Positions 1 to 64,000 of a stretch of 64,000 bases of DNA are shown here, piece by piece (positions within the stretch are counted from its first letter, which is position 1; every line of letters begins with the position of its first letter). Source of the DNA: Longimicrobiales bacterium (lineage in GTDB: Bacteria > Gemmatimonadota > Gemmatimonadetes > Longimicrobiales > Gaopeijiaceae); assembly GCA_951813395.1 (NCBI GenBank), contig OX638356.1:413340-477339 (forward strand), in the 5' to 3' direction. Under the pieces are notes generated by a model. It saw only the letters and a list, made by a program, of their open reading frames with translations. It was not told the DNA's origin and searched no databases. The position numbers and the translations under genes were made by a program.

Positions 1-674
1 TCCGGGAAGGGGCCGAGACCGAAGATTAGGAGGGGGTCGAGGACGATATTCAGGCCGTTGGCGATCCAGAGTACGCGCATCGCGATCGCGGCGTCCCCGG
101 CCCCGCGGAAGGCGGCGTTCTGAAGGAACAGGAGCAGAATCACGACGTTCCCGCCGAGCAGCACGCGCGTGTAGGGGACTCCCGTGGCCACGACCGTGTC
201 GTCGGCGCCCATGAGCCGCAGGATGTCGGGCGCGTAGACGACGCCGGCGACGCCGAAGACAATGGCGAGCAGCAACCCGAGCAGGATGGCCTGCGCCGCC
301 CCCCGGGCGGCCCCGTCGCGGTCGCCCTCGCCGATCCGGCGCGCCACCAGGGCGGTAACCCCGATGCTCAATCCCATCGCAACGGTGTAGATCAGCGCCA
401 GGACCGATTCGGTCAGCGCGACACCCGCCATCGCCGCGTCCCCGAGCCTGGAGACGAAGAAGATGTCGACCACCGCGAAGAGCGACTCCATGGCCATCTC
501 GAGCACCATCGGAATGGCCAGGAGTATGACTGCGCGCCGGATCGGCCCGGAGGTGGGGTCGCCGCCGGTGCCGCGGATGGCGTGGACGAAGACCTGCCAC
601 CAGCTCTCTCTCTCGCCTTCCGCCCCCATCGTCCCCGTCCCCGCCCGGTTGTGCTTTCCGTCGCTCGTGTCCAT
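1..674 (-). CDS. MATE family efflux transporter, 3' end outside window
   Basis: Inner-membrane drug/sodium antiporter of the MATE (NorM/DinF-like) family. The reverse strand gives an open frame from ATG at 674 to the window edge. After a 40-residue polar leader, the first helix reads AIPMVLEMAMESLFAVVDIF, followed by FFVSRLGDAAMAGVALTES, the usual MATE TM1-TM2 pattern, then a helix ending GVTALVARRIGEGD, also typical. About 225 N-terminal residues are visible, half of a normal ~450-residue protein. An in-frame ATG at 629 is an alternative start 15 codons in. It diverges from the epimerase-like gene across about 80 bp. Confidence 0.85.
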   Translation of the reverse strand, partial: MDTSDGKHNRAGTGTMGAEGERESWWQVFVHAIRGTGGDPTSGPIRRAVILLAIPMVLEMAMESLFAVVDIFFVSRLGDAAMAGVALTESVLALIYTVAMGLSIGVTALVARRIGEGDRDGAARGAAQAILLGLLLAIVFGVAGVVYAPDILRLMGADDTVVATGVPYTRVLLGGNVVILLLFLQNAAFRGAGDAAIAMRVLWIANGLNIVLDPLLIFGLGPFP

Positions 675-755
675 TGTGGCGCTAAAGCTAGCGCGATTCG
701 CGCGTTCCGAGGGCGGGGGTCCCCCGCACGAGGGCACCCCAGGGAGGAGCGAGGC

Positions 756-1883
756 ATGGGTAACGACACCGCAAACACAACGGATCTCACGCGACGGCAG
801 TTTGTGGGGGCCGCCACGGTCGCGGTCGGCGGCCTCGCGCTCGGCGCGTGCGGTGGAGACGGTGGCGAACCCGGCGGGGGCGGGTCCCCGACACCGCTGA
901 GAATCCTGATCCTCGGTGGCACCAATTTCATCGGTCCGCACCAGGTGCGCGCCGCGGTGGCGCGGGGACACGAGGTCACCCTGTTCAACCGGGGCATCAC
1001 CAACCCGGACCTCTTCCCGGACCTGGAGACCCTGATCGGCGACCGCGACGGCGACCTCGGGGCGCTGGCCGGACGCGAATGGGACGTCGTGATCGACAAC
1101 CCGGCCAACATCCCGCGCTGGGTCCGCCTTTCGGTCGAGGCGCTCAGCGGCTCGGTGGGCAAGTACGTCTACGTCTCCTCGACCGGCGTCTACGTCCCGT
1201 ACCTGACGACGGACATCCGCGAGGATGCGCCCGTGGATACCATCGAGGATCCGGAGACCGAGGTCGTCGACGGCCGCACGTTCGGCGCGCTGAAGGCGTT
1301 GGCCGAGGACGAGGCCCGGGGCGCCTTCCCGGACAGCCACCTGATCGTGCGCCCCACCTACATCGTCGGGCCCGGCGACGCCACCGACCGCTACACCTAC
1401 TGGCCGGTGCGACTCTCGCGGGGCGGCGAGGTGCTCGCGCCGGGCGACCCGACCGACCCCATGCAGCATGTGGACGTGCGCGATCTGGGCGCCTTCATGA
1501 TCAAGGCGGTCGAGGACGACCTCGCCGGCACCATGAACGTGGTCGGCCCCCGGGAGCCCCTCACCATGGGGAGCCTGCTGGAACGCACGCGCACCGCTAT
1601 TGGCTCGGATGCCGAACTGGTCTGGGTGGACGCCGCCTTCCTGCGGGAACAGGGCCTCCCTGCGCTCACCTACTGGACCGAACCCGCGGGCGACTATCTC
1701 GGCATGATGCAGGTCAACGGCGACAGGGCGTTCGCCGCCGGTTTCGAGCCGCGGCCGCTGGAACAGACCGCGGTCGAGACGCTCGAGTGGTTCAACGCCC
1801 AGGACGCCGAGCGGCAGGAGCTGCGCTCGGGGCTGGCGGCTGAGCGGGAGGCGGAGTTGCTGGCGGCGTTTCGGGCTGGGTAG
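756..1883 (+). CDS. Tat-exported NAD-dependent epimerase/dehydratase family lipoprotein
   Basis: Extended-SDR Rossmann protein of 375 aa. The ATG at 756 follows an AGGGAGGAG ribosome site. The N-terminus has a twin-arginine motif (TRRQFVG) and a lipobox ending at Cys32 (LALGAC), so it is probably a membrane-anchored exported lipoprotein. The nucleotide-binding loop GGTNFIG is at residues 54-60, and the RPTYIVGPGD and TYWPVR stretches are typical of this epimerase subgroup. The usual YxxxK catalytic pair appears as F176-GAL-K180, with Phe in place of the catalytic Tyr. Activity is therefore uncertain and the substrate is unknown. A longer frame upstream is open but lacks this start context. 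Confidence 0.85.
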   Translation: MGNDTANTTDLTRRQFVGAATVAVGGLALGACGGDGGEPGGGGSPTPLRILILGGTNFIGPHQVRAAVARGHEVTLFNRGITNPDLFPDLETLIGDRDGDLGALAGREWDVVIDNPANIPRWVRLSVEALSGSVGKYVYVSSTGVYVPYLTTDIREDAPVDTIEDPETEVVDGRTFGALKALAEDEARGAFPDSHLIVRPTYIVGPGDATDRYTYWPVRLSRGGEVLAPGDPTDPMQHVDVRDLGAFMIKAVEDDLAGTMNVVGPREPLTMGSLLERTRTAIGSDAELVWVDAAFLREQGLPALTYWTEPAGDYLGMMQVNGDRAFAAGFEPRPLEQTAVETLEWFNAQDAERQELRSGLAAEREAELLAAFRAG

Positions 1884-1889
1884 CCCCCG

Positions 1890-2477
1890 CTACATCTCCG
1901 CCCTGCGGAAGATCGAGTGGCCCATCAGGTTCTCGAGGAGCGCACTGCGTGACCGCCCGAGCAGCACGACCGGACCGCTCCAGCGCAGGGCGTCGGCCGC
2001 CGGAGGCCCCTCCTCGCGGCTGACCACGACCACGATCTTGTTCCAGTGGACGGGCACGGCGAACGGCTGGCCGGGCGTTACCGTGCCGAGCGCCTCGATC
2101 CGGTCCAGGGCGGGCGTGGCGACCCAGGCCACATAGCGCGGCCCGCCCTCCGAGAGCTCCGCCCCGCCTTCCAGCGGGGGCAGGTCCACGACGAGGCGCA
2201 GTTCCTGGTCGAGGTGGCCGGAGCGCATCACGCCGATCCCGAAGGGCGACCACGCGCCGACCAGTTCGGCCAGGCCGCAGCCTTCGCGTCCCGGGGCAGG
2301 GCCGAGGTTGAAGCGACCGAGATCCGAGACTTCGCGGGTAACGTGGTCCTGGACGGGCTCACATGGGGGAACCACGGGCTGGGCCATGGCCGGATCGGAC
2401 AAGGCGGTACCGCCCAGGGCCGTACCAAGCAGCACCGCCAGGGGCGTGGACGGAAGCCGCAGTCGCGCGCTCAACAC
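1890..2477 (-). CDS. Secreted protein of unknown function
   Basis: About 195 aa starting at GTG 2477 (TTG 2474 is an alternative), 5 bp after the stop of the LVIVD-propeller gene, so probably co-transcribed. It begins with a signal peptide (hydrophobic PLAVLLGTALGGTALS, then cleavage near AMAQ). The C-terminal half is rich in beta-strand sequence (LRLVVDLPPLEGG, YVAWVATPALDRIEALG, NKIVVVVSRE), which resembles an extracellular beta-sandwich domain. I do not recognise the family. It converges on the epimerase gene with 6 bp between stops. The pairing suggests it acts with the propeller protein outside the cytoplasm. Confidence 0.7.
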   Translation of the reverse strand: MLSARLRLPSTPLAVLLGTALGGTALSDPAMAQPVVPPCEPVQDHVTREVSDLGRFNLGPAPGREGCGLAELVGAWSPFGIGVMRSGHLDQELRLVVDLPPLEGGAELSEGGPRYVAWVATPALDRIEALGTVTPGQPFAVPVHWNKIVVVVSREEGPPAADALRWSGPVVLLGRSRSALLENLMGHSIFRRAEM

Positions 2478-2482
2478 TCGTC

Positions 2483-3865
2483 CTACGGAATCACGCGCCG
2501 CGGAGCATTGTCCCAGTCCTGGACGCTGGACACGTTGGGCATGCCCCAGTCGGCGCCGTTCCAGCCGTCGAATCCATCGAGCTTCATGAAGTGGACGCCG
2601 GTTGTGAAATCGCTCACGACGATGAGGCCGTCGGCGTTGCGCACGTCGATCCCCCAGGCGCCGTTGAAGCCGGTGTTGCCCTCGCCCATCGTGCGGGGGT
2701 CGAGGCCGCGGCGCTCCGGGCCCTGATAGGTGTCGAAGTAGGCCACCGTGGAAGGGTTCTCCGGGTCGCGCATGTTGAAGATGTAAAGGCCGTCCTCGAA
2801 CGACGAAACGAAGACGTACGGCCAGCGCATCTCGTGGTTGTGGGTGAACCCGCGCCAGTTCGGGGTCCACACCGCCATCTCCTCGTTGATCGTCTCGACC
2901 TCGCCCGAAAGCCCCGGCTGGAGGTCGTAGAGGCGGACCGGCGAGTAGAGGTACTCGGTCTGGCCTACGGCGTACTTGTGGTCGGGCGTAGCGCTCATTG
3001 TGTGGGCGAGCTGCACGCCAAGCACACCCACGATCGAGGTCTCGAGGACGGGGTTGGCGGGGTCGGTGACGTCGTACACGTAGTAGCCGTCGAGCCCGGC
3101 CCCGTAGGCCATGTCCTTGCCCGTCGCATGGTCGAAGGCGACGTAGAAGTCGTGGTAGCCCTGGAGCATCCCGTAGGGTGACGGGGTGGCGGTCGAGGGC
3201 CACGGCATCTGGCCGACCAGTCCCTGTGCGCTGTCACCCTGGATGAAGAGCGACATGTCATACACGTTGGCGTGCTGGCCGCTCGTGGTGGCGAAGAGCA
3301 GCGGCGCTCCCGACGAGTGCTTGTACATGAATATGTTGTGAAACCCGCCCGGGGTGTCCGGCGCGCGCATCCGGCCGACCTCGCGGATTCCCGACGGATC
3401 GGGCAGTGACGTCACGTCGAAGACGACGGCGCCCAGATCCACGTTCGGCCCGCCGGGCGCGAATTGCATCGACTGCACCAGGTAGTAGCGCCCGTTGTGC
3501 TTGAAGTACTTGGGGTCCATGCCGCCGAGTCCCACGTGCAGCTCGGCGTCCTCGATCCGCCACTCGTAGATCACCTCGGCGTTGTTTGGATCCTCGATCG
3601 AGATCACGTCGAAGCCGAAGGTCGGGTTCATTATCCGGCTGGCGTACACGAACGGGCGGCTCAGCTCCTGCTCCATCTCGACGTCCGAGCGGCTGAACTG
3701 CGGTCCCACCTCGAGCGGCACGTGCTTGAGGCGCTGCAGGTTCGACGTGTTCTCCTTTGTGGGGCCCTCCTGGGCCAGGACCGGCGCGGCGATTGCGGTT
3801 GCAGCCAGCGCGGCGACGACGGTGGCGAGGCGGGCGGGTCGGCCGAGCGGCGGACGGATCGACAT
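2483..3865 (-). CDS. Secreted LVIVD-type beta-propeller protein
   Basis: 460 aa with a classical signal peptide (residues 1-31, ending APVLAQ). The mature protein carries repeats of the LVIVD type: VFDVTSLPDPSGIREVGR, YVYDVTDPANPVLETSIVG and LYIFNMRDPENPSTVAYFDT. These short blades pair an aromatic strand with a D-P-x-N-P turn and form a beta-propeller thought to bind ligands or partners at the cell surface. A histidine-rich loop (RGFTHNHEMRWPYVF) lies near residue 345. No catalytic motif was identified. It is the first gene of a two-gene unit with the secreted protein downstream. Confidence 0.8.
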   Translation of the reverse strand: MSIRPPLGRPARLATVVAALAATAIAAPVLAQEGPTKENTSNLQRLKHVPLEVGPQFSRSDVEMEQELSRPFVYASRIMNPTFGFDVISIEDPNNAEVIYEWRIEDAELHVGLGGMDPKYFKHNGRYYLVQSMQFAPGGPNVDLGAVVFDVTSLPDPSGIREVGRMRAPDTPGGFHNIFMYKHSSGAPLLFATTSGQHANVYDMSLFIQGDSAQGLVGQMPWPSTATPSPYGMLQGYHDFYVAFDHATGKDMAYGAGLDGYYVYDVTDPANPVLETSIVGVLGVQLAHTMSATPDHKYAVGQTEYLYSPVRLYDLQPGLSGEVETINEEMAVWTPNWRGFTHNHEMRWPYVFVSSFEDGLYIFNMRDPENPSTVAYFDTYQGPERRGLDPRTMGEGNTGFNGAWGIDVRNADGLIVVSDFTTGVHFMKLDGFDGWNGADWGMPNVSSVQDWDNAPRRVIP

Positions 3866-3953
3866 GCTTCCAACTCCTTCAGGGCATCTGCGGTATCGGC
3901 AAACTCAAGACTAAGGCGCTCAACGCCGTCGCGCGACCGTTATCTTTTCTGCC

Positions 3954-4151
3954 ATGAACGAGACGGGCAACATACGTGAAGGCGAAGGCCGGAAGCCTCG
4001 AACGCCCAGCGAGGAATGGCTTCGCTCCTGGCTGGAAGCGGCCGACGAAGCGATCAAACGGGCTCCGGCTGGCCACTCGGCGAGAAAAGAACTGATGGCC
4101 GACCGAACTCGGCTGGAGAGCGGACCGACCGTTTACTCCCCGGACGCATAA
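3954..4151 (+). CDS. Small hypothetical protein, 65 aa
   Basis: Short ORF starting at ATG 3954 in the gap upstream of the propeller gene and overlapping the 3' end of proC by 19 bp on the opposite strand. The product is hydrophilic and helical (SEEWLRSWLEAADEAIKRA), with no signal peptide or membrane segment. No clear ribosome site precedes it, but a TATCTT hexamer about 10 bases upstream of the ATG would fit a leaderless transcript. The family is unknown. It could also be a chance frame. Confidence 0.35.
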   Translation: MNETGNIREGEGRKPRTPSEEWLRSWLEAADEAIKRAPAGHSARKELMADRTRLESGPTVYSPDA

Positions 4152-4951
4152 AGCGCGCCCGCCTTGTCGGCGGACCGGATGATGCCCCGGACCATCGCCG
4201 AGCTGAAGCCGCGGTTCTCCATCGCGTTGAGCCCGGCTATGGTGCACCCCTGGGGAGTGGTGACCTTGTCGATCTCCATCTCCGGGTGATTCCGGTTCGA
4301 TAGTAGCAGCGCGGCCGCCCCCTTCGCCGTCTGGGACGCGAGCTGAAGCGCCTCGTCGGCGTGAAAACCGATCTCGATCCCGCCCTGGGAGGCGGCGCGT
4401 ATCGCACGCAGGAAGAAGGCGATGCCGCAGGCGCAGAGTGCCGTGGCCGACGTCATCTGGTCTTCCCGGATGAGGAGCGTCGAGCCCATGACGTCGAAGA
4501 CCGCCCGCGCAACGGGCACCGCGTCCATCGAGGCCTCGTCGGTCGCCAGGCACGTCATCGACTCGCCGATCGCGATCCCGAGGTTGGGCATGGCGCGCAG
4601 CACGGGGATCTCGGGCCCGACCCAGCGGCGGATGTCCGCGATCGAAACCGCCGTGGCCGTCGAGATCACGACCTGCCGGCTCCCGTCGAGCGTGGGCGCG
4701 ACCGCCTCCAGGAGCTCCTCCATCTGCTGCGGCTGTACGCAGAGGATGACGACATCGGCGCCATTCACCGCGGCCCGGTTGTCGGAGAGAGTGTGGAAGC
4801 CGTCGGCGGCCAGGTCCGCGAGGAGCTCCACCCGCCTTCTCGTGACCGCCACGTTCCCGGGTTTCACGAACCCGGAGGTCGCGAAACCTCTTGCGATCGC
4901 GCCGCCGAGATTGCCGCCGCCGAGGATGGCCACTCTGTTGATCTGTATCAT
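4133..4951 (-). CDS. proC: Pyrroline-5-carboxylate reductase
   Basis: Cytoplasmic NAD(P)H-dependent enzyme of the last step of proline synthesis. 272 aa from ATG 4951, close to the ~270 aa of the family. The N-terminal Rossmann loop GGGNLGGA is near residues 11-18, followed by DVVILCVQPQ, the RAMPNL motif and a C-terminal dimerisation region (TSATALCACGIAFFLRAIRA, then KVTTPQGCTIAGLNAME, the ProC signature). The reading frame is open much further upstream, but the glycine loop must lie at the N-terminus, which fixes the start here. Divergent from the DUF3179 gene across 63 bp. Confidence 0.93.
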   Translation of the reverse strand: MIQINRVAILGGGNLGGAIARGFATSGFVKPGNVAVTRRRVELLADLAADGFHTLSDNRAAVNGADVVILCVQPQQMEELLEAVAPTLDGSRQVVISTATAVSIADIRRWVGPEIPVLRAMPNLGIAIGESMTCLATDEASMDAVPVARAVFDVMGSTLLIREDQMTSATALCACGIAFFLRAIRAASQGGIEIGFHADEALQLASQTAKGAAALLLSNRNHPEMEIDKVTTPQGCTIAGLNAMENRGFSSAMVRGIIRSADKAGALYASGE

Positions 4952-5014
4952 CACCAGCTCCCTGCTGCCGTTTTCCAGTATGCTGAACAAGACTCTAAAG
5001 GTATCCGGAATACC

Positions 5015-6364
5015 ATGCGCGCATTCCTCCTCCTGCTGACCGGCGCGACGCTGCTCGCGTCTCAGTCCCGCCAGGTCGCGCATCCTCCCATCGACACCTT
5101 CCTCCTCCTCGCCGCATGGGATCCGGACCAGGCGGAGCAGGCCGAAGAGATCATTCTGGAGAACTGGGACGACGCCTACGCGTCCATGCTCGTCGAGTTG
5201 CACCGGTACGTGCAGGGCGTGTGGCTTCAGCGGCGCCTCGTCTCGATACTCGAGCGCGGGACCGGGCAGAGGCTGGGGCATGATCCCGACCGGTGGTGGG
5301 ACTGGATCTGGCGGACCGACCCCGGCACGCATCCGGACTACGCCGACTTCAAGGCGACCCTGTACGCGTACCTGGACCCCGGCTTCGAGGAGTACTTCGA
5401 CTACGATCCGCCCGCGAACATCCGGCTGGACGAGATCCGATGGGGAGGCGTTCCCCGGGACGGAATCCCGCCCCTCGACCACCCGACGATGATCGCTGCC
5501 GAAGAAGCCGCTTACCTGGACGACGACAACGTCGTCTTCGGCATCGCGCTCGACGGCGACGCGCGAGCCTATCCCAAACGGATCCTCGCCTGGCACGAGA
5601 TGTTCAAGGACTCGATCGCGGGTGAGCACTACACCGGGGTGTACTGCACGCTGTGCGGAACCATGATCCTCTATCGTTCGGCCTATCGGGGCGTGCACTA
5701 CGAGCTCGGCACCAGCGGGTTCCTCTACCGCTCGAACAAGCTCATGTACGATCACGCGACCAGGTCGCTCTGGTCGACCTTCGCGGGCGAGCCGGCCGTC
5801 GGTCCGCTCGTCGGCCGGGGGATCGAGCTCGAGCGGCGCTACGTGGTGACCACGACCTGGGGCGAATGGCGCCGGCGGCACCCCGACACAAGGGTGCTGT
5901 CGCTCGACACGGGACACGAGCGTGACTACCGGGAGGGAATGGCCTATCGGGACTACTTCGCCACCGACAGGCTCATGTTCAGCGTGCCCGGGCTGGACGA
6001 CCGTCTCGACAACAAGGACGAGGTGCTGGCGCTCCGCTTCCCGGAAACACCCGGCGAGCAGCTCGCGGTCGCGGTGGACTTCCTCTCACGGAACCGCGTG
6101 TACCACGACACCCTGGGCGAGGTGGAGTTCGTGGTCCTGACCGACCCGAGCGGAGCGAGCCGCGTGTACGAAAGCCCGGGCCGCCGCTTCGCCCGCTGGG
6201 ATGGCGACCGGGCAGTGTGGGACGAGAGCGGCGCTCGGTGGACGGCCGGGGAGGCCACGCTCACCGGCCCCGCGGGCGCGCGCCTGGAACGGCTCCCCGC
6301 GCACCGCGCCTTCTGGTTCGGCTGGTACGCGCAGTACCCGGAGACCCGCCTGGTTCGCAGGTAG
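5015..6364 (+). CDS. Secreted DUF3179 domain protein (copy 1)
   Basis: 449 aa with a short signal peptide (MRAFLLLLTGATLLAS). The DUF3179 core runs from about residue 150 (GGVPRDGIPPLDHP) through FGIALDGDARAYPKRILAWHE to the Cys motif Y-C211-TLC214-GT and the GTSGFLYRSNKLMYDH stretch. A second paralogue lies at 41203-42324, where only one of the two cysteines is kept. DUF3179 has no established function, and the CxxC could bind a metal or be redox active. The N-terminal ~130 residues form a helical domain (ILENWDDAYASMLVELHRY) not found in the shorter paralogue. Confidence 0.85.
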   Translation: MRAFLLLLTGATLLASQSRQVAHPPIDTFLLLAAWDPDQAEQAEEIILENWDDAYASMLVELHRYVQGVWLQRRLVSILERGTGQRLGHDPDRWWDWIWRTDPGTHPDYADFKATLYAYLDPGFEEYFDYDPPANIRLDEIRWGGVPRDGIPPLDHPTMIAAEEAAYLDDDNVVFGIALDGDARAYPKRILAWHEMFKDSIAGEHYTGVYCTLCGTMILYRSAYRGVHYELGTSGFLYRSNKLMYDHATRSLWSTFAGEPAVGPLVGRGIELERRYVVTTTWGEWRRRHPDTRVLSLDTGHERDYREGMAYRDYFATDRLMFSVPGLDDRLDNKDEVLALRFPETPGEQLAVAVDFLSRNRVYHDTLGEVEFVVLTDPSGASRVYESPGRRFARWDGDRAVWDESGARWTAGEATLTGPAGARLERLPAHRAFWFGWYAQYPETRLVRR

Positions 6365-6385
6365 GCTACCTGCAGCCCCCGCCAG

Positions 6386-8101
6386 TCAGGGCACTACCGT
6401 AAACGACCCCATCATCCCCGCATCCAGATGCTCGGCGATGTGGCAGTGGATCATCCACTCGCCCGGGTTCGACGCCTCCATCAGCAGGTCCACGGTCGAC
6501 CCCACCGGGACCAGCACCGTGTCCTTCCACGCGAGATTGCGGTTCGCCACCCCATCGCGCGACAGCACCAGAAACCGCTGCCCATGCAGATGGATCGGGT
6601 GATGCATCGGGTGGAACGCATCCGCATCGTTCCGCAGCCGGATCTTCACCACGTCGCCGAGCCGGAATCGCCAGTCGATCTCGGCATTCTCCGCGCCGAC
6701 CGCCTCGTCGCGCAGGATCCAGCGCACCTCGTTCGACGTCGACAGCCAGTTCATGTTGGGCATGCCGTCGGTCCACTCGACGGGGGGCCGGTAGATCGTG
6801 TCGATGGAGATGAACTGCTGAACCAGGATGGGCAGCCCCTCGATGTCGACGGTCAGGAGGAGTTCGTGGTCGACCGGCCGGTTGAAGTGCGGGCGGTATT
6901 CCGCAAGCTCGGCTTCGAGAACCGCATCGGTTCGCATGATGGAGTGGGAGGAGAGGAGGGCGTCGGCCTCTTCAACCGCAGGTCCTTCGACAACGACCGC
7001 GCCCAGGGTGTCGACGGCCGCCTGGAAAGTGCCGCGCATGTGGTCGACAACCTGGACCCGGTTGAGTAGCGCGTACGTGCCCGCGGCGGCGAACCGCACC
7101 TCGACGATGTAGCGCTCGGCCGGCGAGATGACCAGCGATTCGACCATCATCTCGCGCTCGAAGCGGGACAGGTCGGTGCCCACCAGCTTCATGTCGTGCC
7201 CGGCGAAGCTGAGGTTGTAGCTGCGCGTGTTCGACACGTTCGTGACGAAGAAGCGCACGACCTCGCCGGGGCGGACGGTCGCGGCGTAGCGCTCCTCGCC
7301 GTTGACCAGCATGACGTTCCCGAAGCGCCCCATGATCGTGAAGTTGGAGGCGTCGCGACCGTACGGGAGCAGTTCGTCGCCGTCCACAAGGAGGTCGTCC
7401 ACCATGATGAACTCTTCGCGCGTGGCGGGCCCGAAGTAGTCGGCGCGCGCCGGGTCGACCATCATGTTGCCGTAGAGGCCGCCATCCTGCTGGATGTCCT
7501 CGCGGACGTGCGGGTGGTACCAGTAGAGGCCCGCGTCGGGGAAGACGACCTCGTAGATGAACTCGCCGCCGGGCGGGACGGGTGCCTGGGTGACGTCGGG
7601 GACGCCGTCGAAGCGGTTTTCGAGGCGCAGGCCGTGCCAGTGGATCGTGGACGGCAGGTCGATCGAGTTTGTGAAGCGGACGACGCTGCGCGTGTTCTAG
7701 GCGACGCGCAGCAGCGGGCCGGGGTACTGCCCGTTGAAGCCGTACATGACGAAGGCGCGCCCGCCGATCCTGCGCTTCACGATGCGGGCCTCGAGCGCGA
7801 CCGTGTCTCCGTCGGCGACGTGGAGGATCTCGCGGGGCGTTGCCCACGCCAGCGAGGCCGTGTCGACGCCCTCGCCCGGCAGGAACGGGTCCACCGACGG
7901 GCTGACCCCCCGCAGGCCCGGGAGCATGGGGTTGCGCAGCATCATCATGATCATGTCGCCGGAGCCGCGAACCGTATCCATCGACATGGACATGTTCATG
8001 GACATGTTGTTGTACATGTTGCGGGTCGACGTGGTGTCCTGCGACGCGGCGCCGGTCGGCGCTGCAGTGAGAACGGCAAGCGCGATGGCTACCCTGACCA
8101 A
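6386..8101 (-). pseudogene. Multicopper oxidase interrupted by an in-frame amber codon
   Basis: Reads as one frame of 571 codons from a TTG at 8101 (overlapping the DinB stop) to 6386, but codon 135 is TAG (7697-7699), inside the conserved segment YPGPLLRVA-stop-NTRSVVRF where the family normally has Glu. All four copper motifs survive downstream: HWHGL, WYHPH, HPMHHPIHLHG and HCHIAEHLDAGMM. The N-terminus has a signal peptide followed by a Met-rich stretch. It may be a recent nonsense mutation, a sequencing or assembly error, or amber readthrough. If translation restarts, an ATG at 7465 lies after the first two copper motifs. Likely a periplasmic Cu(I) oxidase in the intact state. Confidence 0.8.
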
Positions 8102-8661
8102 GGAGGCACGACCCGGTTCATGCGGGCGTATGCGATGGACTGCCCGAGGTGCTCGTTCATGTGGGTGACGAGCTGCAGGAGGACCGCCCAGCTGGCCACC
8201 TGGCGGCCGTAGAGCTCCACCGGCGCGGCCAGGTCGGCGTCGGACATGCCGTCGACCACCGCGCGCACGTGGTCCATCGATTCGGCCAGGATCCTCGCCA
8301 CCTCGGCCTTGTCGGCCCCGCCCTCTTCGAGCGTCTGGTAGTCCACGCCCTTCGGCGGGTCGATCCCGAGGTTGAGGTGCGGGTACATGTAGTTGTAGCG
8401 CGCGATGTGCCGGTACACGAGGGCCACGGTCATGACCCCCTCCATGGGCGACCACGAGTACGATTCGGCGGGCATCGCCTCGGACAGGGCCACCAGCTTC
8501 CGGGCCGAGGCCTCGAACTGGCCCTTGAACTCGGCGCGGAAGTCGGGGGTGTCCTGGGCGTGGGCGGGTGCGGGCGTCAGGACGGCGATGGCGGCGGCAA
8601 GCAGTGCCGCGGCGCTCGCGCAGGCGGCGGCGGGCCTGGTGTGTGCTGGACGGTTGGACAT
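8089..8661 (-). CDS. Secreted DinB family protein
   Basis: 190 aa from ATG 8661, preceded by AGGAG 11 bases upstream. A TTG at 8688 could extend it by 9 residues. The signal peptide ends PAPAHAQ. The DinB-like four-helix bundle follows, with the conserved SYSWSPMEGVMTVALVYRHI and LLQLVTHMNEHLGQSIAYAR segments. Histidines in RHIARYN and MNEHLGQ are candidate metal ligands, as in DinB/YfiT metal-dependent thiol transferases. Its stop overlaps the presumed start of the multicopper oxidase by 13 bp, so the two are likely translated together. Confidence 0.85.
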   Translation of the reverse strand: MSNRPAHTRPAAACASAAALLAAAIAVLTPAPAHAQDTPDFRAEFKGQFEASARKLVALSEAMPAESYSWSPMEGVMTVALVYRHIARYNYMYPHLNLGIDPPKGVDYQTLEEGGADKAEVARILAESMDHVRAVVDGMSDADLAAPVELYGRQVASWAVLLQLVTHMNEHLGQSIAYARMNRVVPPWSG

Positions 8662-8743
8662 CGGCTGCTTTGCTCCTGGCGGGGACAAACGGTTTCGCGG
8701 ATTCGGTATCGCGACCTCGGAACATCATGATATGTTGCAGTCC

Positions 8744-9268
8744 ATGATCAGGGAAACCGGACCTCGCGTCGTCCGGTTCCGCGCGCTCGTCGCCGGGGCC
8801 ACCGCGGCGACCCTTGCAGCCACCCAGGGTTGCACCACGTTTCACGCGATGGCGGGCGATCCCGCGCTCGGCGCGCACGTCCGGACCCATCTGACGCCCG
8901 AGGGCCAGGTGCGCCAGGCAGCCGCCACCGGGCTGGCTCGGACGAGCGTGGAAGGCAGCGTCCTGGCGGTCGAGCCGGATGTGCTGGTGCTGGTGGTCCC
9001 CATTCCGGGACTCGTGCCGGAGTTGCAGCGGAGCCTCAAGGTCGCCGATACGCTTCGCATCGCGCGCACCGACGTGACCGGGATCGACGTGCAGCGGTTC
9101 GCGCCGGTGCGAAGCGGACTGCTCGCGGGAGGACTCGTCGCGGTGGGTGTGCTGGGCGTGGCGCTGGCCGGACACATCGGGTCTTCCGAGGGGGGAACCG
9201 AAGATCCCACCAACCGGAACGCCTTCCGGCCGGCCGTGCCGATCGTGAGAATACCGATCGGCCGCTGA
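8744..9268 (+). CDS. Putative lipoprotein, 174 aa
   Basis: Starts at ATG 8744 (ATG 8732 is four codons upstream). The leader LVAGATAATLAATQGC ends in a Cys compatible with a lipobox, and a second hydrophobic segment (SGLLAGGLVAVGVLGVALAG) lies near residues 125-145. The middle part has alternating strands (VEGSVLAVEPDVLVLVVP). I do not recognise a family. Similar lipoproteins with one late transmembrane helix are common in this kind of genome without known roles. Divergent from the DinB gene across 82 bp. Confidence 0.7.
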   Translation: MIRETGPRVVRFRALVAGATAATLAATQGCTTFHAMAGDPALGAHVRTHLTPEGQVRQAAATGLARTSVEGSVLAVEPDVLVLVVPIPGLVPELQRSLKVADTLRIARTDVTGIDVQRFAPVRSGLLAGGLVAVGVLGVALAGHIGSSEGGTEDPTNRNAFRPAVPIVRIPIGR

Positions 9269-9340
9269 GGGACGACAACCGCGCCTCCCGGCCCGCCACC
9301 AGAGCCCACCAAACCGGGCCCGTACGGAACCTGGGCCGGA

Positions 9341-9380
9341 CTTGCAACGGTTTGCGTATGCAAGCCTGTCGACATAAGGT
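9341..9380 (+). promoter_or_regulatory. Candidate operator and promoter upstream of susC-like gene
   Basis: The 163-bp gap before the SusC gene holds an inverted repeat CTTGCA (9341-9346) / TGCAAG (9359-9364), overlapping a weak promoter-like pair TTGCGT (9352-9357) and TAAGGT (9375-9380) spaced by 17 bases. The geometry is right but each hexamer matches only about half of the sigma-70 consensus. The repeat could be a regulator site for the SusC/SusD pair. Confidence 0.3.
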
Positions 9381-9431
9381 GAAACCAGTCGTTCCCACGT
9401 GGTGCAGGAAACCGCTGCAAAGGAGGTCCCC

Positions 9432-12377
9432 ATGAGGATTCCGATCGTTGCAACCCGGGCTGTTCCGCCGCCCTGGACACCCACACTGTTCACATTCCTC
9501 GTGGCGCTTGCCGCACTCCTGCCGTCGGCCGTCGCCGCGCAGACCGGCAGGATCACGGGGACCGTTTTCAACGCATCGAACAACTCTCCCATCGGCGTGG
9601 CCCAGATTCGGGTCGGCGACACGGGCCTCGGGGGCGTCACGAGTGACAACGGCCGCTTTGTCGTCCTCAGCGTTCCCGTCGGAACCCACGAGGTGTTCGT
9701 CGAGAGGATCGGCTACCGCACCCAGAGCCAGACGGTGCAGGTGTCGGCGGACCAGGCCGTGGCGGTGGACTTCCGCCTGAGCGAGACGGCCCTGGAACTC
9801 GACGAGCTCGTGGTGACCGGTACTCCGGGCGCATCGTCGCGGCGGGAGCTGGGGAACAGCGTGGGCAGCGTGCGCGCGGCGACGCTGCAATTCACGCCCG
9901 CGCAGTCGCTGACCGAGATCCTGAACGGTCAGACCACGGGGCTCCAGCAATGGCGCAACGAGGGGCAGGTCGGTGGCGGCTCCAAGATCATCCTGCGCGG
10001 GGTCAACAGCATCAGCCAGGATGTGCAGCCGCTGATCTACGTAGACGGCGTGCGCATGAACAACAACCAGGGCATCTACAACAACCGCTCGAGCATCAAC
10101 CCCGGCCCCGGCGGTGCCCAGACCTCGCCGAACCCCCTCGACCTGATCGATTCCAACAACATCGAGCGCGTCGAGGTGGTGCGAGGGTCAGCTGCGACCA
10201 CGCTGTATGGCACGGAGGCGGCCGGCGGCGTCATCCAGATATTCACCAAGCAGGGACGCTCCGGCCAGTCGGCCACCTGGACCGCGGAGATGACGGGCGG
10301 AACGCGGTTCATGACCGGGAACTCGATGGGTCCCATCCTCGGCAGGACCGACGACTGGGGATTCACCAAGCCGTGGTACAAGTACGGCGGCCTGGGCGAG
10401 GCCCAGCTCTCGGTTTCGGGCGGCACGAACATCGTCCGGTACTACGTTTCCGGGGCCTTGAGCTACGATGACGGCGTCATCGACAACAACGACGACCGCT
10501 CCTACAGCGTTCGCGGGAACTTCTCCGTGCAACCCGCCACGTCGGTCGATATCAGCCTGAACACCTCGTACGTCCACCGCACCACGAACTACATGGAGAT
10601 GGGCGACAACGGCTCGGGCTTCATGCTGAACGTGCTGCGCGGCTCGCAGGACTACACGAACGCGGCGGTGGACCGCGACAACTTCCAGGGCGATCCCGAC
10701 CAGATCCTCTTCGACATCACCAACAGCGGCCGCGTGGAGCATTTCGTGGGCGGGCTCACCACCACGCACAGGGCCGACGGGATGGGCCTGACCACCCGGC
10801 TGACCCTCGGGCTCGACTACACCACGGCCTTCAACCAGCAGGACTTCCCCTTCGATCATGTACTGCAGCCCCGGGGCCTGCGGAATCTGAACGAGTGGGA
10901 GCACCGCACGCTCACCTTCGACCTGGGGACGACCTGGGAGCACGACATCAGTGAGACACTGTCGTCCACCCTCTCGGCGGGCGGGCAGCTCTTCAGCGAC
11001 TGGGATCATACGACCTACGGGCGCTCCGAGGACTTCGGCGGTCCGGGAGAGAAGACGCTGACCTCGGGTGCCACGACCACTTCGAGCGAGGATCTGCTCA
11101 AGGTGGTGAACGCCGGGTTCTTCGCGCAGGAGGTTCTGGGTATCCAGGACAACCTGTTCCTGACGGCCGGCGTGCGCGTGGACGGCAACAGCGCCTTCGG
11201 TCAGGACCTGGGACTCCAGGTCTATCCGAAGGTGAGCGCCTCGTACATCCTTTCGGACGCTCGGTTCTGGTCCATGGACTGGTGGCCGGTGATGAAGTTG
11301 CGCGCCGCCTGGGGGCAGTCGGGCAAGGCCCCCGGCGCCTTTGACGCGGTGCGGACATGGAACCCGATCTCGGGCTACGAGGGCCAGGCCGGCGTGACGC
11401 CGGCGAACCTCGGGAATCCCGAACTCGGTCCGGAAAGGTCCACCGAGCTGGAGCTCGGCTTCGAGGGATCGATGGTCGACGACCGCATCGGCTTCGACGT
11501 CAGCTGGTACAACAGCGTGACCAGCGACGCGCTGATGCCCGTGACGGCGGCCCCTTCCGAGGGCTTCCTGAACTCGCAGCTGCGCAACGTCGGTGAATTC
11601 AAGAACACCGGAATCGAGGTGTCGGTGACGGCTGTCCCGGTGGCGCTCGACAACCTACGCTGGGAGATCACGGGACAGGTCTCGACCGTGAACAGCGAGG
11701 TGGTCTCGCTGGGCGAGGCGCCCGAGTTCTTCCTCGGCTGGGGTTCGATCCTGGGACAGTGGGTGCGCGTGGGCTACCCCATCGTGTCGCTGTGGGGCGA
11801 AAACGTTGCCAACCCGGACGCGATCGCGGACCCGGTCATCGAGGAGAACCACTACTACGGGCCCATCTACCCGACGCACATCCTCAGCGGCAACATGTCG
11901 GTCAACCTCTTCAACCGGCTGACCATCTACGCGCTCGGCGAGTTCCACGGCGGACAGTACCAGTTCAACATCATGCCGTGGCAGCAGGTGCGGCGCGGCC
12001 TGTGGCCGGAGTGCAACGATCTGGGGCTCAACAACGCCGACGACGCGGCGGCCTGGTCGGCCGCCCCGGCCATCTGGCGCGCGCGCTGCCAGCTGCCGAC
12101 ACCGAACTTCGACTTCTGGATGAGGCCGTCCGACTTCTTCAAGGTGCGCACGGTCTCCGCTTCCTTCCTGATCCCGGACGGCGTGATACCCGGCGCGACC
12201 GGCAGCACGCTGACCGCCACGGTGCAGAATCCGTACAAGTGGTCGCAGGGGGCAGGGATCGATCCGGAACTGACGGTGGGCTACTACGGGGGTGTCGGGA
12301 CGTTCCCCGCCCGCTACGAGTACTACCAGCTGCCGGCTCCGGTCATGTTCTCCGTAAGCCTCCGGGCCAACTTCTAG
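9432..12377 (+). CDS. SusC/RagA-type TonB-linked outer membrane receptor
   Basis: 981 aa with a perfect AGGAGGT ribosome site at 9421-9427, which fixes the start. Signal peptide to AVAAQ, then a carboxypeptidase-regulatory-like beta-sandwich (GRITGTVFNASNNSPIGVAQ) ending in the LELDELVVTGTPG TonB-box region. A plug domain (SVRAATLQFTPAQSLTEIL, then ILRGVNSISQDVQPLIYVDG) and a long beta-barrel ending in a C-terminal Phe (SLRANF) follow. It imports oligomers or other large solutes across the outer membrane using TonB energy. The SusD-type lipoprotein gene follows after 15 bp. Substrate unknown: no polysaccharide hydrolase is adjacent. Confidence 0.95.
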   Translation: MRIPIVATRAVPPPWTPTLFTFLVALAALLPSAVAAQTGRITGTVFNASNNSPIGVAQIRVGDTGLGGVTSDNGRFVVLSVPVGTHEVFVERIGYRTQSQTVQVSADQAVAVDFRLSETALELDELVVTGTPGASSRRELGNSVGSVRAATLQFTPAQSLTEILNGQTTGLQQWRNEGQVGGGSKIILRGVNSISQDVQPLIYVDGVRMNNNQGIYNNRSSINPGPGGAQTSPNPLDLIDSNNIERVEVVRGSAATTLYGTEAAGGVIQIFTKQGRSGQSATWTAEMTGGTRFMTGNSMGPILGRTDDWGFTKPWYKYGGLGEAQLSVSGGTNIVRYYVSGALSYDDGVIDNNDDRSYSVRGNFSVQPATSVDISLNTSYVHRTTNYMEMGDNGSGFMLNVLRGSQDYTNAAVDRDNFQGDPDQILFDITNSGRVEHFVGGLTTTHRADGMGLTTRLTLGLDYTTAFNQQDFPFDHVLQPRGLRNLNEWEHRTLTFDLGTTWEHDISETLSSTLSAGGQLFSDWDHTTYGRSEDFGGPGEKTLTSGATTTSSEDLLKVVNAGFFAQEVLGIQDNLFLTAGVRVDGNSAFGQDLGLQVYPKVSASYILSDARFWSMDWWPVMKLRAAWGQSGKAPGAFDAVRTWNPISGYEGQAGVTPANLGNPELGPERSTELELGFEGSMVDDRIGFDVSWYNSVTSDALMPVTAAPSEGFLNSQLRNVGEFKNTGIEVSVTAVPVALDNLRWEITGQVSTVNSEVVSLGEAPEFFLGWGSILGQWVRVGYPIVSLWGENVANPDAIADPVIEENHYYGPIYPTHILSGNMSVNLFNRLTIYALGEFHGGQYQFNIMPWQQVRRGLWPECNDLGLNNADDAAAWSAAPAIWRARCQLPTPNFDFWMRPSDFFKVRTVSASFLIPDGVIPGATGSTLTATVQNPYKWSQGAGIDPELTVGYYGGVGTFPARYEYYQLPAPVMFSVSLRANF

Positions 12378-12392
12378 GAAAGGGGGAACAAC

Positions 12393-13658
12393 GTGAACAT
12401 CATCAGGAAGACGTGCCGGATTCTGGTGGCCGCGGGGCTCGTTGCTCCGCTCGCCGCGTGCGATCTGTTCGACGTGGTCAACCCGGGTCCGATCCAGGAC
12501 GATGCGCTCAACGAGGAGGCCGCGGGCAAGACGGTGCTGATCGGCGTTGCCGCGGATGTGGAGGTGGCGGTCGATAATCTGGCGTGGCTCGGGGGACCGG
12601 CATCCACGGACCTCGACGCGGATGCCACGCAGCCGTGGCTGCAGGACGCCGGCGAGGGCCGTCTCACCGTCGTAAACGCGGAGACCAGCTGGAACCCGAT
12701 GCAGCTGGCGCGCTGGGGGGCGGCCGCGGGGATCGCGCGCCTCACCGAAACACAGTCGGACGCGGCCTCGAACCAATACCTCACGGCGGCCTACATGTGG
12801 GCCGGCTGGGCCAACCGCGTCGCGGGCGACAACGTCTGCATCGCCGTGTTCGGCGGCGAGGACCGCGACGGAGACGGCACCCCCGATCCCGGTGAGGTCA
12901 TGGACGTGGGCGCGCATTACACACGCGCCATCGAGCGCTTCGAAACCGCAAGCAGCCGCGCGGGAACCGGGGGCCACGACTCCATTGCCGTGGCTTCGGC
13001 CGCGGGCATGGCGCAGGCGCACCTCATGCTCGGCAACTACTCCCAGGCCCAGTCGCTGGCGTCCCAGGTACCGGACGATTTCGTGTGGACCGCCCGCCGT
13101 TCCAACAACACGGGACGCGAAATCAATTCCGTGTATCAGTTTACCCACGAGGGGACCAAGCAGATCACCGTCTGGGGCATGTACAACGACAGTATCGGGC
13201 CCGCAACGGATCCGCGCGTGCCCTGGAGGGACATGAACCAGACGTCGGGCGGTGGCGTGAAGCCCTTCTACCGCCAACTCAAGTACACCGATCGCGGCGA
13301 CGACTACGCGTTGGCCAAGGGACATGAAATGCGTCTCATAGAGGCCGAGGCCATGCTACGCTCGGGCGACCGCCAGGGTGCGATCGACAAGATCAACTAC
13401 GTTCGCGACCGCGTCGGCGTGCCGCCGGTGTCGGCCGCGTCCGACGAGGAGGCGTGGCTGGCGCTGGATCGCGAGCGGAACTTCGAACTATGGCTGGAGG
13501 GCCGTCGGCTGAAGGACAACGCCCGGTTCGCCGCCGAAGGACTGAGCTCCTGGGCGGTGGCCTTCATGCAGGGCCGGCACAGCTGCTTCCCGCCGAGCCT
13601 GGCGGAGTGCAGCGCCAATCCGAATGTGACGGGGAACGCGTACTGCAGTCAGAGCTGA
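12393..13658 (+). CDS. RagB/SusD-type nutrient-binding outer membrane lipoprotein
   Basis: 421 aa from GTG 12393, preceded by AAAGGGGGAA. The leader ends in a lipobox (PLAAC, Cys near residue 23). The helical SusD fold is recognisable by WNPMQLARWGAAAGIARLTE, YMWAGWANRVAGDNVC and the C-terminal signature GHEMRLIEAEAMLRSGD with INYVRDRVGV and ERNFELWLEGRRLKD. It forms the lid of the SusC channel and delivers ligand. The gene converges on a DCC-family gene with a 10-bp overlap of the 3' ends. Confidence 0.95.
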   Translation: MNIIRKTCRILVAAGLVAPLAACDLFDVVNPGPIQDDALNEEAAGKTVLIGVAADVEVAVDNLAWLGGPASTDLDADATQPWLQDAGEGRLTVVNAETSWNPMQLARWGAAAGIARLTETQSDAASNQYLTAAYMWAGWANRVAGDNVCIAVFGGEDRDGDGTPDPGEVMDVGAHYTRAIERFETASSRAGTGGHDSIAVASAAGMAQAHLMLGNYSQAQSLASQVPDDFVWTARRSNNTGREINSVYQFTHEGTKQITVWGMYNDSIGPATDPRVPWRDMNQTSGGGVKPFYRQLKYTDRGDDYALAKGHEMRLIEAEAMLRSGDRQGAIDKINYVRDRVGVPPVSAASDEEAWLALDRERNFELWLEGRRLKDNARFAAEGLSSWAVAFMQGRHSCFPPSLAECSANPNVTGNAYCSQS

Positions 13659-14146
13659 CGCCGGGATGTCCGCGGCGACCGTGCCGCGGGCGGATGCGGG
13701 CCGGACGTGCCTGAGGGGCCGTCCGGCCCGCTTGCGTCCAGCATGCGCGCAGCCAGGCCGGGCGGCGGGATCTCGCAGGCGTCGGCCCGGCCGAACCACC
13801 GGTAACGGTTGCGGGCGAAGACCTGGTAGGCCGCGTCGCGCAGGGGACGGGGAACGATCAGGGCGATGGTGAGAGCGGGCCAGGGGAGGCGCAGGTGGCG
13901 CGCCATGCGCAGCACGGCGGTCGAAGCCGTGTGGACGCCGGTCCGGTCGACGAGCACGATGGCGTCGGGAAGGGAGTCGAAGTCGAGGTCGGGGTCCGCG
14001 AGCGCCACGGCGCGGCGGGCGGCGTCGGCGGCCAGGGGCGCGAACCGCAGCCGCGCGAGGGGGTCTCGCTTCAGCGTCCACCGAACGGTGGCGTTGCAGA
14101 AGGCGCAGTCGCCATCGAAGAGAACGACCGGTCGGGTATCTTTCAC
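13649..14146 (-). CDS. DUF393/DCC family thiol-disulfide oxidoreductase-like protein
   Basis: 165 aa from ATG 14146. The N-terminus has the defining DGDCAFCN motif (Asp-Cys-x-x-Cys) near residues 11-18, then VRWTLKRDPLARLRFAPL and a PDAIVLVD strand, all typical of the DCC family, with YQVFARNRYRWFGRADAC near the end of the core. The last ~30 residues are low-complexity (GPDGPSGTSGPHPP), because this part of the gene also encodes the hairpin between it and the SusD gene. A redox role is inferred from the CxxC only. Confidence 0.85.
   Translation of the reverse strand: MKDTRPVVLFDGDCAFCNATVRWTLKRDPLARLRFAPLAADAARRAVALADPDLDFDSLPDAIVLVDRTGVHTASTAVLRMARHLRLPWPALTIALIVPRPLRDAAYQVFARNRYRWFGRADACEIPPPGLAARMLDASGPDGPSGTSGPHPPAARSPRTSRRQL
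13696..13731 (+). terminator. Strong hairpin just after the SusD gene
   Basis: Perfect 12-bp stem GCGGGCCGGACG (13696-13707) / CGTCCGGCCCGC (13720-13731) with a 12-base loop, 38 bp after the SusD stop. No T-run follows, so it is not a textbook intrinsic terminator, but its position suits ending of susCD transcription. It sits within the coding 3' end of the opposing DCC gene. Confidence 0.4.
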
Positions 14147-14251
14147 GTATCCTCACACATGTCCGATTTGCGCCGGCGGGTCCGGGGCGGCGAAAATGCG
14201 GGCGGTCATTTCAGGACCGAAACTCCACAGGAACGGCGGCAAGCAGATCAA

Positions 14252-15307
14252 ATGAGCGTAAGGCTGCTGGTAGGGACGGGGAAGGGCGGATTCTGGGTCA
14301 CCAGCGACGATCGCCGCGCGTGGAAGGTGGCCGGGCCGTTCTTCAAGGGGTGGAAGGTGACGGCCGGTGTGCGCCTTGCCGATGGCCGTTTCATGGCCGC
14401 GGTGGCGAGCGACATCTACGGGCCCGCGCTGCACGTGTCGGCCGACGGCGAGGAATGGGAGCAGCTGCCGAGCGGCCCGGCGTACGCAGGCGGTGGCGAC
14501 AGGCGGCTTCGCGAGATATGGACGCTGCGCGAGAACCGGGGCGTGATCTACGCGGGCGTCCAGGACGCGGGCCTGTTCACCAGCTCCGACGGCGGCGCGT
14601 CGTGGGCGGCGGTAACCGCCCTGAACGAACATGCCTCGCGGGAGGCCTGGATGCCGGGTGCCGGGGGGCTGTGCTGCCACGCGCTGCTCTTCGACGAGAC
14701 GAATCCGGAGCGCATGTGGTGCGGCATCTCCGCGGTCGGGGTGTTTCGCACGGACGACGGCGGGGCCACCTGGACGCCGAAGAACCACGGCGTGCCGGCG
14801 GCCCTCGAGGACAAGCGCCACAAGGGGATCGGCACCTGCGTGCACGGGCTCGCGCAGGATCCCGGCCACCCGGACCGGATCTTCCGGCAGGACCACCTGG
14901 GGATGTTCCGCAGCGGCGACGGCGCCGAGAACTGGGAGCGCAACGAGCAAGGCCTGGATGTGTCGTTCGGGTTCCCGATCGTGATCGACCGCGCCAGCAG
15001 GTACCTGTTCGCGGTGCCTCTCGAGGCGGACCAGTACCGCGTACCCCTCGGCGGAGCCCTCCAGGTCTACCGCAGCACCGACGGCGGCGACAGCTGGCGC
15101 TCCGCTTCGGCGGGGCTGCCCGCGGCCGACGCGTACGGCACGGTGCTGCGGGGCGCCATGGCGGTGGACAACCTCGAGCCGGGCGGGGTCTACTTCGGGA
15201 CGACATCGGGAACGCTGCACGCGAGCGCCGACCTGGGCGAGAGCTGGACCAACCTCCCGGCCATCCTGCCGCGCATTCTGCACGTCTCGGCGTGGGACGG
15301 CTCCTGA
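14252..15307 (+). CDS. BNR/sialidase-type beta-propeller protein
   Basis: 351 aa without a signal peptide, hence probably cytoplasmic. Repeated Asp-box turns are visible (SSDGGASW, TDDGGATW, SGDGAENW, STDGGDSW, SADLGESW), the hallmark of BNR or photosystem-assembly-type propellers. It opens MSVRLLVGTGKGGFWVTSDD. Two Cys-containing loops (GGLCCHALLFDE and GIGTCVHGLAQDP) are notable. Its stop overlaps the start of a small ThiS/MoaD-like gene (TGATG), so the two products are made together. Function unknown. Confidence 0.85.
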   Translation: MSVRLLVGTGKGGFWVTSDDRRAWKVAGPFFKGWKVTAGVRLADGRFMAAVASDIYGPALHVSADGEEWEQLPSGPAYAGGGDRRLREIWTLRENRGVIYAGVQDAGLFTSSDGGASWAAVTALNEHASREAWMPGAGGLCCHALLFDETNPERMWCGISAVGVFRTDDGGATWTPKNHGVPAALEDKRHKGIGTCVHGLAQDPGHPDRIFRQDHLGMFRSGDGAENWERNEQGLDVSFGFPIVIDRASRYLFAVPLEADQYRVPLGGALQVYRSTDGGDSWRSASAGLPAADAYGTVLRGAMAVDNLEPGGVYFGTTSGTLHASADLGESWTNLPAILPRILHVSAWDGS

Positions 15308-15585
15308 TGGCCGCGGTGACCGTCACCCTCCCCTCGCTCCTCGATCCGGCCACCGGGGGGGTGCGCGAGATGCCCGCCTCGGGCGACACCCTGCGCGAGG
15401 TCTTCGCGGACCTCATCGAACGCGAGCCGCGCCTGAAGCCCCACCTGTTCAACGAAGCCGGCGAGCTGCGACGCCATGTTCTCTGCTTCCACAACGGCAC
15501 CAACACGCGCTGGCTGGACGGGTGGGATGGGGCGGTCGCCGAAGGGGACACGGTGCTCTTCATGCAGGCAGTGTCGGGTGGATAG
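15307..15585 (+). CDS. ThiS/MoaD-like ubiquitin-fold protein with Gly-Gly tail
   Basis: 92 aa, start codon overlapping the stop of the propeller gene by one base. The order of strands matches a beta-grasp fold (VTVTLPSLLDPATGG, then TLREVFADLIEREP, HVLCFHNGTNTRWLD and DTVLFMQAVSGG). It ends exactly in Gly-Gly, the tail that ThiS, MoaD and ubiquitin-like proteins need for adenylation and thiocarboxylate or conjugate formation. No E1-like enzyme or molybdopterin/thiamin gene is near. Role open: sulfur carrier or protein modifier. Confidence 0.85.
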   Translation: MAAVTVTLPSLLDPATGGVREMPASGDTLREVFADLIEREPRLKPHLFNEAGELRRHVLCFHNGTNTRWLDGWDGAVAEGDTVLFMQAVSGG

Positions 15586-15657
15586 GCGGCGGGTCGCGAG
15601 GCGCGGCGCGGCCGCGCGGGGTGTCGGTGCTTCCCTTCCCACAGGCACCTGACCTCG

Positions 15658-16791
15658 ATGCCTTCCTGGTTCCGGCGCTACCTGCTTCCGGGGCTGGTTT
15701 TCCAGTCGATCATCATCGCGGGCGGGTACGGTACGGGGCGCGAGCTGGTCGAGTTCTTCCTGGAGTACGGGCCGACCGGGGGCCTGTTGGGGATGCTGCC
15801 GTCCACCGTGCTGGTCAGCGTGACGTGTATGGTGGGCTTCGAGTTCGCGCGCGCCTACGGAAGCTACGACTACCGCTCGTACTTCAAGCACCTGCTCGGC
15901 CGCGGCTGGTTCCTCTACGAGATCGGGTACCTGACCGCGGTGCTGCTCATTCTGGCCGTGATCGGGTCGGCGGGGGGCACGTTCCTGGCCGAGACGTTCG
16001 GGATTCCGGGCTGGGTGGGGGCGGTCGGGCTGCTGCTTGCGGTGGGCGTGCTGGTGTTCCGGGGCACGGGCACGATCGAGCGATTCTTCGCGGGGTGGTC
16101 GTTCCTGCTCTACGGGGCGTACATCCTGCTGTTCGCGTGGAGCATCGCGCGCTTCGGCGACCAGATCGCCGCCGGGCTGGGAGCGGGAGACGTGCGGGCC
16201 GGCTGGTTTTCGTCCGGCGCGAGGTACGGGGCGCTGCAGATCTCGCTGGTGCCGGCCATGCTCTTCGCGACGCGCCACATCCGCCGCCGCAAGGAGGCGC
16301 TGTGGGCGGGGGCGCTGGCGGGGCCGATCGCGATCATCCCGGGCCTGCTCTTCTTCTTCGCGCTCGCGGGGCAGTATCCGGTCGTGCTGGACCGTCCCGT
16401 GCCGACGAACCATCTGCTCGAGGTGCTGGGGTCGAGGGCGTTTCAGATCACCTTCCAGGTCGTGCTCTTCGGCACGCTCATCGAGACGGGGGCGGGGCTG
16501 ATCCACGCCTTCAACGAGCGGGTGGACGGCGTGTACCGCGGGCGGGGCCGTCAGATGCCGGGCGGGCTGCGGCTGCTGACGGGCGCCGGGTTGCTGGCGT
16601 CCGGCTATCTACTTTCGCGCGTCGGCCTCGTGGGGCTGGTCGGCACGGGCTACAATGCCATGAGCATCGTCTTCATGGCGATCGTGGTCGTTCCGCTGCT
16701 TACAGTGGGCATCTACAAGCTGCGCGGGCGCGCAATGGCTGAGCGCGACCGCGTGAACGCCGCCGAGGCGCAGTCTTCGCAGCCGGAATGA
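15658..16791 (+). CDS. YkvI-like inner membrane permease
   Basis: 377 aa, about ten hydrophobic helices. The start FRRYLLPGLVFQSIIIAGGY GTGRELVEFFL fits the YkvI family (LeuT-fold, distantly related to amino-acid permeases), including the unwound-helix-like GGYGTGRE motif. It lies 72 bp after the ThiS-like gene and 12 bp before the amidase, on the same strand, so it may be co-expressed with the amidase and import or export an amide or amino-acid product. Substrate unknown. Confidence 0.8.
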   Translation: MPSWFRRYLLPGLVFQSIIIAGGYGTGRELVEFFLEYGPTGGLLGMLPSTVLVSVTCMVGFEFARAYGSYDYRSYFKHLLGRGWFLYEIGYLTAVLLILAVIGSAGGTFLAETFGIPGWVGAVGLLLAVGVLVFRGTGTIERFFAGWSFLLYGAYILLFAWSIARFGDQIAAGLGAGDVRAGWFSSGARYGALQISLVPAMLFATRHIRRRKEALWAGALAGPIAIIPGLLFFFALAGQYPVVLDRPVPTNHLLEVLGSRAFQITFQVVLFGTLIETGAGLIHAFNERVDGVYRGRGRQMPGGLRLLTGAGLLASGYLLSRVGLVGLVGTGYNAMSIVFMAIVVVPLLTVGIYKLRGRAMAERDRVNAAEAQSSQPE

Positions 16792-16803
16792 GTATATGAG
16801 CAT

Positions 16804-18450
16804 ATGAGTAACATGGAACGCCGCCGTTTCCTGGCCGCCGCCGCTGCCGCTGCCGCCGCCGGAGGCCTCGATCCGGCTTCGCTGACCGGCGCCGAGGCTC
16901 GCGGGCTCGACGCCATCGCGCTTCGGCCCACCGCACCGTCACCCGTCCCGCAGACCCCGCCCCAGGAGGCCCTCGCGCCCATCCCGCTGGGCAACGGCGA
17001 GCCCCCGGCGCTCCAGTTCCAGGCCTACCCGGGCGGGACCGGCGCGCTCATGGAGAAGGTGTGGCACGAGACAGGCGGCAATCCGTTCGAGCGCACCGGA
17101 ATCGAGATCGAGCGCTGGAACGGGCCCGTCCCGGACAACGAGGTGGACATCGCCTTCCTCCCGGTGCACCGCCTCGCGGCCCTGATCCGTGCGCGCGAGA
17201 TCACCTCGTCCGAGCTGACCGGGATCTACCTCGACCGCCTCAAGCGGCTCGATCCCGTGCTCCTCTGCGCCGTGACCATCCTGGAGGGGCGGGCGCGGGA
17301 AGAGGCGCGCCAGGCCGACCTGGAGATCGCGGCCGGGGAGTGGCGCGGACCCCTGCACGGCATCCCGTACGGCCTCAAGGACCTGTTCGCCGTGGCGGGC
17401 ACGCGCACCACGTGGGGCGCCGCCGACTTCAGCCACCAGTTCACCCGGTACGACTCCGACATCGTGGTGCGGCTGCGCGACGCGGGCGCGGTGCTGGCGG
17501 CCAAGCTCGCCACCGGCGAATTCGCGCGCGGCGACCGCTGGTACCGGGGCCGCACCCTCAATCCGTGGAACCTCGACGAGGGATCGAGCGGGTCGTCGGC
17601 GGGTCCCGGATCGGCCACCGCGGCCGCGTGCGTGGCGTTCGCGATCGGCACCGAGACCCAGGGGTCCATTGTTTCGCCCTCGCGGCGCTGCGGGTTGACC
17701 GCGCTGAGGCCCACCTTCGGCCGCGTGAGCCGTTACGGCGGGATGGTGCTTTCGTGGAGCATGGACAAGGCCGGACCGATGTGCCGCAGCGCGCTCGATT
17801 GCGCCCTCGTCTTCAACGCCATCCACGGCGCCGACGAGAAGGACCCGGCGTCGCTGACGGTGCCCTTCCGCTTCGACCCCGACCCCGACCTGAGCGCGAT
17901 GCGGATCGGCTTCGACGAGGACGCGCCCGAGTCGTTCGTCGACGCGCTACGCGCCCTGGGCGCCGATCCGCAACCCATGCCCGAGATCCCGAACCGGCGC
18001 TCGAACGCACTCGGCGTCGAGTCGTCGGCGGCCTTCGACTTCCACGTCGCGCCCGACGGCGAACCCCCGCAGATCCCCGAGGACGCGGACGAAGACGAGC
18101 GCCGCCGCCGGAGCCGGTTCCGGGGCGGCCGCGACGTGCCCGCGCTCGATTTCGTGCAGTCGCAGCGGCGCCGTCACATCCTGATGAAGGAAATGGCCGA
18201 AGTCATGAAGGACTTCGACATGTTCGTGAGCGGCTCGGGCCTGGTCGGCCTCACCAACCAGACTGGTCATCCGGCGGCGGTGGTACCCTACGAGTTCGGC
18301 GAGCGCAATCCGGACGACGAAAGCCCGACCGAGATGCCGCTGACGACCACCCTGATCGGCGACCTCTTCACCGACGGCAGGATCCTGAGCGTGGCGCACG
18401 CGTTTCAGCGGGGGACGGACTGGCATTCGAGGAGGCCGGAGGTCGAGTAG
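16804..18450 (+). CDS. Tat-exported amidase signature family hydrolase
   Basis: 548 aa. The Tat leader (ERRRFLAAA) is followed by an Ala/Pro-rich linker. The amidase-signature core begins near residue 115 (DIAFLPVHRLAALIRAREIT). The catalytic Lys is in GIPYGLKDLFAV, the glycine/serine loop in DEGSSGSSAGPGSATAA, and the Ser nucleophile region in GTETQGSIVSPSRRCG, where a Gly usual in the family is Gln. It hydrolyses amide bonds, probably in the periplasm. The ATG at 16804 is preceded by other ATGs in a TATGAG repeat; ATG 16813 is an alternative start just before the Arg motif. Confidence 0.88.
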   Translation: MSNMERRRFLAAAAAAAAAGGLDPASLTGAEARGLDAIALRPTAPSPVPQTPPQEALAPIPLGNGEPPALQFQAYPGGTGALMEKVWHETGGNPFERTGIEIERWNGPVPDNEVDIAFLPVHRLAALIRAREITSSELTGIYLDRLKRLDPVLLCAVTILEGRAREEARQADLEIAAGEWRGPLHGIPYGLKDLFAVAGTRTTWGAADFSHQFTRYDSDIVVRLRDAGAVLAAKLATGEFARGDRWYRGRTLNPWNLDEGSSGSSAGPGSATAAACVAFAIGTETQGSIVSPSRRCGLTALRPTFGRVSRYGGMVLSWSMDKAGPMCRSALDCALVFNAIHGADEKDPASLTVPFRFDPDPDLSAMRIGFDEDAPESFVDALRALGADPQPMPEIPNRRSNALGVESSAAFDFHVAPDGEPPQIPEDADEDERRRRSRFRGGRDVPALDFVQSQRRRHILMKEMAEVMKDFDMFVSGSGLVGLTNQTGHPAAVVPYEFGERNPDDESPTEMPLTTTLIGDLFTDGRILSVAHAFQRGTDWHSRRPEVE

Positions 18451-18496
18451 GGGGTGCACCGTCGGCCACGGGCGCCGATGGACAGCGGGGCGATCG

Positions 18497-18531
18497 TTCA
18501 TTAGAATGAATATTACCCCATTCACTATAAT
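18497..18531 (+). promoter_or_regulatory. AT-rich palindromic promoter/operator of the AlbA_2 regulator
   Basis: In a strongly GC-rich setting this stretch is AT-rich. It holds a perfect palindrome TTCATT-AG-AATGAA (18497-18510) and a consensus -10 box TATAAT (18526-18531), itself flanked by CATT and AATG. The downstream ATG at 18544 lies only about 6 bases from the expected transcription start, so the mRNA would be almost leaderless. The arrangement suggests a dimeric repressor, possibly the encoded protein itself. Confidence 0.5.
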
Positions 18532-18543
18532 GATGCGTTATTC

Positions 18544-20295
18544 ATGCTCATTCCCGATCAACTCCGGAAGCGGCTCGACCGCCTCGACGGCGAGCCCGCG
18601 GACTCATTGGAGTCCGAGACGCTGGAGTTCAAGTCATGGAACCCGACCGGGTCTGCCCGGAAGGCTCAGGTGCGTGAGATCCGGGAAACCGTGGTGGCGT
18701 TCGCCAACGCGCGGGGAGGACTGCTCGTCCTTGGAGTTGCCGACTGGAAACGGACACGGGCGGAAGCGATCCAGGGTGTAGGGTCTCTCGACGCGAACGG
18801 GCTGCGCCGGGACATCTACGATGGGACCGAGCCCCATATCCTCACCGAGATCTTCGAGCTGCAGGAGCCGGAGGGCAGGGTGCTGGTGATTCGCGTTCCG
18901 CCGGGCATGCCTCCGCACACCACGTCGGACGGGGTGGCCAGAATCCGGGTGGGCAAGGAAAGCAAGCCGCTTACCGGATCGAATCTCGCAAATCTGGTCG
19001 TCTCTCGCGGCCGCAGGGACCTTACCGCCGAGATCCTGCCGGATGTATGCCCCTCGGATCTGGACCCGGATCAATTCCGCCGCTTGCGCAGCCTCATCAG
19101 GGCCGACGCCGAACGAAGCGATCTGGCGGACCTGGACGACAGAAACCTGACCGAAGCACTCGGTCTGATGTCGGAGAGAGGCACTACGCTGGCTGCGGTT
19201 CTGCTGCTCGGATCTCGACCGACACTATCCCGCTGTGTCCCTCGCCACGAACTGGTCTTCTCCAGGTCGCGTGGCCGGACGGGCTACGACGTCCGGCGAG
19301 ATCTGCGTACCCCGCTGCTCGAGACACTCGAGGGAGTTCGCAGGTTGCTCGATGCCAACCTCCGCGTGATGCCGATTGGCCCCGCGGGGTTCCACCAGCT
19401 GGAAATCCCCGACATCACCTGGTGGATTGCGCGGGAAGCGGTGTTGAACGCGCTGGTCCACAGGGACTACTTCCTGCACCAGTCCATCCACCTGCGTCTT
19501 TCCGACGACCGCATCGAGATCACCAGCCCGGGGGGGTTCATCGGTGGGGTGACGGCGCAGAACATCCTCCGGCATCCTCCGGTCCGCCGCAATCCGCTGC
19601 TTGCGGACGTCCTGCAAACCATTGGCCTGGTGAATCGCCTCGGCCTGGGTGTAGACCGGATCTTTGAGGAATCCCTTTCCCTTGGCAAGGACCTGCCGCG
19701 CTATGAGGCCGACGAGTCGCACGTCAAGCTTGTGCTGCCGACGCGGACGCACGCCGACTTCGCGCGTTTTGTCCAGGACATGCGAAGTGAAGGCCGCGAA
19801 CTCGGCGTCGACGACCTGATTGTCCTGCGCGGGCTGGTTCGGCGTCCGGTCCTTGACCGATGGTCTGCGGCCAGGCTCCTCCAGCTGTCCGAAGAGCAGG
19901 CGGCGGTGACACTCGTCTCCCTGAGGGAGCGCGGTTTCCTGGTTCCGCAGGGCAGGGGCAGAGGTACGAAATACGGCCTGGCGCGCCGTTACTCAGCGCT
20001 GGTTGAACAGTCCGGTGTCGACGCAGACATCTGGCTTGACGAGGAGTCCGTGAGACTTCGATTGCTCGCTGTTCTGGCCGAGCGGGGCCGGATGACCAAC
20101 GCCGAGATCCGGCGGCTTTCGGGTTACTCGAGAACTCAGGTCCTGAAGCTGATGCGCTCTCTTCGCAGGGAGCGCCTGGTCGAGGTCAGGGGGCGTGGCC
20201 GGGGTGCCCACTACGTGCCCGCATCGAGGCTCGGTCGGCCGATTCCTCACAACAGCGACTCGCGCATTCCGCGCTCGGAAAGAAACTCCAGGTAG
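18544..20295 (+). CDS. AlbA_2 plus ATPase-domain regulator (COG2865-like)
   Basis: 583 aa. The N-terminal AlbA_2 (Schlafen-like) domain is marked by ETLEFKSW (residue ~26), VAFANARGGLLVLGV and VARIRVGKESKPLT. The GHKL-like ATPase domain follows with the N-box EAVLNALVHRDY (Asn302) and EITSPGGFIGGV. Two C-terminal winged-helix regions (one around WSAARLLQLSEEQA, one around MTNAEIRRLSGYSRTQVLKLM) suggest DNA binding. Such proteins are putative regulators, some linked to mobile or defence regions. The last ~16 codons are antisense to the end of a decayed sulfotransferase, so the natural C-terminus may have been changed at a junction near 20240. Confidence 0.85.
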   Translation: MLIPDQLRKRLDRLDGEPADSLESETLEFKSWNPTGSARKAQVREIRETVVAFANARGGLLVLGVADWKRTRAEAIQGVGSLDANGLRRDIYDGTEPHILTEIFELQEPEGRVLVIRVPPGMPPHTTSDGVARIRVGKESKPLTGSNLANLVVSRGRRDLTAEILPDVCPSDLDPDQFRRLRSLIRADAERSDLADLDDRNLTEALGLMSERGTTLAAVLLLGSRPTLSRCVPRHELVFSRSRGRTGYDVRRDLRTPLLETLEGVRRLLDANLRVMPIGPAGFHQLEIPDITWWIAREAVLNALVHRDYFLHQSIHLRLSDDRIEITSPGGFIGGVTAQNILRHPPVRRNPLLADVLQTIGLVNRLGLGVDRIFEESLSLGKDLPRYEADESHVKLVLPTRTHADFARFVQDMRSEGRELGVDDLIVLRGLVRRPVLDRWSAARLLQLSEEQAAVTLVSLRERGFLVPQGRGRGTKYGLARRYSALVEQSGVDADIWLDEESVRLRLLAVLAERGRMTNAEIRRLSGYSRTQVLKLMRSLRRERLVEVRGRGRGAHYVPASRLGRPIPHNSDSRIPRSERNSR

Positions 20296-20525
20296 CGCTC
20301 GAACTGCCCGGTCGATCGCCTCACGCGTCAGTCCGTAGTCGGCGATATCGTACTTGTGCCGTTTCTCGGTCTGCCGGTGTGCGGCCTGAACCTCCCGCCA
20401 GTGTTCCATCGCAGCGACGGCCCCCGGTTCCAGCGACCAGCCGAGCCGCTCATAGACGTGGGCGACAACGGCCATGGGATCCTCCACCAGGTGGTAGAAG
20501 CTGACGTCGATCCATCGTCGGCTTC
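20247..20525 (-). pseudogene. Sulfotransferase C-terminal remnant with frameshift
   Basis: Reverse-strand sequence reads RRWIDVSFYHLVEDPMAVV, HVYERLGWSLEPGAVAAME and KYDIADYGLTREAIDR, a typical C-terminal third of a PAPS-dependent sulfotransferase. A single-base shift near 20315 (an extra C in CGGGCAG) moves the end into another frame, where FERYLEFLSERGMRESLL and a stop follow. The first two thirds of the gene are absent. The DNA overlaps the 3' end of the AlbA_2 gene by 49 bp. Confidence 0.7.
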
Positions 20526-20599
20526 CGCGGAATGAGCGAATTCGACCCTTTCGTCCGGATCCATTGAACGACACAATCAAACGAACGGGCCGCAACGCG

Positions 20600-21856
20600 A
20601 TGGCCCGGGACCGATCACTCAGACGGGATGTTACCCGGTTGAACCGTGCGCGCCACCCGATGACCGCATCCGCCGCGCTTCTGGCGTTCGCCTGCGCGGC
20701 CGACGTACCGGGCAGCAACACCGCACCCGACCCGGGGTCGGCTCCGGATGGCGTCGAGGACAGCGCGCCCGCGCTCGACATCGAGACCGCGCTCGCCCTG
20801 GCGGCCATGCCACTTTCGTGCGTCGACCGGCCGCACGCGCTTCGTCCCGACCGCGAGGGCTACCTGGACGACGTCGCCTACGCGCGCCGCAGGGGGTTCG
20901 AGCAGGAGCGCGCCTTCTACGGCTGCTGGGACTGGCACTCGGCGGTGAACTCGACGTGGACGATGGTGCGGCTGCTCAAGGAGCTGCCGGAGCTGCCGGT
21001 CGGGCCCCTGATTCGCGAGAAGCTGCGCGACCACCTCTCCGAGGCGGCGATGGCGGGCGAGTTGCAGTACCTGACGGACAACCCCGCGTTCGAGAGGCCG
21101 TACGGATGGGCGTGGCTTCTCCTGCTGCACGCGGAGTTCGCGTCGTGGGACGACCCTGACGCCGGGACGTGGGCCGAGCGGCTGACCCCGGTCACGGACC
21201 TGGTCGCGGAGCGGTTGGGCGACTATCTGGCGGAGCTGGAAACACCCGTGCGCACCGGAGTGCACCCCAACACCGCCTTCGCGGTCGCCATGAGCCTTCA
21301 GGCCACCGCGATGGTCGCGCGCCCCGAACTGGAGCCCGTCCTGCGCGGCGCCGCTGTCCGCTTCTTCGGCGAAGACCGGAGGTGTCCGACGGCCTACGAA
21401 CCCGGAAGGTCGGACTTCGTTTCGCCATGTCTGGAAGAAGCGGCGCTGATGGCCATGGTGATGGAGCGGGATGACTTCGTGCCGTGGCTGGACGGCTTCC
21501 TTCCCCCGATCGACTCCGACGGGTTCGCGAATCTGCGGAACCCGGCTCCGGCGGGGCCCAGCGACGAGCCTCCACCCGAGGGCGGCGCGGTCATCACGAA
21601 CGACTCGCTGCGCGCTGCCCTGGGCGCGCGTTCGCACCTGATCGGGCTTGCCTTCACACGGGCCGACGGCATGTTGCGAATCGCGAATGCCCTGCCCGCG
21701 GACGATCCCCGTGTGGTGCCGCTGCGCACCCTCGCGTCGGAGCACGCGCGAGCCGGGTTCGAGACGATGTTCGACGCAGACTACGCGGGATCCCACTGGA
21801 TCGGTTCGTTCGCGGTCAGGTACCTGGTTCAGGCAACGAAAGGGAGCATCTCATGA
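20600..21856 (+). CDS. DUF2891 family exported protein
   Basis: 418 aa from ATG 20600. ATG 20660 would remove the Arg-rich n-region, and ATG 20564 would add 12 residues. The leader MTASAALLAFAC looks like a lipoprotein signal. DUF2891 features follow: CVDRPHALRPDREGYLDD, the FYGCWDWHSAVNSTW block, PYGWAWLLLLHAEF, HPNTAFAVAMSL and DFVSPCLEEAALMA. Alpha/alpha-barrel structure is expected for this family, function not established. It overlaps the following serine hydrolase start by 4 bp (ATGA). Confidence 0.85.
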   Translation: MARDRSLRRDVTRLNRARHPMTASAALLAFACAADVPGSNTAPDPGSAPDGVEDSAPALDIETALALAAMPLSCVDRPHALRPDREGYLDDVAYARRRGFEQERAFYGCWDWHSAVNSTWTMVRLLKELPELPVGPLIREKLRDHLSEAAMAGELQYLTDNPAFERPYGWAWLLLLHAEFASWDDPDAGTWAERLTPVTDLVAERLGDYLAELETPVRTGVHPNTAFAVAMSLQATAMVARPELEPVLRGAAVRFFGEDRRCPTAYEPGRSDFVSPCLEEAALMAMVMERDDFVPWLDGFLPPIDSDGFANLRNPAPAGPSDEPPPEGGAVITNDSLRAALGARSHLIGLAFTRADGMLRIANALPADDPRVVPLRTLASEHARAGFETMFDADYAGSHWIGSFAVRYLVQATKGSIS

Positions 21857-23061
21857 GGAGAATCAAGGACTGCATGCACTTTGTGCTAGCACTTTCGGTG
21901 CTTGCTGCCGCAGTTGGGACAGCGGTAGCGGCCGGGGGCGCGGTTGCGCAGATGCCGGTCGTGAAGCGGGCGACACCGGCCGAAGCGGGCATGTCCGCGG
22001 GGGTCCTCGCCGGCGGTGTGGCGCTCTATGAGGAGGCGGTTGCCCGCGGGGACCTGGCAGGCGCTGTACTGCTCGTGGCCAGGGACGGCAAAGTCGTATT
22101 GCACGAAGCCCTGGGGTGGCGGGACAGGGCGCGCGACATCCCGATGGAGCGAAACACGCTGTTCCGCATGGCTTCCAACACCAAGCCGGTCGTGGCCACG
22201 GGCGTTGCCATGCTCGTAGAGGACGGGAAGCTGGCCTACGGGGACCTGGTGCGCGAGCACATTCCGGAGTGGGACAACTACCGGGCCGGGTTCATCAACG
22301 TCGGTCATCTGCTGTCGCATGCGAGCGGACTGAGGATCCCGACGCTGTTCCTGCAGCCGTACATGCGGCCGAGCGCGCAGCACCCGGACGCCCCGACGCT
22401 GCAGCTGGAGGCGGCCCGCTTCGGTGCGGTCGGGGCGGAGGTCGCGCCAGGCACCAGCTACAGCTACAACAATCCCGGCTACAATACGCTGGGTGCGCTG
22501 GTGGAAATGGCCTCGGGCATGCCGCTGGACGCGTACCTCGACCGGGAGCTGTACACGCCGCTGGGCATGCACGACAGCTACCATCACGAGGTCGACGAAA
22601 AGATGGACGGGAAGCTCGAGCGCATGTCGGTGGTCTACTACCAGCGGGGCGACGAGGGCGAATGGGTGCCGGGGTGGAAGCCGGGCGACCCGCCGCAGGT
22701 GCCCTTCGTGCGCGCCTCCGGGGGAATGATCTCGACGGCGGACGACTACGTGAGGTTCTGCCAGATGTTCCTGAACGGCGGGGTCTACGACGGCCGCCGC
22801 TACCTGTCGGAGGAATCGGTGGCGCTGATGACCTCGCCGAAGATCCGCACCAACCCGGGATCGGACGGTCCGGCCAGCTACTACGGATACGGGTGGTCGG
22901 TCTCGGAGGAAGGGGTGTTCTCGCACGGCGGATCCGATGGGACGAATGCTTTCGTCGACCCCGCCCACGGGCTGATCGTGCTGGTGTTCACGCAGACGCC
23001 GAGGGGCAACAATCCGGTGCGCCGCTTCATGGAGCTGGTGTATCAGGCGATCGAAGGATAG
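21853..23061 (+). CDS. Serine hydrolase, beta-lactamase class C fold (copy 1)
   Basis: 402 aa, ATG 21853 overlapping the DUF2891 stop. Signal peptide to GGAVAQ. The catalytic motifs of the class C beta-lactamase/DD-peptidase group are present: SNTK with Ser108 and Lys111, Y-x-N in SYSYNNPGYNTLG and the HGG triad in FSHGGSDGTN. Probably an exported esterase or D-aminopeptidase-like enzyme rather than a true beta-lactamase. Coupled translation suggests a joint role with the DUF2891 protein. A second, differently organised copy lies at 23108-24526 on the opposite strand. Confidence 0.92.
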   Translation: MRRIKDCMHFVLALSVLAAAVGTAVAAGGAVAQMPVVKRATPAEAGMSAGVLAGGVALYEEAVARGDLAGAVLLVARDGKVVLHEALGWRDRARDIPMERNTLFRMASNTKPVVATGVAMLVEDGKLAYGDLVREHIPEWDNYRAGFINVGHLLSHASGLRIPTLFLQPYMRPSAQHPDAPTLQLEAARFGAVGAEVAPGTSYSYNNPGYNTLGALVEMASGMPLDAYLDRELYTPLGMHDSYHHEVDEKMDGKLERMSVVYYQRGDEGEWVPGWKPGDPPQVPFVRASGGMISTADDYVRFCQMFLNGGVYDGRRYLSEESVALMTSPKIRTNPGSDGPASYYGYGWSVSEEGVFSHGGSDGTNAFVDPAHGLIVLVFTQTPRGNNPVRRFMELVYQAIEG

Positions 23062-23107
23062 GGCCGGCAAGGGGGTGGGCGGGGCGGTGCGATCCGCAGG
23101 CGCGCCG

Positions 23108-24526
23108 CTACGACCCCAGGTATAGCTGGATGAGGCGCCAGGCCGCTTCGTCGGTCGCCTCGAATGCGGTTTCGCCGCCCTGATTGGTCGCCACCAGCAC
23201 CGCAAAGTCCCTCTCGGGCGCCATCCAGACCACGGCGTACCAGCGCAGGTTGCTGCCGGAGTGGGCCAGGGCGCGCCCCCCCGCCCATTCCCGGCTTGTG
23301 ACCACCCACCCCGACGCGTAGCTGAACCCTTCGGCCGGGGTGTGCAGCCGCCGGATCGTCGCGGGCTGCAGCAGGTCGGCCCGCCCCTGTTCGCCCGCCA
23401 GGTGCATGGCGACATACCGTCCCAGGTCCTGCATGGTGGCGTGTACCGTCCCGGCGGGGCCGAGGCCCCGCGGGTTGTCGGCGCGTGGATCGTCCGGTTC
23501 CAGCGCCACCCGGGCGGCGCCCTGTCCCAGGTGTCCACGCGGCTGATCCATGGCGTCGCGCAGGCCCGGGGCGCCGAATCCCGTGTCGTCCATGCCCAGG
23601 GGCGCGAAGAGGCGTGCGCGGATGAGGGTCTCCCATTGCTGTCCGGTGACGGCCTCGAGCGCCGCGCCCGCGATCATGTAGCCCACGTTGGAGTAGTGGT
23701 AGGTCCGGAGCGGTGGAAACTCGGGGGCGGTGCCGAGGACCTCCACCGCGAAGGCACGCCGCTGTGCGGGCAGCGGATCCGTGCCGGTGAGCATCTGCGT
23801 CCAGGTCGAGAACCGGCCGATGTCGTTGGTGAAACCGCCGCGGTGGGCCAGGATCGGCTCGATGGAGACCGGGCGCAGGTCGAGGTGAATGTCGGGGAAG
23901 TCGGGGAATGCGTTCTCCAGGGGGGTGGTCCACTCCAGAGCGCCCTCCTCGACGAGGATCGCGGCAAGCGTGGACGTCATCGACTTCGTAATCGAACCCA
24001 GGTGCCACTTGTCATGGATCGTGACGGGGACGAGCGACGCGTGCGCCCGGGTCCCGGTTGCGCCGACGTCGACGATCCGGTCACTGGTTACGATTGCGCC
24101 GGCGAGTCCGATGAGGCCGTGGCGCTGGCGCACGTCGAGGAGGAGCGCACTGATCGGAGATGCGGTCACGGTAAGGGTGGCGGTGCCCGTCGCCCCATGG
24201 CCGGTGGCGGTCACGGTGGGCACGCCGGGGCCGGCGCCCGTAACCAGACCGTCCTCGCCGGCCCAGGCTTGACCGGGCTGAGAGGTCGACCAGGTGATGG
24301 CGGGATTGGCGACCGGCTGTCCACCGGCGTCGGTGACGGTCGCGGCAAAACGGATGGTGTCGCCCACCTCGACACGCCCCGTGGCGGGTGTCACCTGGAT
24401 GGTGGCTGTGGGGGCGGGGGGTGCGACGGGGGTGACGGGTTCGTCGGAGGTGCCGCATGCGGTCGTCAGGATCGCGGCGGCGAGGCAGCCGGTGGCGACC
24501 AAGCGGGCGACTGCCATGATCCTCAT
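23108..24526 (-). CDS. Serine hydrolase with N-terminal Ig-like domain (copy 2)
   Basis: 472 aa from ATG 24526, 5 bp after the MBL gene stop. ATG 24517 is an alternative. The lipobox LTTAC gives a lipoprotein. A Big_2-type Ig-like domain covers about residues 35-120 (TATIQVTPATGRVEVGDTI, ITWSTSQPG, PTVTATGHGATGTATLTV). The beta-lactamase-fold domain follows, with catalytic SITK, Y-x-N in YHYSNVGYM and HSGSN near the C-terminus. Last gene of an operon with an S9 peptidase and an MBL hydrolase, which suggests stepwise breakdown of peptides or amides outside the cytoplasm. Confidence 0.9.
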   Translation of the reverse strand: MRIMAVARLVATGCLAAAILTTACGTSDEPVTPVAPPAPTATIQVTPATGRVEVGDTIRFAATVTDAGGQPVANPAITWSTSQPGQAWAGEDGLVTGAGPGVPTVTATGHGATGTATLTVTASPISALLLDVRQRHGLIGLAGAIVTSDRIVDVGATGTRAHASLVPVTIHDKWHLGSITKSMTSTLAAILVEEGALEWTTPLENAFPDFPDIHLDLRPVSIEPILAHRGGFTNDIGRFSTWTQMLTGTDPLPAQRRAFAVEVLGTAPEFPPLRTYHYSNVGYMIAGAALEAVTGQQWETLIRARLFAPLGMDDTGFGAPGLRDAMDQPRGHLGQGAARVALEPDDPRADNPRGLGPAGTVHATMQDLGRYVAMHLAGEQGRADLLQPATIRRLHTPAEGFSYASGWVVTSREWAGGRALAHSGSNLRWYAVVWMAPERDFAVLVATNQGGETAFEATDEAAWRLIQLYLGS

Positions 24527-24531
24527 TGTGG

Positions 24532-25503
24532 CTACCGCTTGCGCCAGTACCGCGCGAGCCCCCACCACGAATCGAGAAAACCGGAGGCGGTTCCGTACAG
24601 GCGCGTGTGTGCCGGCGGCACCCTTTCGCCCACGCGCCCGGCCACCCAGTCGGAAAACGCCCGGGCGCGCTCACGATCGGTCGCGAAGGCTCCGCTGTCC
24701 AGCGATTCGCGCACCCATCCCGCCCACGCCTCCAGTTCTCCGCCAAGCTCGGCAAAGTGCGCGTCGATGTCGCCGTACGGGCCGAAGTGCGTGGCCACGA
24801 TCCGCTCCGGATCCCACGCCATCACCCTGTCCATGCTGACCCTCCACAGCTCCACATCGATGTCGGGCGGCGGCGTCACGGGGATTGCGGGTCCGCCCCG
24901 GATCCGGATGCCCCCCACATCCCCCACCCAGGCCGTTCCCGTCGCGGCCTCGTAGTAGGCGACATGGTGCTTGGCGTGCCCGGGCACGTACGCGACCTCG
25001 AATCGGCGTCCCCCCGGCGCGACGGCGTCCCCCTCGTCGATAACGTGGAGCGACTCGCGCGGGACGGGGAGGAACTCGCCCCACAAGGTGGCCATCGCGT
25101 CGCCGTAGATCCGCCCCGCCGAGGCGAGGAGGCGCGACGGGTCCGCCATGTGGGGCGCGCCCACCGCGTGCACGTGCACGATAGCCCCGGGCGCTTCCCG
25201 CACGATGGCGCCGGCCGCCGTCGCGTGATCGAGGTGGATGTGCGTAAGCAGGATGGCGCGCACGTCGTCCAGCGTGTGCCCCCGCCCGGCGAGGCCGTCG
25301 CGCAGCGCGTGCAGGCGGGCCTCGGGGCCGGGATCGACCAGCGCGATGCCGCCCTCCGGGAGCTCCAGCACACCGACGCCGATGATCGTGGGGCTGCCCA
25401 GGTGGTGGAGGTCGACGATCGCCGCGCCGCCCCCGATACCGTGCGCGGCCGAGGTGGCCGGGCCGGGCTGGCGGTCCTCCTGCAGGCTCCCCGGGACCGT
25501 CAC
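24532..25503 (-). CDS. Metallo-beta-lactamase fold hydrolase
   Basis: 323 aa from GTG 25503, overlapping the S9 peptidase stop by 4 bp (GTGA). No signal peptide. The zinc-binding motif is THIHLDHATAAG, with later ligands in YVPGHAKHHVAY, GDVGG and ATHFGPYGD. An initial strand pair (IGVGVLELPEGGIALVDPGP) is typical of the fold. Resembles glyoxalase II/lactonase-type members. The frame is open further upstream through the peptidase gene, but the coupled GTG is the natural start. Confidence 0.88.
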   Translation of the reverse strand: MTVPGSLQEDRQPGPATSAAHGIGGGAAIVDLHHLGSPTIIGVGVLELPEGGIALVDPGPEARLHALRDGLAGRGHTLDDVRAILLTHIHLDHATAAGAIVREAPGAIVHVHAVGAPHMADPSRLLASAGRIYGDAMATLWGEFLPVPRESLHVIDEGDAVAPGGRRFEVAYVPGHAKHHVAYYEAATGTAWVGDVGGIRIRGGPAIPVTPPPDIDVELWRVSMDRVMAWDPERIVATHFGPYGDIDAHFAELGGELEAWAGWVRESLDSGAFATDRERARAFSDWVAGRVGERVPPAHTRLYGTASGFLDSWWGLARYWRKR

Positions 25504-27563
25504 CGGTCGCCGCCCTGATCGGTCGTCATCGGATTGTGGCTTCCCCACTTCTCGAACCACTTCCGCAGGTAGAGCTGGGTGCGCAGGAAGTTGGACGGGC
25601 GCCGGCTGGTGCCGTGCCACTCGCCCTGGAAGCGCACCATCACCGTCGGCACACCCAGGTACTGCAGCGCCTGGTACATCTCCTCGGTCTGCGGCATGGG
25701 CGTGCGGATGTCCATTTCCCCGGTCAGGAACATCGTGGGGGTGGTGACGTTCCCGACGTAGAAGATGGACGACCGGTCGATCCACTCGGCCGGGTCCTCC
25801 CAGAAGGGCTTGTCGAAGGTGCGGAAGTAGCTGATCGCGTCGGAGGTGCCCATCGCCGAGATCCAGTTCACGATGGGGCAGTTGGCGGACGCGGCGCGGA
25901 AGCGGTCGGTGTTGCCGACGATGTAGCTGGTCAGGATGCCGCCGCCGGAGCAGCCGTAGACGAAGACGTTGTCCTCGTCGACGTACCCGCGCGCGAGCAT
26001 CTCGTCAACCCCTTTCATGAGATCGGGAAAGTCTGCTCCCGGATAGTCGTGGTTGATGGCGTTGGCGAACTCGGTGCCGTAGCCGGTCGAGCCGCGGGGA
26101 TTCGTGTAGAGGACGACATAGTCGTTCGCCGCATGTTCCTGGAAGGCGAAGTTGAATCCGCCGTTGTACATGGCGTGGGGCCCGCCGTGGATGACGAGCA
26201 TCATGGGGTACTGCCGGGACGGGTCGAATCCGGGCGGCTTCACGATCCAGCCCTGGATGCGGAAGTCGTCGGTCGAGTCGTACCAGATTTCTTCGACTTC
26301 GCCGAGCTCGACGTTGCCGAGGACATCGGAGTTGACGTCCGTGAGACGGGCCACGGCTTCGGGGTGCGTGAGGTTGAAGCGGTAGATGTCGCCCGGCTCG
26401 TGGGCGCTGGCGATCGTGCCTGTGGCGACTCCGTCGTCGGAGAAGGACGACATGGCGAAGAGATGCTCGCCCGATGTCAGCACGCTGACGCCCCTTTCCA
26501 GCGACACGAAGTGAAGCTGGCGGTAGCCGTCGCGGCTAACGTTGAAGTAGAGGCCGCCGCCGTCGGGCGCCCAGGTCATGGGGCCCACCTGCCGGTCATG
26601 GTCGCCCGAGATGACGCGCGACCCGGAGCCGTCGCGGTTCATGACGTGGATCCTGACGTTGCGGTAGGTGTCGTCGTGGGCGTCGAGGCCGGTGTAGGCG
26701 ATGAGGGAGCCGTCGGGAGAGGGAACGGGGCTGCCGTCGGGCCCCCGCCGGTCGGTCAGTTGGCGGATTTCGCCGTCGGCGACCGAGACGGCGTAGATCT
26801 CCGACTCCTGCCAGTGCTCGGGCCGGTGGGCGTTCTCGTGGCGGAACGAAGTGAAGTAGATCTCGGTTCCGTCCGGACTCCACTCGATCGAGGAGTGGTT
26901 CCAGTTCCCGTCGGTGAGTTGCCGGGGGGTGCCGCCGCCGGCCGGGACCACGAAGACGTGCGTCCACCCCGTGTCGATGTAGCCGACGCCGTCGCGCTTG
27001 TAGGCGGGCCGTTCGACCACCTTGGGCTCGCGCTCCCATTCGGCGCCGTCGGGTCTGGCGGGAAGATCGACCCCCGCGAAGTCGGCCTTGCCCGAAACCC
27101 GGCTGGTGAACGCGATCCACTGGCCATCGGGCGACCAGCGGGGGTTGGAGGGCCCGTTTTCGAGCCGCGTAACCGGGGTTGCTAGGCCTTCGGCGTCCAT
27201 CCACCGCACGTAGAGTTGCGATCCGCGCGGTTCTCCGGGGGCCGTGTAGAGGATCCGCGTGCCGTCGGGCGACCAGCTGGCGCCGCTGCCGTCCACGAGG
27301 TGCCGCTTCTTCGTGCCGTCGACGTTCATGATCCAAAGCGACGTCTTGCGGGAATCGTTGAACCGGTCGATCCGGCCCCTGGTGTAGACCATGCGTCCGC
27401 CGTCCGGCGAAATCTGCGGGTTGGACACGGTCTCCATGTCCATGTACTGGTCAAGCGCGAGGCGCTGCTGCGCGGCGGCGGGGACGGCGAAGAGCGCCGC
27501 CAGCGCGACGGCGGTGGCCAGGCGAAGGATGGAGGATCGCGGAGCGGGGCGGGGGTGCGTCAT
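25500..27563 (-). CDS. S9 family prolyl-oligopeptidase-like peptidase (copy 1)
   Basis: 687 aa from ATG 27563 with CCGGAG upstream. Signal peptide to PAAAQ. An N-terminal WD40/TolB-like propeller has repeats with SPDG turns (NPQISPDGGRMVY, SWSPDGTRILY, RWSPDGQWIAF). The C-terminal alpha/beta hydrolase has VIHGGPHAMYNGG, NPRGSTGYG, the nucleophile Ser539 in YGCSGGG, the Asp in GEMDIRTP and the His in EWHGTS. Exported aminoacyl- or dipeptidyl-peptidase type enzyme. Heads an operon with the MBL and serine hydrolase genes. Closely similar to the copy at 52235-54379. Confidence 0.93.
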   Translation of the reverse strand: MTHPRPAPRSSILRLATAVALAALFAVPAAAQQRLALDQYMDMETVSNPQISPDGGRMVYTRGRIDRFNDSRKTSLWIMNVDGTKKRHLVDGSGASWSPDGTRILYTAPGEPRGSQLYVRWMDAEGLATPVTRLENGPSNPRWSPDGQWIAFTSRVSGKADFAGVDLPARPDGAEWEREPKVVERPAYKRDGVGYIDTGWTHVFVVPAGGGTPRQLTDGNWNHSSIEWSPDGTEIYFTSFRHENAHRPEHWQESEIYAVSVADGEIRQLTDRRGPDGSPVPSPDGSLIAYTGLDAHDDTYRNVRIHVMNRDGSGSRVISGDHDRQVGPMTWAPDGGGLYFNVSRDGYRQLHFVSLERGVSVLTSGEHLFAMSSFSDDGVATGTIASAHEPGDIYRFNLTHPEAVARLTDVNSDVLGNVELGEVEEIWYDSTDDFRIQGWIVKPPGFDPSRQYPMMLVIHGGPHAMYNGGFNFAFQEHAANDYVVLYTNPRGSTGYGTEFANAINHDYPGADFPDLMKGVDEMLARGYVDEDNVFVYGCSGGGILTSYIVGNTDRFRAASANCPIVNWISAMGTSDAISYFRTFDKPFWEDPAEWIDRSSIFYVGNVTTPTMFLTGEMDIRTPMPQTEEMYQALQYLGVPTVMVRFQGEWHGTSRRPSNFLRTQLYLRKWFEKWGSHNPMTTDQGGDR

Positions 27564-27666
27564 GGCAGTTCTCCGGGCAGGTCGGACGTTTGCGACAGCC
27601 GGAATAGTGGTCTGCCTGCGGGTCCGGGACAACACGGGGTGTCCGGACCGACCGTGTCCGTTTAGA

Positions 27667-27693
27667 AGGCCGTGGGGATTTTGTCCACGGCCT
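27667..27693 (-). terminator. Hairpin that originally followed the coiled-coil gene
   Basis: Nine-base-pair perfect stem AGGCCGTGG (27667-27675) / CCACGGCCT (27685-27693) with a 9-base loop. Before IS630 insertion it would have begun 2 bp after the coiled-coil gene's stop codon. On the minus strand it is followed by TTCT, a poor U-tract. Likely an old terminator now cut off from its gene by the IS. Confidence 0.45.
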
Positions 27694-27694
27694 C

Positions 27695-28786
27695 CTAGTG
27701 TTGTGTCCCAGAGATAGCTGTACATAGTCTCTGGATCTTCTGGAGGATGGAGTCTGCGGTGGCGGTCCACATGAACGGCTGGGCACCGGGGTTGTACTGG
27801 TCGGTGAAGCGGAGGATCTTCTCCTTGAGCTGGGTGACCGAGGAGAAGGAGCCGCGGCGGATGGCCTTCTGGGTGATGATGTTGAACCAGATCTCGACCT
27901 GGTTGATCCAGGAGGAGTAGGTGGGGGTGAAGTGGATGTGGTAGCGTGGCCGGGTGGCGAGCCAGCGCTTGACCTTGGCGTGCTTGTGGGTGCCGTAGTT
28001 GTCGACGACGAGGTGGACATCCAGGTCTGGGGGCACGTTGGCGTCGATGTGCCGGAGGAAGCTCAGGAACTCCTGGTGGCGATGCCGCGCCTTGCACTGG
28101 GCGAGAACCTGGCCGGTGGCGACGTCCAGGGCGGCGAAGAGGGTGGTCGTGCCGTGACGGATGTAGCCGTGTGTGACGCCCTCGACGTATCCGAGCCCGA
28201 GGGGCAGCAGAGGCTGGGTTCGCTCCAGCGCCTGGGTCTGGCTCTTCTCGTCCACGCAGAGCACCATCGCGCCCTCCGGCGGGTTGAGGTAGAGGCCGAC
28301 GATGTCGCGGACCTTTTCGGCGAAGAACGGGTCGGTGGAGAGCTTGAAGTGCTTCTGCCGGTGGGGCTGGAGGTTGAACGCCGTCCACACGCGGTGGACC
28401 GTGGACTTCGACAGCCCCGCCGCCTCGGCCATGGAGCGGCAGCTCCAGTGCGTGCTGCCATCGGGAGGCCGGGTGTCGAGCGTCTTCCTCAGCAGCACCA
28501 TGACCTCGTCGTCTTCGATGGAACGAGGCTTTCCCGGCCTGCGTTCGTCGTACAGGCCCATGAGGCCCTGGGTTCGGAAGCGCTCGCGCCACTTGCCGAC
28601 CGTCTGGCGGCTGGTGCGGACCCTCTCGGCGACCGCCTGGTTGTCCAACCCATCGGCGCACAGAAGCACGATCTCGGCACGGCGGACGAGCCCGGCGGGC
28701 AGGCTGCGCGAACGCACCAGCGACTCGAGTTCCTCACGGGCGCCCCGGCTGACTTCGAGCGCTTTCAACGGACGTCCCCTGGGCAT
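27695..28786 (-). CDS. IS630-type transposase
   Basis: 363 aa, full length. N-terminal helix-turn-helix (LDNQAVAERVRTSRQTVGKW, then AEAAGLSKSTVHRVW) and C-terminal DDE catalytic domain with Asp179 (CVDEKSQ), Asp262 (VVDNYGTHK) and Glu298 (NQVEIWF). No frameshift is needed. The stop codon TAG is formed by the flanking TA target bases plus the first flanking base, so the reading frame actually ends outside the element. Mobilises the element by cut-and-paste at TA. Confidence 0.95.
   Translation of the reverse strand: MPRGRPLKALEVSRGAREELESLVRSRSLPAGLVRRAEIVLLCADGLDNQAVAERVRTSRQTVGKWRERFRTQGLMGLYDERRPGKPRSIEDDEVMVLLRKTLDTRPPDGSTHWSCRSMAEAAGLSKSTVHRVWTAFNLQPHRQKHFKLSTDPFFAEKVRDIVGLYLNPPEGAMVLCVDEKSQTQALERTQPLLPLGLGYVEGVTHGYIRHGTTTLFAALDVATGQVLAQCKARHRHQEFLSFLRHIDANVPPDLDVHLVVDNYGTHKHAKVKRWLATRPRYHIHFTPTYSSWINQVEIWFNIITQKAIRRGSFSSVTQLKEKILRFTDQYNPGAQPFMWTATADSILQKIQRLCTAISGTQH
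27698..27709. repeat. IS630 left inverted repeat
   Basis: GTGTTGTGTCCC, next to the TA target at 27696-27697. It matches the right end in 11 of 12 positions. Confidence 0.85.
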
Positions 28787-28855
28787 GATATCTTCCTCGT
28801 TCGGGTGGATGAGAGGAATGATACCCGATCTTCTCTATTATGGCAAGATACTTAC

Positions 28856-28867
28856 GGGACACTACAC
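28856..28867. repeat. IS630 right inverted repeat
   Basis: GGGACACTACAC, next to the TA target at 28868-28869. It is the inverse of the left end apart from one base. Confidence 0.85.
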
Positions 28868-29223
28868 TAGGGCAGCAACCGCTGCAGCGTGAGCAGCACC
28901 CCCATCCCCAGTACCATGAGCCCGCCCAGCCGAATGGTCATGCGGTGCTCGAGGTCGCGCATCCCGGTGCGGACAGATGTGGCCAGCGTCTCGATTTCGC
29001 CCCGGAGCGAGGTCTCCATCTTCTCCATGTCGCCGCGGAGTGAGGTCTCGACCCGCTTGAGTTCGCTGCGGAGCGAGGTCTCGACCCGCCTGAGTTCGCT
29101 GCGGAGCGAGGTCTCCATCTTCTCCATGTCGCCGCGGAGTGAGGTCTCGACCCGCCTGAGTTCGCTGCGGAGTGAGGTCTCGACCCGCCTGACCTCGTTG
29201 CGTAGCGACGTCTCCACCCCCAC
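28867..29223 (-). CDS. Hendecad-repeat coiled-coil membrane protein
   Basis: 118 aa from GTG 29223 with AAGGGGG seven bases upstream. Residues 3-90 are eight tandem 11-residue units of the form VETSLRSELRR or METSLRGDMEK, a hendecad pattern giving a right-handed coiled coil. One transmembrane helix (LGGLMVLGMGVLLTLQRLLP) ends the protein. This layout recalls Bdr-like and DUF1640-like trimeric coiled coils with a C-terminal anchor. The stop codon TAG is shared with the IS630 target site, so the gene is intact although the IS abuts it. Function unknown. Confidence 0.75.
   Translation of the reverse strand: MGVETSLRNEVRRVETSLRSELRRVETSLRGDMEKMETSLRSELRRVETSLRSELKRVETSLRGDMEKMETSLRGEIETLATSVRTGMRDLEHRMTIRLGGLMVLGMGVLLTLQRLLP
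28954..29217 (-). repeat. Eight tandem 33-bp coding repeats
   Basis: Eight in-frame 33-bp units encode the 11-residue repeats of the coiled-coil gene. Two runs of about 50 bp (starting near 29017 and 29114) are nearly identical, showing recent unit duplication. Copy number is likely to vary between strains. Confidence 0.85.
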
Positions 29224-29393
29224 CAGATCCCCCTTCGTCGAAAATCACTCCGCGAAGCTCATCATGACCCCCCAAAGATGTCCCGTTGCGTTCGCAGCCG
29301 CCAGCCGGCTCCCAAAACGGAGCGGCCGCCGACGAGGGCCATCACTATGGGTTGGAAGAATGGGCGCTCTCATGGCTGGATGGGCCAACCTGT
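29224..29393. other. Gap without a recognised gene
   Basis: 170 bp between the coiled-coil gene and the 3' end of the amidohydrolase. It contains short open frames only. No promoter or hairpin of note was seen apart from the ribosome site of the coiled-coil gene at its left edge. Confidence 0.4.
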
Positions 29394-30863
29394 CTACGAC
29401 GCCGGATCCATCTCCCGCCGAATCGCCCGCCCCGGAAAGACGCCTTCGACGAGGCTCCCGTCGCGCACTACCGAAGTCCCGCCCACCAGGACATGCAGGA
29501 ATCCGCGCGACGGAGTCGCCGGAGCGTCGTAGTCCGCCATGTCGAGCACCGTCTCCGGATCGAAGAGCGCCAGGTCCGCGTCGGCGCCGACCTGCACGCG
29601 GCCCTTCCCCGCCATCGCCGGCGCCGCCCCCTGCACCCGTCGCGCCGGGAGAATCGTCATCTTCGCCAGCGCGTCCATCAGGCTGATCACGCCCCGGTCT
29701 CGCGAGTAGTGGCCCAGAATGCGCGCGAAAGTCCCGGCGCCGCGCGGGTGCACGGAGACGTGCAGAAACGGGATCCCGTCGCTTGCGGCGATCACGTCGG
29801 GCTGCGCGACGATCCACTCGTTGGTCTCTTCGTTGCGGCCGTGAATGACCACCCAGCCGCCCTGCTCGCGGTACTCGGCGAAGGTCCGGGTGTTCAGCCG
29901 CTCTTCCTGTCCCGGCCATTGCAGCCGCTGATACGCCTCGTCGTCGAGCCCTACCCAGGGGTCGAAGAGGGCGGACTCGATGAAGGTCGACGACGCCGTG
30001 TACGGGTACGCCTCGGTCGTGACGTCGAGCCCCCGCGCCGCCGCGCCGCGGACCAGGGCGACCGCGTCCATCGCCGACTCGTCGGCGGAGGAGTTGAGGT
30101 GTACGATGTGCAGCGCCGCACCGGTCGCGGCCGCGTTGGCGATCACTTCCTGGAAGGGGCCCAGGTTGCCGCCCCCGTCCGCGGCCCTGAGATGCACATA
30201 GGCCGGCACGCCGTGTGCCGCTGCCGACTCGAACAGGTCGAGGATCTCCGAGCGCGAAGCCCCCGGCGTGTAGGTGATTCCAAACCCGTACCCGAGCCCG
30301 CCCTCGGCCAGCCCCTGCTCCATAAGGGCCGCGAGTTCGGCGACCTCGGGGTTTTCCAGTTCCCTGTAGATCACGTCCGAGCCCATGGACTCGTTCTCGC
30401 CCGGCGGGAGCGTCGGCTGGTGGCCGACATCGATGCCCAGCAGCAGCCGGGTCCGCGCGTTCGGGTGGCTTACCGTCGCCCCGAAGTTGAGGAGCGTGCG
30501 GCCCTCGCGGGATGCGTACCAGGGCGCCACCGGATACACGCCGATCTCCATTTCCAGCGCCGTGGTGACGCCGTCCAGCGCCTGCAGGCGTTCGCTTATG
30601 GAGTCCTGACCGTGTGCGTGCAGGTCGATGAAGCCTGGCGCGACCACAAGGCCGGTCGCGTCAACCGTGTCCCGGCCGGTGATTTCGTCCTCCGTGACCG
30701 CGGTGATCGTGCCGTCGCTCACCCCGACGTTGCGGGGCGCGTCCAGTCCGGTCTCCGGATCCATGACGCGTCCGTTCAGGATCACCATGTCGTGGGGCGA
30801 CGAGCAGGCTGCCGTGAGGAGAAGGGCAGCGAGGAGATGGTGGGGCCGGGGCGTGGGGCGCAT
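29394..30863 (-). CDS. Amidohydrolase, D-aminoacylase-like lipoprotein
   Basis: 489 aa from ATG 30863. The lipobox LLLTAACSS places it in the periplasm, membrane-anchored. The metal-dependent amidohydrolase barrel starts MVILNGRVMDPETG, and the first metal site is GFIDLHAHGQD. Later ligand regions are VHLRAADGGG, HIVHLNSSADE and the C-terminal GRVQVGADADLALFDPE strand of the small beta domain. Family members remove N-acyl groups from D-amino acids or open cyclic amides. The third metal-site segment is less obvious, so the exact substrate class is inferred. Confidence 0.87.
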   Translation of the reverse strand: MRPTPRPHHLLAALLLTAACSSPHDMVILNGRVMDPETGLDAPRNVGVSDGTITAVTEDEITGRDTVDATGLVVAPGFIDLHAHGQDSISERLQALDGVTTALEMEIGVYPVAPWYASREGRTLLNFGATVSHPNARTRLLLGIDVGHQPTLPPGENESMGSDVIYRELENPEVAELAALMEQGLAEGGLGYGFGITYTPGASRSEILDLFESAAAHGVPAYVHLRAADGGGNLGPFQEVIANAAATGAALHIVHLNSSADESAMDAVALVRGAAARGLDVTTEAYPYTASSTFIESALFDPWVGLDDEAYQRLQWPGQEERLNTRTFAEYREQGGWVVIHGRNEETNEWIVAQPDVIAASDGIPFLHVSVHPRGAGTFARILGHYSRDRGVISLMDALAKMTILPARRVQGAAPAMAGKGRVQVGADADLALFDPETVLDMADYDAPATPSRGFLHVLVGGTSVVRDGSLVEGVFPGRAIRREMDPAS

Positions 30864-30911
30864 TGGGACTGGCTCCGCTGGGATGGTCAATGTTGTGTCT
30901 TGAGACTTGGA

Positions 30912-30933
30912 GCTTGCGCGAGGCGGCGCAAGC
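30912..30933 (-). terminator. Hairpin after the 81-aa gene
   Basis: Perfect 8-bp stem GCTTGCGC (30912-30919) / GCGCAAGC (30926-30933), loop GAGGCG, beginning 3 bp past the stop of the 81-aa reading frame. No T-run follows on the minus strand. Confidence 0.4.
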
Positions 30934-30935
30934 AG

Positions 30936-31181
30936 CTAACGGCCCTCCATCACGCGGGCCCGGTTGTCCGGGATGGCCAGCCACTTGGATGCCCACTCGG
31001 ACTTGACCCGGGGCGAAGGGTGGTAGGACTCGAAAACTCGCAAGTCCCCGTCCTCGAACAGCGGCGCAGCCCGAGCCGCGCTGTCACCGACGTGCGGCAG
31101 GTTCAGCATGCCCAGCCGCTGGTTGCGGACCTTGGGGAGTCGGAGTGTGCGGGGGACGCCGGGGTCGTATGGGAGTGACAT
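30936..31181 (-). CDS. Orphan 81-aa protein with HPSP motif
   Basis: Runs from ATG 31181, the first start after an in-frame TAG, to 30936, followed by a hairpin. The sequence is not low-complexity and looks protein-like: RNQRLGMLNLPHVGDSAARA, then DLRVFESYHPSPRVKSEW. The HPSP tetrapeptide after a strand is reminiscent of the C-terminal active-site loop of uracil-DNA-glycosylase-fold proteins. The N-terminal two thirds of such an enzyme are missing, so it may be a fragment. No firm family assignment. Confidence 0.4.
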   Translation of the reverse strand: MSLPYDPGVPRTLRLPKVRNQRLGMLNLPHVGDSAARAAPLFEDGDLRVFESYHPSPRVKSEWASKWLAIPDNRARVMEGR

Positions 31182-31325
31182 GGGTCTTCGGTTGGTTAGG
31201 TTCTCTCTTGTCGCATTCTACTGCCGAAGAAACTTGCGGTGCCAGCCCCGTGCACGAAATCCCATTCCTCGCCGCTACCGCCAATGCGCCGATGTTGTCG
31301 TAGGACTGTCCGTTCTTGTCATATC

Positions 31326-31403
31326 CTGGGCCGGGGCGACTTCGGCGTGAACGAGCTGGCCGTCTTCCTGCAGGACACCTGGAAGCCCAACGATTCGTGT
31401 TGA
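31326..31403 (+). pseudogene. TonB-dependent receptor fragment
   Basis: A 25-codon stretch (31326-31400) plus a TGA stop reading GRGDFGVNELAVFLQDTWKP matches the barrel signature of CarboxypepD-regulated TonB receptors (typically ..YVQDTWKPNDRLTL). Nothing else of the gene is present. It breaks at about 31398, where a permease fragment on the other strand begins. Confidence 0.45.
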
Positions 31404-31530
31404 CGACCACGACCGGCACGCTCACCAGTACCGCCGTCTGCGACCCGATGATCAGGGACGCCAGACGGGGAGGCCGCTCGTCGGCGGCGTAGCGCAATCT
31501 GCCGCGAGGCTGCCCTGGTCCGGGTGTCAT
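31399..31530 (-). pseudogene. N-terminal fragment of an NCS2-type permease
   Basis: From ATG 31530, 31 bp after the stop of the DmdA-like gene, the frame reads LRYAADERPPRLASLIIGSQ then TAVLVSVPVVVVN, like the N-terminus of uracil/xanthine-type permeases (a D-E-R-P-P segment before TM1). After residue 44 the match ends abruptly at the TonB-receptor fragment. It may once have been the transporter of the demethylase operon upstream. Confidence 0.45.
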
Positions 31531-31561
31531 CGGTTGCCTGCTCCCGGCACGAATCCCGCCA

Positions 31562-32755
31562 CTACGACTTCGGAATGTCCTTGCCCGGATCGACGAAGGG
31601 TTTTGGCACCACCACAGCCCCCCGCTCGCCGTCCGGCGTGGCCACCCGCAGCCGCGTTCCCAACTCCGCGTACGCGGCCGGCACCATCGCATAGCCGATA
31701 TTCCGCCTGAGGCGCGGCGACCACACCGCCGAAGTTACGAAGCCGATCGCCTCGCCGCCCTCGCCGCCCCCGCCGCCCTCGCCGCCCCTGCTCCCGCGAT
31801 CGTCAGGCCACACCGGCCACCGCGTCATGTTCAGGTCGAGCGGCCCGCCCGCGATCTCCACGCCGGCCAGCCGCCGCCCGGGCCCGTCCTCCGCGATCCG
31901 CGCCAGCGCCTCACGGCCAATGAAGTCGCCCTCCTGACCGTCGTCGACCTGCCACCCCAGCCCGACCTCGTACGGATTGGTGTCCAGCGTCATGTCGATC
32001 CCGTAGTTCAGGATCCCGGCCTCGATCCGCCGGATGTCCGACGGGCCCGTGGGCGCAATGCCGAGATCGGCGCCCGCTTCCATCACCCGGTCCCACAGCT
32101 CCACCCCGCGACTCCCGTCCCGCAGGTAGATCTCGTAGCCGACCTCGCCGCTCCACCCCGTCCGCGTCACCACCACGGGAATCCCGTCCAGATCGGTCTC
32201 CGCGAACCAGTAGTAGCGCAGCCGCGCGACTCCGTCCCCGAACAGCCGCCGCACCACCTCCTTCGACTTCGGCCCCTGCACCTGCATCGGCGACACATCG
32301 GGCTCACACAGCCGCACATCGAGCCCCGAGTTCAGCGCCACACCCTTCGCCCACAGCAGCACGTCGCTGTCCGCCAGCGCCAGCCAGAAGTGGTTCTCCC
32401 CCAGCCGCAGCAGCACGGGGTCGTTCACGATGCCCCCGTCCTCGGCGGTGATCAGCACGTACTTGCCCTGCCCGACGGCGCACTTCGACAGGTCCCTCGG
32501 CGTCAGCATGTTCGTGAACGCGAACGCGTCCGGCCCGGTGATCTCGACCTGCCGCTCGACGCTCACGTCCCACACCGTGACCCCCGTCCGCAGCCGCTCG
32601 TACTCGGCGTGCAGGTCGTCGTACCGGGTGGGCAGAAACATGTGGTTGTAGACCGTGTAGCTCCGGCACCCCGCGCGCAGCGTGGCGTCGAAGTACGGCG
32701 AACGGCGAAGCCGGGCTCCGCGCTGGATGAGAGCCATGTCGAAGGTCGGGGTCAT
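31562..32755 (-). CDS. GcvT-family protein, DmdA-like
   Basis: 397 aa folate-dependent aminomethyltransferase-fold protein. Segments RGARLRRSPYFDATLRAG, YTVYNHMFLPTRYDD, VWDVSVERQVEITGPDA, GGIVNDPVLLRLGENHFWL and LALADSDVLLWAKGVA follow the DMSP-demethylase-like branch rather than glycine cleavage T protein. A Gly/Glu-rich insert (GGEGGGGGEGGEA) lies near residue 325 just before the conserved GFVTSAVWSP strand. It probably transfers a methyl group from a substrate to tetrahydrofolate. Last intact gene of a five-gene operon, 52 bp after the FAD enzyme. Confidence 0.9.
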   Translation of the reverse strand: MTPTFDMALIQRGARLRRSPYFDATLRAGCRSYTVYNHMFLPTRYDDLHAEYERLRTGVTVWDVSVERQVEITGPDAFAFTNMLTPRDLSKCAVGQGKYVLITAEDGGIVNDPVLLRLGENHFWLALADSDVLLWAKGVALNSGLDVRLCEPDVSPMQVQGPKSKEVVRRLFGDGVARLRYYWFAETDLDGIPVVVTRTGWSGEVGYEIYLRDGSRGVELWDRVMEAGADLGIAPTGPSDIRRIEAGILNYGIDMTLDTNPYEVGLGWQVDDGQEGDFIGREALARIAEDGPGRRLAGVEIAGGPLDLNMTRWPVWPDDRGSRGGEGGGGGEGGEAIGFVTSAVWSPRLRRNIGYAMVPAAYAELGTRLRVATPDGERGAVVVPKPFVDPGKDIPKS

Positions 32756-32807
32756 TCAGGGGTCTCCCGGGGTTGAGGAATTGGGGTCGAGGAGATTGTG
32801 AACGTTT

Positions 32808-34412
32808 TCACGAGCGCCCGCTCAATCGCGCCGCCTGCTTCCGTTCGCGCAAGATCTCGCCTGCGGCAAGGCGGCCCGGTCCTCCCGTCACGCCGCCCCC
32901 CGGGTGGCATCCGGAGCCGCACAGGAACAACCCCTCGACCGGCGTCCGATACCGCGCCCAGCCCGCGATCGGGCGCATGAAGAGCATCTGGTCGAGGCCC
33001 ATCTGCCCGTGGTACTCGTCGCCGCCGGTGAGTCCCGGTTCGGTCTCCAGGTCGAGCGGGGTGATCAGGCGGTGGTCGACGATGCGGTCGCGCATGCCAG
33101 GAAGAAAGTCGTCGAGCACGGAGAGGGCGCCGGCGAGCAGAGCGTCGCGGGTCGCATCGTCCTGCCAGCTGCCCTCGCGCAGGTCGTAGGGGGCGTGGCG
33201 GATCTGGATGGAGGCCAGGTGGCGGCCGTCGGGTGCGAGCGTGGGGTCGTGCAGGGTGGGTACGACCATGTCGAGGTGGGGGCGGGCCGAGCAGCGGCCG
33301 TACTTGGCGTCGTCGGCTGCGCGTTCGAGGTAGTCCGGTGTGGGAGCCACCAGGGTGTGGCCGGCGAGGCGTTCGGCCGCCTCGGGGAGGGGCGGAAGCC
33401 CGTCGAGCAGCAGGTGCAGGACCGCCGTGGTCCCGCGCAGCTGGATGTTGCCCACCTTGCGGTTGACTTCGGGGCCCAGCCGCGGCGCGCCCACCAGGCG
33501 GAAGAAGGTGCGGCGGGGATCGGCGCCCGAGATCACGCGGCGGGCGGCGATCTCCTCCCCGCCGGTCAGCGCCACCCCGGTCGCGGTGCCGTCGTCGACC
33601 AGAATGCGCTCCACCTCGGCCCCGGTGCGGATCTCGGCCCCGTGCGCCCGCGCCGCCGCCGCCAGCGCGGCGGAAAGCGCCCCGATCCCGCCCTTCACGA
33701 ACGCCGACGAGCGGAAGCCGTGCGGTTCGCCGCCCGTGGCGTGATAGATGATCCGGAAGGCGCCGCCCATGGCGCTCGGGCCGTGACGGGAGCCCGCCAG
33801 CGCGGTGCTGCCCAGCATTCCCTTGAGCGCGTCGTTCTCGAACCAGTCGTCGAGGAGGTCCCGGGCCGGAAGCGGCGCCACGCGCAGCAGCTCCACCAAC
33901 GTGCGCTTCCCGAGCCTGCCCGCTCGCAACAGGGGGCGGAGAAGACGGAGTCGCTCGCGCGGGGTCATGTCGTGCGGGGCGGGGGCCGGGTGGTCGAGGG
34001 CGACGCGCAGCACGCGCGCCATGGTGCGCAGGTGGTCGGCCCAGTCCGGGAAGCGTGCCGCGTCCGCGCGGCTGTGGCGGGCGATTTCGTCGCGGGTTCG
34101 CGCCGGGTCGCGCCACAGCGTGAGGGCCTCGCCGCCGCCGGTCAGCGAGGTGGCCAGCGCGGGGGGGCGGATCCACTCGAGACCGTGGCCGGTCAGGCCC
34201 AGGTCGGCGGCGAGGGCCGCCGGGAAGAGTCCCGCATCCTGCGCGGCCACGTTGACCGCGCAGCCGGGCAGGATTTCCGCCGTCGAGGCCGCGCCCCCCA
34301 GGACCCCGCGCCGTTCCAGCACGAGCACCTTCCACCTCTCGCAGGCGAGCAGCGCGGCGGTCACCAGTGCGTTGTGACCGCCTCCCACAACGACCGCGTC
34401 GTACTGCTTCAC
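32808..34412 (-). CDS. Phytoene-desaturase-like FAD oxidoreductase (second of pair)
   Basis: 534 aa from GTG 34412, overlapping the previous gene's stop by 4 bp (GTGA). Dinucleotide-binding motif VVVGGGHNALVTAALLA at the N-terminus, ERRGVLGGAAST, and the C-terminal FAD motif LFLCGSGCHPGGGVTGGPG. Middle segment DDWFENDALKGMLGSTAL and MGGAFRIIYHATGG belong to the CrtI-like family, but no carotenoid genes are near. With its 535-aa paralogue immediately upstream it may form a heterodimer oxidising a small methylated or amine substrate. Confidence 0.9.
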   Translation of the reverse strand: MKQYDAVVVGGGHNALVTAALLACERWKVLVLERRGVLGGAASTAEILPGCAVNVAAQDAGLFPAALAADLGLTGHGLEWIRPPALATSLTGGGEALTLWRDPARTRDEIARHSRADAARFPDWADHLRTMARVLRVALDHPAPAPHDMTPRERLRLLRPLLRAGRLGKRTLVELLRVAPLPARDLLDDWFENDALKGMLGSTALAGSRHGPSAMGGAFRIIYHATGGEPHGFRSSAFVKGGIGALSAALAAAARAHGAEIRTGAEVERILVDDGTATGVALTGGEEIAARRVISGADPRRTFFRLVGAPRLGPEVNRKVGNIQLRGTTAVLHLLLDGLPPLPEAAERLAGHTLVAPTPDYLERAADDAKYGRCSARPHLDMVVPTLHDPTLAPDGRHLASIQIRHAPYDLREGSWQDDATRDALLAGALSVLDDFLPGMRDRIVDHRLITPLDLETEPGLTGGDEYHGQMGLDQMLFMRPIAGWARYRTPVEGLFLCGSGCHPGGGVTGGPGRLAAGEILRERKQAARLSGRS

Positions 34413-36016
34413 CTCCCCCTCCTCCGGCCACGCTGCCTCCCCAGGTCGGCCAGAACCCTGCTCGCCGCCAGCTTCCCCGGCGCGCCCATGATCCCGCCCC
34501 CGGGGTGCGTGCCCGAGCCGCACTGGTAGTAGCCCCGCACGGGCGTGCGGTAGCCCGCGTACCCCGTGGCCGGACGCAGGAAGAAGAGCTGCGACGGCGT
34601 CAGTTCGCCCTGGAAGATGTTGCCCTGGGTGAGGCCCGTGGTGCGCTCGATGTCGAGCGGCGTGACGATCTGGCGGTGCAGGATGATGTCCTTGAGGTTG
34701 GGGATGTAGCGCGCCAGGGTGTCGACTACGGTGTCGCCGAAGGCCTCGCGCTTCTCGTCCCACGTGCCCTCGCGCAGCTGGTAGGGAGCGTACTGCACGA
34801 AGCACGACATGACGTGCTTGCCGGGCGGCGCCATCCCGGGGTCGATCGCCGACGGGATGACGATGTCGATGTAGGGTTCCCGGGAGTAGTCGCCGTACCT
34901 GGCGTCGTCGTAGGCGCGTTCGAGGTAGTCGATGGACGGGCTGATCGAGACGGCGCCGCGCAGGTGGGGTCCGTGGCCGGGCATGCAGGTGAAGTCGGGG
35001 GCCGCGTCGAGCGCCAGGTTGACCTTGGCCGACGAGCCGCGGAAGCGGTAGCCGCGCACGGCGCTGACGAGGTCGCCGGGGAGTTCGTCGGCGTCGACCA
35101 GGTCGAGAAAGGTGCGGTGTGGGTCGAGGCTGGAGGAGACCACGCTGGCGTGCAGTTCGTCGCCGTTGGCGAGCGCCACGCCGGTTGCCCGTCCGTTGCT
35201 GACCAGCACGCGGGCGACGGGAGCGTCCGTGCGGATCTCGGCCCCCGCCTCGCGCGCGGCGGAGGCGATGGCGTTCGCCACGGCCCCGGTGCCGCCCCTG
35301 GCGAAGCCCCACGCCCGGAAGTGGCCGTCGATTTCGCCCATGTAGTGGTGCAGCAGGACGTACGCGGTGCCCGGCGAGCGCGGGCCCAGGAAGGTGCCGA
35401 TGATCCCGCTCGCCGAGAGCGTGGCCTTGAGCACGTCCGTCTCGAACCACTCGTCGACGAAGTCGGCGGCGCTCATCGTCATGAGCTTGACGAGCAGGTG
35501 AAGCTGGTCGGGTTCGAGGTCGAGGAAATGTCTGGCGAGGCCGAGCAGGCCGCGGATGTCGCCTGGGCGCAGCCGTGCGGGGTCGGGGGGAGCGATCCCG
35601 AGCAGGTGTTTCACGGCGCGCGCCATGTAGAACAGCGACCGACCGTACTCGTCGTAGGCCTCGGCGTCGCGGATCGAGAAGCGCGCGATCTCGCGCCATG
35701 TGCGGTGGTGGTCGGCGTCGCGGTAGAGGCGACCGCCGTCGGGCAGCGGCGTGAGGGTGCTATCGAGCGGCAGGATGGCGAGCCCGTGGCGGGGAAGGTC
35801 GAGCTCGCGGATGATCTCGGGGCGCATCAGGCTGACCACGTACGAGAACACGCTGTACTTGAAGCCCGGGAAGATCTCCTCGGTGACGGTGGCGCCGCCG
35901 ACCAGCGGGCGCGCCTCCAGGACGCAAACGTCGAGGCCCGCGCGCGCCAGGTAGGCGGCGTGGACGAGGCCGTTGTGCCCGCCCCCGATCACGATCGCGT
36001 CGTACTTGCGGGCCAT
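34409..36016 (-). CDS. Phytoene-desaturase-like FAD oxidoreductase (first of pair)
   Basis: 535 aa from ATG 36016, 5 bp after the GcvT gene. GGGHNGLVHAAYLARAG near residues 11-27, EARPLVGGATVTEEIFPG and C-terminal QCGSGTHPGGGIMGAPG. DEWFETDVLKATLSASGI corresponds to the equivalent segment of the neighbour, showing that the two arose by duplication. Redox chemistry by flavin is certain from the fold, the substrate is not. Genomic linkage with two GcvT-like proteins argues for demethylation or dehydrogenation of a C1-donating compound. Confidence 0.9.
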   Translation of the reverse strand: MARKYDAIVIGGGHNGLVHAAYLARAGLDVCVLEARPLVGGATVTEEIFPGFKYSVFSYVVSLMRPEIIRELDLPRHGLAILPLDSTLTPLPDGGRLYRDADHHRTWREIARFSIRDAEAYDEYGRSLFYMARAVKHLLGIAPPDPARLRPGDIRGLLGLARHFLDLEPDQLHLLVKLMTMSAADFVDEWFETDVLKATLSASGIIGTFLGPRSPGTAYVLLHHYMGEIDGHFRAWGFARGGTGAVANAIASAAREAGAEIRTDAPVARVLVSNGRATGVALANGDELHASVVSSSLDPHRTFLDLVDADELPGDLVSAVRGYRFRGSSAKVNLALDAAPDFTCMPGHGPHLRGAVSISPSIDYLERAYDDARYGDYSREPYIDIVIPSAIDPGMAPPGKHVMSCFVQYAPYQLREGTWDEKREAFGDTVVDTLARYIPNLKDIILHRQIVTPLDIERTTGLTQGNIFQGELTPSQLFFLRPATGYAGYRTPVRGYYQCGSGTHPGGGIMGAPGKLAASRVLADLGRQRGRRRGR

Positions 36017-36021
36017 CGTGC

Positions 36022-37230
36022 TCAGGTCCGCTTGCGCGCGGGGTCGAAGAAGGGCGTCTCGACCACCCGCGCCGGGACCTTGTGGCGCACGAACTCGACG
36101 GTCAGCTCGATCTCGATGCGGCTGCCGGGACTTGCGAATTCGCGGCGGATGGTGGCCAGCGCGATGTACTTCTTGAGGATGGGCGAGAAGGTGGCGCTGG
36201 TCACGTAGCCGATCTGCCTGCCGGCGGCCCGGCCCCCGCGCTCGTAGATCGGCACGGCGTCGCGTGATGCCCGTCCGGCCACGAGCGGCGGCAGCCCGAC
36301 GGCGGCGAAGCGCTTCTCGATGCCCGGCCAGTCGGCCTCGAGGCCGGCCAGGGCCCAGTCGGAGGGCTTCGCGGCCTCGCGCTCGAGCGCTCGTCTGCCC
36401 ACGAAGTCTCGTCCCGGCCGCGGCTGCACCGTCCACCCGAGCCCGGCCTCGTACGGCGACGACTTGCGCGACTCGATCAGCGCGGCCCAGCTCGACACGT
36501 AGTCGACCTCCTTGAGCAGCAGGCCTGCTTCGATGCGGGCCACGTCGAGTGCGTCCAGGCCGGCGGGCGCGAGACCGTAGCCGCGGCCGGTCTCGATGAG
36601 CGCGTCCCACACGTCGAGCCCGTGGTTGGTGGGCACCCAGATCTCGTAGCCCAGGTCACCCGTGTAGCCCGTGCGGGTGATCGTGACCGGCGCGGGGCCG
36701 ATGCTGCCTTGCACGAGCGCGAAATACGGGAGCGATCGGGTGTCCGCGCCGGTCACGAGCCGGGCGAGGATGTCGCGCGACGTGGGGCCCTGAAGCGCGA
36801 GTGCCGCGAGGTCCAGGGTGACGTCGCGCACGGTGGCGTCCATCCCGAGCGCGCAGTCCTGGAACCAGCGCAGGCACGGGTCGGCGGCCGTGATGCGGAA
36901 GGTGTCGGCGCCCAGTCGCTGCACGGTGCCGTCGTCGATCAGCTTGCCGGCCTCGTCGCACCAGGGCGTGTAGAGCACTCGTCCCTCCGCGCAACGGAAA
37001 ACGTTGCGCGTGACCACGCGGTCCACGAGCGCCGCCGCGTCCGGACCCGTGACCTCGTACTTGCGCAGCGGCGAGACGTCGAAGAGCGCCGATCCGTTGC
37101 GCACGGCGTAGTACTCGTACTCGTGGCCCGGCTCGTAGCTGAGCGCGGCGGCGCAACCGGACCAGTTGCGCCAGCGGCTGCTGCGGCAGAGGGCGGCGGT
37201 GCGGGGGTGGAAGGGGGTTTCGAGGAGCAT
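36022..37230 (-). CDS. GcvT-family aminomethyltransferase-like protein
   Basis: 402 aa. N-terminus TPFHPRTAALCRSSRWRNWS, EYEYYAVRNGSALFDVSPL, then VTGPDAAALVDRVVTRNV, all characteristic of GcvT or dimethylglycine-oxidase C-terminal folate domains. RTGYTGDLGYEIWVP and ARIEAGLLLKEVDYVSSW follow, and the C-terminal barrel includes GYVTSATFSPILKKYIALA. Binds tetrahydrofolate and accepts a C1 unit by inference. Positioned between a class V aminotransferase (18 bp upstream) and an FAD enzyme (5 bp downstream). Confidence 0.9.
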   Translation of the reverse strand: MLLETPFHPRTAALCRSSRWRNWSGCAAALSYEPGHEYEYYAVRNGSALFDVSPLRKYEVTGPDAAALVDRVVTRNVFRCAEGRVLYTPWCDEAGKLIDDGTVQRLGADTFRITAADPCLRWFQDCALGMDATVRDVTLDLAALALQGPTSRDILARLVTGADTRSLPYFALVQGSIGPAPVTITRTGYTGDLGYEIWVPTNHGLDVWDALIETGRGYGLAPAGLDALDVARIEAGLLLKEVDYVSSWAALIESRKSSPYEAGLGWTVQPRPGRDFVGRRALEREAAKPSDWALAGLEADWPGIEKRFAAVGLPPLVAGRASRDAVPIYERGGRAAGRQIGYVTSATFSPILKKYIALATIRREFASPGSRIEIELTVEFVRHKVPARVVETPFFDPARKRT

Positions 37231-37248
37231 GCAGGTGCGCCGACGGTG

Positions 37249-38520
37249 CTACACCAACCCCGCCAGCACCCCGAGCAACCGGTCCACGTCGCTCCGGTTG
37301 TTGAACATCCCGACCGCCGCACGGAGCAGGCTTCCCTCCTCCTGGAAGGTCGCGGCCACGCCCTCGTCCTGGAGCGCGGGGCCCAGCCGCTCCGGATCGA
37401 GGCCGTGATAAAAGCTGACGATTGCGGACGGATTGCGCGGCGGGGTGAACATCTCCATTCCCAGCGCCGCGACGCCCTCGCGCAGTTCACCGGCCAACGC
37501 CTGCGTGTGCGCGGCGATCCGGTCCATGCCCACGCCTTCCAGAAAACCGAGGGCGGCGTCCATGGCGGCGACCGGCCCGTACGCGGGATTGGCATACTCC
37601 AGCTTCTCGGCGCTCGTCTTCAGGCGAAAGCGGTGTCCGGGAAGCGTTTCGGCTACCTGCCGGTGCCCGTAGCGGTCGGCGGTCATCCACTCCAGGTGTT
37701 CGCGGCGGACATAGAAGGGCGCGCACCCGAAGTCCCCGTGCAGCCACTTGTATCCGTTCCCGCAGGCGAAGTCGACCTTTTCCTCGTGCAGGTTGGTGGG
37801 GAAGGTGCCCCACGCCTGGATCGCATCGGCGTAGAGGTAGGCGTCGTGGGCGTGCGCGAGATCGGCCAGCGCCGGCAAGTCGTAGCGGAAGCCGTTGCGG
37901 TTCGACACCCAGGCCACGCTGATCAGCCGCGTCCGCCGGTCGGTGTGCGCGGCGAAGTCGTCCACCGTCACGACCCCCTCGCGCGAGGGAATGATCCGCA
38001 ACTCGATCCCGTGTCTGCGTTCGAGTTTCCGGTACAGTACGAAGGTGGTCACGAAGTGCAGTTCGTCCACCACCACGTTGTCGCCCGCCCGCCAGTCCAT
38101 CGCGCTGACGATGATGTTCTCCGCGCCGCTCGTGGCGTAAAGGAAGGCGAGCTCGTCCTCGTCGGCGCCGAAGAGCCGGCCGAACCGCGACCGGGCGCTC
38201 GCGATGGCTTCGCGGCCGACGGCCGTGTTGCGCCGGTGCATCTTCTCGTCGGCGTATGCGTGGAGCGCGTCACGCACCGCGACCGGGAGCGGCCCCACCG
38301 AGGCCGTGTTGAGGTACGCGAGTTCCTCCGTGACGGGGAAGCTGGCCCGCACGCCAAGCGGGTCGTCGGCGGAACCGGAGGCATCGAGTGGCCGGCCCTG
38401 GCCGCTGTCGGACTCCTCGGGCGACCGTGCATCCGCGACACCTGTGCGGACTCCGGGAATGGCCGCCAAGCCGGCCACGGCCGTGCTGGACAGGAATCGT
38501 CGGCGGTTCAACGGCTTCAT
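37249..38520 (-). CDS. Tat-exported class V aminotransferase-fold PLP enzyme
   Basis: 423 aa. The Tat leader (NRRRFLSSTAVAG) is unexpected for a PLP enzyme. The core runs from FPVTEELAYLNTASVGPLP through SGAENIIVSAMDWRAGD, DAYLYADAIQAWGTFPTN and the PLP-lysine segment CGNGYKWLHGDFG. This is the isopenicillin N epimerase/cysteine-desulfurase-like branch. First gene of the GcvT/FAD operon. It might cleave a C-N or C-S bond of the substrate before or after demethylation. Whether it is really exported is open: the Arg motif and hydrophobic segment are convincing, but its partners have no leader. Confidence 0.88.
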   Translation of the reverse strand: MKPLNRRRFLSSTAVAGLAAIPGVRTGVADARSPEESDSGQGRPLDASGSADDPLGVRASFPVTEELAYLNTASVGPLPVAVRDALHAYADEKMHRRNTAVGREAIASARSRFGRLFGADEDELAFLYATSGAENIIVSAMDWRAGDNVVVDELHFVTTFVLYRKLERRHGIELRIIPSREGVVTVDDFAAHTDRRTRLISVAWVSNRNGFRYDLPALADLAHAHDAYLYADAIQAWGTFPTNLHEEKVDFACGNGYKWLHGDFGCAPFYVRREHLEWMTADRYGHRQVAETLPGHRFRLKTSAEKLEYANPAYGPVAAMDAALGFLEGVGMDRIAAHTQALAGELREGVAALGMEMFTPPRNPSAIVSFYHGLDPERLGPALQDEGVAATFQEEGSLLRAAVGMFNNRSDVDRLLGVLAGLV

Positions 38521-38956
38521 GGGTCCCTCCGTCAGTGTGCGGCCAACGCTGGATGCGGTGACCGGGTGATCCTCCGGCGCCTCGGCACTCTCGGCGGCTC
38601 GCGAGCCCTCTGCGACACGACACTAGCGCGGCGATTCGCGCGGGGCCAGACTGGCCTTGTCCTGGGTGGCGCTGGGCCTCCAGATCGAACACGTCCAGCC
38701 TGGCGTCCCTGAGCTCATCTGGCCTTACCTCTCTCGTTGCCTCCCAACCTTCGGCGGTGTGCACGAACTCATTCTCTTCCCAATCGGGATCGGGGACTTC
38801 GGTCAGAATCCAACGACTCGACACGGAGAATCTGTCGCCGCAGGAGTGCGTCGAGATCGTCGTACAGCGCCTGGCCTGAGCGACCTGCCCCGGGTTACAA
38901 TGGCGACCCGAACCAACGCGGGCCGGGCTTCATCCCATGGCGACGAGGCAGACGCG
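38521..38956. other. 436-bp gap with decayed sequence
   Basis: Lies between the divergent aminotransferase and Tat dehydrogenase-subunit genes. It contains an IS630-end-like sequence (38608-38626). On the minus strand there are two protein-like pieces in different frames: ALYDDLDALLRRQILRVES (about 38800-38870) and RWILTEVPDPDWEENEFVHT (about 38755-38815). No intact gene or clear promoter was recognised. Confidence 0.4.
38608..38626 (-). repeat. IS630-end-like solo sequence
   Basis: On the minus strand this reads CTAGTGTCGTGTCGCAGAG, differing at only two of 19 positions from the TA-flanked left end of the IS at 27695 (CTAGTGTTGTGTCCCAGAG). No transposase or partner end is seen nearby, so it would be a relic end if not chance. 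Confidence 0.35.
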
Positions 38957-39589
38957 ATGCCGGAGACACGCAGGTCGTTCCTCAAGCAGTCCGTGGCAAC
39001 GGTCGCCGCGGCCTCCGTTGCGGGCTGTGGGCCCGACGGAGACGGCACCAGGGGCGCGGACGACGCGGGCGCCGCGCAGACGGTGGGGTCCCGCGCCGAA
39101 CCGATACCGCTGCCCGCTCGTACCCTCCGCGACGTCGCCGAAGCCGTCCTTCCCGCAGAGCTGGGCGGCGAAGGCCGCGAACGCGCCGTGAACGCCTTTG
39201 AACGGTGGTCGGACGAGCTGGAACCGGTCGCCGAACTGGCCCACCCGTACCTCGTGCCCGAGACGCGGTATTCGGGCCCGGATCCCAGACCGGGGTGGGC
39301 GGCGCAGCTTCGGGGCCTCGAGAAGGAGTGCCGTGCCCGCCACGGAACGCCGCTGGCCGGCATGGAAGTGGCCGACCGCCGGAAACTGCTGGCGCGCGGC
39401 GTCGGGCAGACCGGACCGGGCCTCGGATCGCCCACCAACGCAAACCACGTCGCCGTCGCGCTGGTCGCGCACTTCTTCGCGTCACCCGTCGCCACCGACA
39501 TGTGCTACCGCCGCACCATCGCGAGGCAGCAGTGCCGCGGACTCGACGGGGCCGCCACGGAACCCGCCGCGCTCGGAGCCGCCCAGTGA
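38957..39589 (+). CDS. Tat-signal subunit 3 of a gluconate-dehydrogenase-type enzyme
   Basis: 210 aa from ATG 38957. The frame extends upstream to an ATG at 38900, but the Tat motif TRRSFLKQ then sits at the proper distance only from 38957. A lipobox-like VAGC ends the hydrophobic segment. Features of the gluconate 2-dehydrogenase subunit 3 family include LRDVAEAVLPAELGG and HFFASPVATDMCYR. It carries the Tat signal for the GMC flavoprotein encoded next, which starts within its stop codon (GTGA overlap). A cytochrome subunit is not present here. Confidence 0.85.
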   Translation: MPETRRSFLKQSVATVAAASVAGCGPDGDGTRGADDAGAAQTVGSRAEPIPLPARTLRDVAEAVLPAELGGEGRERAVNAFERWSDELEPVAELAHPYLVPETRYSGPDPRPGWAAQLRGLEKECRARHGTPLAGMEVADRRKLLARGVGQTGPGLGSPTNANHVAVALVAHFFASPVATDMCYRRTIARQQCRGLDGAATEPAALGAAQ

Positions 39590-41178
39590 GCCGCGTCATC
39601 GAGAGCGACGTCTGCATCGTCGGGGCGGGGATCACCGCGGCGATGGTCGCTGAACGCCTCGCCGAGCGCACCAGCGCGTCCATCACGATTGTCGAAGCCG
39701 GCCAGCGCACCGCCTCCCTCGCCGAACGGACCCGGACCCGGGCCCGCATGCTGGCCTACGGCGAGAACCCCTACCCGAACGACCACATCCCCGACCAGAC
39801 GGGCACGGGCGAGATGTACCGCCATATGGTCGTCGGCGGGTCGGCCATGCACTGGGGCGGGGCGATCCCGCGCTACTCCCCGGAAGACTTCCGCCTCCGG
39901 TCCCTCTACGGCGTCGGCTTCGACTGGCCGATCTCGTTCGACGACCTGGAGCCGTACTACCAGGAAGCCGAGGAGCGCATCGGCGCGGCGGGCGAACAGG
40001 GCCCTCCGGACTGCGACCCGCGCTCGAAGCCCTACCCGATGCCCCCGCTCCCGCTGTCGTACAACCTGGCACGCATGCGGGAGTGGACGGACAGCGCCGA
40101 AATCCCCTTCTGGACCCAGCCCTGGGCGCGCAACACCGAGCCCTACCGCGGGCGCAACGTCTGCCAGCGCTGCGACACCTGCGCGGTGTGCCCGACCGGA
40201 GCCAAGTACACGCCCGACTTCGCCCTCGACCGCCTGCTGGCGGAGAACCGCATCGATCTCGTCACCCGCACGCTTGTGCGCCGCCTCACCCTCGAGCCCG
40301 GCACCGACCGGATCGCCGCCGCCGAAGCCGTGAACCGCGACGCGCCCGCCGAACCCGTCGAACTCCGCGCGGGCACCTTCGTGATTGCCGGCGGCCACGC
40401 ATGGAGCTCACACCTGCTCCTGCTGTCGGCCAACAGCCGGTTCCCCGACGGCCTCGCCAACCGCACCGGAAACGTGGGCCGCTACATGACCGGCCACTGG
40501 TACGTCAGCGGCTACATCGAGCTGCCGATGCGCCTCTACCCGGGCGTCTTCGTCAACAACAGCCTGCTTTCGCACCGCTTCGCGAGCCCCGGCCCGCTCG
40601 AACGCTACGTGCGCCACGACCTGCGCCTGTGGGAGTCGGATGTGGGACGAGCACCGCGGCTGCAGAACGGCGACGGCCGCCTCCTGTGGGGAGACGAGAT
40701 CATGGCAGACTGGCGTGAGCGCACCGCTTCCGGCGCGACCGCCCGCATCCGCGCGTATTACGACGTGCTGCCCGACCGCGACAGCCGCCTGACCCTCGAC
40801 AACGAGAACACGAACGCGCTCGGCGACCCCATGCCGCGCATCGACTATCGCCCCGCCCGGGCCTCGCTCGACCTCGAGGCCCACACGCACGACACGATCC
40901 GGGGCCGCTTCGAGCACCTCGCGCGCACCGCCGGCGGCTCGGTCACGAGCACCCGGTCATCCCGCCTCTACGAGCACCCGGGTGGCGGCTGCCGCATAGG
41001 CGACGATCCAGAAACGAGCGTGGTGGACCGCTGGGGCCGCACCCACGACCACGAGAACCTCTTCGTGGTGGGCGCCCCGACCATCGTGTCGAGCGGCTGC
41101 GCCAACGGCACGCTCACGTTCTGCGCGCTGTCGCTCATGTCGGCCGAGGAAATCGGGAAGGGATTGTCGCAGACCTAG
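39586..41178 (+). CDS. GMC-type FAD oxidoreductase
   Basis: 530 aa from GTG 39586, coupled to subunit 3. N-terminal CIVGAGITAAMVAERLAERT binds FAD, GGSAMHWGGAIPRYSPEDF is the second flavin contact, and EHPGGGCRIGDDPETSVVD and FVVGAPTIVSSGCANGTLTF are the C-terminal GMC signatures. A cysteine cluster (VCQRCDTCAVCPTGAKYTP) near residue 190 is as in gluconate/sugar dehydrogenases and may bind an iron-sulfur centre. It oxidises sugars or alcohols in the periplasm after co-export with the Tat subunit. Substrate not determinable. Confidence 0.9.
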   Translation: MSRVIESDVCIVGAGITAAMVAERLAERTSASITIVEAGQRTASLAERTRTRARMLAYGENPYPNDHIPDQTGTGEMYRHMVVGGSAMHWGGAIPRYSPEDFRLRSLYGVGFDWPISFDDLEPYYQEAEERIGAAGEQGPPDCDPRSKPYPMPPLPLSYNLARMREWTDSAEIPFWTQPWARNTEPYRGRNVCQRCDTCAVCPTGAKYTPDFALDRLLAENRIDLVTRTLVRRLTLEPGTDRIAAAEAVNRDAPAEPVELRAGTFVIAGGHAWSSHLLLLSANSRFPDGLANRTGNVGRYMTGHWYVSGYIELPMRLYPGVFVNNSLLSHRFASPGPLERYVRHDLRLWESDVGRAPRLQNGDGRLLWGDEIMADWRERTASGATARIRAYYDVLPDRDSRLTLDNENTNALGDPMPRIDYRPARASLDLEAHTHDTIRGRFEHLARTAGGSVTSTRSSRLYEHPGGGCRIGDDPETSVVDRWGRTHDHENLFVVGAPTIVSSGCANGTLTFCALSLMSAEEIGKGLSQT

Positions 41179-41202
41179 CTTGCCAGACCTGGTCCACCGG
41201 AC

Positions 41203-42324
41203 TTAGTCCGCTATATCCAGCGGCAGCACCGTCCCGGGGTGAAACGCCGCCCACGCGCCCCAGAACGCCACGTAGGCTTCGGCAATCGGCCGGAGCCGCC
41301 GGCCGGTTCCGGCCAGGGGGCCCGCAACGGGCGTGCCGTCGACGGCCCAGACCGTGCCGGTGAGGCTGTCGCGCGCGCCCCCCGCCACCGCCTCGAAGGT
41401 CGCCGCGCGTCCCTCGACCTCCATCCGGTAGGCCATCGCCGAGCGCCTGGGGCCGTCCCACAGGACCATTGCCGGGGCTCCCCCATGAGTGATTTCGAAG
41501 ACCGCGTGATCGCCCGACCGCGCCATCGCAGCGAACGAGAACGCGATCGGCGCGTCTCCCGCCGCCTCCGCGGGCAACCCGAGCACCCGCTCCTTCGGCG
41601 GCAGCCGGTCGTCGGTGAGCACGATCGGATAGCCCTCGAAATCGGCGTTGTGGGGGTCGTCGTAGTCGTCGCCGTAGGGGTTCCGGACATACAGCCGCCA
41701 GTCGGAGAGGCCGCTGCTGAGTCCCACCATCCTCGAATCCGGGTGCAGCTCCTTCCACCCGGCCATGGTCATCTCGACCACCGGCAGCCTGGACAGTCTT
41801 GCTCCGGTGCGGGGTCCGCAGCGCGCTTCGCCCAGCATCTGCGGCCAGAAGGACTCGTTGGGCTCGTTCCTGTCGTACATCACGAGGTTGGCCTGATACA
41901 GCAGACCGGACACCCCGAGTTCGGCGCCCCCGGTCCCGGTCCGCGTGAAGGCGAGGGCGGTGCCGGTCAAGGGGCAGTAGGTGACCGACAGACGGTCCAG
42001 GCCGGAGGAGAAGTTCACGATCTCGTGGCGCCACATGATGTTGTGCGGAATCACGATCCGCTCCGTGCCCACGCGGACGGCGATCACCCGATCGGTGTCG
42101 CGCACGTAGGCGTTTTCCGGCACCACCGGCGAGATCGGGACGAGCAGCGGATCGGAGAGCGCGGGGATCCCGTCACGCCCCACGCCGCCGTCGGCCAGGT
42201 ACGCGGGATCGAGGTCGCACACGAGTTCTTCGTCCGCGGCCGGGCCCACGCCGATGCCGTCTCCGGACGCGCAGCCGTGCGCGGCCAGGGCAACGAAAAT
42301 CAAATGCGTCGGAGAGGGTCTCAT
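41203..42324 (-). CDS. Secreted DUF3179 protein (copy 2)
   Basis: 373 aa from ATG 42324. The leader ends in a lipobox-like AAHGC. Core segments GVGRDGIPALSDPLLVPIS, IPHNIMWRHEIVNF and TYCPLTGTALAF correspond to copy 1 at 5015-6364, but the second Cys of the C-x-x-C is Thr, so this copy cannot use a vicinal pair. GVSGLLYQANLVMYDRNE follows. Converges on the GMC gene with a 24-bp gap. Function unknown. Confidence 0.85.
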   Translation of the reverse strand: MRPSPTHLIFVALAAHGCASGDGIGVGPAADEELVCDLDPAYLADGGVGRDGIPALSDPLLVPISPVVPENAYVRDTDRVIAVRVGTERIVIPHNIMWRHEIVNFSSGLDRLSVTYCPLTGTALAFTRTGTGGAELGVSGLLYQANLVMYDRNEPNESFWPQMLGEARCGPRTGARLSRLPVVEMTMAGWKELHPDSRMVGLSSGLSDWRLYVRNPYGDDYDDPHNADFEGYPIVLTDDRLPPKERVLGLPAEAAGDAPIAFSFAAMARSGDHAVFEITHGGAPAMVLWDGPRRSAMAYRMEVEGRAATFEAVAGGARDSLTGTVWAVDGTPVAGPLAGTGRRLRPIAEAYVAFWGAWAAFHPGTVLPLDIAD

Positions 42325-42396
42325 TGTCAGACGGGGCCGGCGTAACGAGGATTGAAACGTAAGGTTTCTCCCCCGCAATGACGACTGCATGCCGCG

Positions 42397-43221
42397 ATGA
42401 CGACCGCCGCTTCCCGCACCGGAATCCTGCTCTGCGTGCTCTTGCTGACGGTCGTCGACACCTTGGCGGGCCAGTGGGGCGGGCGCAGGCGGCGGGCTCC
42501 CATCCGCAAGCCGGTGGAGGCGGCCGAGCACGGCGAGTTCACCTTCTGCCGCCTTCAGTACCGGCCCGTGCGGAGGGAGTGGCTGGGGACCGGCTGGAAC
42601 ACGGACTACCCCGACGGCGACCGGAATCTGCCGCTCCGTCTCTCGCAGCTGACCACGGCGGATATCGCCCGCAACGAGCGAGGCGACCCGTTTCACGCGG
42701 TGGTCAGCGCCACCGAGCCCGACCTGTACGACTGTCCGTTCCTCTTCGCCTCCGATGTCGGCACCATCGGCTTCTCCGAGATCGAGGCCGTCCGGCTGCG
42801 CAACTATCTGCTGAAGGGCGGCTTCCTGTGGGCGGACGACTTCTGGGGCGACTACGCATGGCGGAACTGGACGCTGGAGATGAACCGCATTTTGCCCGAG
42901 TACTCCATTGTCCCGCTGCCGCGCGACCACATCCTGTTCCACACGCTCTACTCGGTCGACAGCGTGCCGCAGATCCCGTCGATCCAGTACTGGCGGCGGA
43001 GCGGGCGACTGGGAACCTCGGAGCGGGGCGCCGAGAGCGCGACGCCCACCCTGCACGGGATCATGGACGAGACCGGACGGCTCCTGGTCATCATGACCCA
43101 CAACACGGACATCGCCGACGGGTGGGAGCGCGAAGGGGAGGATGACGAGTTCTTCTACCTCTTCTCGCCGGACGCGTACGCAGTCGGGATCAACGTGATC
43201 CTCTACGTGCTCACCCACTGA
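42397..43221 (+). CDS. DUF4159 family exported protein
   Basis: 274 aa from ATG 42397. A hydrophobic leader (GILLCVLLLTVVDTLAG) precedes the domain. DUF4159 features are FTFCRLQYRPVRREW at the start, LRNYLLKGGFLWADDFWGD, PLPRDHILFHTLYSVDSVP and the C-terminal SPDAYAVGINVILYVLTH. The GGFLWADDFWG segment recalls ThuA/class I glutamine-amidotransferase-like folds. First of a compact run with DUF1326 and DUF2182 genes (10-bp gap). Confidence 0.88.
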   Translation: MTTAASRTGILLCVLLLTVVDTLAGQWGGRRRRAPIRKPVEAAEHGEFTFCRLQYRPVRREWLGTGWNTDYPDGDRNLPLRLSQLTTADIARNERGDPFHAVVSATEPDLYDCPFLFASDVGTIGFSEIEAVRLRNYLLKGGFLWADDFWGDYAWRNWTLEMNRILPEYSIVPLPRDHILFHTLYSVDSVPQIPSIQYWRRSGRLGTSERGAESATPTLHGIMDETGRLLVIMTHNTDIADGWEREGEDDEFFYLFSPDAYAVGINVILYVLTH

Positions 43222-43231
43222 CGGGACGACG

Positions 43232-43849
43232 ATGAGCCACTGGTCGGCCGAAGGACTGTTGTTCGAGAACTGCAGTTGCACGGCTGTCTGCCCCGGCCAC
43301 ATCCATTTCAGCCAGAAGTGCACCCACGACGTCTGCAAGGGCTTCTGGGCGATCCGTTTCGAAGCCGGACAGGTGAACGGATCCGGCGCGGTGGATCTGG
43401 CCGGCATCGACGCCGTGGTGGTGTACGAGGCGCCCCCGGTGATGGTGGAAGGGGGATGGAAGCAGCTGATCATCGTCTCCGACCACGCCACCGATGACCA
43501 GCGCAGGGCGGTGGAGGAGATCATCACGGGGGCGCTCGGAGGGCCGTGGGCGGTGCTCGCGCGCTTCGTCGCCGAGCCGCTGCCCACCCGGACCGCGGCG
43601 ATCCGCATCGAGGACCTGCCCCGGCGGAAGTCCGTGACCGTGGCGGGCCTGCTGACCGGCGCGGTGGAGGCGATTCGCGGCTGGAACCGGGACAGGCCGG
43701 TCACGTTCCGGAACATCTACAACAAGATCCACGATTCGACCCAGGTGATCGCGCAGGGCTCCACCCGATACGACGACGGTGAAATCGCGATCGCCAACGA
43801 AGGCACCCACGGCCTCTGGTCCCGGTTTCGCTGGACCGGTGACGAATGA
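43232..43849 (+). CDS. DUF1326 family protein
   Basis: 205 aa. N-terminal ENCSCTAVCPGHIHFSQ gives a CxC...C cysteine cluster that could bind metal, with another pair in KCTHDVCKGFWA. GGWKQLIIVSDHATDDQRRA and the C-terminal RYDDGEIAIANEGTHGLWSR are family-typical. Its stop overlaps the DUF2182 start by 4 bp. The DUF1326-DUF2182 pair is a recurrent but uncharacterised unit, in which the membrane protein may handle a metal presented by the Cys-rich partner (inference). Confidence 0.88.
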   Translation: MSHWSAEGLLFENCSCTAVCPGHIHFSQKCTHDVCKGFWAIRFEAGQVNGSGAVDLAGIDAVVVYEAPPVMVEGGWKQLIIVSDHATDDQRRAVEEIITGALGGPWAVLARFVAEPLPTRTAAIRIEDLPRRKSVTVAGLLTGAVEAIRGWNRDRPVTFRNIYNKIHDSTQVIAQGSTRYDDGEIAIANEGTHGLWSRFRWTGDE

Positions 43850-44457
43850 GCGCAGCGGCGGGGTCCTACGCGCCGCTCCTGCTCATGTGGCTGGCCATGA
43901 CCGGTGTCATGATGGCGCCGGTGGTGCTGCCCTGGCTGCGCGCGCTGGGCCGTCTCGCCGACGCGGAGGCCGGCGCCCTCTCCTCGGTCGGTCCCTTCGC
44001 TGCCGGATACGCGGTCGCCTGGGCGGGGTTCAGCGCCGCGGTGGCCGCACTTCACCTGTTCCTGTCACGCATGAACGTTCCCGTCCCCTTCGGACTCGAA
44101 GCGCCTGTCCTTTCCGCTACGGCCCTGTGTCTCGCCGGCGGCTTCCAGTTCACGCGGCTCAAGGAGGCCTGCCTGTCTCACTGCCGCTCGCCCGCCGGCT
44201 ACCTCCTCACGCATTGGCGAACGGGTCCCGCGGGACACGCCCGGCTGGGGTTCGGGCACGGCCTGCACTGTGTCGGTTGCTGCTGGGCCCTGATGGCGCT
44301 CGCCCTCGTGGTGGGGACGATCGATCTCGTCTGGATGGGCCTCCTCATGGCCGTGATGGTCGCCGAGACGACGCTGCCTTTCGGGGCGCGCCTGCGGAAA
44401 CCGGTGGGGACCGCGCTGCTCGCCGCCGGCCTGGCCGTTCTGGTCGCGGCGCCGTGA
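43846..44457 (+). CDS. DUF2182 family membrane protein
   Basis: 203 aa, about six transmembrane helices. MWLAMTGVMMAPVVLPWL is the family's Met-rich first helix. A central CLSHCRSPAGYLLTHW loop and GFGHGLHCVGCCWALMAL hold paired cysteines and histidines at a membrane face, candidates for copper or other metal coordination. ATGA overlap with DUF1326 upstream. Confidence 0.9.
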   Translation: MSAAAGSYAPLLLMWLAMTGVMMAPVVLPWLRALGRLADAEAGALSSVGPFAAGYAVAWAGFSAAVAALHLFLSRMNVPVPFGLEAPVLSATALCLAGGFQFTRLKEACLSHCRSPAGYLLTHWRTGPAGHARLGFGHGLHCVGCCWALMALALVVGTIDLVWMGLLMAVMVAETTLPFGARLRKPVGTALLAAGLAVLVAAP

Positions 44458-44476
44458 GCGACGCCATCTTTTCCCC

Positions 44477-45262
44477 ATGAGAGTCGCCCTTTTCGTCACC
44501 TGCCTGGCCGACCATTACTTCGCGGAGGCTGCGGCCGACACCGTGCGCCTGTTGCGCCATCTCGGATGCGACGTCGCGTTCCCGGCCGATCAGACCTGCT
44601 GCGGCCAGCCCGCCTACAACGCGGGACGGCACCAGGAGGCGCGCCGGATGGCTCGGCATGCGCTCGACGTGTTCGGGGGTGCACCGGCCGATCCGACCGC
44701 CGCCGACGCGGTCGTGGTTCCCAGCGGCTCGTGCGCCACGATGGTCAAGAAGTTCTACCCGCGGCTTCTGGCCGGCGGTGCCGACACCTCGGCCCCGGCC
44801 GCGCTCGCGGACCGCACCTTCGACCTGGCCGAGTTCATCGTGCACCGGCTGGGCGTCACGAAGCTCGGCGATGGGCTGGCGGGCCGGCGCGTGGCCGTGC
44901 ACCAGGGCTGCCACGCGCTTCGTGAGTTGCGGCTGGAGACCGAACCGGCGGTGCTCCTCGAGGGAGCGGGCGCCGAGGTCGTGCCGTGGGAGGCCGAGGA
45001 GGAGTGCTGCGGCTTCGGCGGCCTGTTCTCTGTGAAGATGACGGCGGTATCCGCGGCCATGGCCGACCGAAAGCTCGACACCCTGCCCGAGGTCGACTGG
45101 GTGGTGTCCGGCGACGGCGGTTGCGTGCTGCACCTTGACGGGCGGAACCGGGCGCGCGGCACCGGCGTCGAGTTCGTGCACCTGGCGACGGCGCTGTGGC
45201 GTGGGGTGGCCGGAGATGCCCGCGTGCCCGCCGATGTGGCCCGGCCGGCCGGAGTCCGCTGA
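44477..45262 (+). CDS. lutA: LutA-like (Fe-S)-binding subunit of L-lactate oxidation
   Basis: 261 aa, full length for the family. Two CCG domains: DQTCCGQPAYNAGRHQEA near residue 36 and EEECCGFGGLFSVKM near residue 173, each supplying cysteines for a cluster, with SGSCATMVKKFYP between them and HQGCHALREL before the second. Cytoplasmic subunit of the LutABC complex that oxidises L-lactate to pyruvate in many bacteria. The lutB-like gene starts one base after its stop. Confidence 0.92.
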   Translation: MRVALFVTCLADHYFAEAAADTVRLLRHLGCDVAFPADQTCCGQPAYNAGRHQEARRMARHALDVFGGAPADPTAADAVVVPSGSCATMVKKFYPRLLAGGADTSAPAALADRTFDLAEFIVHRLGVTKLGDGLAGRRVAVHQGCHALRELRLETEPAVLLEGAGAEVVPWEAEEECCGFGGLFSVKMTAVSAAMADRKLDTLPEVDWVVSGDGGCVLHLDGRNRARGTGVEFVHLATALWRGVAGDARVPADVARPAGVR

Positions 45263-45263
45263 C

Positions 45264-46655
45264 ATGCACACCGGCATGAAGGACTACCCGTCGCGTTCGC
45301 GCGAGATCATCCGCGGCGATCCGGGCGTGCGGGAAGCGGTCACGGGCGCCACGATCGCCTTCGACCGTAAGCGGCTGCAGGGCTATGCCGAGGTCGACGC
45401 CGAGGCGTGGCGGCGCTGGGCCGAGGGCGTGAAGAGCCACACGCTGACCCACCTGGACGACTACCTGGCCGAAGCGGAGGCGCGGCTCGAGGCCAACGGC
45501 GCCGAGGTGCACTGGGCGGCGGACGCGGCCGAGGCCCGGCGGATCGTGACCGGGCTGGCGGACCGCTACTCGGTGACGAGCGTGGTCAAAGGCAAGAGCA
45601 TGGTCACCGAGGAGATCGACCTGAACCCGGCGCTGGAGGCCGAGGGGATCGAGGTCTACGAGACCGATCTGGGGGAATACATCCTGCAGCTCCTGGAGGA
45701 GCCGCCCAGCCACATCCTGGGACCCGCCATTCACAAGAGCCTGCAGCAGGTGCAGGAACTGTTCGCCGACCGCCTGGGCTTGGAGCCGGACGGCGATCCG
45801 GACACGCTCGCCAGCGCCGCGCGCCAGGTGCTGCGCGACGCCTTCATCCGCGCGGACATGGGGATCACGGGCGGCAACTTCCTGGTCGCCGAAACGGGCA
45901 CGGTGGCCCTGATCGAAAACGAGGGGAACATCCGCCTCACGACTTCGCTGCCGCGCGTGCACGTCGCGGTCGTCGGGATCGAGAAGCTCATTCCGCGCAT
46001 GACCGACCTCGCCGGCTTCCTCCAGCTCACCGCGCGCGCGGCGACCGGCCAGCCGATCGGCTGCTTCGTGTCGCTCGTACAGGGGCCGGCAACCCACCCC
46101 GACGATGACGGTCCCGAGGCGGTGCACGTCGTCCTCGTCGACAACGGCCGCACCGACGTCCTGGCTCACGAGCACGCCTGGGAGGCGCTGCGCTGTCTGC
46201 GCTGCGGCGCGTGCCTCAACGCGTGCCCGGTGTACCGCCAGACCGGCGGTCACGCCTATGGGCACGTCTATTCGGGGCCGATCGGTTCGGTGCTCGACCC
46301 GGGACTGGTGGGGCTGCACGAAGCCATGCCGCTACCCTTCGCGTCGTCGCTCTGCGGCGCCTGCGAGGACGCGTGCCCGGTGCGCATACCGATCCCGGAG
46401 CTGCTGCTTGAATGGCGCCGCGAGGCGCAGGAGGAGGGGCTCACCCCGTGGCGGGAACGCGCGGCGCTCAAGGGACTCGCGGGTGTGGCGACGCGCCCGG
46501 GGCTGTACAGGGTGGTGGGCAAGATCGGGTCGCGGCTGGGGGGAACGGGCATGGCGCGCGCGCTTCCGATGCTCGGCGAATGGGCGGCCGACCGCGCCCT
46601 GCCGAAGCCGAGCCGGCGGACATTTCGCGAGCTCTGGCGCGAGGGGATCGAGTGA
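45264..46655 (+). CDS. lutB: LutB-like iron-sulfur protein
   Basis: 463 aa. The LUD domain covers about residues 60-290 (VVKGKSMVTEEIDLNPALEA, GITGGNFLVAETGTVALIEN, RMTDLAGFLQLTARAATGQP). A ferredoxin-like pair of clusters follows: LRCGACLNACPVYRQTGGH and LCGACEDACPVRIPIPELL. Electron-transfer core of the LutABC lactate oxidase. Overlaps the lutC-like gene by 4 bp (GTGA). Confidence 0.94.
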   Translation: MHTGMKDYPSRSREIIRGDPGVREAVTGATIAFDRKRLQGYAEVDAEAWRRWAEGVKSHTLTHLDDYLAEAEARLEANGAEVHWAADAAEARRIVTGLADRYSVTSVVKGKSMVTEEIDLNPALEAEGIEVYETDLGEYILQLLEEPPSHILGPAIHKSLQQVQELFADRLGLEPDGDPDTLASAARQVLRDAFIRADMGITGGNFLVAETGTVALIENEGNIRLTTSLPRVHVAVVGIEKLIPRMTDLAGFLQLTARAATGQPIGCFVSLVQGPATHPDDDGPEAVHVVLVDNGRTDVLAHEHAWEALRCLRCGACLNACPVYRQTGGHAYGHVYSGPIGSVLDPGLVGLHEAMPLPFASSLCGACEDACPVRIPIPELLLEWRREAQEEGLTPWRERAALKGLAGVATRPGLYRVVGKIGSRLGGTGMARALPMLGEWAADRALPKPSRRTFRELWREGIE

Positions 46656-47239
46656 GCGCGGGCTCGCGGGAGCGGATCATGGCCCGGGTCGTGCGCGCGA
46701 CCGCGAGTCGACCACGGCTGCCGCATCCCGGCGCGCTGGCGGCGGCGGCCTCCACGGACGACGCGGTGGACGCTTTTGTGAAACGTTTCACAAGTAGCGG
46801 CGGCGAGGTGGCCACGGCCGATTCGGAGCGCCCGCCGGACGACTGGCTCACCGATTTCCTGCGGGGACTCGACCCCGAAGTGGTGGGTGTTGCCGTCGGT
46901 CCGGACGTGCCACGCGAGCTCAGCCCGGGGTTGCCGGAGGTGGCCGCTGCGCACGCGGGCGCTGGCATCTCACTGGCCTGGGCCGCCGTGGCAGACACGG
47001 GAAGCCTGGTCCTGCCGTCGACGGGAACGCGGGCCGTGCAGCTGCTGCCGCCGGTTCACGTGGTGTGGGTGCCGTCCGGACAGGTATTCGCCCGGCTGGA
47101 GGACGCGTTGCGCGAACTGGAACCGGAATTGCCCGCGACGGTCGGACTGCACTCCGGCCCCAGCAAGTCGGCGGACATCGGCCGCACCGTCGTGACGGGA
47201 GTGCACGGGCCGGGGCGCTGCGTGGCGGTGCTCAGCTGA
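46652..47239 (+). CDS. lutC: LutC-like LUD domain protein
   Basis: 195 aa from GTG 46652. ISLAWAAVADTGSLVLPS, PPVHVVWVPSGQVFARLEDAL and the C-terminal HSGPSKSADIGRTVVTGVHG are the LutC/YkgG signatures. Third subunit of the L-lactate oxidising complex, translated by coupling to lutB. No lactate permease or GntR-type regulator lies next to the operon. Confidence 0.92.
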   Translation: MSAGSRERIMARVVRATASRPRLPHPGALAAAASTDDAVDAFVKRFTSSGGEVATADSERPPDDWLTDFLRGLDPEVVGVAVGPDVPRELSPGLPEVAAAHAGAGISLAWAAVADTGSLVLPSTGTRAVQLLPPVHVVWVPSGQVFARLEDALRELEPELPATVGLHSGPSKSADIGRTVVTGVHGPGRCVAVLS

Positions 47240-47269
47240 ACGCTGCTTCCTCGACCCGCCTCCAGGGAA

Positions 47270-47431
47270 TCAGGCGGCCGGCGCTCCGCGCCTGAAACGC
47301 GTCCCCGCCCGGTTCGCCCGGTGCTTCACGATCTCCGAGACCACCCAGCTCTCGAAGATGGCGCCGCGCAGCGGGTGCGACCGCAACTGCTCCGGTTCGC
47401 GGATACCCAGCAGCCAGCAGCGGGCTAATTC
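47270..47431 (-). pseudogene. Remnant of a DUF4143-type AAA ATPase
   Basis: Reverse-strand frame reads CWLLGIREPEQLRSHPLRGA, then IFESWVVSEIVKHRANRAG and a stop. This matches the middle of DUF4143 ATPases, where PLRGAIFE(T/S)WVVSE is a signature. The N-terminal AAA domain and the C-terminal nuclease-like end are missing. An AT-rich patch follows at 47435-47462. The fragment lies between the lut operon and the ligase operon. Confidence 0.6.
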
Positions 47432-47462
47432 AAGATACGATTTTGAAGCAGCCGTATTTTTC

Positions 47463-49046
47463 TCAGTCCGCCACCCCGCCCACCCCCCTCAGCACCCGGA
47501 CGATCTCCGAACGGTCCACCTTACCCACGCCCGTCAGCGGCATCTCGTCGAACACGGCGATGTGCCTTGGATGCGCGTACGGCGGACCCTTCTCCAGCGT
47601 GTACGCCTTCAGCGCCCCCGCCGTCAGCGCGGACCCCGACGCGAGTTTCACCACGGCAGCCGGCACCGCCCCCTTCAGCGCATGCGGGACCGGCACGACC
47701 GCCGCATCCAGCACATCCGGATGCGAAAGGAGAAGGTCCTCGACCTCCTTGGGGTAGATGTTCTCGCCGCCCGAGTTGAACATGTCGTCGGTGCGGCCGC
47801 GGAAGTGGAAGAACCCGTCCCGGTCCCGGTGGAACAGGTCGCCGGTCGCGAGCCAGCCGTCCCGGATGCGCGCGGCGTTGACCTCGGGGAGGTTGTGGTA
47901 TCCGGGGGTGACGCCGGGATTGCGGACCCACAGCTCACCGTACTCGGGGTCCTCGACACCGTCCCGTATGAGCATGATTTCGCCCTCGGGCCAGGCCACG
48001 CCGCAGCTTCCCCTCGGCACGGCCCGTCCGTCGAGAGGGGGACCGAGCATGACGGGACCGCCTTCGGTGAGGCCGTAGCTCTCGCCGACCTCGACGCCGA
48101 ACGCCTGCTCCACCGCGTCCATCAGCTCCGGCTGTACCGGGGCGGAACCGAGCGTGACCCTCCGGAGTGCCGAGAAATCGAGTCTCCGGATGAGGTTCAT
48201 ATGGTCCATGGCAATGGCGAAAACGGCCGGGACCGCGCCCACCTGCGTGCATCGGTATTCGCTCAGCGCCTGCAGGAACGCCACCGGCTCGAACCCGGGC
48301 TGGATCACGACCGATCCCCCCGCTTGCAGAAGCGGCTTGACGGCGCCGGCCATCGCGTTCTTGTGATAGAGGGGAACGGCCGCGAGGGCACGGTCGCCGG
48401 GGTCGGCCGGCCAGTACTTCCGCAGGCAGCGCACCCACCAGATCTGTCCCTCGTGGTCGAGGACGACGCCCTTGGGCTTGCCGGTCGACCCCGAGGTGTA
48501 GGGCTGGAACGCGGGGTGGTTTGCGCCGAGGCGGGGCGGCTCGAAGTCGTCTGATGCTTGCGCCAGCGCACCCTCGTAGTCCAGCCAGCCGGTGCTTGCC
48601 CGCCCCTGGCCCGCGCTGCTGCCGCCGACCTCCCACCTCTTCTCGATCCGCAGCCGCTCGACCACCTCCGCCGAGCGCCCGGCGACCGCGGTCTCGACGA
48701 ACGCGGCCCCGCAGCCGGCGTCGGCCACGATGTGCGCGAGCGACTCGGCCGACAGCTTGAAGTTGAGGGGCACGGGCACGGCGCCGCAGCGCATCGCGCC
48801 GAACATGATTTCGATGAACTCGAAGCGGTTGCCGACGCTCAGCGCGACCCGGTCGCCCATTGCGACGCCCGCGTCCATGAGCAGGTTGGCCACGCGGTCC
48901 ATGCGCTCGTCGAGCTGCCTGTAGGTGACCTCGTGCGGCGTCGGGCGTGACAGGTCGATCAGCGCGGTGCGATCGGGGAACTCGGCGCGGGCTTGGCTCA
49001 GCCAGTAGCCGAGATTCCTGGTGCGGTTCCCGGTGCGGCTGCTCAC
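47463..49046 (-). CDS. AMP-dependent acyl-CoA synthetase/ligase
   Basis: 527 aa from GTG 49046, overlapping the 77-aa gene's stop (GTGA). Adenylate-forming motifs: YTSGSTGKPKGVVLD (P-loop-like A3), ESYGLTEGGPVM (A5), WLATGDLFHRDRDGFFHFRG (A7/A8) and the C-terminal GVGKVDRSE Lys. Activates a carboxylic acid to its CoA thioester at the cost of ATP. Last gene of a five-gene coupled operon that includes a thioesterase and an NRAMP-related transporter, so the substrate is probably an organic acid taken up by that transporter. Confidence 0.93.
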   Translation of the reverse strand: MSSRTGNRTRNLGYWLSQARAEFPDRTALIDLSRPTPHEVTYRQLDERMDRVANLLMDAGVAMGDRVALSVGNRFEFIEIMFGAMRCGAVPVPLNFKLSAESLAHIVADAGCGAAFVETAVAGRSAEVVERLRIEKRWEVGGSSAGQGRASTGWLDYEGALAQASDDFEPPRLGANHPAFQPYTSGSTGKPKGVVLDHEGQIWWVRCLRKYWPADPGDRALAAVPLYHKNAMAGAVKPLLQAGGSVVIQPGFEPVAFLQALSEYRCTQVGAVPAVFAIAMDHMNLIRRLDFSALRRVTLGSAPVQPELMDAVEQAFGVEVGESYGLTEGGPVMLGPPLDGRAVPRGSCGVAWPEGEIMLIRDGVEDPEYGELWVRNPGVTPGYHNLPEVNAARIRDGWLATGDLFHRDRDGFFHFRGRTDDMFNSGGENIYPKEVEDLLLSHPDVLDAAVVPVPHALKGAVPAAVVKLASGSALTAGALKAYTLEKGPPYAHPRHIAVFDEMPLTGVGKVDRSEIVRVLRGVGGVAD

Positions 49047-49276
49047 GCGTCGGGGTCTCCGCGCCCGGCGGGCAGAGCCAGTGCCGAGATGCAGATCGCC
49101 GTGGCCACGCCGCCGATGACGATCCAGATCCAGCCGTCGCCCGTGCGCATGACTGACGCCACGCCCCACAGAGCCATTGCATTGCCCGCGAGGTTGACGA
49201 TCAGCCCCCAGACGCGCCCCGACCATGGCCCGATGCGTCGCTCGAGGAACCGGTGCAGCACACCTCCCGCGCGCAT
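49043..49276 (-). CDS. Small membrane protein, 77 aa
   Basis: From ATG 49276, which shares one base with the transporter's stop (TGATG), to a TGA inside the ligase start. Two hydrophobic helices: VWGLIVNLAGNAMALWGVA and IWIVIGGVATAICISALAL, with an Arg-rich N-terminus (RFLERRIGPWSGR). Perfect overlaps on both sides are the main evidence that it is real. Possibly an accessory subunit of the NRAMP-related transporter. No family known to me. Confidence 0.7.
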   Translation of the reverse strand: MRAGGVLHRFLERRIGPWSGRVWGLIVNLAGNAMALWGVASVMRTGDGWIWIVIGGVATAICISALALPAGRGDPDA

Positions 49277-50667
49277 CACCACCACCCCAGGCGGTTGAAG
49301 ACGTAGGTGATCGCGATCGCGTTGAGCAGCGTCACCTGCAACAGGATGCCGAGGTTCCACAGGTACGATTTGCTGCGGTCGGCACCCAGCACCTTGCGGT
49401 CGTTCAGCAGCAGGTACATCGACCACCCGACGACGTTGTTCGCGAGCGACAGGAACGCCGCGATGAAGATGACCAGCCAGACCGGGCGCGCGTTCCAGGC
49501 GGCGAGGAATGCGATCTGCGGCAGGAGCGCGCTGAGCTTCCAGCGCCACGACGCGGTGTCGGGCTCCCATCCGAAGGCCTCGTGGATGGCCATCGCGCCG
49601 GCCAGGCTCATGGCCACCGTGGTCGTGATGGGGACCGCGAGGAACCCCACGTAGAAGAGGACTTGCGACCACGTGGGACCGAGCAACGGCATGAGCGCCG
49701 CCGCCAGCTCGGGCGCCGACTCCGGTGTGATCCCCTGGGGGAAGAGGGTCGCGGCGAAGACGCCGATCACCAGGAAGTTGACGACCACGAACGGGATGAA
49801 GAGTCCGGCGAACAGGTCGAAGCGGGCCAGCGATTCGTGGTTGCGGCCCCAGCCCCGGCCCAGGCCCGCGTAGTGGAAGAAGACCCAGTCCATCACGCCG
49901 ACGGCCGCGGCGGACGACGCGATGAAGAGGTCCAGCCCCTCCCCTCCCCCCGGCAGCCAGGGCACGAAGGCGCCGCGGGCCGCCGCGCCCCAGTCGACGC
50001 CCACGACCACGAGGACGGCGCCGAAGGCGACGATCATCAGCGCGATCGCGCCCTTCATCACGGCCTCGACCAATCGTGTCCCGGTCCCGCCGCGGCGTCC
50101 GTAGCTGAGGATCAGCCAGCTGGTGACCCCCACGTAGAGGACCCAGTTGTACTCGGCCGGGAAGGAGAAGCCGGCAAACGGCGCGAGCGACTCGATCAGG
50201 TGGGTGCCGAGGGCGACCTGGCCGAAGTTGAAGATCACGGCGACCGCCGCCGTGCCGACCAGCGCGGTCAGCAGCGAGCCGATGAGCCAGGAATGGCGGC
50301 GATTCTGGACCTGGATGACGCGGAAGCCCCCCTTGCAGGTGAAGCGGGCCATCGCGGCCATCATGAAGAGGCCCAGGCCGCACGCGAGCCAGATCAGCCA
50401 CAGGGTCCGATAGCCGAACGTGGCGCCGGACAGCATGGAGGAGGTGAGGGTGCCGGCTCCGAGCGTGAGTGCGGCCCCCATGAAACCCGGACCGGCCAGA
50501 CGCGCATAACCGCCGATCCGCCGGTGCGCCGGGGCCCTGGCCAGCGCCGCCAGCCGGTCGGCCTCGGCATCCAGCACTTCCGCCGGAATGCGCTGGGCGA
50601 TGGGATAGCTGGACGGGTCGCCGCCCGGTGCGCCGGGCTGGCTGCCCCCGTCGGCCGGCCCGCTCAC
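49276..50667 (-). CDS. NRAMP-related transporter lacking the metal motifs (copy 1)
   Basis: 463 aa from GTG 50667, overlapping the MDR stop. About 11 helices in a LeuT-like fold. The first helix reads GPGFMGAALTLGAGTLTSSM, in which the DPGN motif of true NRAMP Mn/Fe transporters is replaced by a Gly-Ala-Gly-Thr stretch, and no MPH motif is seen in the sixth helix. Metal transport is therefore doubtful. The operon context (thioesterase, reductase, CoA ligase) suggests an organic solute. Confidence 0.85.
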   Translation of the reverse strand: MSGPADGGSQPGAPGGDPSSYPIAQRIPAEVLDAEADRLAALARAPAHRRIGGYARLAGPGFMGAALTLGAGTLTSSMLSGATFGYRTLWLIWLACGLGLFMMAAMARFTCKGGFRVIQVQNRRHSWLIGSLLTALVGTAAVAVIFNFGQVALGTHLIESLAPFAGFSFPAEYNWVLYVGVTSWLILSYGRRGGTGTRLVEAVMKGAIALMIVAFGAVLVVVGVDWGAAARGAFVPWLPGGGEGLDLFIASSAAAVGVMDWVFFHYAGLGRGWGRNHESLARFDLFAGLFIPFVVVNFLVIGVFAATLFPQGITPESAPELAAALMPLLGPTWSQVLFYVGFLAVPITTTVAMSLAGAMAIHEAFGWEPDTASWRWKLSALLPQIAFLAAWNARPVWLVIFIAAFLSLANNVVGWSMYLLLNDRKVLGADRSKSYLWNLGILLQVTLLNAIAITYVFNRLGWW

Positions 50668-51674
50668 AGGGTCAGTATCGATTTGCCGAACACCTTGCGC
50701 CTCATGAGTTCGCCCATTGCCGTCCGGACATCCTCGATCGGCCTGACGGCGTGGATGACCGGCTCCAGTTCGCCCTCGGCGACCATCGCCAGCAGGCGGA
50801 CCAGCCCTGCGCGGCTCCAGCCGTCCGACCCGATGATCGTCTGTTCGAAGCTCCAGATGTAGCGGATGTCGGTGGACGGGTCGTAGCCGGCCGTGGCGCC
50901 ACAGGTGACCATGCGGCCCTGGAAGCGCAGCACCTTGAGGCTGGCCGCCCAGGTGGCTCCGCCGATGTAGTTGATCACCACGTCCACGCCGCCGGATTCC
51001 GGGTCGTGGTAGCGGGGGCGCCCGGTGATCTCGCGCACGAGCCGGACCAGTTCATTGGAACGCGAGGGAAGGACGTGGTCGGCACCGATGGCCCGCAGGC
51101 GGTCCAGCTTCCCCGAGGAGCCCCCGGTCGCGATCACGCGCGCATCCAGCCGCTTGCAGAGCTGAACGCAGCAGGTGCCGACGCCGCCGGTCGCGCCGAG
51201 GATCAGCACGGTCTCGCCCGCCTGCACGCGTGCGCGATCCTCGACCATGCGCAGCGATGTCCCGTACGCCACTGGAAGGGCGGCGGCATGCTCGAACGAG
51301 ACGCCGTCGGGGATCGGCACCAGGCTGCCCAGGGGAACCGCAAGGTATTCGGCCGCCGCCCCGGGCGCCTTCTCGCCGAGCATGCCGCGCCCCTCGATGA
51401 TCGGGTCGATCATCACCCGGTCCCCGACCTGCCGGCCGGCCTGATCCGTCCCGGGACCGAATCCTGCCACCTCGCCGGCGGCGTCGCCGCACGGGGTCAT
51501 GGGGAAGGGGATGCGCAGTCCCGTGGTGCCTGCCAGCATCATGGGGTCGAAGCCGTTGAGGGCGCAGGCGCGAATGCGAATGAGCGCCTCGCCGGGGGCG
51601 GGCTCGGGGGTGGGCACGTCGGCCAGGTAGAGCTGGTCGACGGTGCCGTGACGGTCGTACAGGACGGCCTTCAC
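50664..51674 (-). CDS. MDR superfamily quinone reductase-like oxidoreductase
   Basis: 336 aa from ATG 51674. MKAVLYDRHGTVDQLYLADV, the GDAAGEVAGFGPG turn, coenzyme loop LILGATGGVGTCCVQLCKRL and C-terminal MRRKVFGKSILTL follow the zinc-free NADPH:quinone/enoyl reductase branch. It reduces activated double bonds or enoyl thioesters. Starts 6 bp after the thioesterase stop. Confidence 0.9.
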   Translation of the reverse strand: MKAVLYDRHGTVDQLYLADVPTPEPAPGEALIRIRACALNGFDPMMLAGTTGLRIPFPMTPCGDAAGEVAGFGPGTDQAGRQVGDRVMIDPIIEGRGMLGEKAPGAAAEYLAVPLGSLVPIPDGVSFEHAAALPVAYGTSLRMVEDRARVQAGETVLILGATGGVGTCCVQLCKRLDARVIATGGSSGKLDRLRAIGADHVLPSRSNELVRLVREITGRPRYHDPESGGVDVVINYIGGATWAASLKVLRFQGRMVTCGATAGYDPSTDIRYIWSFEQTIIGSDGWSRAGLVRLLAMVAEGELEPVIHAVRPIEDVRTAMGELMRRKVFGKSILTL

Positions 51675-51680
51675 CGTCGC

Positions 51681-52103
51681 CTAGCCGACCAGCGAGGAGT
51701 ACGTGCCGCGCCCCACCGCGCAGAGACGGCCCTGGTCGTCGTGCACGTCGACGTCGGCGACCGAGATGGTGCGGCCGCCTCGCCGCAGCCGGGCCGTGGC
51801 CAGCAGGTACGGACCGGTGCAGGGGCGCAGGTAGTCGACCCGTAGCGAAATGGTGGGGACGCCGCCTCCCGCCCGGACCGCCACGACCATGTCGCCGGCG
51901 ATGTCGATGAGCGACGCTACGGGGCCGCCGTGATAGATCGTGCCGTCCCCTCGCGTGAGTTCGGCCTGCTTGGGCATTCCGAGCACGACGGTTTCGCCGT
52001 CCTCGCTCATGTCCTCGAGCGTGATTCCAAGCGCGATAATGGCTTCCGAACCCGCCAGCACGGACTCGATGAGGTTCCAGGCTTCCGTGTTTTTCGGTGA
52101 CAT
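51681..52103 (-). CDS. PaaI-type hotdog thioesterase
   Basis: 140 aa from ATG 52103. Hotdog core with YHGGPVASLIDIAGDMVVAV (the HGG-x5-D catalytic segment), SLRVDYLRPC and VADVDVHDDQGRLCAVGRGT. Hydrolyses acyl-CoA thioesters in the cytoplasm. First gene of the thioesterase/reductase/transporter/ligase operon. A 131-bp divergent gap separates it from the second S9 peptidase. The frame is open upstream, but only this ATG gives the usual family length. Confidence 0.9.
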   Translation of the reverse strand: MSPKNTEAWNLIESVLAGSEAIIALGITLEDMSEDGETVVLGMPKQAELTRGDGTIYHGGPVASLIDIAGDMVVAVRAGGGVPTISLRVDYLRPCTGPYLLATARLRRGGRTISVADVDVHDDQGRLCAVGRGTYSSLVG

Positions 52104-52234
52104 GGCGTAAGGAATTAGGCTGGGGCCGCGTGGCGGGCAAGTGGGCGCGCGACACCGCAGCGGCCTTGACCCGTGCGGACGCACGCCCCCACTTGACTGG
52201 GAGTTCCCCTCAAGTTCCGGAAGGAGCCGCTCCG

Positions 52235-54379
52235 ATGCGCACCGCCGCCCGCGTTCCGTCCCCGGCCGCCGCAGCGGCAGTCACCGCCCGCTCGGCTGCC
52301 ACCGCGCTGTCGCTTGTCGCGTCCGCCCTTTTCGCCGGCGCCGCAATCACCACCCTTTCGTCCCCTTCGCTGGCCGCCCAGGCCGCCGACCGGCTCACCG
52401 TCGACCGGCTCACCGTCGACCGGTACCTCGACTGGGAGCGCGTCAGCGACCCCCGGATCTCGCCGGACGGCTCCCGCATCGTCTACACGAAAAGCTGGGT
52501 GAACAAGCTGGAAGACCGGTGGGACGCCAGCCTTCACATGATGAACGCCGACGGGTCGCGCAAACGCTTCCTGGTGGACGGTTCGGGGGCCCGCTGGTCT
52601 CCGGACGGCACGCGCATCCTCTTCACCGCCGCGGACGACGGCGGCGGGACCCAGATCTTCGTCCGCTGGATGGACGAGGAGGGCGCCGTCACGCGGGTGA
52701 CCCGGGTCCAGGGAACGCCCATGAACGCCATGTGGTCGCCCGACGGCACGATGATCTCGTTCACCATGGACACGCCCGGCGAGCTGCCGAGCGACTGGTC
52801 GATCGACCTTCCGGCCGCGCCCGCGGGCGCCACCTGGACCGAGACCCCGCGCATCGTCGAGAACATGCACTTCCGCCGGGACTTCACGGGATTCACGGAC
52901 CCGGCCTACCATCACCTCTTCGTCGTCCCCTCCACGGGAGGCACGGCGCGCCAGCTTACGCACGGCAAATGGCACGTCGGAGCCCGCTTCATCGCCATCT
53001 ACTGGGGCGCCGGCTACGACTGGACGCCCGACGGCAGCACCATCGTCTTCGACGGGCTGATGAGGGAGGACTGGGACAAGCGCTACTTCGAGTCGGCGAT
53101 CAACGCCGTGGACGTGGCCACCGGCGAGATGCGCGAGATCACATCGACGCGCGGCCTCTGGACCAGCCCGTCGGTCTCGCCGGACGGCAGCACCATCGCC
53201 TTCACGGGCTACGAGTGGTCGCCGCAGACCTATCATGTCGGCGAGATCCACACGATCGGGATCGACGGCAGCGGCATGCGCAAGCTCACGCCCGACCTGG
53301 ACCGGGACATCGGGGGCATCATATGGGACGATGACGGCACCCGCTTCTACTTCGCCGTCCAGGACCGGGGCTCATCCAACGTCTATTCCGCCACGACCGG
53401 AGGCGACCTGCGGCAGCTCACCGACGGCGTCCAGATGCTCTCGCTTACGTCGGCGGCGGGCGGGACCGCAGTCGGGGTTCGCTCGGCTCCGCAGGCTCCC
53501 GGCGACGTGGTCCGGTTCGGCCTGGAGGTCGGCGCGGATCCCGTGCAGCTCACACGGGTGAACGAGGATGTTCTGGAGGGCGTCGTCCTCGGAGACCTCG
53601 AAGAGATCTGGTACGAGTCCACGGAAGGGGCACGGGTACAGGGATGGGTCATCAAGCCGCCCGGCTTCGACCCCTCGCGGCGCTACCCCCTCATACTGGA
53701 AATCCACGGCGGCCCCCACGGCATGTACAACGTGGGCTTCAACTGGATGTTCCAGAACTTCGCCGCCAACGACTTCGTGGTCCTCTACACGAACCCGCGC
53801 GGCTCGACCGGCTATGGAACGGACTTCGGCAACGCGATAGACGACCAGTACCCCGGCCCGCGCGACCTCGCGGACCTGCTCCACGGCGTCGACGAGGTCG
53901 TCGGCGGGGGATACATCGACACCGACAGGATGTACGTGGGCGGCTGCTCCGGAGGGGGCGCGCTCTCGAGCTGGGTGATCGGCCACGACAACCGCTTCGC
54001 GGCCGCAGCCGTGCGGTGTCCGGTCATCAACTGGATGTCGTTCGCCGGCACCGCCGACGTGGCCATGTGGGGCTATCGTCGCTTCCGCGAGCTGCCCTGG
54101 GAGAACCCGGACAAGTGGCTGCGCCACTCGTCGCTCATGTACGCGGGCAACGTGACGACCCCCACCCTGCTTCTGACCGGGGAACTCGACCTGCGCACGC
54201 CGATGTCGCAGACCGAGGAGTACTACCAGGCGCTCAAGATGGTCGGCGTTCCCACCGCCATCATCCGCTTCAACAACGAGTACCACGGCACCGGGACCCG
54301 GCCGTCCAACTTCATGCGAACGCAGCTGTACATGCGGAAGTGGTATGACCGCTGGGTCGGCAAGGTGCCGGTGAGCTGA
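52235..54379 (+). CDS. S9 family prolyl-oligopeptidase-like peptidase (copy 2)
   Basis: 714 aa from ATG 52235, with AAGGAG 10 bases upstream. Signal peptide to LAAQ. The mature end has a duplicated DRLTV unit (15-bp tandem repeat). Propeller repeats with SPDG turns are followed by the hydrolase domain: EIHGGPHGMYNVGF, NPRGSTGYGTDF, nucleophile Ser572 (GGCSGGG), GELDLRTP and EYHGTG. Exported serine exopeptidase. Highly similar to 25500-27563 in the catalytic domain, a clear paralogue, but stands alone rather than in a hydrolase operon. Confidence 0.93.
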   Translation: MRTAARVPSPAAAAAVTARSAATALSLVASALFAGAAITTLSSPSLAAQAADRLTVDRLTVDRYLDWERVSDPRISPDGSRIVYTKSWVNKLEDRWDASLHMMNADGSRKRFLVDGSGARWSPDGTRILFTAADDGGGTQIFVRWMDEEGAVTRVTRVQGTPMNAMWSPDGTMISFTMDTPGELPSDWSIDLPAAPAGATWTETPRIVENMHFRRDFTGFTDPAYHHLFVVPSTGGTARQLTHGKWHVGARFIAIYWGAGYDWTPDGSTIVFDGLMREDWDKRYFESAINAVDVATGEMREITSTRGLWTSPSVSPDGSTIAFTGYEWSPQTYHVGEIHTIGIDGSGMRKLTPDLDRDIGGIIWDDDGTRFYFAVQDRGSSNVYSATTGGDLRQLTDGVQMLSLTSAAGGTAVGVRSAPQAPGDVVRFGLEVGADPVQLTRVNEDVLEGVVLGDLEEIWYESTEGARVQGWVIKPPGFDPSRRYPLILEIHGGPHGMYNVGFNWMFQNFAANDFVVLYTNPRGSTGYGTDFGNAIDDQYPGPRDLADLLHGVDEVVGGGYIDTDRMYVGGCSGGGALSSWVIGHDNRFAAAAVRCPVINWMSFAGTADVAMWGYRRFRELPWENPDKWLRHSSLMYAGNVTTPTLLLTGELDLRTPMSQTEEYYQALKMVGVPTAIIRFNNEYHGTGTRPSNFMRTQLYMRKWYDRWVGKVPVS

Positions 54380-54431
54380 TGCGCTGCGGCAACCGATTGG
54401 CGACGCCCCCCCGCGGCGCCGGAGGATCCCG

Positions 54432-55916
54432 GTGAATCCGCCGCGCGAGGCCCGCTCGGGACTGAAGGCCTTCGAAAAGGCCGAACTGCCTGCGCCGCCG
54501 AAGCCGAAGGGGCTGTCATGGCTCGGCGTCGTGGGGCCCGGCGTCATCGTGCTGGGCGCGTCGATCGGCAGCGGCGAATTCCTGCTCGGACCCGCGGCGT
54601 TCGTGCAGTACGGGCTGGTGCTGCTTTGGGTGACCCTGGTGGCCGCGTTCTTCCAGACGGTCTTCAACACCGAGCTGATGCGCTGGACGATCGCCACCGG
54701 CGAGCCCGTCGTGACGGGGTTCATGCGCACGAAGCCATGGTCCCAGTTCTGGGCCTTGGTGTACGCGCTGCTCTACTTCCTGCAGGTGGGCTGGCCCGGC
54801 TGGGCGGGTGCGGCCGCGGGCGCGATCTTCTTCCTGATCTTCCGCGACCTCGCGGGACCCGGACAGGAGCACATCGTCTACTGGATCGGCGTGGGCACGT
54901 TCGTGCTGTGCGTGGGGATCCTGCTCTTCGGCAAGCGGATCGAACGGACGCTCGAGCTGCTGAACTGGGTGCTGGTGTCCGCGATCATCGGCGGGTTCCT
55001 GATTCTGGCGTTGATCTTCGTGGCGCCCGGCACCTGGGTCTCGGCCGCGGCGGGGCTCGTCGGCTACGACACCGGCACCGGCGGCTTCCGCTTCATCCCG
55101 CAAGGGGTGGACTGGTTCCTGATCGGCGCATTCGCGGCGTACTCGGGCGCGGGCGGCGTCGTCAATCTGACCCTGTCCAACTGGGCCCGCGACAAGGGGT
55201 ACGGCATGGGCAAGCGCGCCGGGTACATTCCGGCGGCGGTGGGCGGTGAACGGACCAGGCTCGCACCCACCGGCTACACCTTCGACACCACCTCGGACGC
55301 CATGGCCCGGTGGCGCGGATGGTGGCGCATCGTGCGCGCGGACCAATGGATCGTCTACTTCGTCGGGGCGATGCTCGGGATGGTGCTCCCGGCGGTGATC
55401 TACGTCACGTTCATCGAGGCGGGCACCGACATCCGCGGCCTTTCGGTCGCGGCCACACTGGCCAACGCGATCGCGAGCGAGAAGGGGGCCATATTCGGCG
55501 GAATCATCGCCATGATGGCCGTCTGGGTGCTCTTCAAGACCCAGCTCGACATCCTCGAAGGGATGACCCGGGCGATCACCGACATCCTCTGGACCGGCTC
55601 GCGCACCGTGCGTCGCTGGCGCGGCGGCGATGTCCGGTTCGTGTACTACACGGTGCTGGGCGCGCTGTGCGTGTGGGGGATCATCGCGCTGGGGCTGGCG
55701 CAGCCGATCATTCTGCTCCAGCTCGGCGCCAACATGGCCGGGGTCGTCTTCGTGATCTCGTCGCTGCACCTGCTGTACATCAACACGCGTTTTCTGCCCG
55801 AGGAAGTCCGGCCACCGATGTGGCGCAGGGTCTCGCTGGTGCTGATGTCCGTCTTCTACGGGGCCTTTGTGACCCTATGGCTACGCGGGGTGATCGGGGG
55901 ATGGCTGGGCGGGTAG
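54432..55916 (+). CDS. NRAMP-related transporter lacking the metal motifs (copy 2)
   Basis: 494 aa from GTG 54432 with GGAGG five bases upstream. The first helix reads VVGPGVIVLGASIGSGEFLL, so again DPGN is absent and a Gly-Ser-Gly segment takes its place. Around eleven helices follow, with IGAFAAYSGAGGVVNLTLSN in place of the helix that normally carries MPH. It lies 52 bp after the S9 peptidase on the same strand and might import its products (inference). Paralogue of 49276-50667. Confidence 0.85.
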   Translation: MNPPREARSGLKAFEKAELPAPPKPKGLSWLGVVGPGVIVLGASIGSGEFLLGPAAFVQYGLVLLWVTLVAAFFQTVFNTELMRWTIATGEPVVTGFMRTKPWSQFWALVYALLYFLQVGWPGWAGAAAGAIFFLIFRDLAGPGQEHIVYWIGVGTFVLCVGILLFGKRIERTLELLNWVLVSAIIGGFLILALIFVAPGTWVSAAAGLVGYDTGTGGFRFIPQGVDWFLIGAFAAYSGAGGVVNLTLSNWARDKGYGMGKRAGYIPAAVGGERTRLAPTGYTFDTTSDAMARWRGWWRIVRADQWIVYFVGAMLGMVLPAVIYVTFIEAGTDIRGLSVAATLANAIASEKGAIFGGIIAMMAVWVLFKTQLDILEGMTRAITDILWTGSRTVRRWRGGDVRFVYYTVLGALCVWGIIALGLAQPIILLQLGANMAGVVFVISSLHLLYINTRFLPEEVRPPMWRRVSLVLMSVFYGAFVTLWLRGVIGGWLGG

Positions 55917-55922
55917 GAGGAG

Positions 55923-56414
55923 TCACCCCCGACCGATCCTCAACATCTCGATCTCGAAGATCAGCGTCTCGTTGGGGCCGACCACTCCGTCGATGCCGGC
56001 CCTGCCGTAGCCGAGCCTGCCGGGCACGATGACCTCGAAGTGGCTCCCGATCGGCATGAGCAGCAAGGCTTCCCGAAACCCCCGGATGAGATCCCGGGGC
56101 GACAGGACGTCCGGTGTGCCGCGCTCGTAGGACGAGTCGATCACCGTGCCGTCCTCGAGCTTGCAGCTGTAGTGTATCTGGACGCGGTCCCTCGCGCGGG
56201 GTGGCGGGCCGGTGCCTTCGCGCAGAACCTTGTACCGGAGCCCGCTGCGGGTGCTGATGAAGCCGTCCGCGTCGGGGAGCGGGTCTGCGGGGTTCAGGGT
56301 GGGGGCGCCGCCGCCGGAAGCGCAGGCGGAAGCCGCCGCGCCCGTCGCGAGCGCCAGGAGCAGGATCGCGCGGCCTGCCCCGGCCGCCGCCGCGCCCCTC
56401 TGCCTCGCCCTCAT
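55923..56414 (-). CDS. FKBP-type peptidyl-prolyl isomerase lipoprotein (2 of 2)
   Basis: 163 aa, ATG 56414 overlapping the upstream FKBP stop (ATGA). The lipobox ASAC anchors it. FKBP domain: VQIHYSCKLEDGTVIDSSYE, IRGFREALLLMPIGSHFEVIV, then PNETLIFEIEML. Some active-site aromatics differ from classical FKBPs (PGRLGYGRAG), so activity may be weak. Periplasmic folding helper by family. Confidence 0.9.
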   Translation of the reverse strand: MRARQRGAAAAGAGRAILLLALATGAAASACASGGGAPTLNPADPLPDADGFISTRSGLRYKVLREGTGPPPRARDRVQIHYSCKLEDGTVIDSSYERGTPDVLSPRDLIRGFREALLLMPIGSHFEVIVPGRLGYGRAGIDGVVGPNETLIFEIEMLRIGRG

Positions 56415-56830
56415 CCCCCCTCGATAACCTCCAGCAGCTCGATCTCGAAGATCAGCGTCTCGTTGGGCCCGATCACGGTGCCCGCGCCATCCTCGCCGTA
56501 GGCCAGCTCCGAGGGAATGGTGACGCGCATCTGACCGCCGACCGACATCAGCTGGAGTGCTTCGCCGAAGCCGGCGATCACGCCGTCCACGGGGAAGGTG
56601 TTGGGTTCGCCGCGATCGTAGGACGAATCGAACTGCGAGCCGTCGGTGAGGGTGCCCCGGTAGTGCACGACGACCTCGTCATTCGCCGTGGGGCTGGCGC
56701 CGTCTCCATCGCGGAGCATCTGGTACTCGAGCCCGCTCTCGGTGGTGATCACCTCGGGTTCCGCATCCGCGCATGCCGCGCCGACCGTGACGGCCAGAGC
56801 GCCGCACGCTGCCTGAATTGCCTTTCGCAT
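56411..56830 (-). CDS. FKBP-type peptidyl-prolyl isomerase lipoprotein (1 of 2)
   Basis: 139 aa with an AAGGAG ribosome site. Lipobox VGAAC. VVVHYRGTLTDGSQFDSSYD, IAGFGEALQLMSVGGQMRV, PSELAYGEDGAG and PNETLIFEIELL give a canonical small FKBP domain. Likely aids folding of exported proteins, including the oxidase encoded 24 bp upstream in the same operon. Confidence 0.93.
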   Translation of the reverse strand: MRKAIQAACGALAVTVGAACADAEPEVITTESGLEYQMLRDGDGASPTANDEVVVHYRGTLTDGSQFDSSYDRGEPNTFPVDGVIAGFGEALQLMSVGGQMRVTIPSELAYGEDGAGTVIGPNETLIFEIELLEVIEGG

Positions 56831-56854
56831 CCTGTCTCCTTGTTCCGCTTCATT

Positions 56855-58132
56855 TCACTCCGCCCCTACCGACGACTCCAAAATGCTCGCCAGCGAAGGT
56901 GTCCCCGCCAGCCGCATGGTGATTCGCAGTTCATCGCTCAGAATCTCCAGCACCCGCTCGACGCCGGCCTGGCCGAAGGCTCCCAGCCCCCACAGGTAGG
57001 GTCGGCCCACCGCCACCGCGTCGGCGCCGCGGGCGATCCCCTTGAAGATATCGCTGCCGCGGCGAAACCCGCCGTCTACGATAACGGGAACCCGTCCGGA
57101 AGTGACGGACGCGATCTCGGGCAACGCGTCGATCGTGGCCTGTCCGCTGCCCTCGGCCCGCCCGCCGTGGTTGGAGACCCAGATTCCGTCGACGCCGTGG
57201 TCCAGCGCCAGGGTCGCGTCTTCGTGCGTCATGAGACCCTTCACCACGATCCTCTGGTCCGTGATCTCGCGCAGGCGCCCGATAAAGTCCCAGGTCATTC
57301 CCGGTGTGCGGAAGTCGCCGGCGCGGTAGCTGGTGCCCTGGAACATCGGTTTGACGCTGGGTGCGCGGCCGCGGGGGCGGTGGCAGCTGTTGCAGGTGCG
57401 ATCGTCGGTGCGCGACCAGCGCTCCAGGGTGAGGCGGTTGCTCCCGCCGGGCAGGTCCACCGTGAGCACGATGACGGGGCATCCCGCCGTGCGCACGCGC
57501 TCGACCACCGCCTGCGTGACGTCCCAGTTCGAGGTGGCATAGAGCTGGTACCAGACGGGCTCGCCACGGGCTTCGTTCACGTCCTCCACTCCGGTCGAAC
57601 TCACGGTCGACAGGGCTTGCAGGTGTTCGCGGGCCTGTGCGGCGCGCGCTGTCGCCAGTTCGCCTTCGGCGTGGAACCCGCGCTGGCTTCCGCACGGCGC
57701 GATAACGATCGGCGTGGGCCACTCGCGGTCGAACAGCGTGACGCGGGTGTCGATCCGGCTCACGTCGACGAGGCGGCGGGCACGTACGTACATGCGCTCC
57801 AGGGCCGCCCGGTTGTTGCGCTGCGTCTCCTCGCCGTCGACTCCGGTCTGGATGTAGCCGAAATGTGCCGGGGGGACGGTGGTTTCAGCGACCTTCTCCA
57901 TGTCGAAGACGTCGAGCGCGTCGGCGGCGCTGGTGACGAGGTCCTCCAGGGTGGGGCGGGGAGGGGGCGGGGCCGAGGCGGGTGCGGGCGCCGCCGCGGT
58001 CGGGCCGGTGGGGGTGGATCCGGGGCCGGCCGGCGCGCACCCCGGGATCGTCGCCAGCAGCGGGCTGGCCGCAAGCCAGCGCAGGAAGTCCCGGCGGCTC
58101 GAGCGGCGATTGGGGGCGAAGTCATGTCCCAT
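56855..58132 (-). CDS. Tat-exported FMN alpha-hydroxyacid oxidase with a CxxCH motif
   Basis: 425 aa from ATG 58132. Tat motif SRRDFLRWL and lipobox IPGC, then a Pro/Ala linker. The FMN barrel of the lactate oxidase/LldD family shows IVIAPCGSQRGFH, WYQLYATSNWDV, IVVKGLMTHEDATLALDHG, the SNHGGR catalytic His segment and VPVIVDGGFRRGSDIFKG. Unusual is Cys247-Asn-Ser-Cys250-His251, a CxxCH heme-c attachment motif in the loop where related enzymes have their lid. It could be an exported flavocytochrome-like dehydrogenase. Two FKBP genes follow in the same operon. Confidence 0.9.
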   Translation of the reverse strand: MGHDFAPNRRSSRRDFLRWLAASPLLATIPGCAPAGPGSTPTGPTAAAPAPASAPPPPRPTLEDLVTSAADALDVFDMEKVAETTVPPAHFGYIQTGVDGEETQRNNRAALERMYVRARRLVDVSRIDTRVTLFDREWPTPIVIAPCGSQRGFHAEGELATARAAQAREHLQALSTVSSTGVEDVNEARGEPVWYQLYATSNWDVTQAVVERVRTAGCPVIVLTVDLPGGSNRLTLERWSRTDDRTCNSCHRPRGRAPSVKPMFQGTSYRAGDFRTPGMTWDFIGRLREITDQRIVVKGLMTHEDATLALDHGVDGIWVSNHGGRAEGSGQATIDALPEIASVTSGRVPVIVDGGFRRGSDIFKGIARGADAVAVGRPYLWGLGAFGQAGVERVLEILSDELRITMRLAGTPSLASILESSVGAE

Positions 58133-58246
58133 GGGGCAATCTGGGAGCCGGGAGGCGATGGGGCCACTTTGGAGGGCTGGCCGTGCCGTGGTTGGACACT
58201 GACCTTCAAGGCGATTCGGGCGTCCCATCCAGACTGGAGGTGTACG

Positions 58247-59509
58247 ATGGTACGGGCATCATGTTGCACGGCGATCCTGGCCCTGGCGGTCATGGGCTGT
58301 GTTGAGTCCGGTGAACCCGCGGCGGGCTCCGGCGAAGCGGCAGAAAACGCGACCATTTCCGTTTCCGATTCAGCGGACGTGCGGATCGTCCACATCTCCG
58401 ACGTGCGCGGGCTTTCCCTGCCCCGGCTGGACACGCGGCTGGTCTACTCCACCGCTGCGGATCTGCTGCTCGTGCGCGTGGGCGGGGCGGTGTTCCTGCC
58501 GGACTCGTCGCTGCTTCTCGCCGACGGGTCGACCGAGATCATCTTCCTCGATCCGGACGGACAGGTCCAGGGGCGTACGGGCCGAGAGGGAGAGGGGCCG
58601 GGAGAGTACCTCGACATCGCGCGGGTCGGCGTCGACGCGGACGGAACGCTGTACGCATACGACCGGCGGCAGCGGCGATTCACCTTCATGGACTCGCAGG
58701 GGACGGTGACCGGTGTCCGCAACATCGAGCGCATCGGCGAGATCGTGCCCCTCGTTCACCTTGCGGGCGGCGAGATGATCGCCGTGTTCGAGCCGCGGAT
58801 GCGTCTCCCGCCAGGGCTGCAAAGGCCGCCCCTGTTCCTCCTTCGCGGCAGCCAGACGTGGGAAGACGTCGATACTCTGGGTTGGTGGCCCGGCAAGGAA
58901 CGCATCGTCCCGCCTGCACAGGACCGATGGCACCCGGTCGCCTTTGGCGCCACTGCCCTGTATGCCGGGCGAGGCCCTTACGCGGCAGTGGCCACCACCG
59001 ATTCGCTGGACGTGTCTCTCTACGAGGGGCTGGCCCCGGTTGCCCGGATTCGGGGCGGGGCGTCTCCCCGGGAAATCACAGCAGTGGAAATGGCGGCCTG
59101 GACCGACCTTTTCCTGGGAATGTACCCGGAGGAACGGCGCTCGCTCGAGCGCAGCCGGCTGGAGGACTCGACGGGGCGAGAAGCCTATCCGGCCTTCGCG
59201 GCGCTCACCGTCGACGCGGGCGGCAGGATCTGGCTCGGGGACTATGCCAAACTCGAGGAGCAGGAGAGACGCTGGACGGTATTCAGTTCCGAAGGGCGGC
59301 CGGTCGGCACCCTGCATCTTCCCGTTTTTCGTCCCGAATGGGTTCAGATCAGGGCGGGCGCGATGACAGGCTACGGCTGGGTCGAGTTCGAGACGACGAT
59401 CCCTGGCGCGGAGCACGAGTTGCTGGACGTGTTGGGGGATCGGGTCGCGATCCTGCGCCGCGACGATCTGGCGGGCGAGTTCATCGAGGTCTACGAGGTG
59501 GTCCGCTGA
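58247..59509 (+). CDS. Six-bladed propeller lipoprotein
   Basis: 420 aa from ATG 58247 with GGAGG five bases upstream. Lipobox VMGC. NHL/6-bladed features: FLPDSSLLLADGSTEIIFLD, GREGEGPGEYLDIARVGVD, LYAYDRRQRRFTFMD and a late LTVDAGGRIWLGDY blade. The GREGEGPGEY turn is a hallmark of this propeller group, which is common in Bacteroidota and Gemmatimonadota. No enzymatic motif was identified. Translationally coupled to the MFS gene. The role is unknown, perhaps surface binding. Confidence 0.8.
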   Translation: MVRASCCTAILALAVMGCVESGEPAAGSGEAAENATISVSDSADVRIVHISDVRGLSLPRLDTRLVYSTAADLLLVRVGGAVFLPDSSLLLADGSTEIIFLDPDGQVQGRTGREGEGPGEYLDIARVGVDADGTLYAYDRRQRRFTFMDSQGTVTGVRNIERIGEIVPLVHLAGGEMIAVFEPRMRLPPGLQRPPLFLLRGSQTWEDVDTLGWWPGKERIVPPAQDRWHPVAFGATALYAGRGPYAAVATTDSLDVSLYEGLAPVARIRGGASPREITAVEMAAWTDLFLGMYPEERRSLERSRLEDSTGREAYPAFAALTVDAGGRIWLGDYAKLEEQERRWTVFSSEGRPVGTLHLPVFRPEWVQIRAGAMTGYGWVEFETTIPGAEHELLDVLGDRVAILRRDDLAGEFIEVYEVVR

Positions 59510-60762
59510 GCAACCCCCGCAAGCTGCACCGCAACGTCTGGGCCACGAGCGGCACCAGCTTCCTGACGGACGTGTCCAGCGAGATGCTCCTCAATGTCCT
59601 GCCGCTCTTCCTGTCGAATGTGCTGGGTGTGCGGGTGTGGGCCGTGGGCGCGGTCGAGGGCCTGGCCGAGGCGACGTCGAGCGTGCTGAAGCTGTATTCG
59701 GGGTGGGTGTCGGACCGGCTGGGAACCCGCAAGTGGCCCGCAGTGGTCGGATACGCGATCTCGGCGCTGTCGAAGCCGTTCTACTACGTAGCGTCCAGTT
59801 GGGGCGCGGTGGCCGCGATCCGGTGGGGGGACAGGGTGGGGAAGGGGGTGCGCACGGCGCCGCGCGACGCTCTGCTCGCCGATTCGACGACGCCCGGGCG
59901 CCGGGGACTCGCCTTCGGGCTGCACCGGGCGGCCGATACGGCGGGCGCCGTGGTCGGGATCGGGGTGTCGATCTGGATCGTGCAGCAGGTGCAGGGTGGG
60001 GGAGCGCTTCTGGAGGCGGAGACGTTTCGGAAGCTTGTGCTGTGGAGCCTCGTGCCCGCGTTCCTGGGGGTAGCGGTTCTGGCGTACGGCGCCCGCGACG
60101 TGAAGGCACAGACCGCAGCCAGCCGCCCCCCCACCAGCCGCCCCCGACTGCGCCTGCGTGGACTCGGCCGCGGCTACGCGGCGTTCGTCGCCTGTTCCGT
60201 GATCTTCGAGCTGGGAAACTCCGCAGATGCCTTCCTCGTGCTCAGGGCACAGGAGCGAGGGCTCTCGGTGGCCGGGATCCTGTGGCTGCTCCTCGCCTTC
60301 AACGCGGTCTACGCGCTCATGTCGACGCCCGCGGGGTCGCTGGCCGACCGGGTCCCACGGAAGCGGGTGGTGGCGGGTGCCTGGGGACTCTACGCCCTCG
60401 TCTACCTGGGCTTCGCGCTTGCCGATACCGTTGTGCACGTGACCGTGCTGTACCTCGTGTACGGCTGCTATCACGGCCTCGTGGCGGGCGCCGCCAAGGC
60501 CCTGGTCGCCGACCTCGTGCCTGCTGCGCAACGAGGAACCGCATACGGCGGCCATGCGGCGGCCGTCGGCCTTGCGACCCTGCCCGCGTCCCTGCTGGCC
60601 GGCGTCCTCTGGGAGGGCCTCTTCGCCTGGCAGGGCTTTGGTCCGGCGGCGCCTTTCGTCTTCGGCGCGGCGATGGCAGCGATGGCCGCGGCGCTGCTGC
60701 TGGTCGCGGTGCCCGGCGATCCTCAGCCCGCGGGCCGGAATCGCACCAGCACCGGCAGGTGA
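59506..60762 (+). CDS. MFS transporter, probable CTG start
   Basis: 418 aa. The N-terminus LHRNVWATSGTSFLTDVSSE and EMLLNVLPLFLSNVLGV matches the start of a known MFS subgroup, so translation must begin just before it, yet no ATG, GTG or TTG is available. A CTG at 59506 overlaps the propeller stop (CTGA) and has GAGGTGG four bases upstream. The motif RWGDRVGKGVRTAPRDALLA between TM2 and TM4 and RAQERGLSVAGILWLLLAFN later support a 12-helix exporter. Ends within the 3' end of the opposing EEP gene (40-bp overlap). Confidence 0.88.
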   Translation: MSNPRKLHRNVWATSGTSFLTDVSSEMLLNVLPLFLSNVLGVRVWAVGAVEGLAEATSSVLKLYSGWVSDRLGTRKWPAVVGYAISALSKPFYYVASSWGAVAAIRWGDRVGKGVRTAPRDALLADSTTPGRRGLAFGLHRAADTAGAVVGIGVSIWIVQQVQGGGALLEAETFRKLVLWSLVPAFLGVAVLAYGARDVKAQTAASRPPTSRPRLRLRGLGRGYAAFVACSVIFELGNSADAFLVLRAQERGLSVAGILWLLLAFNAVYALMSTPAGSLADRVPRKRVVAGAWGLYALVYLGFALADTVVHVTVLYLVYGCYHGLVAGAAKALVADLVPAAQRGTAYGGHAAAVGLATLPASLLAGVLWEGLFAWQGFGPAAPFVFGAAMAAMAAALLLVAVPGDPQPAGRNRTSTGR

Positions 60763-61727
60763 TTGCTCGTCGTGTCCCGGTAGTCCGGGATGTATTCGTC
60801 CACGCGGTAGACCAGCGCCGATCCGTCCTCGTACCAGGCCATCGCCTCGTCGGAGGCCAGGATGTGGTCGATCATCTCCTCGAACCCCAGGATCGAGGTG
60901 GCGCGCGCGGCGCTCAGTTCGGCGGTGGGGAACACCCATTCGGGCGCGGCGTCGACCAGGGCGCGATAGGGCGTGTCGCGTCCGCTGGTGATCGATTCGT
61001 CCACGTCGTCATTCCAGTCGCCGGGAATCAGCACGAGGGTCTCGGACCAGGTGGAGTCGACGTAGTCCTTGAGTCCCGTCGCCGCGGCGGCGCGCCTCTC
61101 CCACGAGGAGACCTGCTCGTCCGCCTTCGCATGAAGGACGATCACTACGGCATCGTGCCGGGCACCGCCATGGCTCAAACGGACGCTTGCCTCCAGGGGC
61201 GGGCGTCCTGCAAACTCGTGGTTCAGCTCGCCGAGGACGACCCGGGCGCCGGTCACCTCGAGCGTCGCGGTCTTGTAGATGAGGCCGACCTTCAGTTCAC
61301 CGCCGGAGTAGAAGTCCGTACCTTCCGTCACCGTGGAGTCGTTCGCGAGCAGTCCAGCGTAGCCCGGGAGATTGGCGAGCAGCGTGTTGAACGCGGTGGC
61401 GCTGGTGACTTCCTGCACGCCCCAAAGGTCTGCGTCCGTGCCCAGAATCACGTCACGCACGCGGGCAAGCTGGAGTGCCTCGTCGGACGGACCCTGATTC
61501 GCAGCCCCGAAGTAGAGCAGGTTCCAGGTGGCGACGTCGAGTGTCGCGGCCGTTCCCCGGGCCGGGATCGAAATGGGTGCGGGCGGAGGGTCGGACGGAG
61601 GCGGGTCGGGCTCGGGGAGCCCCGGCGAGTCGGATCCGCAACCGGTTGCGGCAATACCCATGACACCGGCGGCCACAAAACGCCGAAAATGGCGTTTCCG
61701 TCTCGCCGGAACGGCGCTTTCAATCAT
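60723..61727 (-). CDS. Endonuclease/exonuclease/phosphatase-fold lipoprotein
   Basis: 334 aa from ATG 61727. Lipobox AATGC followed by a Pro-rich linker. The EEP fold shows ATWNLLYFG, DLWGVQEVTS (metal-binding Glu), VIVLHAKADEQ, LIPGDWNDDVDES and TTSNHLPVLVRF, which include the expected catalytic Asn, Asp and His. Exported nuclease or phosphodiesterase, useful for nucleic acid or phosphate scavenging. Divergent from the porin gene by 86 bp, which could link the two to phosphate supply. Confidence 0.9.
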   Translation of the reverse strand: MIESAVPARRKRHFRRFVAAGVMGIAATGCGSDSPGLPEPDPPPSDPPPAPISIPARGTAATLDVATWNLLYFGAANQGPSDEALQLARVRDVILGTDADLWGVQEVTSATAFNTLLANLPGYAGLLANDSTVTEGTDFYSGGELKVGLIYKTATLEVTGARVVLGELNHEFAGRPPLEASVRLSHGGARHDAVVIVLHAKADEQVSSWERRAAAATGLKDYVDSTWSETLVLIPGDWNDDVDESITSGRDTPYRALVDAAPEWVFPTAELSAARATSILGFEEMIDHILASDEAMAWYEDGSALVYRVDEYIPDYRDTTSNHLPVLVRFRPAG

Positions 61728-61813
61728 ATTGACTTATCTTCGCAAGGCCCCTGAACTGCTCGCAATCTGTTGTTCGGTCAGACCTTCGAGCAATCATCCG
61801 CCAAGGAGACTCG

Positions 61814-62986
61814 ATGACGAAGCCATCCATCACCCAGCCGATTTCGATGTCGGCGCGTGTCGCGCGGTGGCTCATGTTTGTCGTTGCGGTCGCACTGGTG
61901 ACACCCCTGGCTCCGCTTGTGGCCCAGGACTTCAACGCCCGGGCGGGTTCCAGCGTGACCCTGGGGGGCCGCGTCCAGGCCCAGTTCGAGGCGTCCGGCT
62001 CGGAAGAGTCGGCTTCGTCCTTTTTCATTCGGCGTGCGTGGATCACTGCGGATGGCCGCTTGAACGATCTCGTATCGGGCCGCCTTCAGTTTGACGCCAA
62101 TGGCAACAAGGTACTCGAAGCGTACCTGGCATTCACTCCTTCGGACCGTTTCCGGCTGGAGCTGGGACAGTTCAAGCGGGCGATATCGACCTTCTGGCTC
62201 GCCGCCAACTTCGATCTGCCGCTGATCGAGCGCGACGGTCGGGTTCCGGGATCCGATCCTTGTCCCGGAGTCGGCAACGTGTGCTCGTTCGGACGCCTGA
62301 CGGGCGGACTGGGTCTCGACGCGTACGAGCCCGGGTTTCTGATGAGCGGAAGGTTCTCGGAAAAGGTCGGCTTCCGGGTTACGATGACCAACGGAGAGGG
62401 GCTCAACGGGAAGGACAAGAACAGCGCGAAGTCGACGTCCACACGACTGACCTTCAACGTCGACTCGAATAACCGCTTGCATACATACGCGGTATTCGAC
62501 GAGACGGTCGATGGCGCCGGGGACACGAAATGGGCTCCGGCGTATGCCCTCGAGTACGAACTCGGCACGTGGCGGCGGGGCCCCCACCTGGTCGTCAATG
62601 CGGCGACCGGCCGCAACTGGCGAGCCGAGGCAGCGAGCCTGAACGAGGACCGCGAGGTGGGCTTCTTCGCCTTTCAGGCCATGGGGTTGTGGTACCTGCC
62701 GATCGAGGGCGACGGCGCATTCGAGGCCTTCGAGCCCCTCTTCCGCGTGAGTTGGGCGAGCACCCAGACCGGCGACAGCCTCTTCGAGGGCGACATCGTG
62801 GTCAACGACGACGTGAAGGGACTGGTGATCACGCCCGGCTTCATGCTCTACGCGACCGGCCGCACCGGCATCTCGACCAACCTGGACATCTACAGTTCGT
62901 CGCGCACGGTCGCCGGCAGCGATCACTCGAGCATGAGCTTCGACCCGCAGTGGTCGCTGAAGATGCAGGCGTTCGTGACCTTCTAG
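61814..62986 (+). CDS. OprO/OprP-type porin
   Basis: 390 aa with AAGGAG before ATG 61814. Signal peptide to LVAQ. SSVTLGGRVQAQFEASGSEE, FIRRAWITADGRLNDLVSGR and FRLELGQFKRAISTFWL are the family's N-terminal strands, and the protein ends in Phe (QAFVTF), as outer-membrane barrels do. Anion-selective, phosphate or polyphosphate uptake channel by family. Its stop codon lies in a CTAG shared with the stop of the converging metallohydrolase. Confidence 0.88.
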   Translation: MTKPSITQPISMSARVARWLMFVVAVALVTPLAPLVAQDFNARAGSSVTLGGRVQAQFEASGSEESASSFFIRRAWITADGRLNDLVSGRLQFDANGNKVLEAYLAFTPSDRFRLELGQFKRAISTFWLAANFDLPLIERDGRVPGSDPCPGVGNVCSFGRLTGGLGLDAYEPGFLMSGRFSEKVGFRVTMTNGEGLNGKDKNSAKSTSTRLTFNVDSNNRLHTYAVFDETVDGAGDTKWAPAYALEYELGTWRRGPHLVVNAATGRNWRAEAASLNEDREVGFFAFQAMGLWYLPIEGDGAFEAFEPLFRVSWASTQTGDSLFEGDIVVNDDVKGLVITPGFMLYATGRTGISTNLDIYSSSRTVAGSDHSSMSFDPQWSLKMQAFVTF

Positions 62987-64000
62987 CGGTCCGCCGGCCC
63001 CGGGGCGGCCAGCGCTTCCAGGCGCGCCACCGCCTCGTCGAAACGGGCTTCCAGTCGCGGGATGCTCGCGCCGGAGTACCCGATGCGCAAACGGGCGCGC
63101 GATGCAATGAGCACGTCCAGCAGCTCCCGGGCCGCCGTGCGGCGCACATCCGGGTCCGTGCTGCCGCGTTCGCCGATCCAGACGGGTGCGGTGTGCGCGA
63201 AGGGTGAGGTGTCGACCGACGGCCAGCGCGTCTCGCCGCCACGGGCGCGCGCCGCGACCCAGCCGCCGTCCGGCAGCGTCACTTCGCCCGAGTAGGTACG
63301 CTGGCCGGGCGAAGCAATGCCTGAACGGGACTGCACGACCTGGCCGTTGACGAGGATTTCCACGGTGTCCACGGAGGTCGCCGTGGCGAGATCGAGCGTC
63401 CACCGGACCGCGCCCGCCGCGACCACCTCACCCGGTCGCGCTGCACCGACCCTGAAGTCGACGAAAGGCCCATTGGTGACGAAGGACCTGCCGTCGCGCA
63501 ACGCCGCCACGTACGCGGGCCAGTTGAGACGGTCGCCGGTGTGCGCGTACACGCGCGTGGCACCCACCGGCATGGTTCGGTGCAGGTTCAGCATGACGTC
63601 GGTGCCCGCCGACGGCGCCACCGTCAGGCCCAGGTTCAGGAAGCGGTGCCACAGCGCGGCGGTGCCCTCGAAGCTGCTCCACAGACACATCACCTCGAGG
63701 GCGTCCACATCGCCCATGACCGCGTCGGCCACCAGTTCGACGGGCACGCCGGCCCGCGCCTCCACGGCGAACGGATCGGGCGACATGACGGGGTGCACAT
63801 AGTAGCCCAACCCGCCATGGTCATGCGCAAACGCCAGGACTTCCGCGTTGGTCCGGTCGTCGGTCCCGTAGACCTCGTAGCCGGGCCCCCAGACCCACGG
63901 CCAGTGCAGCTCGGGTATCTCGATCAACCCCATATGGCCCAGGAAGTGCGACCGGATCTCCTGCCCGAAACGAATCAGCGGCGAGGCGTCCGACTTCTCC
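62983..64000 (-). CDS. CehA/McbA-type metallohydrolase, 5' end outside window
   Basis: C-terminal 338 residues. GQEIRSHFLGHMGLIEIPEL and HDHGGLGYYVHPV supply PHP-type metal ligands, SAGTDVMLN another, and LRDGRSFVTNGPFVDFRVG is the usual end of the PHP domain in CehA/McbA carbaryl-hydrolase-like proteins. A small beta domain (TLDLATATSVDTVEILVNG) follows. The frame continues to base 64000. Hydrolyses esters or phosphodiesters, substrate unknown. Confidence 0.88.
   Translation of the reverse strand, partial: EKSDASPLIRFGQEIRSHFLGHMGLIEIPELHWPWVWGPGYEVYGTDDRTNAEVLAFAHDHGGLGYYVHPVMSPDPFAVEARAGVPVELVADAVMGDVDALEVMCLWSSFEGTAALWHRFLNLGLTVAPSAGTDVMLNLHRTMPVGATRVYAHTGDRLNWPAYVAALRDGRSFVTNGPFVDFRVGAARPGEVVAAGAVRWTLDLATATSVDTVEILVNGQVVQSRSGIASPGQRTYSGEVTLPDGGWVAARARGGETRWPSVDTSPFAHTAPVWIGERGSTDPDVRRTAARELLDVLIASRARLRIGYSGASIPRLEARFDEAVARLEALAAPGPADR

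Follow-up and report, generated by a model that had tools for sequence, protein, structure and literature searches.

The question raised by this locus is why a carrier related to Nramp metal transporters is encoded together with a CoA ligase and a thioesterase. The window is a 64,000-nucleotide stretch of the Longimicrobiales contig OX638356.1. A five-gene operon was located on its minus strand (52103-47463), in the order thioesterase, MDR reductase, Nramp-related carrier, 77-aa protein and AMP-forming CoA ligase. The relevant features are as follows:

51681..52103, minus strand: hot-dog (4HBT, PaaI-like) thioesterase, 140 aa, ATG start, first gene of the operon (PF03061, E 3e-12)
50664..51674, minus strand: MDR-family (zinc-type/quinone-oxidoreductase-like) reductase, 336 aa, GTG start (PF00107/PF08240, ADH_N/ADH_zinc_N)
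49276..50667, minus strand: Nramp-related carrier, 463 aa, GTG start (PF01566, Foldseek, motif alignments)
50449..50460, minus strand: TM1 motif GAGT of the carrier replacing DPGN, residues 70-73 (motif alignment)
49885..49890, minus strand: D260-W261 in TM6 of the carrier, at or one residue off the Pro-His of MPH (motif alignment)
49043..49276, minus strand: 77-aa membrane protein with two predicted TM helices, ATG start (AF2 helices, co-occurrence, dN/dS)
47463..49046, minus strand: AMP-forming acyl/aryl-CoA ligase, 527 aa, GTG start, last gene of the operon (PF00501 and PF13193)
52235..54379, plus strand: S9 (prolyl oligopeptidase-type) peptidase/hydrolase, divergent neighbour (PF00326, E 2e-39)

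Operon structure and enzymes

All five reading frames were in frame at the limits given by an earlier note, made from the sequence alone. The 6-bp spacing and 1-4-bp overlaps that it described were likewise found: a 6-bp gap between thioesterase and reductase, followed by overlaps of 4 bp (reductase/carrier), 1 bp (carrier/small protein, TGATG) and 4 bp (small protein/ligase, GTGA). Because the first junction is a gap, its term 'fully overlapped' holds for three junctions and is slightly too strong for the whole. The full set was carried by 10 of 23 genomes of the same genus and was syntenic in each, apart from one thioesterase lost at a contig end. Purifying selection was evident on each of the five genes, that of the small protein among them.

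The thioesterase scored above the cut-offs of TIGR00369 (71.1 against 36.6 bits) and 4HBT (47 against 20.6 bits), which places it in the PaaI type, and its nearest solved chains were 3e29 and PaaI. Both domains of an AMP-forming ligase were recognized in the last gene product (AMP-binding, PF00501, 264.8 bits; AMP-binding_C, PF13193, 62.2 bits). Ligase and thioesterase families are thus combined in the operon, as had been claimed. None of the 25 NCBIfam matches listed for the ligase reached its cut-off, and no substrate was assigned for that reason. Reading the cargo from its nearest solved chains, the fatty-acyl-/feruloyl-CoA synthetases 8weu and 8wev, was considered and dropped on the same ground.

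For the reductase, only membership of the MDR superfamily is certain. Similarity to the quinone_pig3, crotonyl-CoA reductase and acryloyl-CoA reductase models was weaker and in each case under the cut-off (113 of 378.55 bits for Ccr, 75.8 of 440 bits for AcuI); judged from sequence, an enoyl-CoA reductase is possible. The protein stood at 53% to a Parvularculaceae orthologue, for which the next hit in the window's genome reached 36%. Of all enzymes in their own genome, the operon's reductase and ligase were by far the best matches to the corresponding enzymes of a distant genome (reductase 388 v 139 bits for the next match, ligase 252 v 115 bits). A second AMP ligase gene near another Nramp gene of the same genome was rejected as an operon partner, since it lies on the opposite strand.

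The carrier and its central site

Membership of the Nramp superfamily was established by Pfam (PF01566, 121.9 bits, cut-off 29.8), and Foldseek searches with an AF2 model of only moderate confidence (pLDDT 67) returned DraNramp and EleNRMT as top matches (probability 1.00), indicating a LeuT/Nramp fold. The carrier thus resembles the canonical SLC11/MntH/Nramp importers in family and fold. Unlike them, it has neither DPGN nor MPH and scored far under the NCBIfam MntH/nramp cut-offs (59.4 of 430, 37.2 of 272.5 and 36.5 of 50 bits).

In TM1, GAGT was aligned gap-free with DPGN of BfraNramp and human Nramp2 and with DAGG of EleNRMT, and G70, A71, G72 and T73 were invariant in 13 carriers from at least six classes. 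Within the TM6 stretch V-M-D-W, V258, D260 and W261 were invariant in the same 13 carriers, while M259 was variable (Gly in L040, Val in L046). No conserved Met or His was present in TM6 of these carriers and no His stood at the place of MPH, HMMER and MAFFT setting the register relative to MPH one residue apart. Lying at or beside the TM6 His place, D260 could, from its position in the alignments, bind a cation, a proton or an amine. A replacement of the TM3 Glu by Gln was abandoned on realignment: the alignments disagreed on the partner of E134 of DraNramp, all candidates being non-acidic, with a nearly invariant E159 nearby.

Ion sites have been described by the motifs DxxN-AxxM (NRAMP), DxxN-AxxT (NRAT) and DxxG-TxxA/T (NRMT) (PMC8806188), none of which is matched by the carrier. 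The Mg2+/Mn2+ transporter EleNRMT was its best sequence match among solved structures and shares its fold; NRMT, however, retains the TM1 Asp, which is Gly here, so that TM1 reads GxxT and the NRMT signature is absent (PMC8806188). The description of the carrier as NRAMP-related and lacking metal motifs was therefore confirmed. Nramp-related proteins without metal motifs are a recognized, largely uncharacterized group that includes 'G-motif' groups (PMC12873925).

The small protein and recurrence of the gene set

Helices were predicted at residues 20-45 and 49-66 of the small protein (AF2 model, pLDDT 73), and its gene showed dN/dS values of 0.20-0.32. Its residues R21, W23, N28 and N32 are invariant. 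Searches of Pfam and NCBIfam with the window's protein gave no match, and for 14 members none was listed to DUF485, DUF4212 or DUF997 at E values up to 10. Some members matched Peptidase_U4 (SpoIIGA; best E 0.001), which was read as membrane-helix similarity and set aside. A literature search on small symporter subunits yielded nothing pertinent. The tiny membrane protein noticed earlier thus proved conserved and outside known Pfam families, and would define a new small-protein family.

Among 395 Gemmatimonadota genomes, 21 carried a member of the carrier subfamily, at 714-874 bits, and exactly these 21 also had the small protein. A diverged sister carrier, G743, ranked next (254 bits; 29% identical to the carrier of the window) and lacked a small partner. 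Sister genera hold remote Nramp relatives, 24-33% identical, which had different neighbours and likewise no small partner. Every orthologous carrier seen was accompanied by the small protein. Its gene lies directly 3′ of the carrier gene in all lineages but Luminiphilus, in which it is found 2.6 kb upstream, again on the carrier's strand. In genomic terms the pairing is thus obligate for the carrier, and the two proteins may physically form a complex.

Accompanied in most cases by orthologous reductase, thioesterase and ligase genes, and sometimes rearranged, the pair was also found in Thermoanaerobaculia, Acidobacteriota, Aminicenantes, Alpha- and Gammaproteobacteria. All three enzymes are encoded near the carrier at L040, L043, L044 and L077, thioesterase and reductase at L076, reductase and ligase at L046/L080, and the thioesterase at L042. 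At L077 the three enzyme genes form a separate run, divergent from carrier and small protein, which indicates that linkage survives rearrangement. Conservation of the operon, a check proposed earlier, was borne out across phyla, where the genes form a functional unit. One of its bearers is a named species, Luminiphilus syltensis, so that the set is not confined to metagenome bins.

No orthologue outside such operons is known to move metals, which the earlier note had named as evidence against its reading; the three carriers without a nearby ligase, reductase or thioesterase orthologue (G586, L041 and L045, partly on short contigs) keep the small protein. These loci imply that the cargo need not always reach this ligase. 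Among distant lineages, the distances of the partner proteins were correlated with those of the carrier, permutations as good occurring in 1/5000 cases for the small protein, 22/5000 for the thioesterase, 36/5000 for the reductase and 59/5000 for the ligase. Over such lineages the ligase is less conserved (32-40%) than the carrier (58-72%), and the cargo may therefore vary. The small protein was found in none of 288 other Alphaproteobacteria, 139 other genomes of the Luminiphilus family, 61 other genomes of the Parvularculaceae family and 395 other genomes in the phylum of L042, searches in which mostly 14-41 first-look candidates per genome were scored, so that misses are possible. On these counts the small protein is rare and patchy.

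A candidate organic-acid importer and its alternatives

Recurrence of the same set in unrelated bacteria suggests a new two-part organic-acid importer. A two-component importer built on the Nramp-related carrier, which would supply the CoA ligase with an organic acid, is our preferred reading of the operon, at a probability of roughly 0.47. For the class of cargo, the direction of transport and the step of each enzyme, we infer the following course. Carrier and two-helix protein would together constitute an inner-membrane importer, whose central site (GAGT in TM1, Asp-Trp in TM6) would have been rebuilt for an organic molecule instead of a divalent metal. The imported acid would be converted to its CoA thioester by the AMP-forming ligase and so trapped in the cell. 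The MDR reductase would act on a pathway intermediate, most likely at an unsaturated or carbonyl group, and the PaaI-type thioesterase would recover CoA from dead-end or non-cognate thioesters. In several lineages a TonB receptor, amidohydrolase, esterase or peptidase is encoded close to the system, and such hydrolases would liberate the acid outside the cell. More tentatively, an Nramp-fold subfamily may have given up metals and, with the 77-aa protein as obligatory subunit, become an organic-acid importer whose cassette spread between phyla with the three enzymes.

Alternatively, the cargo may be nitrogenous (an amino acid, a lactam or a small peptide product) instead of the free acid used by the ligase, with the enzymes acting later in the same pathway. 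Amino-acid transport is common among LeuT-fold carriers, an amine could be paired with D260, and S9 and M28 peptidases and amidohydrolases adjoin the system in several lineages. A lactam acid is handled by PxpT (PMC13274462). CoA ligase, reductase and thioesterase are, however, the enzymes that stay constant, with no aminotransferase, deaminase or lactamase common to the lineages, and we consider this explanation unlikely. Rather unlikely, too, is that the carrier imports Mn2+ or Mg2+ as a pathway metal, with the small protein tuning it, for all that the Nramp fold, the match to EleNRMT and the invariant acidic D260 favour a metal. Ligases use Mg-ATP and the enzyme families of the operon have no special need for Mn, nor does TM6 hold a conserved Met or His. 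Furthermore, the TM1 Asp common to NRAMP, NRAT and NRMT is replaced by Gly and the TM1 Asn by Thr (PMC8806188). This explanation is kept alive by MumT (PMC5050338) and YcsG/MntG (PMC10448178), for which Mn import has been reported from metabolic operons as well.

Export by the carrier of an acid freed by the thioesterase, as product secretion or detoxification, is improbable. The direction of a secondary carrier is unreadable from sequence and the thioesterase, encoded first, would free such an acid, but the ligase would then oppose it, and an inward direction is favoured by the TonB receptors and hydrolases encoded close to several copies. That common but unrelated genes came to lie together by chance is scarcely credible: acyl-CoA ligases and MDR reductases are indeed numerous in the genome (11 and 8 matches), but chance is contradicted by synteny, the same orthologues standing together across phyla in rearranged orders.

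The preferred reading, an organic-acid importer, can be set beside known systems. In the acs-yjcH-actP operon, acetate uptake and activation are combined through a LeuT-fold carrier, a small membrane protein and a CoA synthetase. The logic is the same here; ActP, however, is an SSS-family symporter, and the present operon differs in the lack of DUF485, DUF4212 or DUF997 similarity of its small protein and in its added reductase and thioesterase. To our knowledge there is no earlier Nramp-type carrier with a required small membrane subunit, and the present one, if the reading is true, would be the first.

Transport of organic molecules by the Nramp family is disputed: growth on 5-oxoproline depends on PxpT, which was tied to uptake of this organic acid (PMC13274462), whereas YcsG/MntG of a 5-oxoprolinase operon (PMC10448178) and MumT of a urea-carboxylase operon (PMC5050338) were called Mn importers. 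By analogy, PxpT is the nearest functional precedent. As in the pxpABC operons of PxpT and YcsG (MntG), compared here without sequence alignment, an Nramp-family carrier is encoded with cytoplasmic organic-acid enzymes; unlike there, a dedicated two-TM protein accompanies every carrier seen, and the adjacent enzymes are 4HBT thioesterase, MDR reductase and AMP ligase, with no pxpABC genes next to the operon. The new type of transporter complex proposed earlier must accordingly be qualified, since carriers without metal motifs are already recognized and PxpT has already been tied to an organic acid. With known metal-ligand side chains gone, the site invariant, activating enzymes adjacent and the partner deletable, this subfamily offers a clean test of the dispute.

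The divergent S9 gene was not seen at the second-genus locus L079. It stays beside the operon within the genus of the window and is possibly a source of substrate; at L042 an S9 protein likewise follows the carrier.

Operon layout and conservation

Five minus-strand open reading frames coincide exactly with the positions in the earlier note:

52103-51681, minus: thioesterase, first gene; Pfam 4HBT
51674-50664, minus: MDR reductase, 6-bp gap after the thioesterase; Pfam ADH_N/ADH_zinc_N
50667-49276, minus: Nramp-related carrier, 4-bp overlap with the reductase; Pfam Nramp
49276-49043, minus: 77-aa small protein, 1-bp TGATG overlap with the carrier; no family in the Pfam scan
49046-47463, minus: CoA ligase, 4-bp overlap with the small gene; Pfam AMP-binding and AMP-binding_C

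The genome holding them is a single 4.09-Mb contig. Among named records, Gemmatimonadota bins match the window best; some carry the name Candidatus Palauibacter, and we take these to be sponge symbionts. Comparison among close relatives revealed purifying selection on all five genes and, because its dN/dS was 0.20-0.32, the small gene is real.

The carrier was found at ≥90% identity in 10 of the 23 genomes of the window's genus. The conservation check proposed earlier was favourable: the set is syntenic in all 10 (in one, the thioesterase lies out of view at a contig end), recurs in a second genus from another family, where most members keep the order, and extends beyond the phylum. Chance adjacency of the genes is contradicted. 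Towards the 3′ end of the operon run lutABC-like ORFs (44477-47239, plus; lactate utilisation, identified by eye), kept beside it in several relatives.

Co-occurrence of carrier and small protein

Profiles of both proteins were searched against one set of 395 Gemmatimonadota genomes, with scoring restricted to a limited number of candidates in each. Small-protein hits came from 21 genomes and carrier hits from 22; the 21 carriers scoring 714-874 bits belong to the same 21 genomes. In the remaining genome, G743, the carrier scored 254 bits and is 29% identical to that of the window; the profile search detected no small protein there. This sister carrier (locus L112, 1501-2811; TM1 LGAGS, TM6 VNMTF) is a useful outgroup.

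Carriers from other phyla came from Thermoanaerobaculia, two Acidobacteriota bins, a Parvularculaceae bin, another alphaproteobacterium, Aminicenantes and Luminiphilus syltensis, a lower bound on lineages, as the contig scan patterns were taken from the window's own carrier and favour near relatives. Each of these genomes has one small-protein copy. Its gene immediately follows the carrier gene except in Luminiphilus, in which it precedes the carrier by 2.6 kb on that strand, with an amidohydrolase and a BioF-like gene in between. Structure prediction gives the small protein two helices (20-45 and 49-66, pLDDT 73) arranged as a hairpin; R21, W23, N28, N32, G38 and P69 are invariant. It is an obligatory genomic partner of an uncharacterised Nramp-related carrier.

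Central site and possible cargo

Sequence and fold (AF2 model of moderate quality, pLDDT 67) place the carrier in the Nramp superfamily. Ion-site signatures are DxxN-AxxM in NRAMP, DxxN-AxxT in NRAT and DxxG-TxxA/T in NRMT (PMC8806188). The TM1 Asp common to these metal-carrying groups is absent from the carrier, which reads GxxT in a gap-free alignment; G70, A71, G72 and T73 are invariant in 13 orthologues. In TM6 (V258-M259-D260-W261) only M259 varies among them. HMMER pairs D260 with the His of MPH and MAFFT with the Pro; neither register gives a conserved Met or a His. The TM1 and TM6 alignments thus bear out the earlier claim that metal motifs are lacking. In TM3, the alignments differed in the residue paired with the Nramp glutamate. 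Such motif-less proteins form a recognised, diverse and mostly uncharacterised group (PMC12873925).

Metal import stays alive as an explanation, since MumT and YcsG/MntG, also from metabolic operons, are reported Mn importers (PMC5050338, PMC10448178), but the known ligand side chains are lost here. Candidate ligands for D260 are a cation, a proton or an amine. Growth on 5-oxoproline depends on an Nramp-family protein, PxpT (PMC13274462). Export of the cargo, or movement of a nitrogenous compound, is possible from sequence.

Other Nramp-related carriers were noticed. One (54432-55916, plus; NF037982, 188 bits; TM1 GSGE; no PF01566 match in the Pfam scan) lies just past a divergent S9 peptidase in the window; it is kept at 86-97% identity in the genus and was not seen at the second-genus locus L079. 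At locus L091 (7482-15393, minus), genes resembling by eye a SusC/SusD-type outer-membrane uptake pair precede, on that strand, a carrier 26% identical to the operon's; this further hints at a role of Nramp-related proteins in organic uptake. At locus L085 (6794-11012; C1:2949793-2954011 in the genome that holds the window), the other PF01566 gene of that genome has a second AMP-forming ligase 1 kb away, but on the opposite strand.

Linked enzymes and genomic surroundings

All three enzymes accompany the carrier at loci L040, L043 and L044. At L077 a thioesterase-reductase-ligase run diverges from the carrier-small pair; at L076 thioesterase and reductase diverge, and the contig then ends; Luminiphilus has its ligase ~5 kb and its reductase ~6 kb away; at L042 only the thioesterase is near (L040, L041, L042, L076 and L077 are short contigs). 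These varied layouts indicate two modules, mostly linked despite rearrangement. Searched against the window genome, the distant reductase and ligase matched the operon copies best, far ahead of the next hit (388 vs 139 and 252 vs 115 bits). Across 7-11 distant lineages, carrier distances correlated with those of the small protein (1/5000 permutations as good), thioesterase (22/5000), reductase (36/5000) and ligase (59/5000). The system, with its two modules centred on the carrier and its small partner, is real and spans phyla. Carriers do not group by phylum; that of the gemmatimonadote G586 shares 73% identity with the Thermoanaerobaculia copy and 62% with the window's, which suggests, from sequence, transfer between phyla.

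In the proposed route, carrier and small protein would form an importer, the ligase would trap the acid as a CoA thioester, the MDR enzyme would reduce an intermediate and the thioesterase would release CoA. The ligase's nearest solved relatives, feruloyl-CoA and fatty-acyl-CoA synthetases, offer a lead on its substrate, not an assignment. Near several copies lie amidohydrolase, beta-lactamase-fold, PAF-acetylhydrolase-like, CocE-like (named by eye) and S9 or M28 proteins and TonB receptors. These neighbours, which vary between lineages and whose hydrolases were judged secreted by eye from N-termini, fit substrate release and uptake from outside, but only as supporting evidence. In Luminiphilus syltensis, the island round the carrier (L080, 2141-17560) holds a TonB-receptor-like gene, two Glyoxalase_3 proteins, an AraC-type regulator, two amidohydrolases, two CocE-like hydrolases (by eye) and a BioF-like enzyme.
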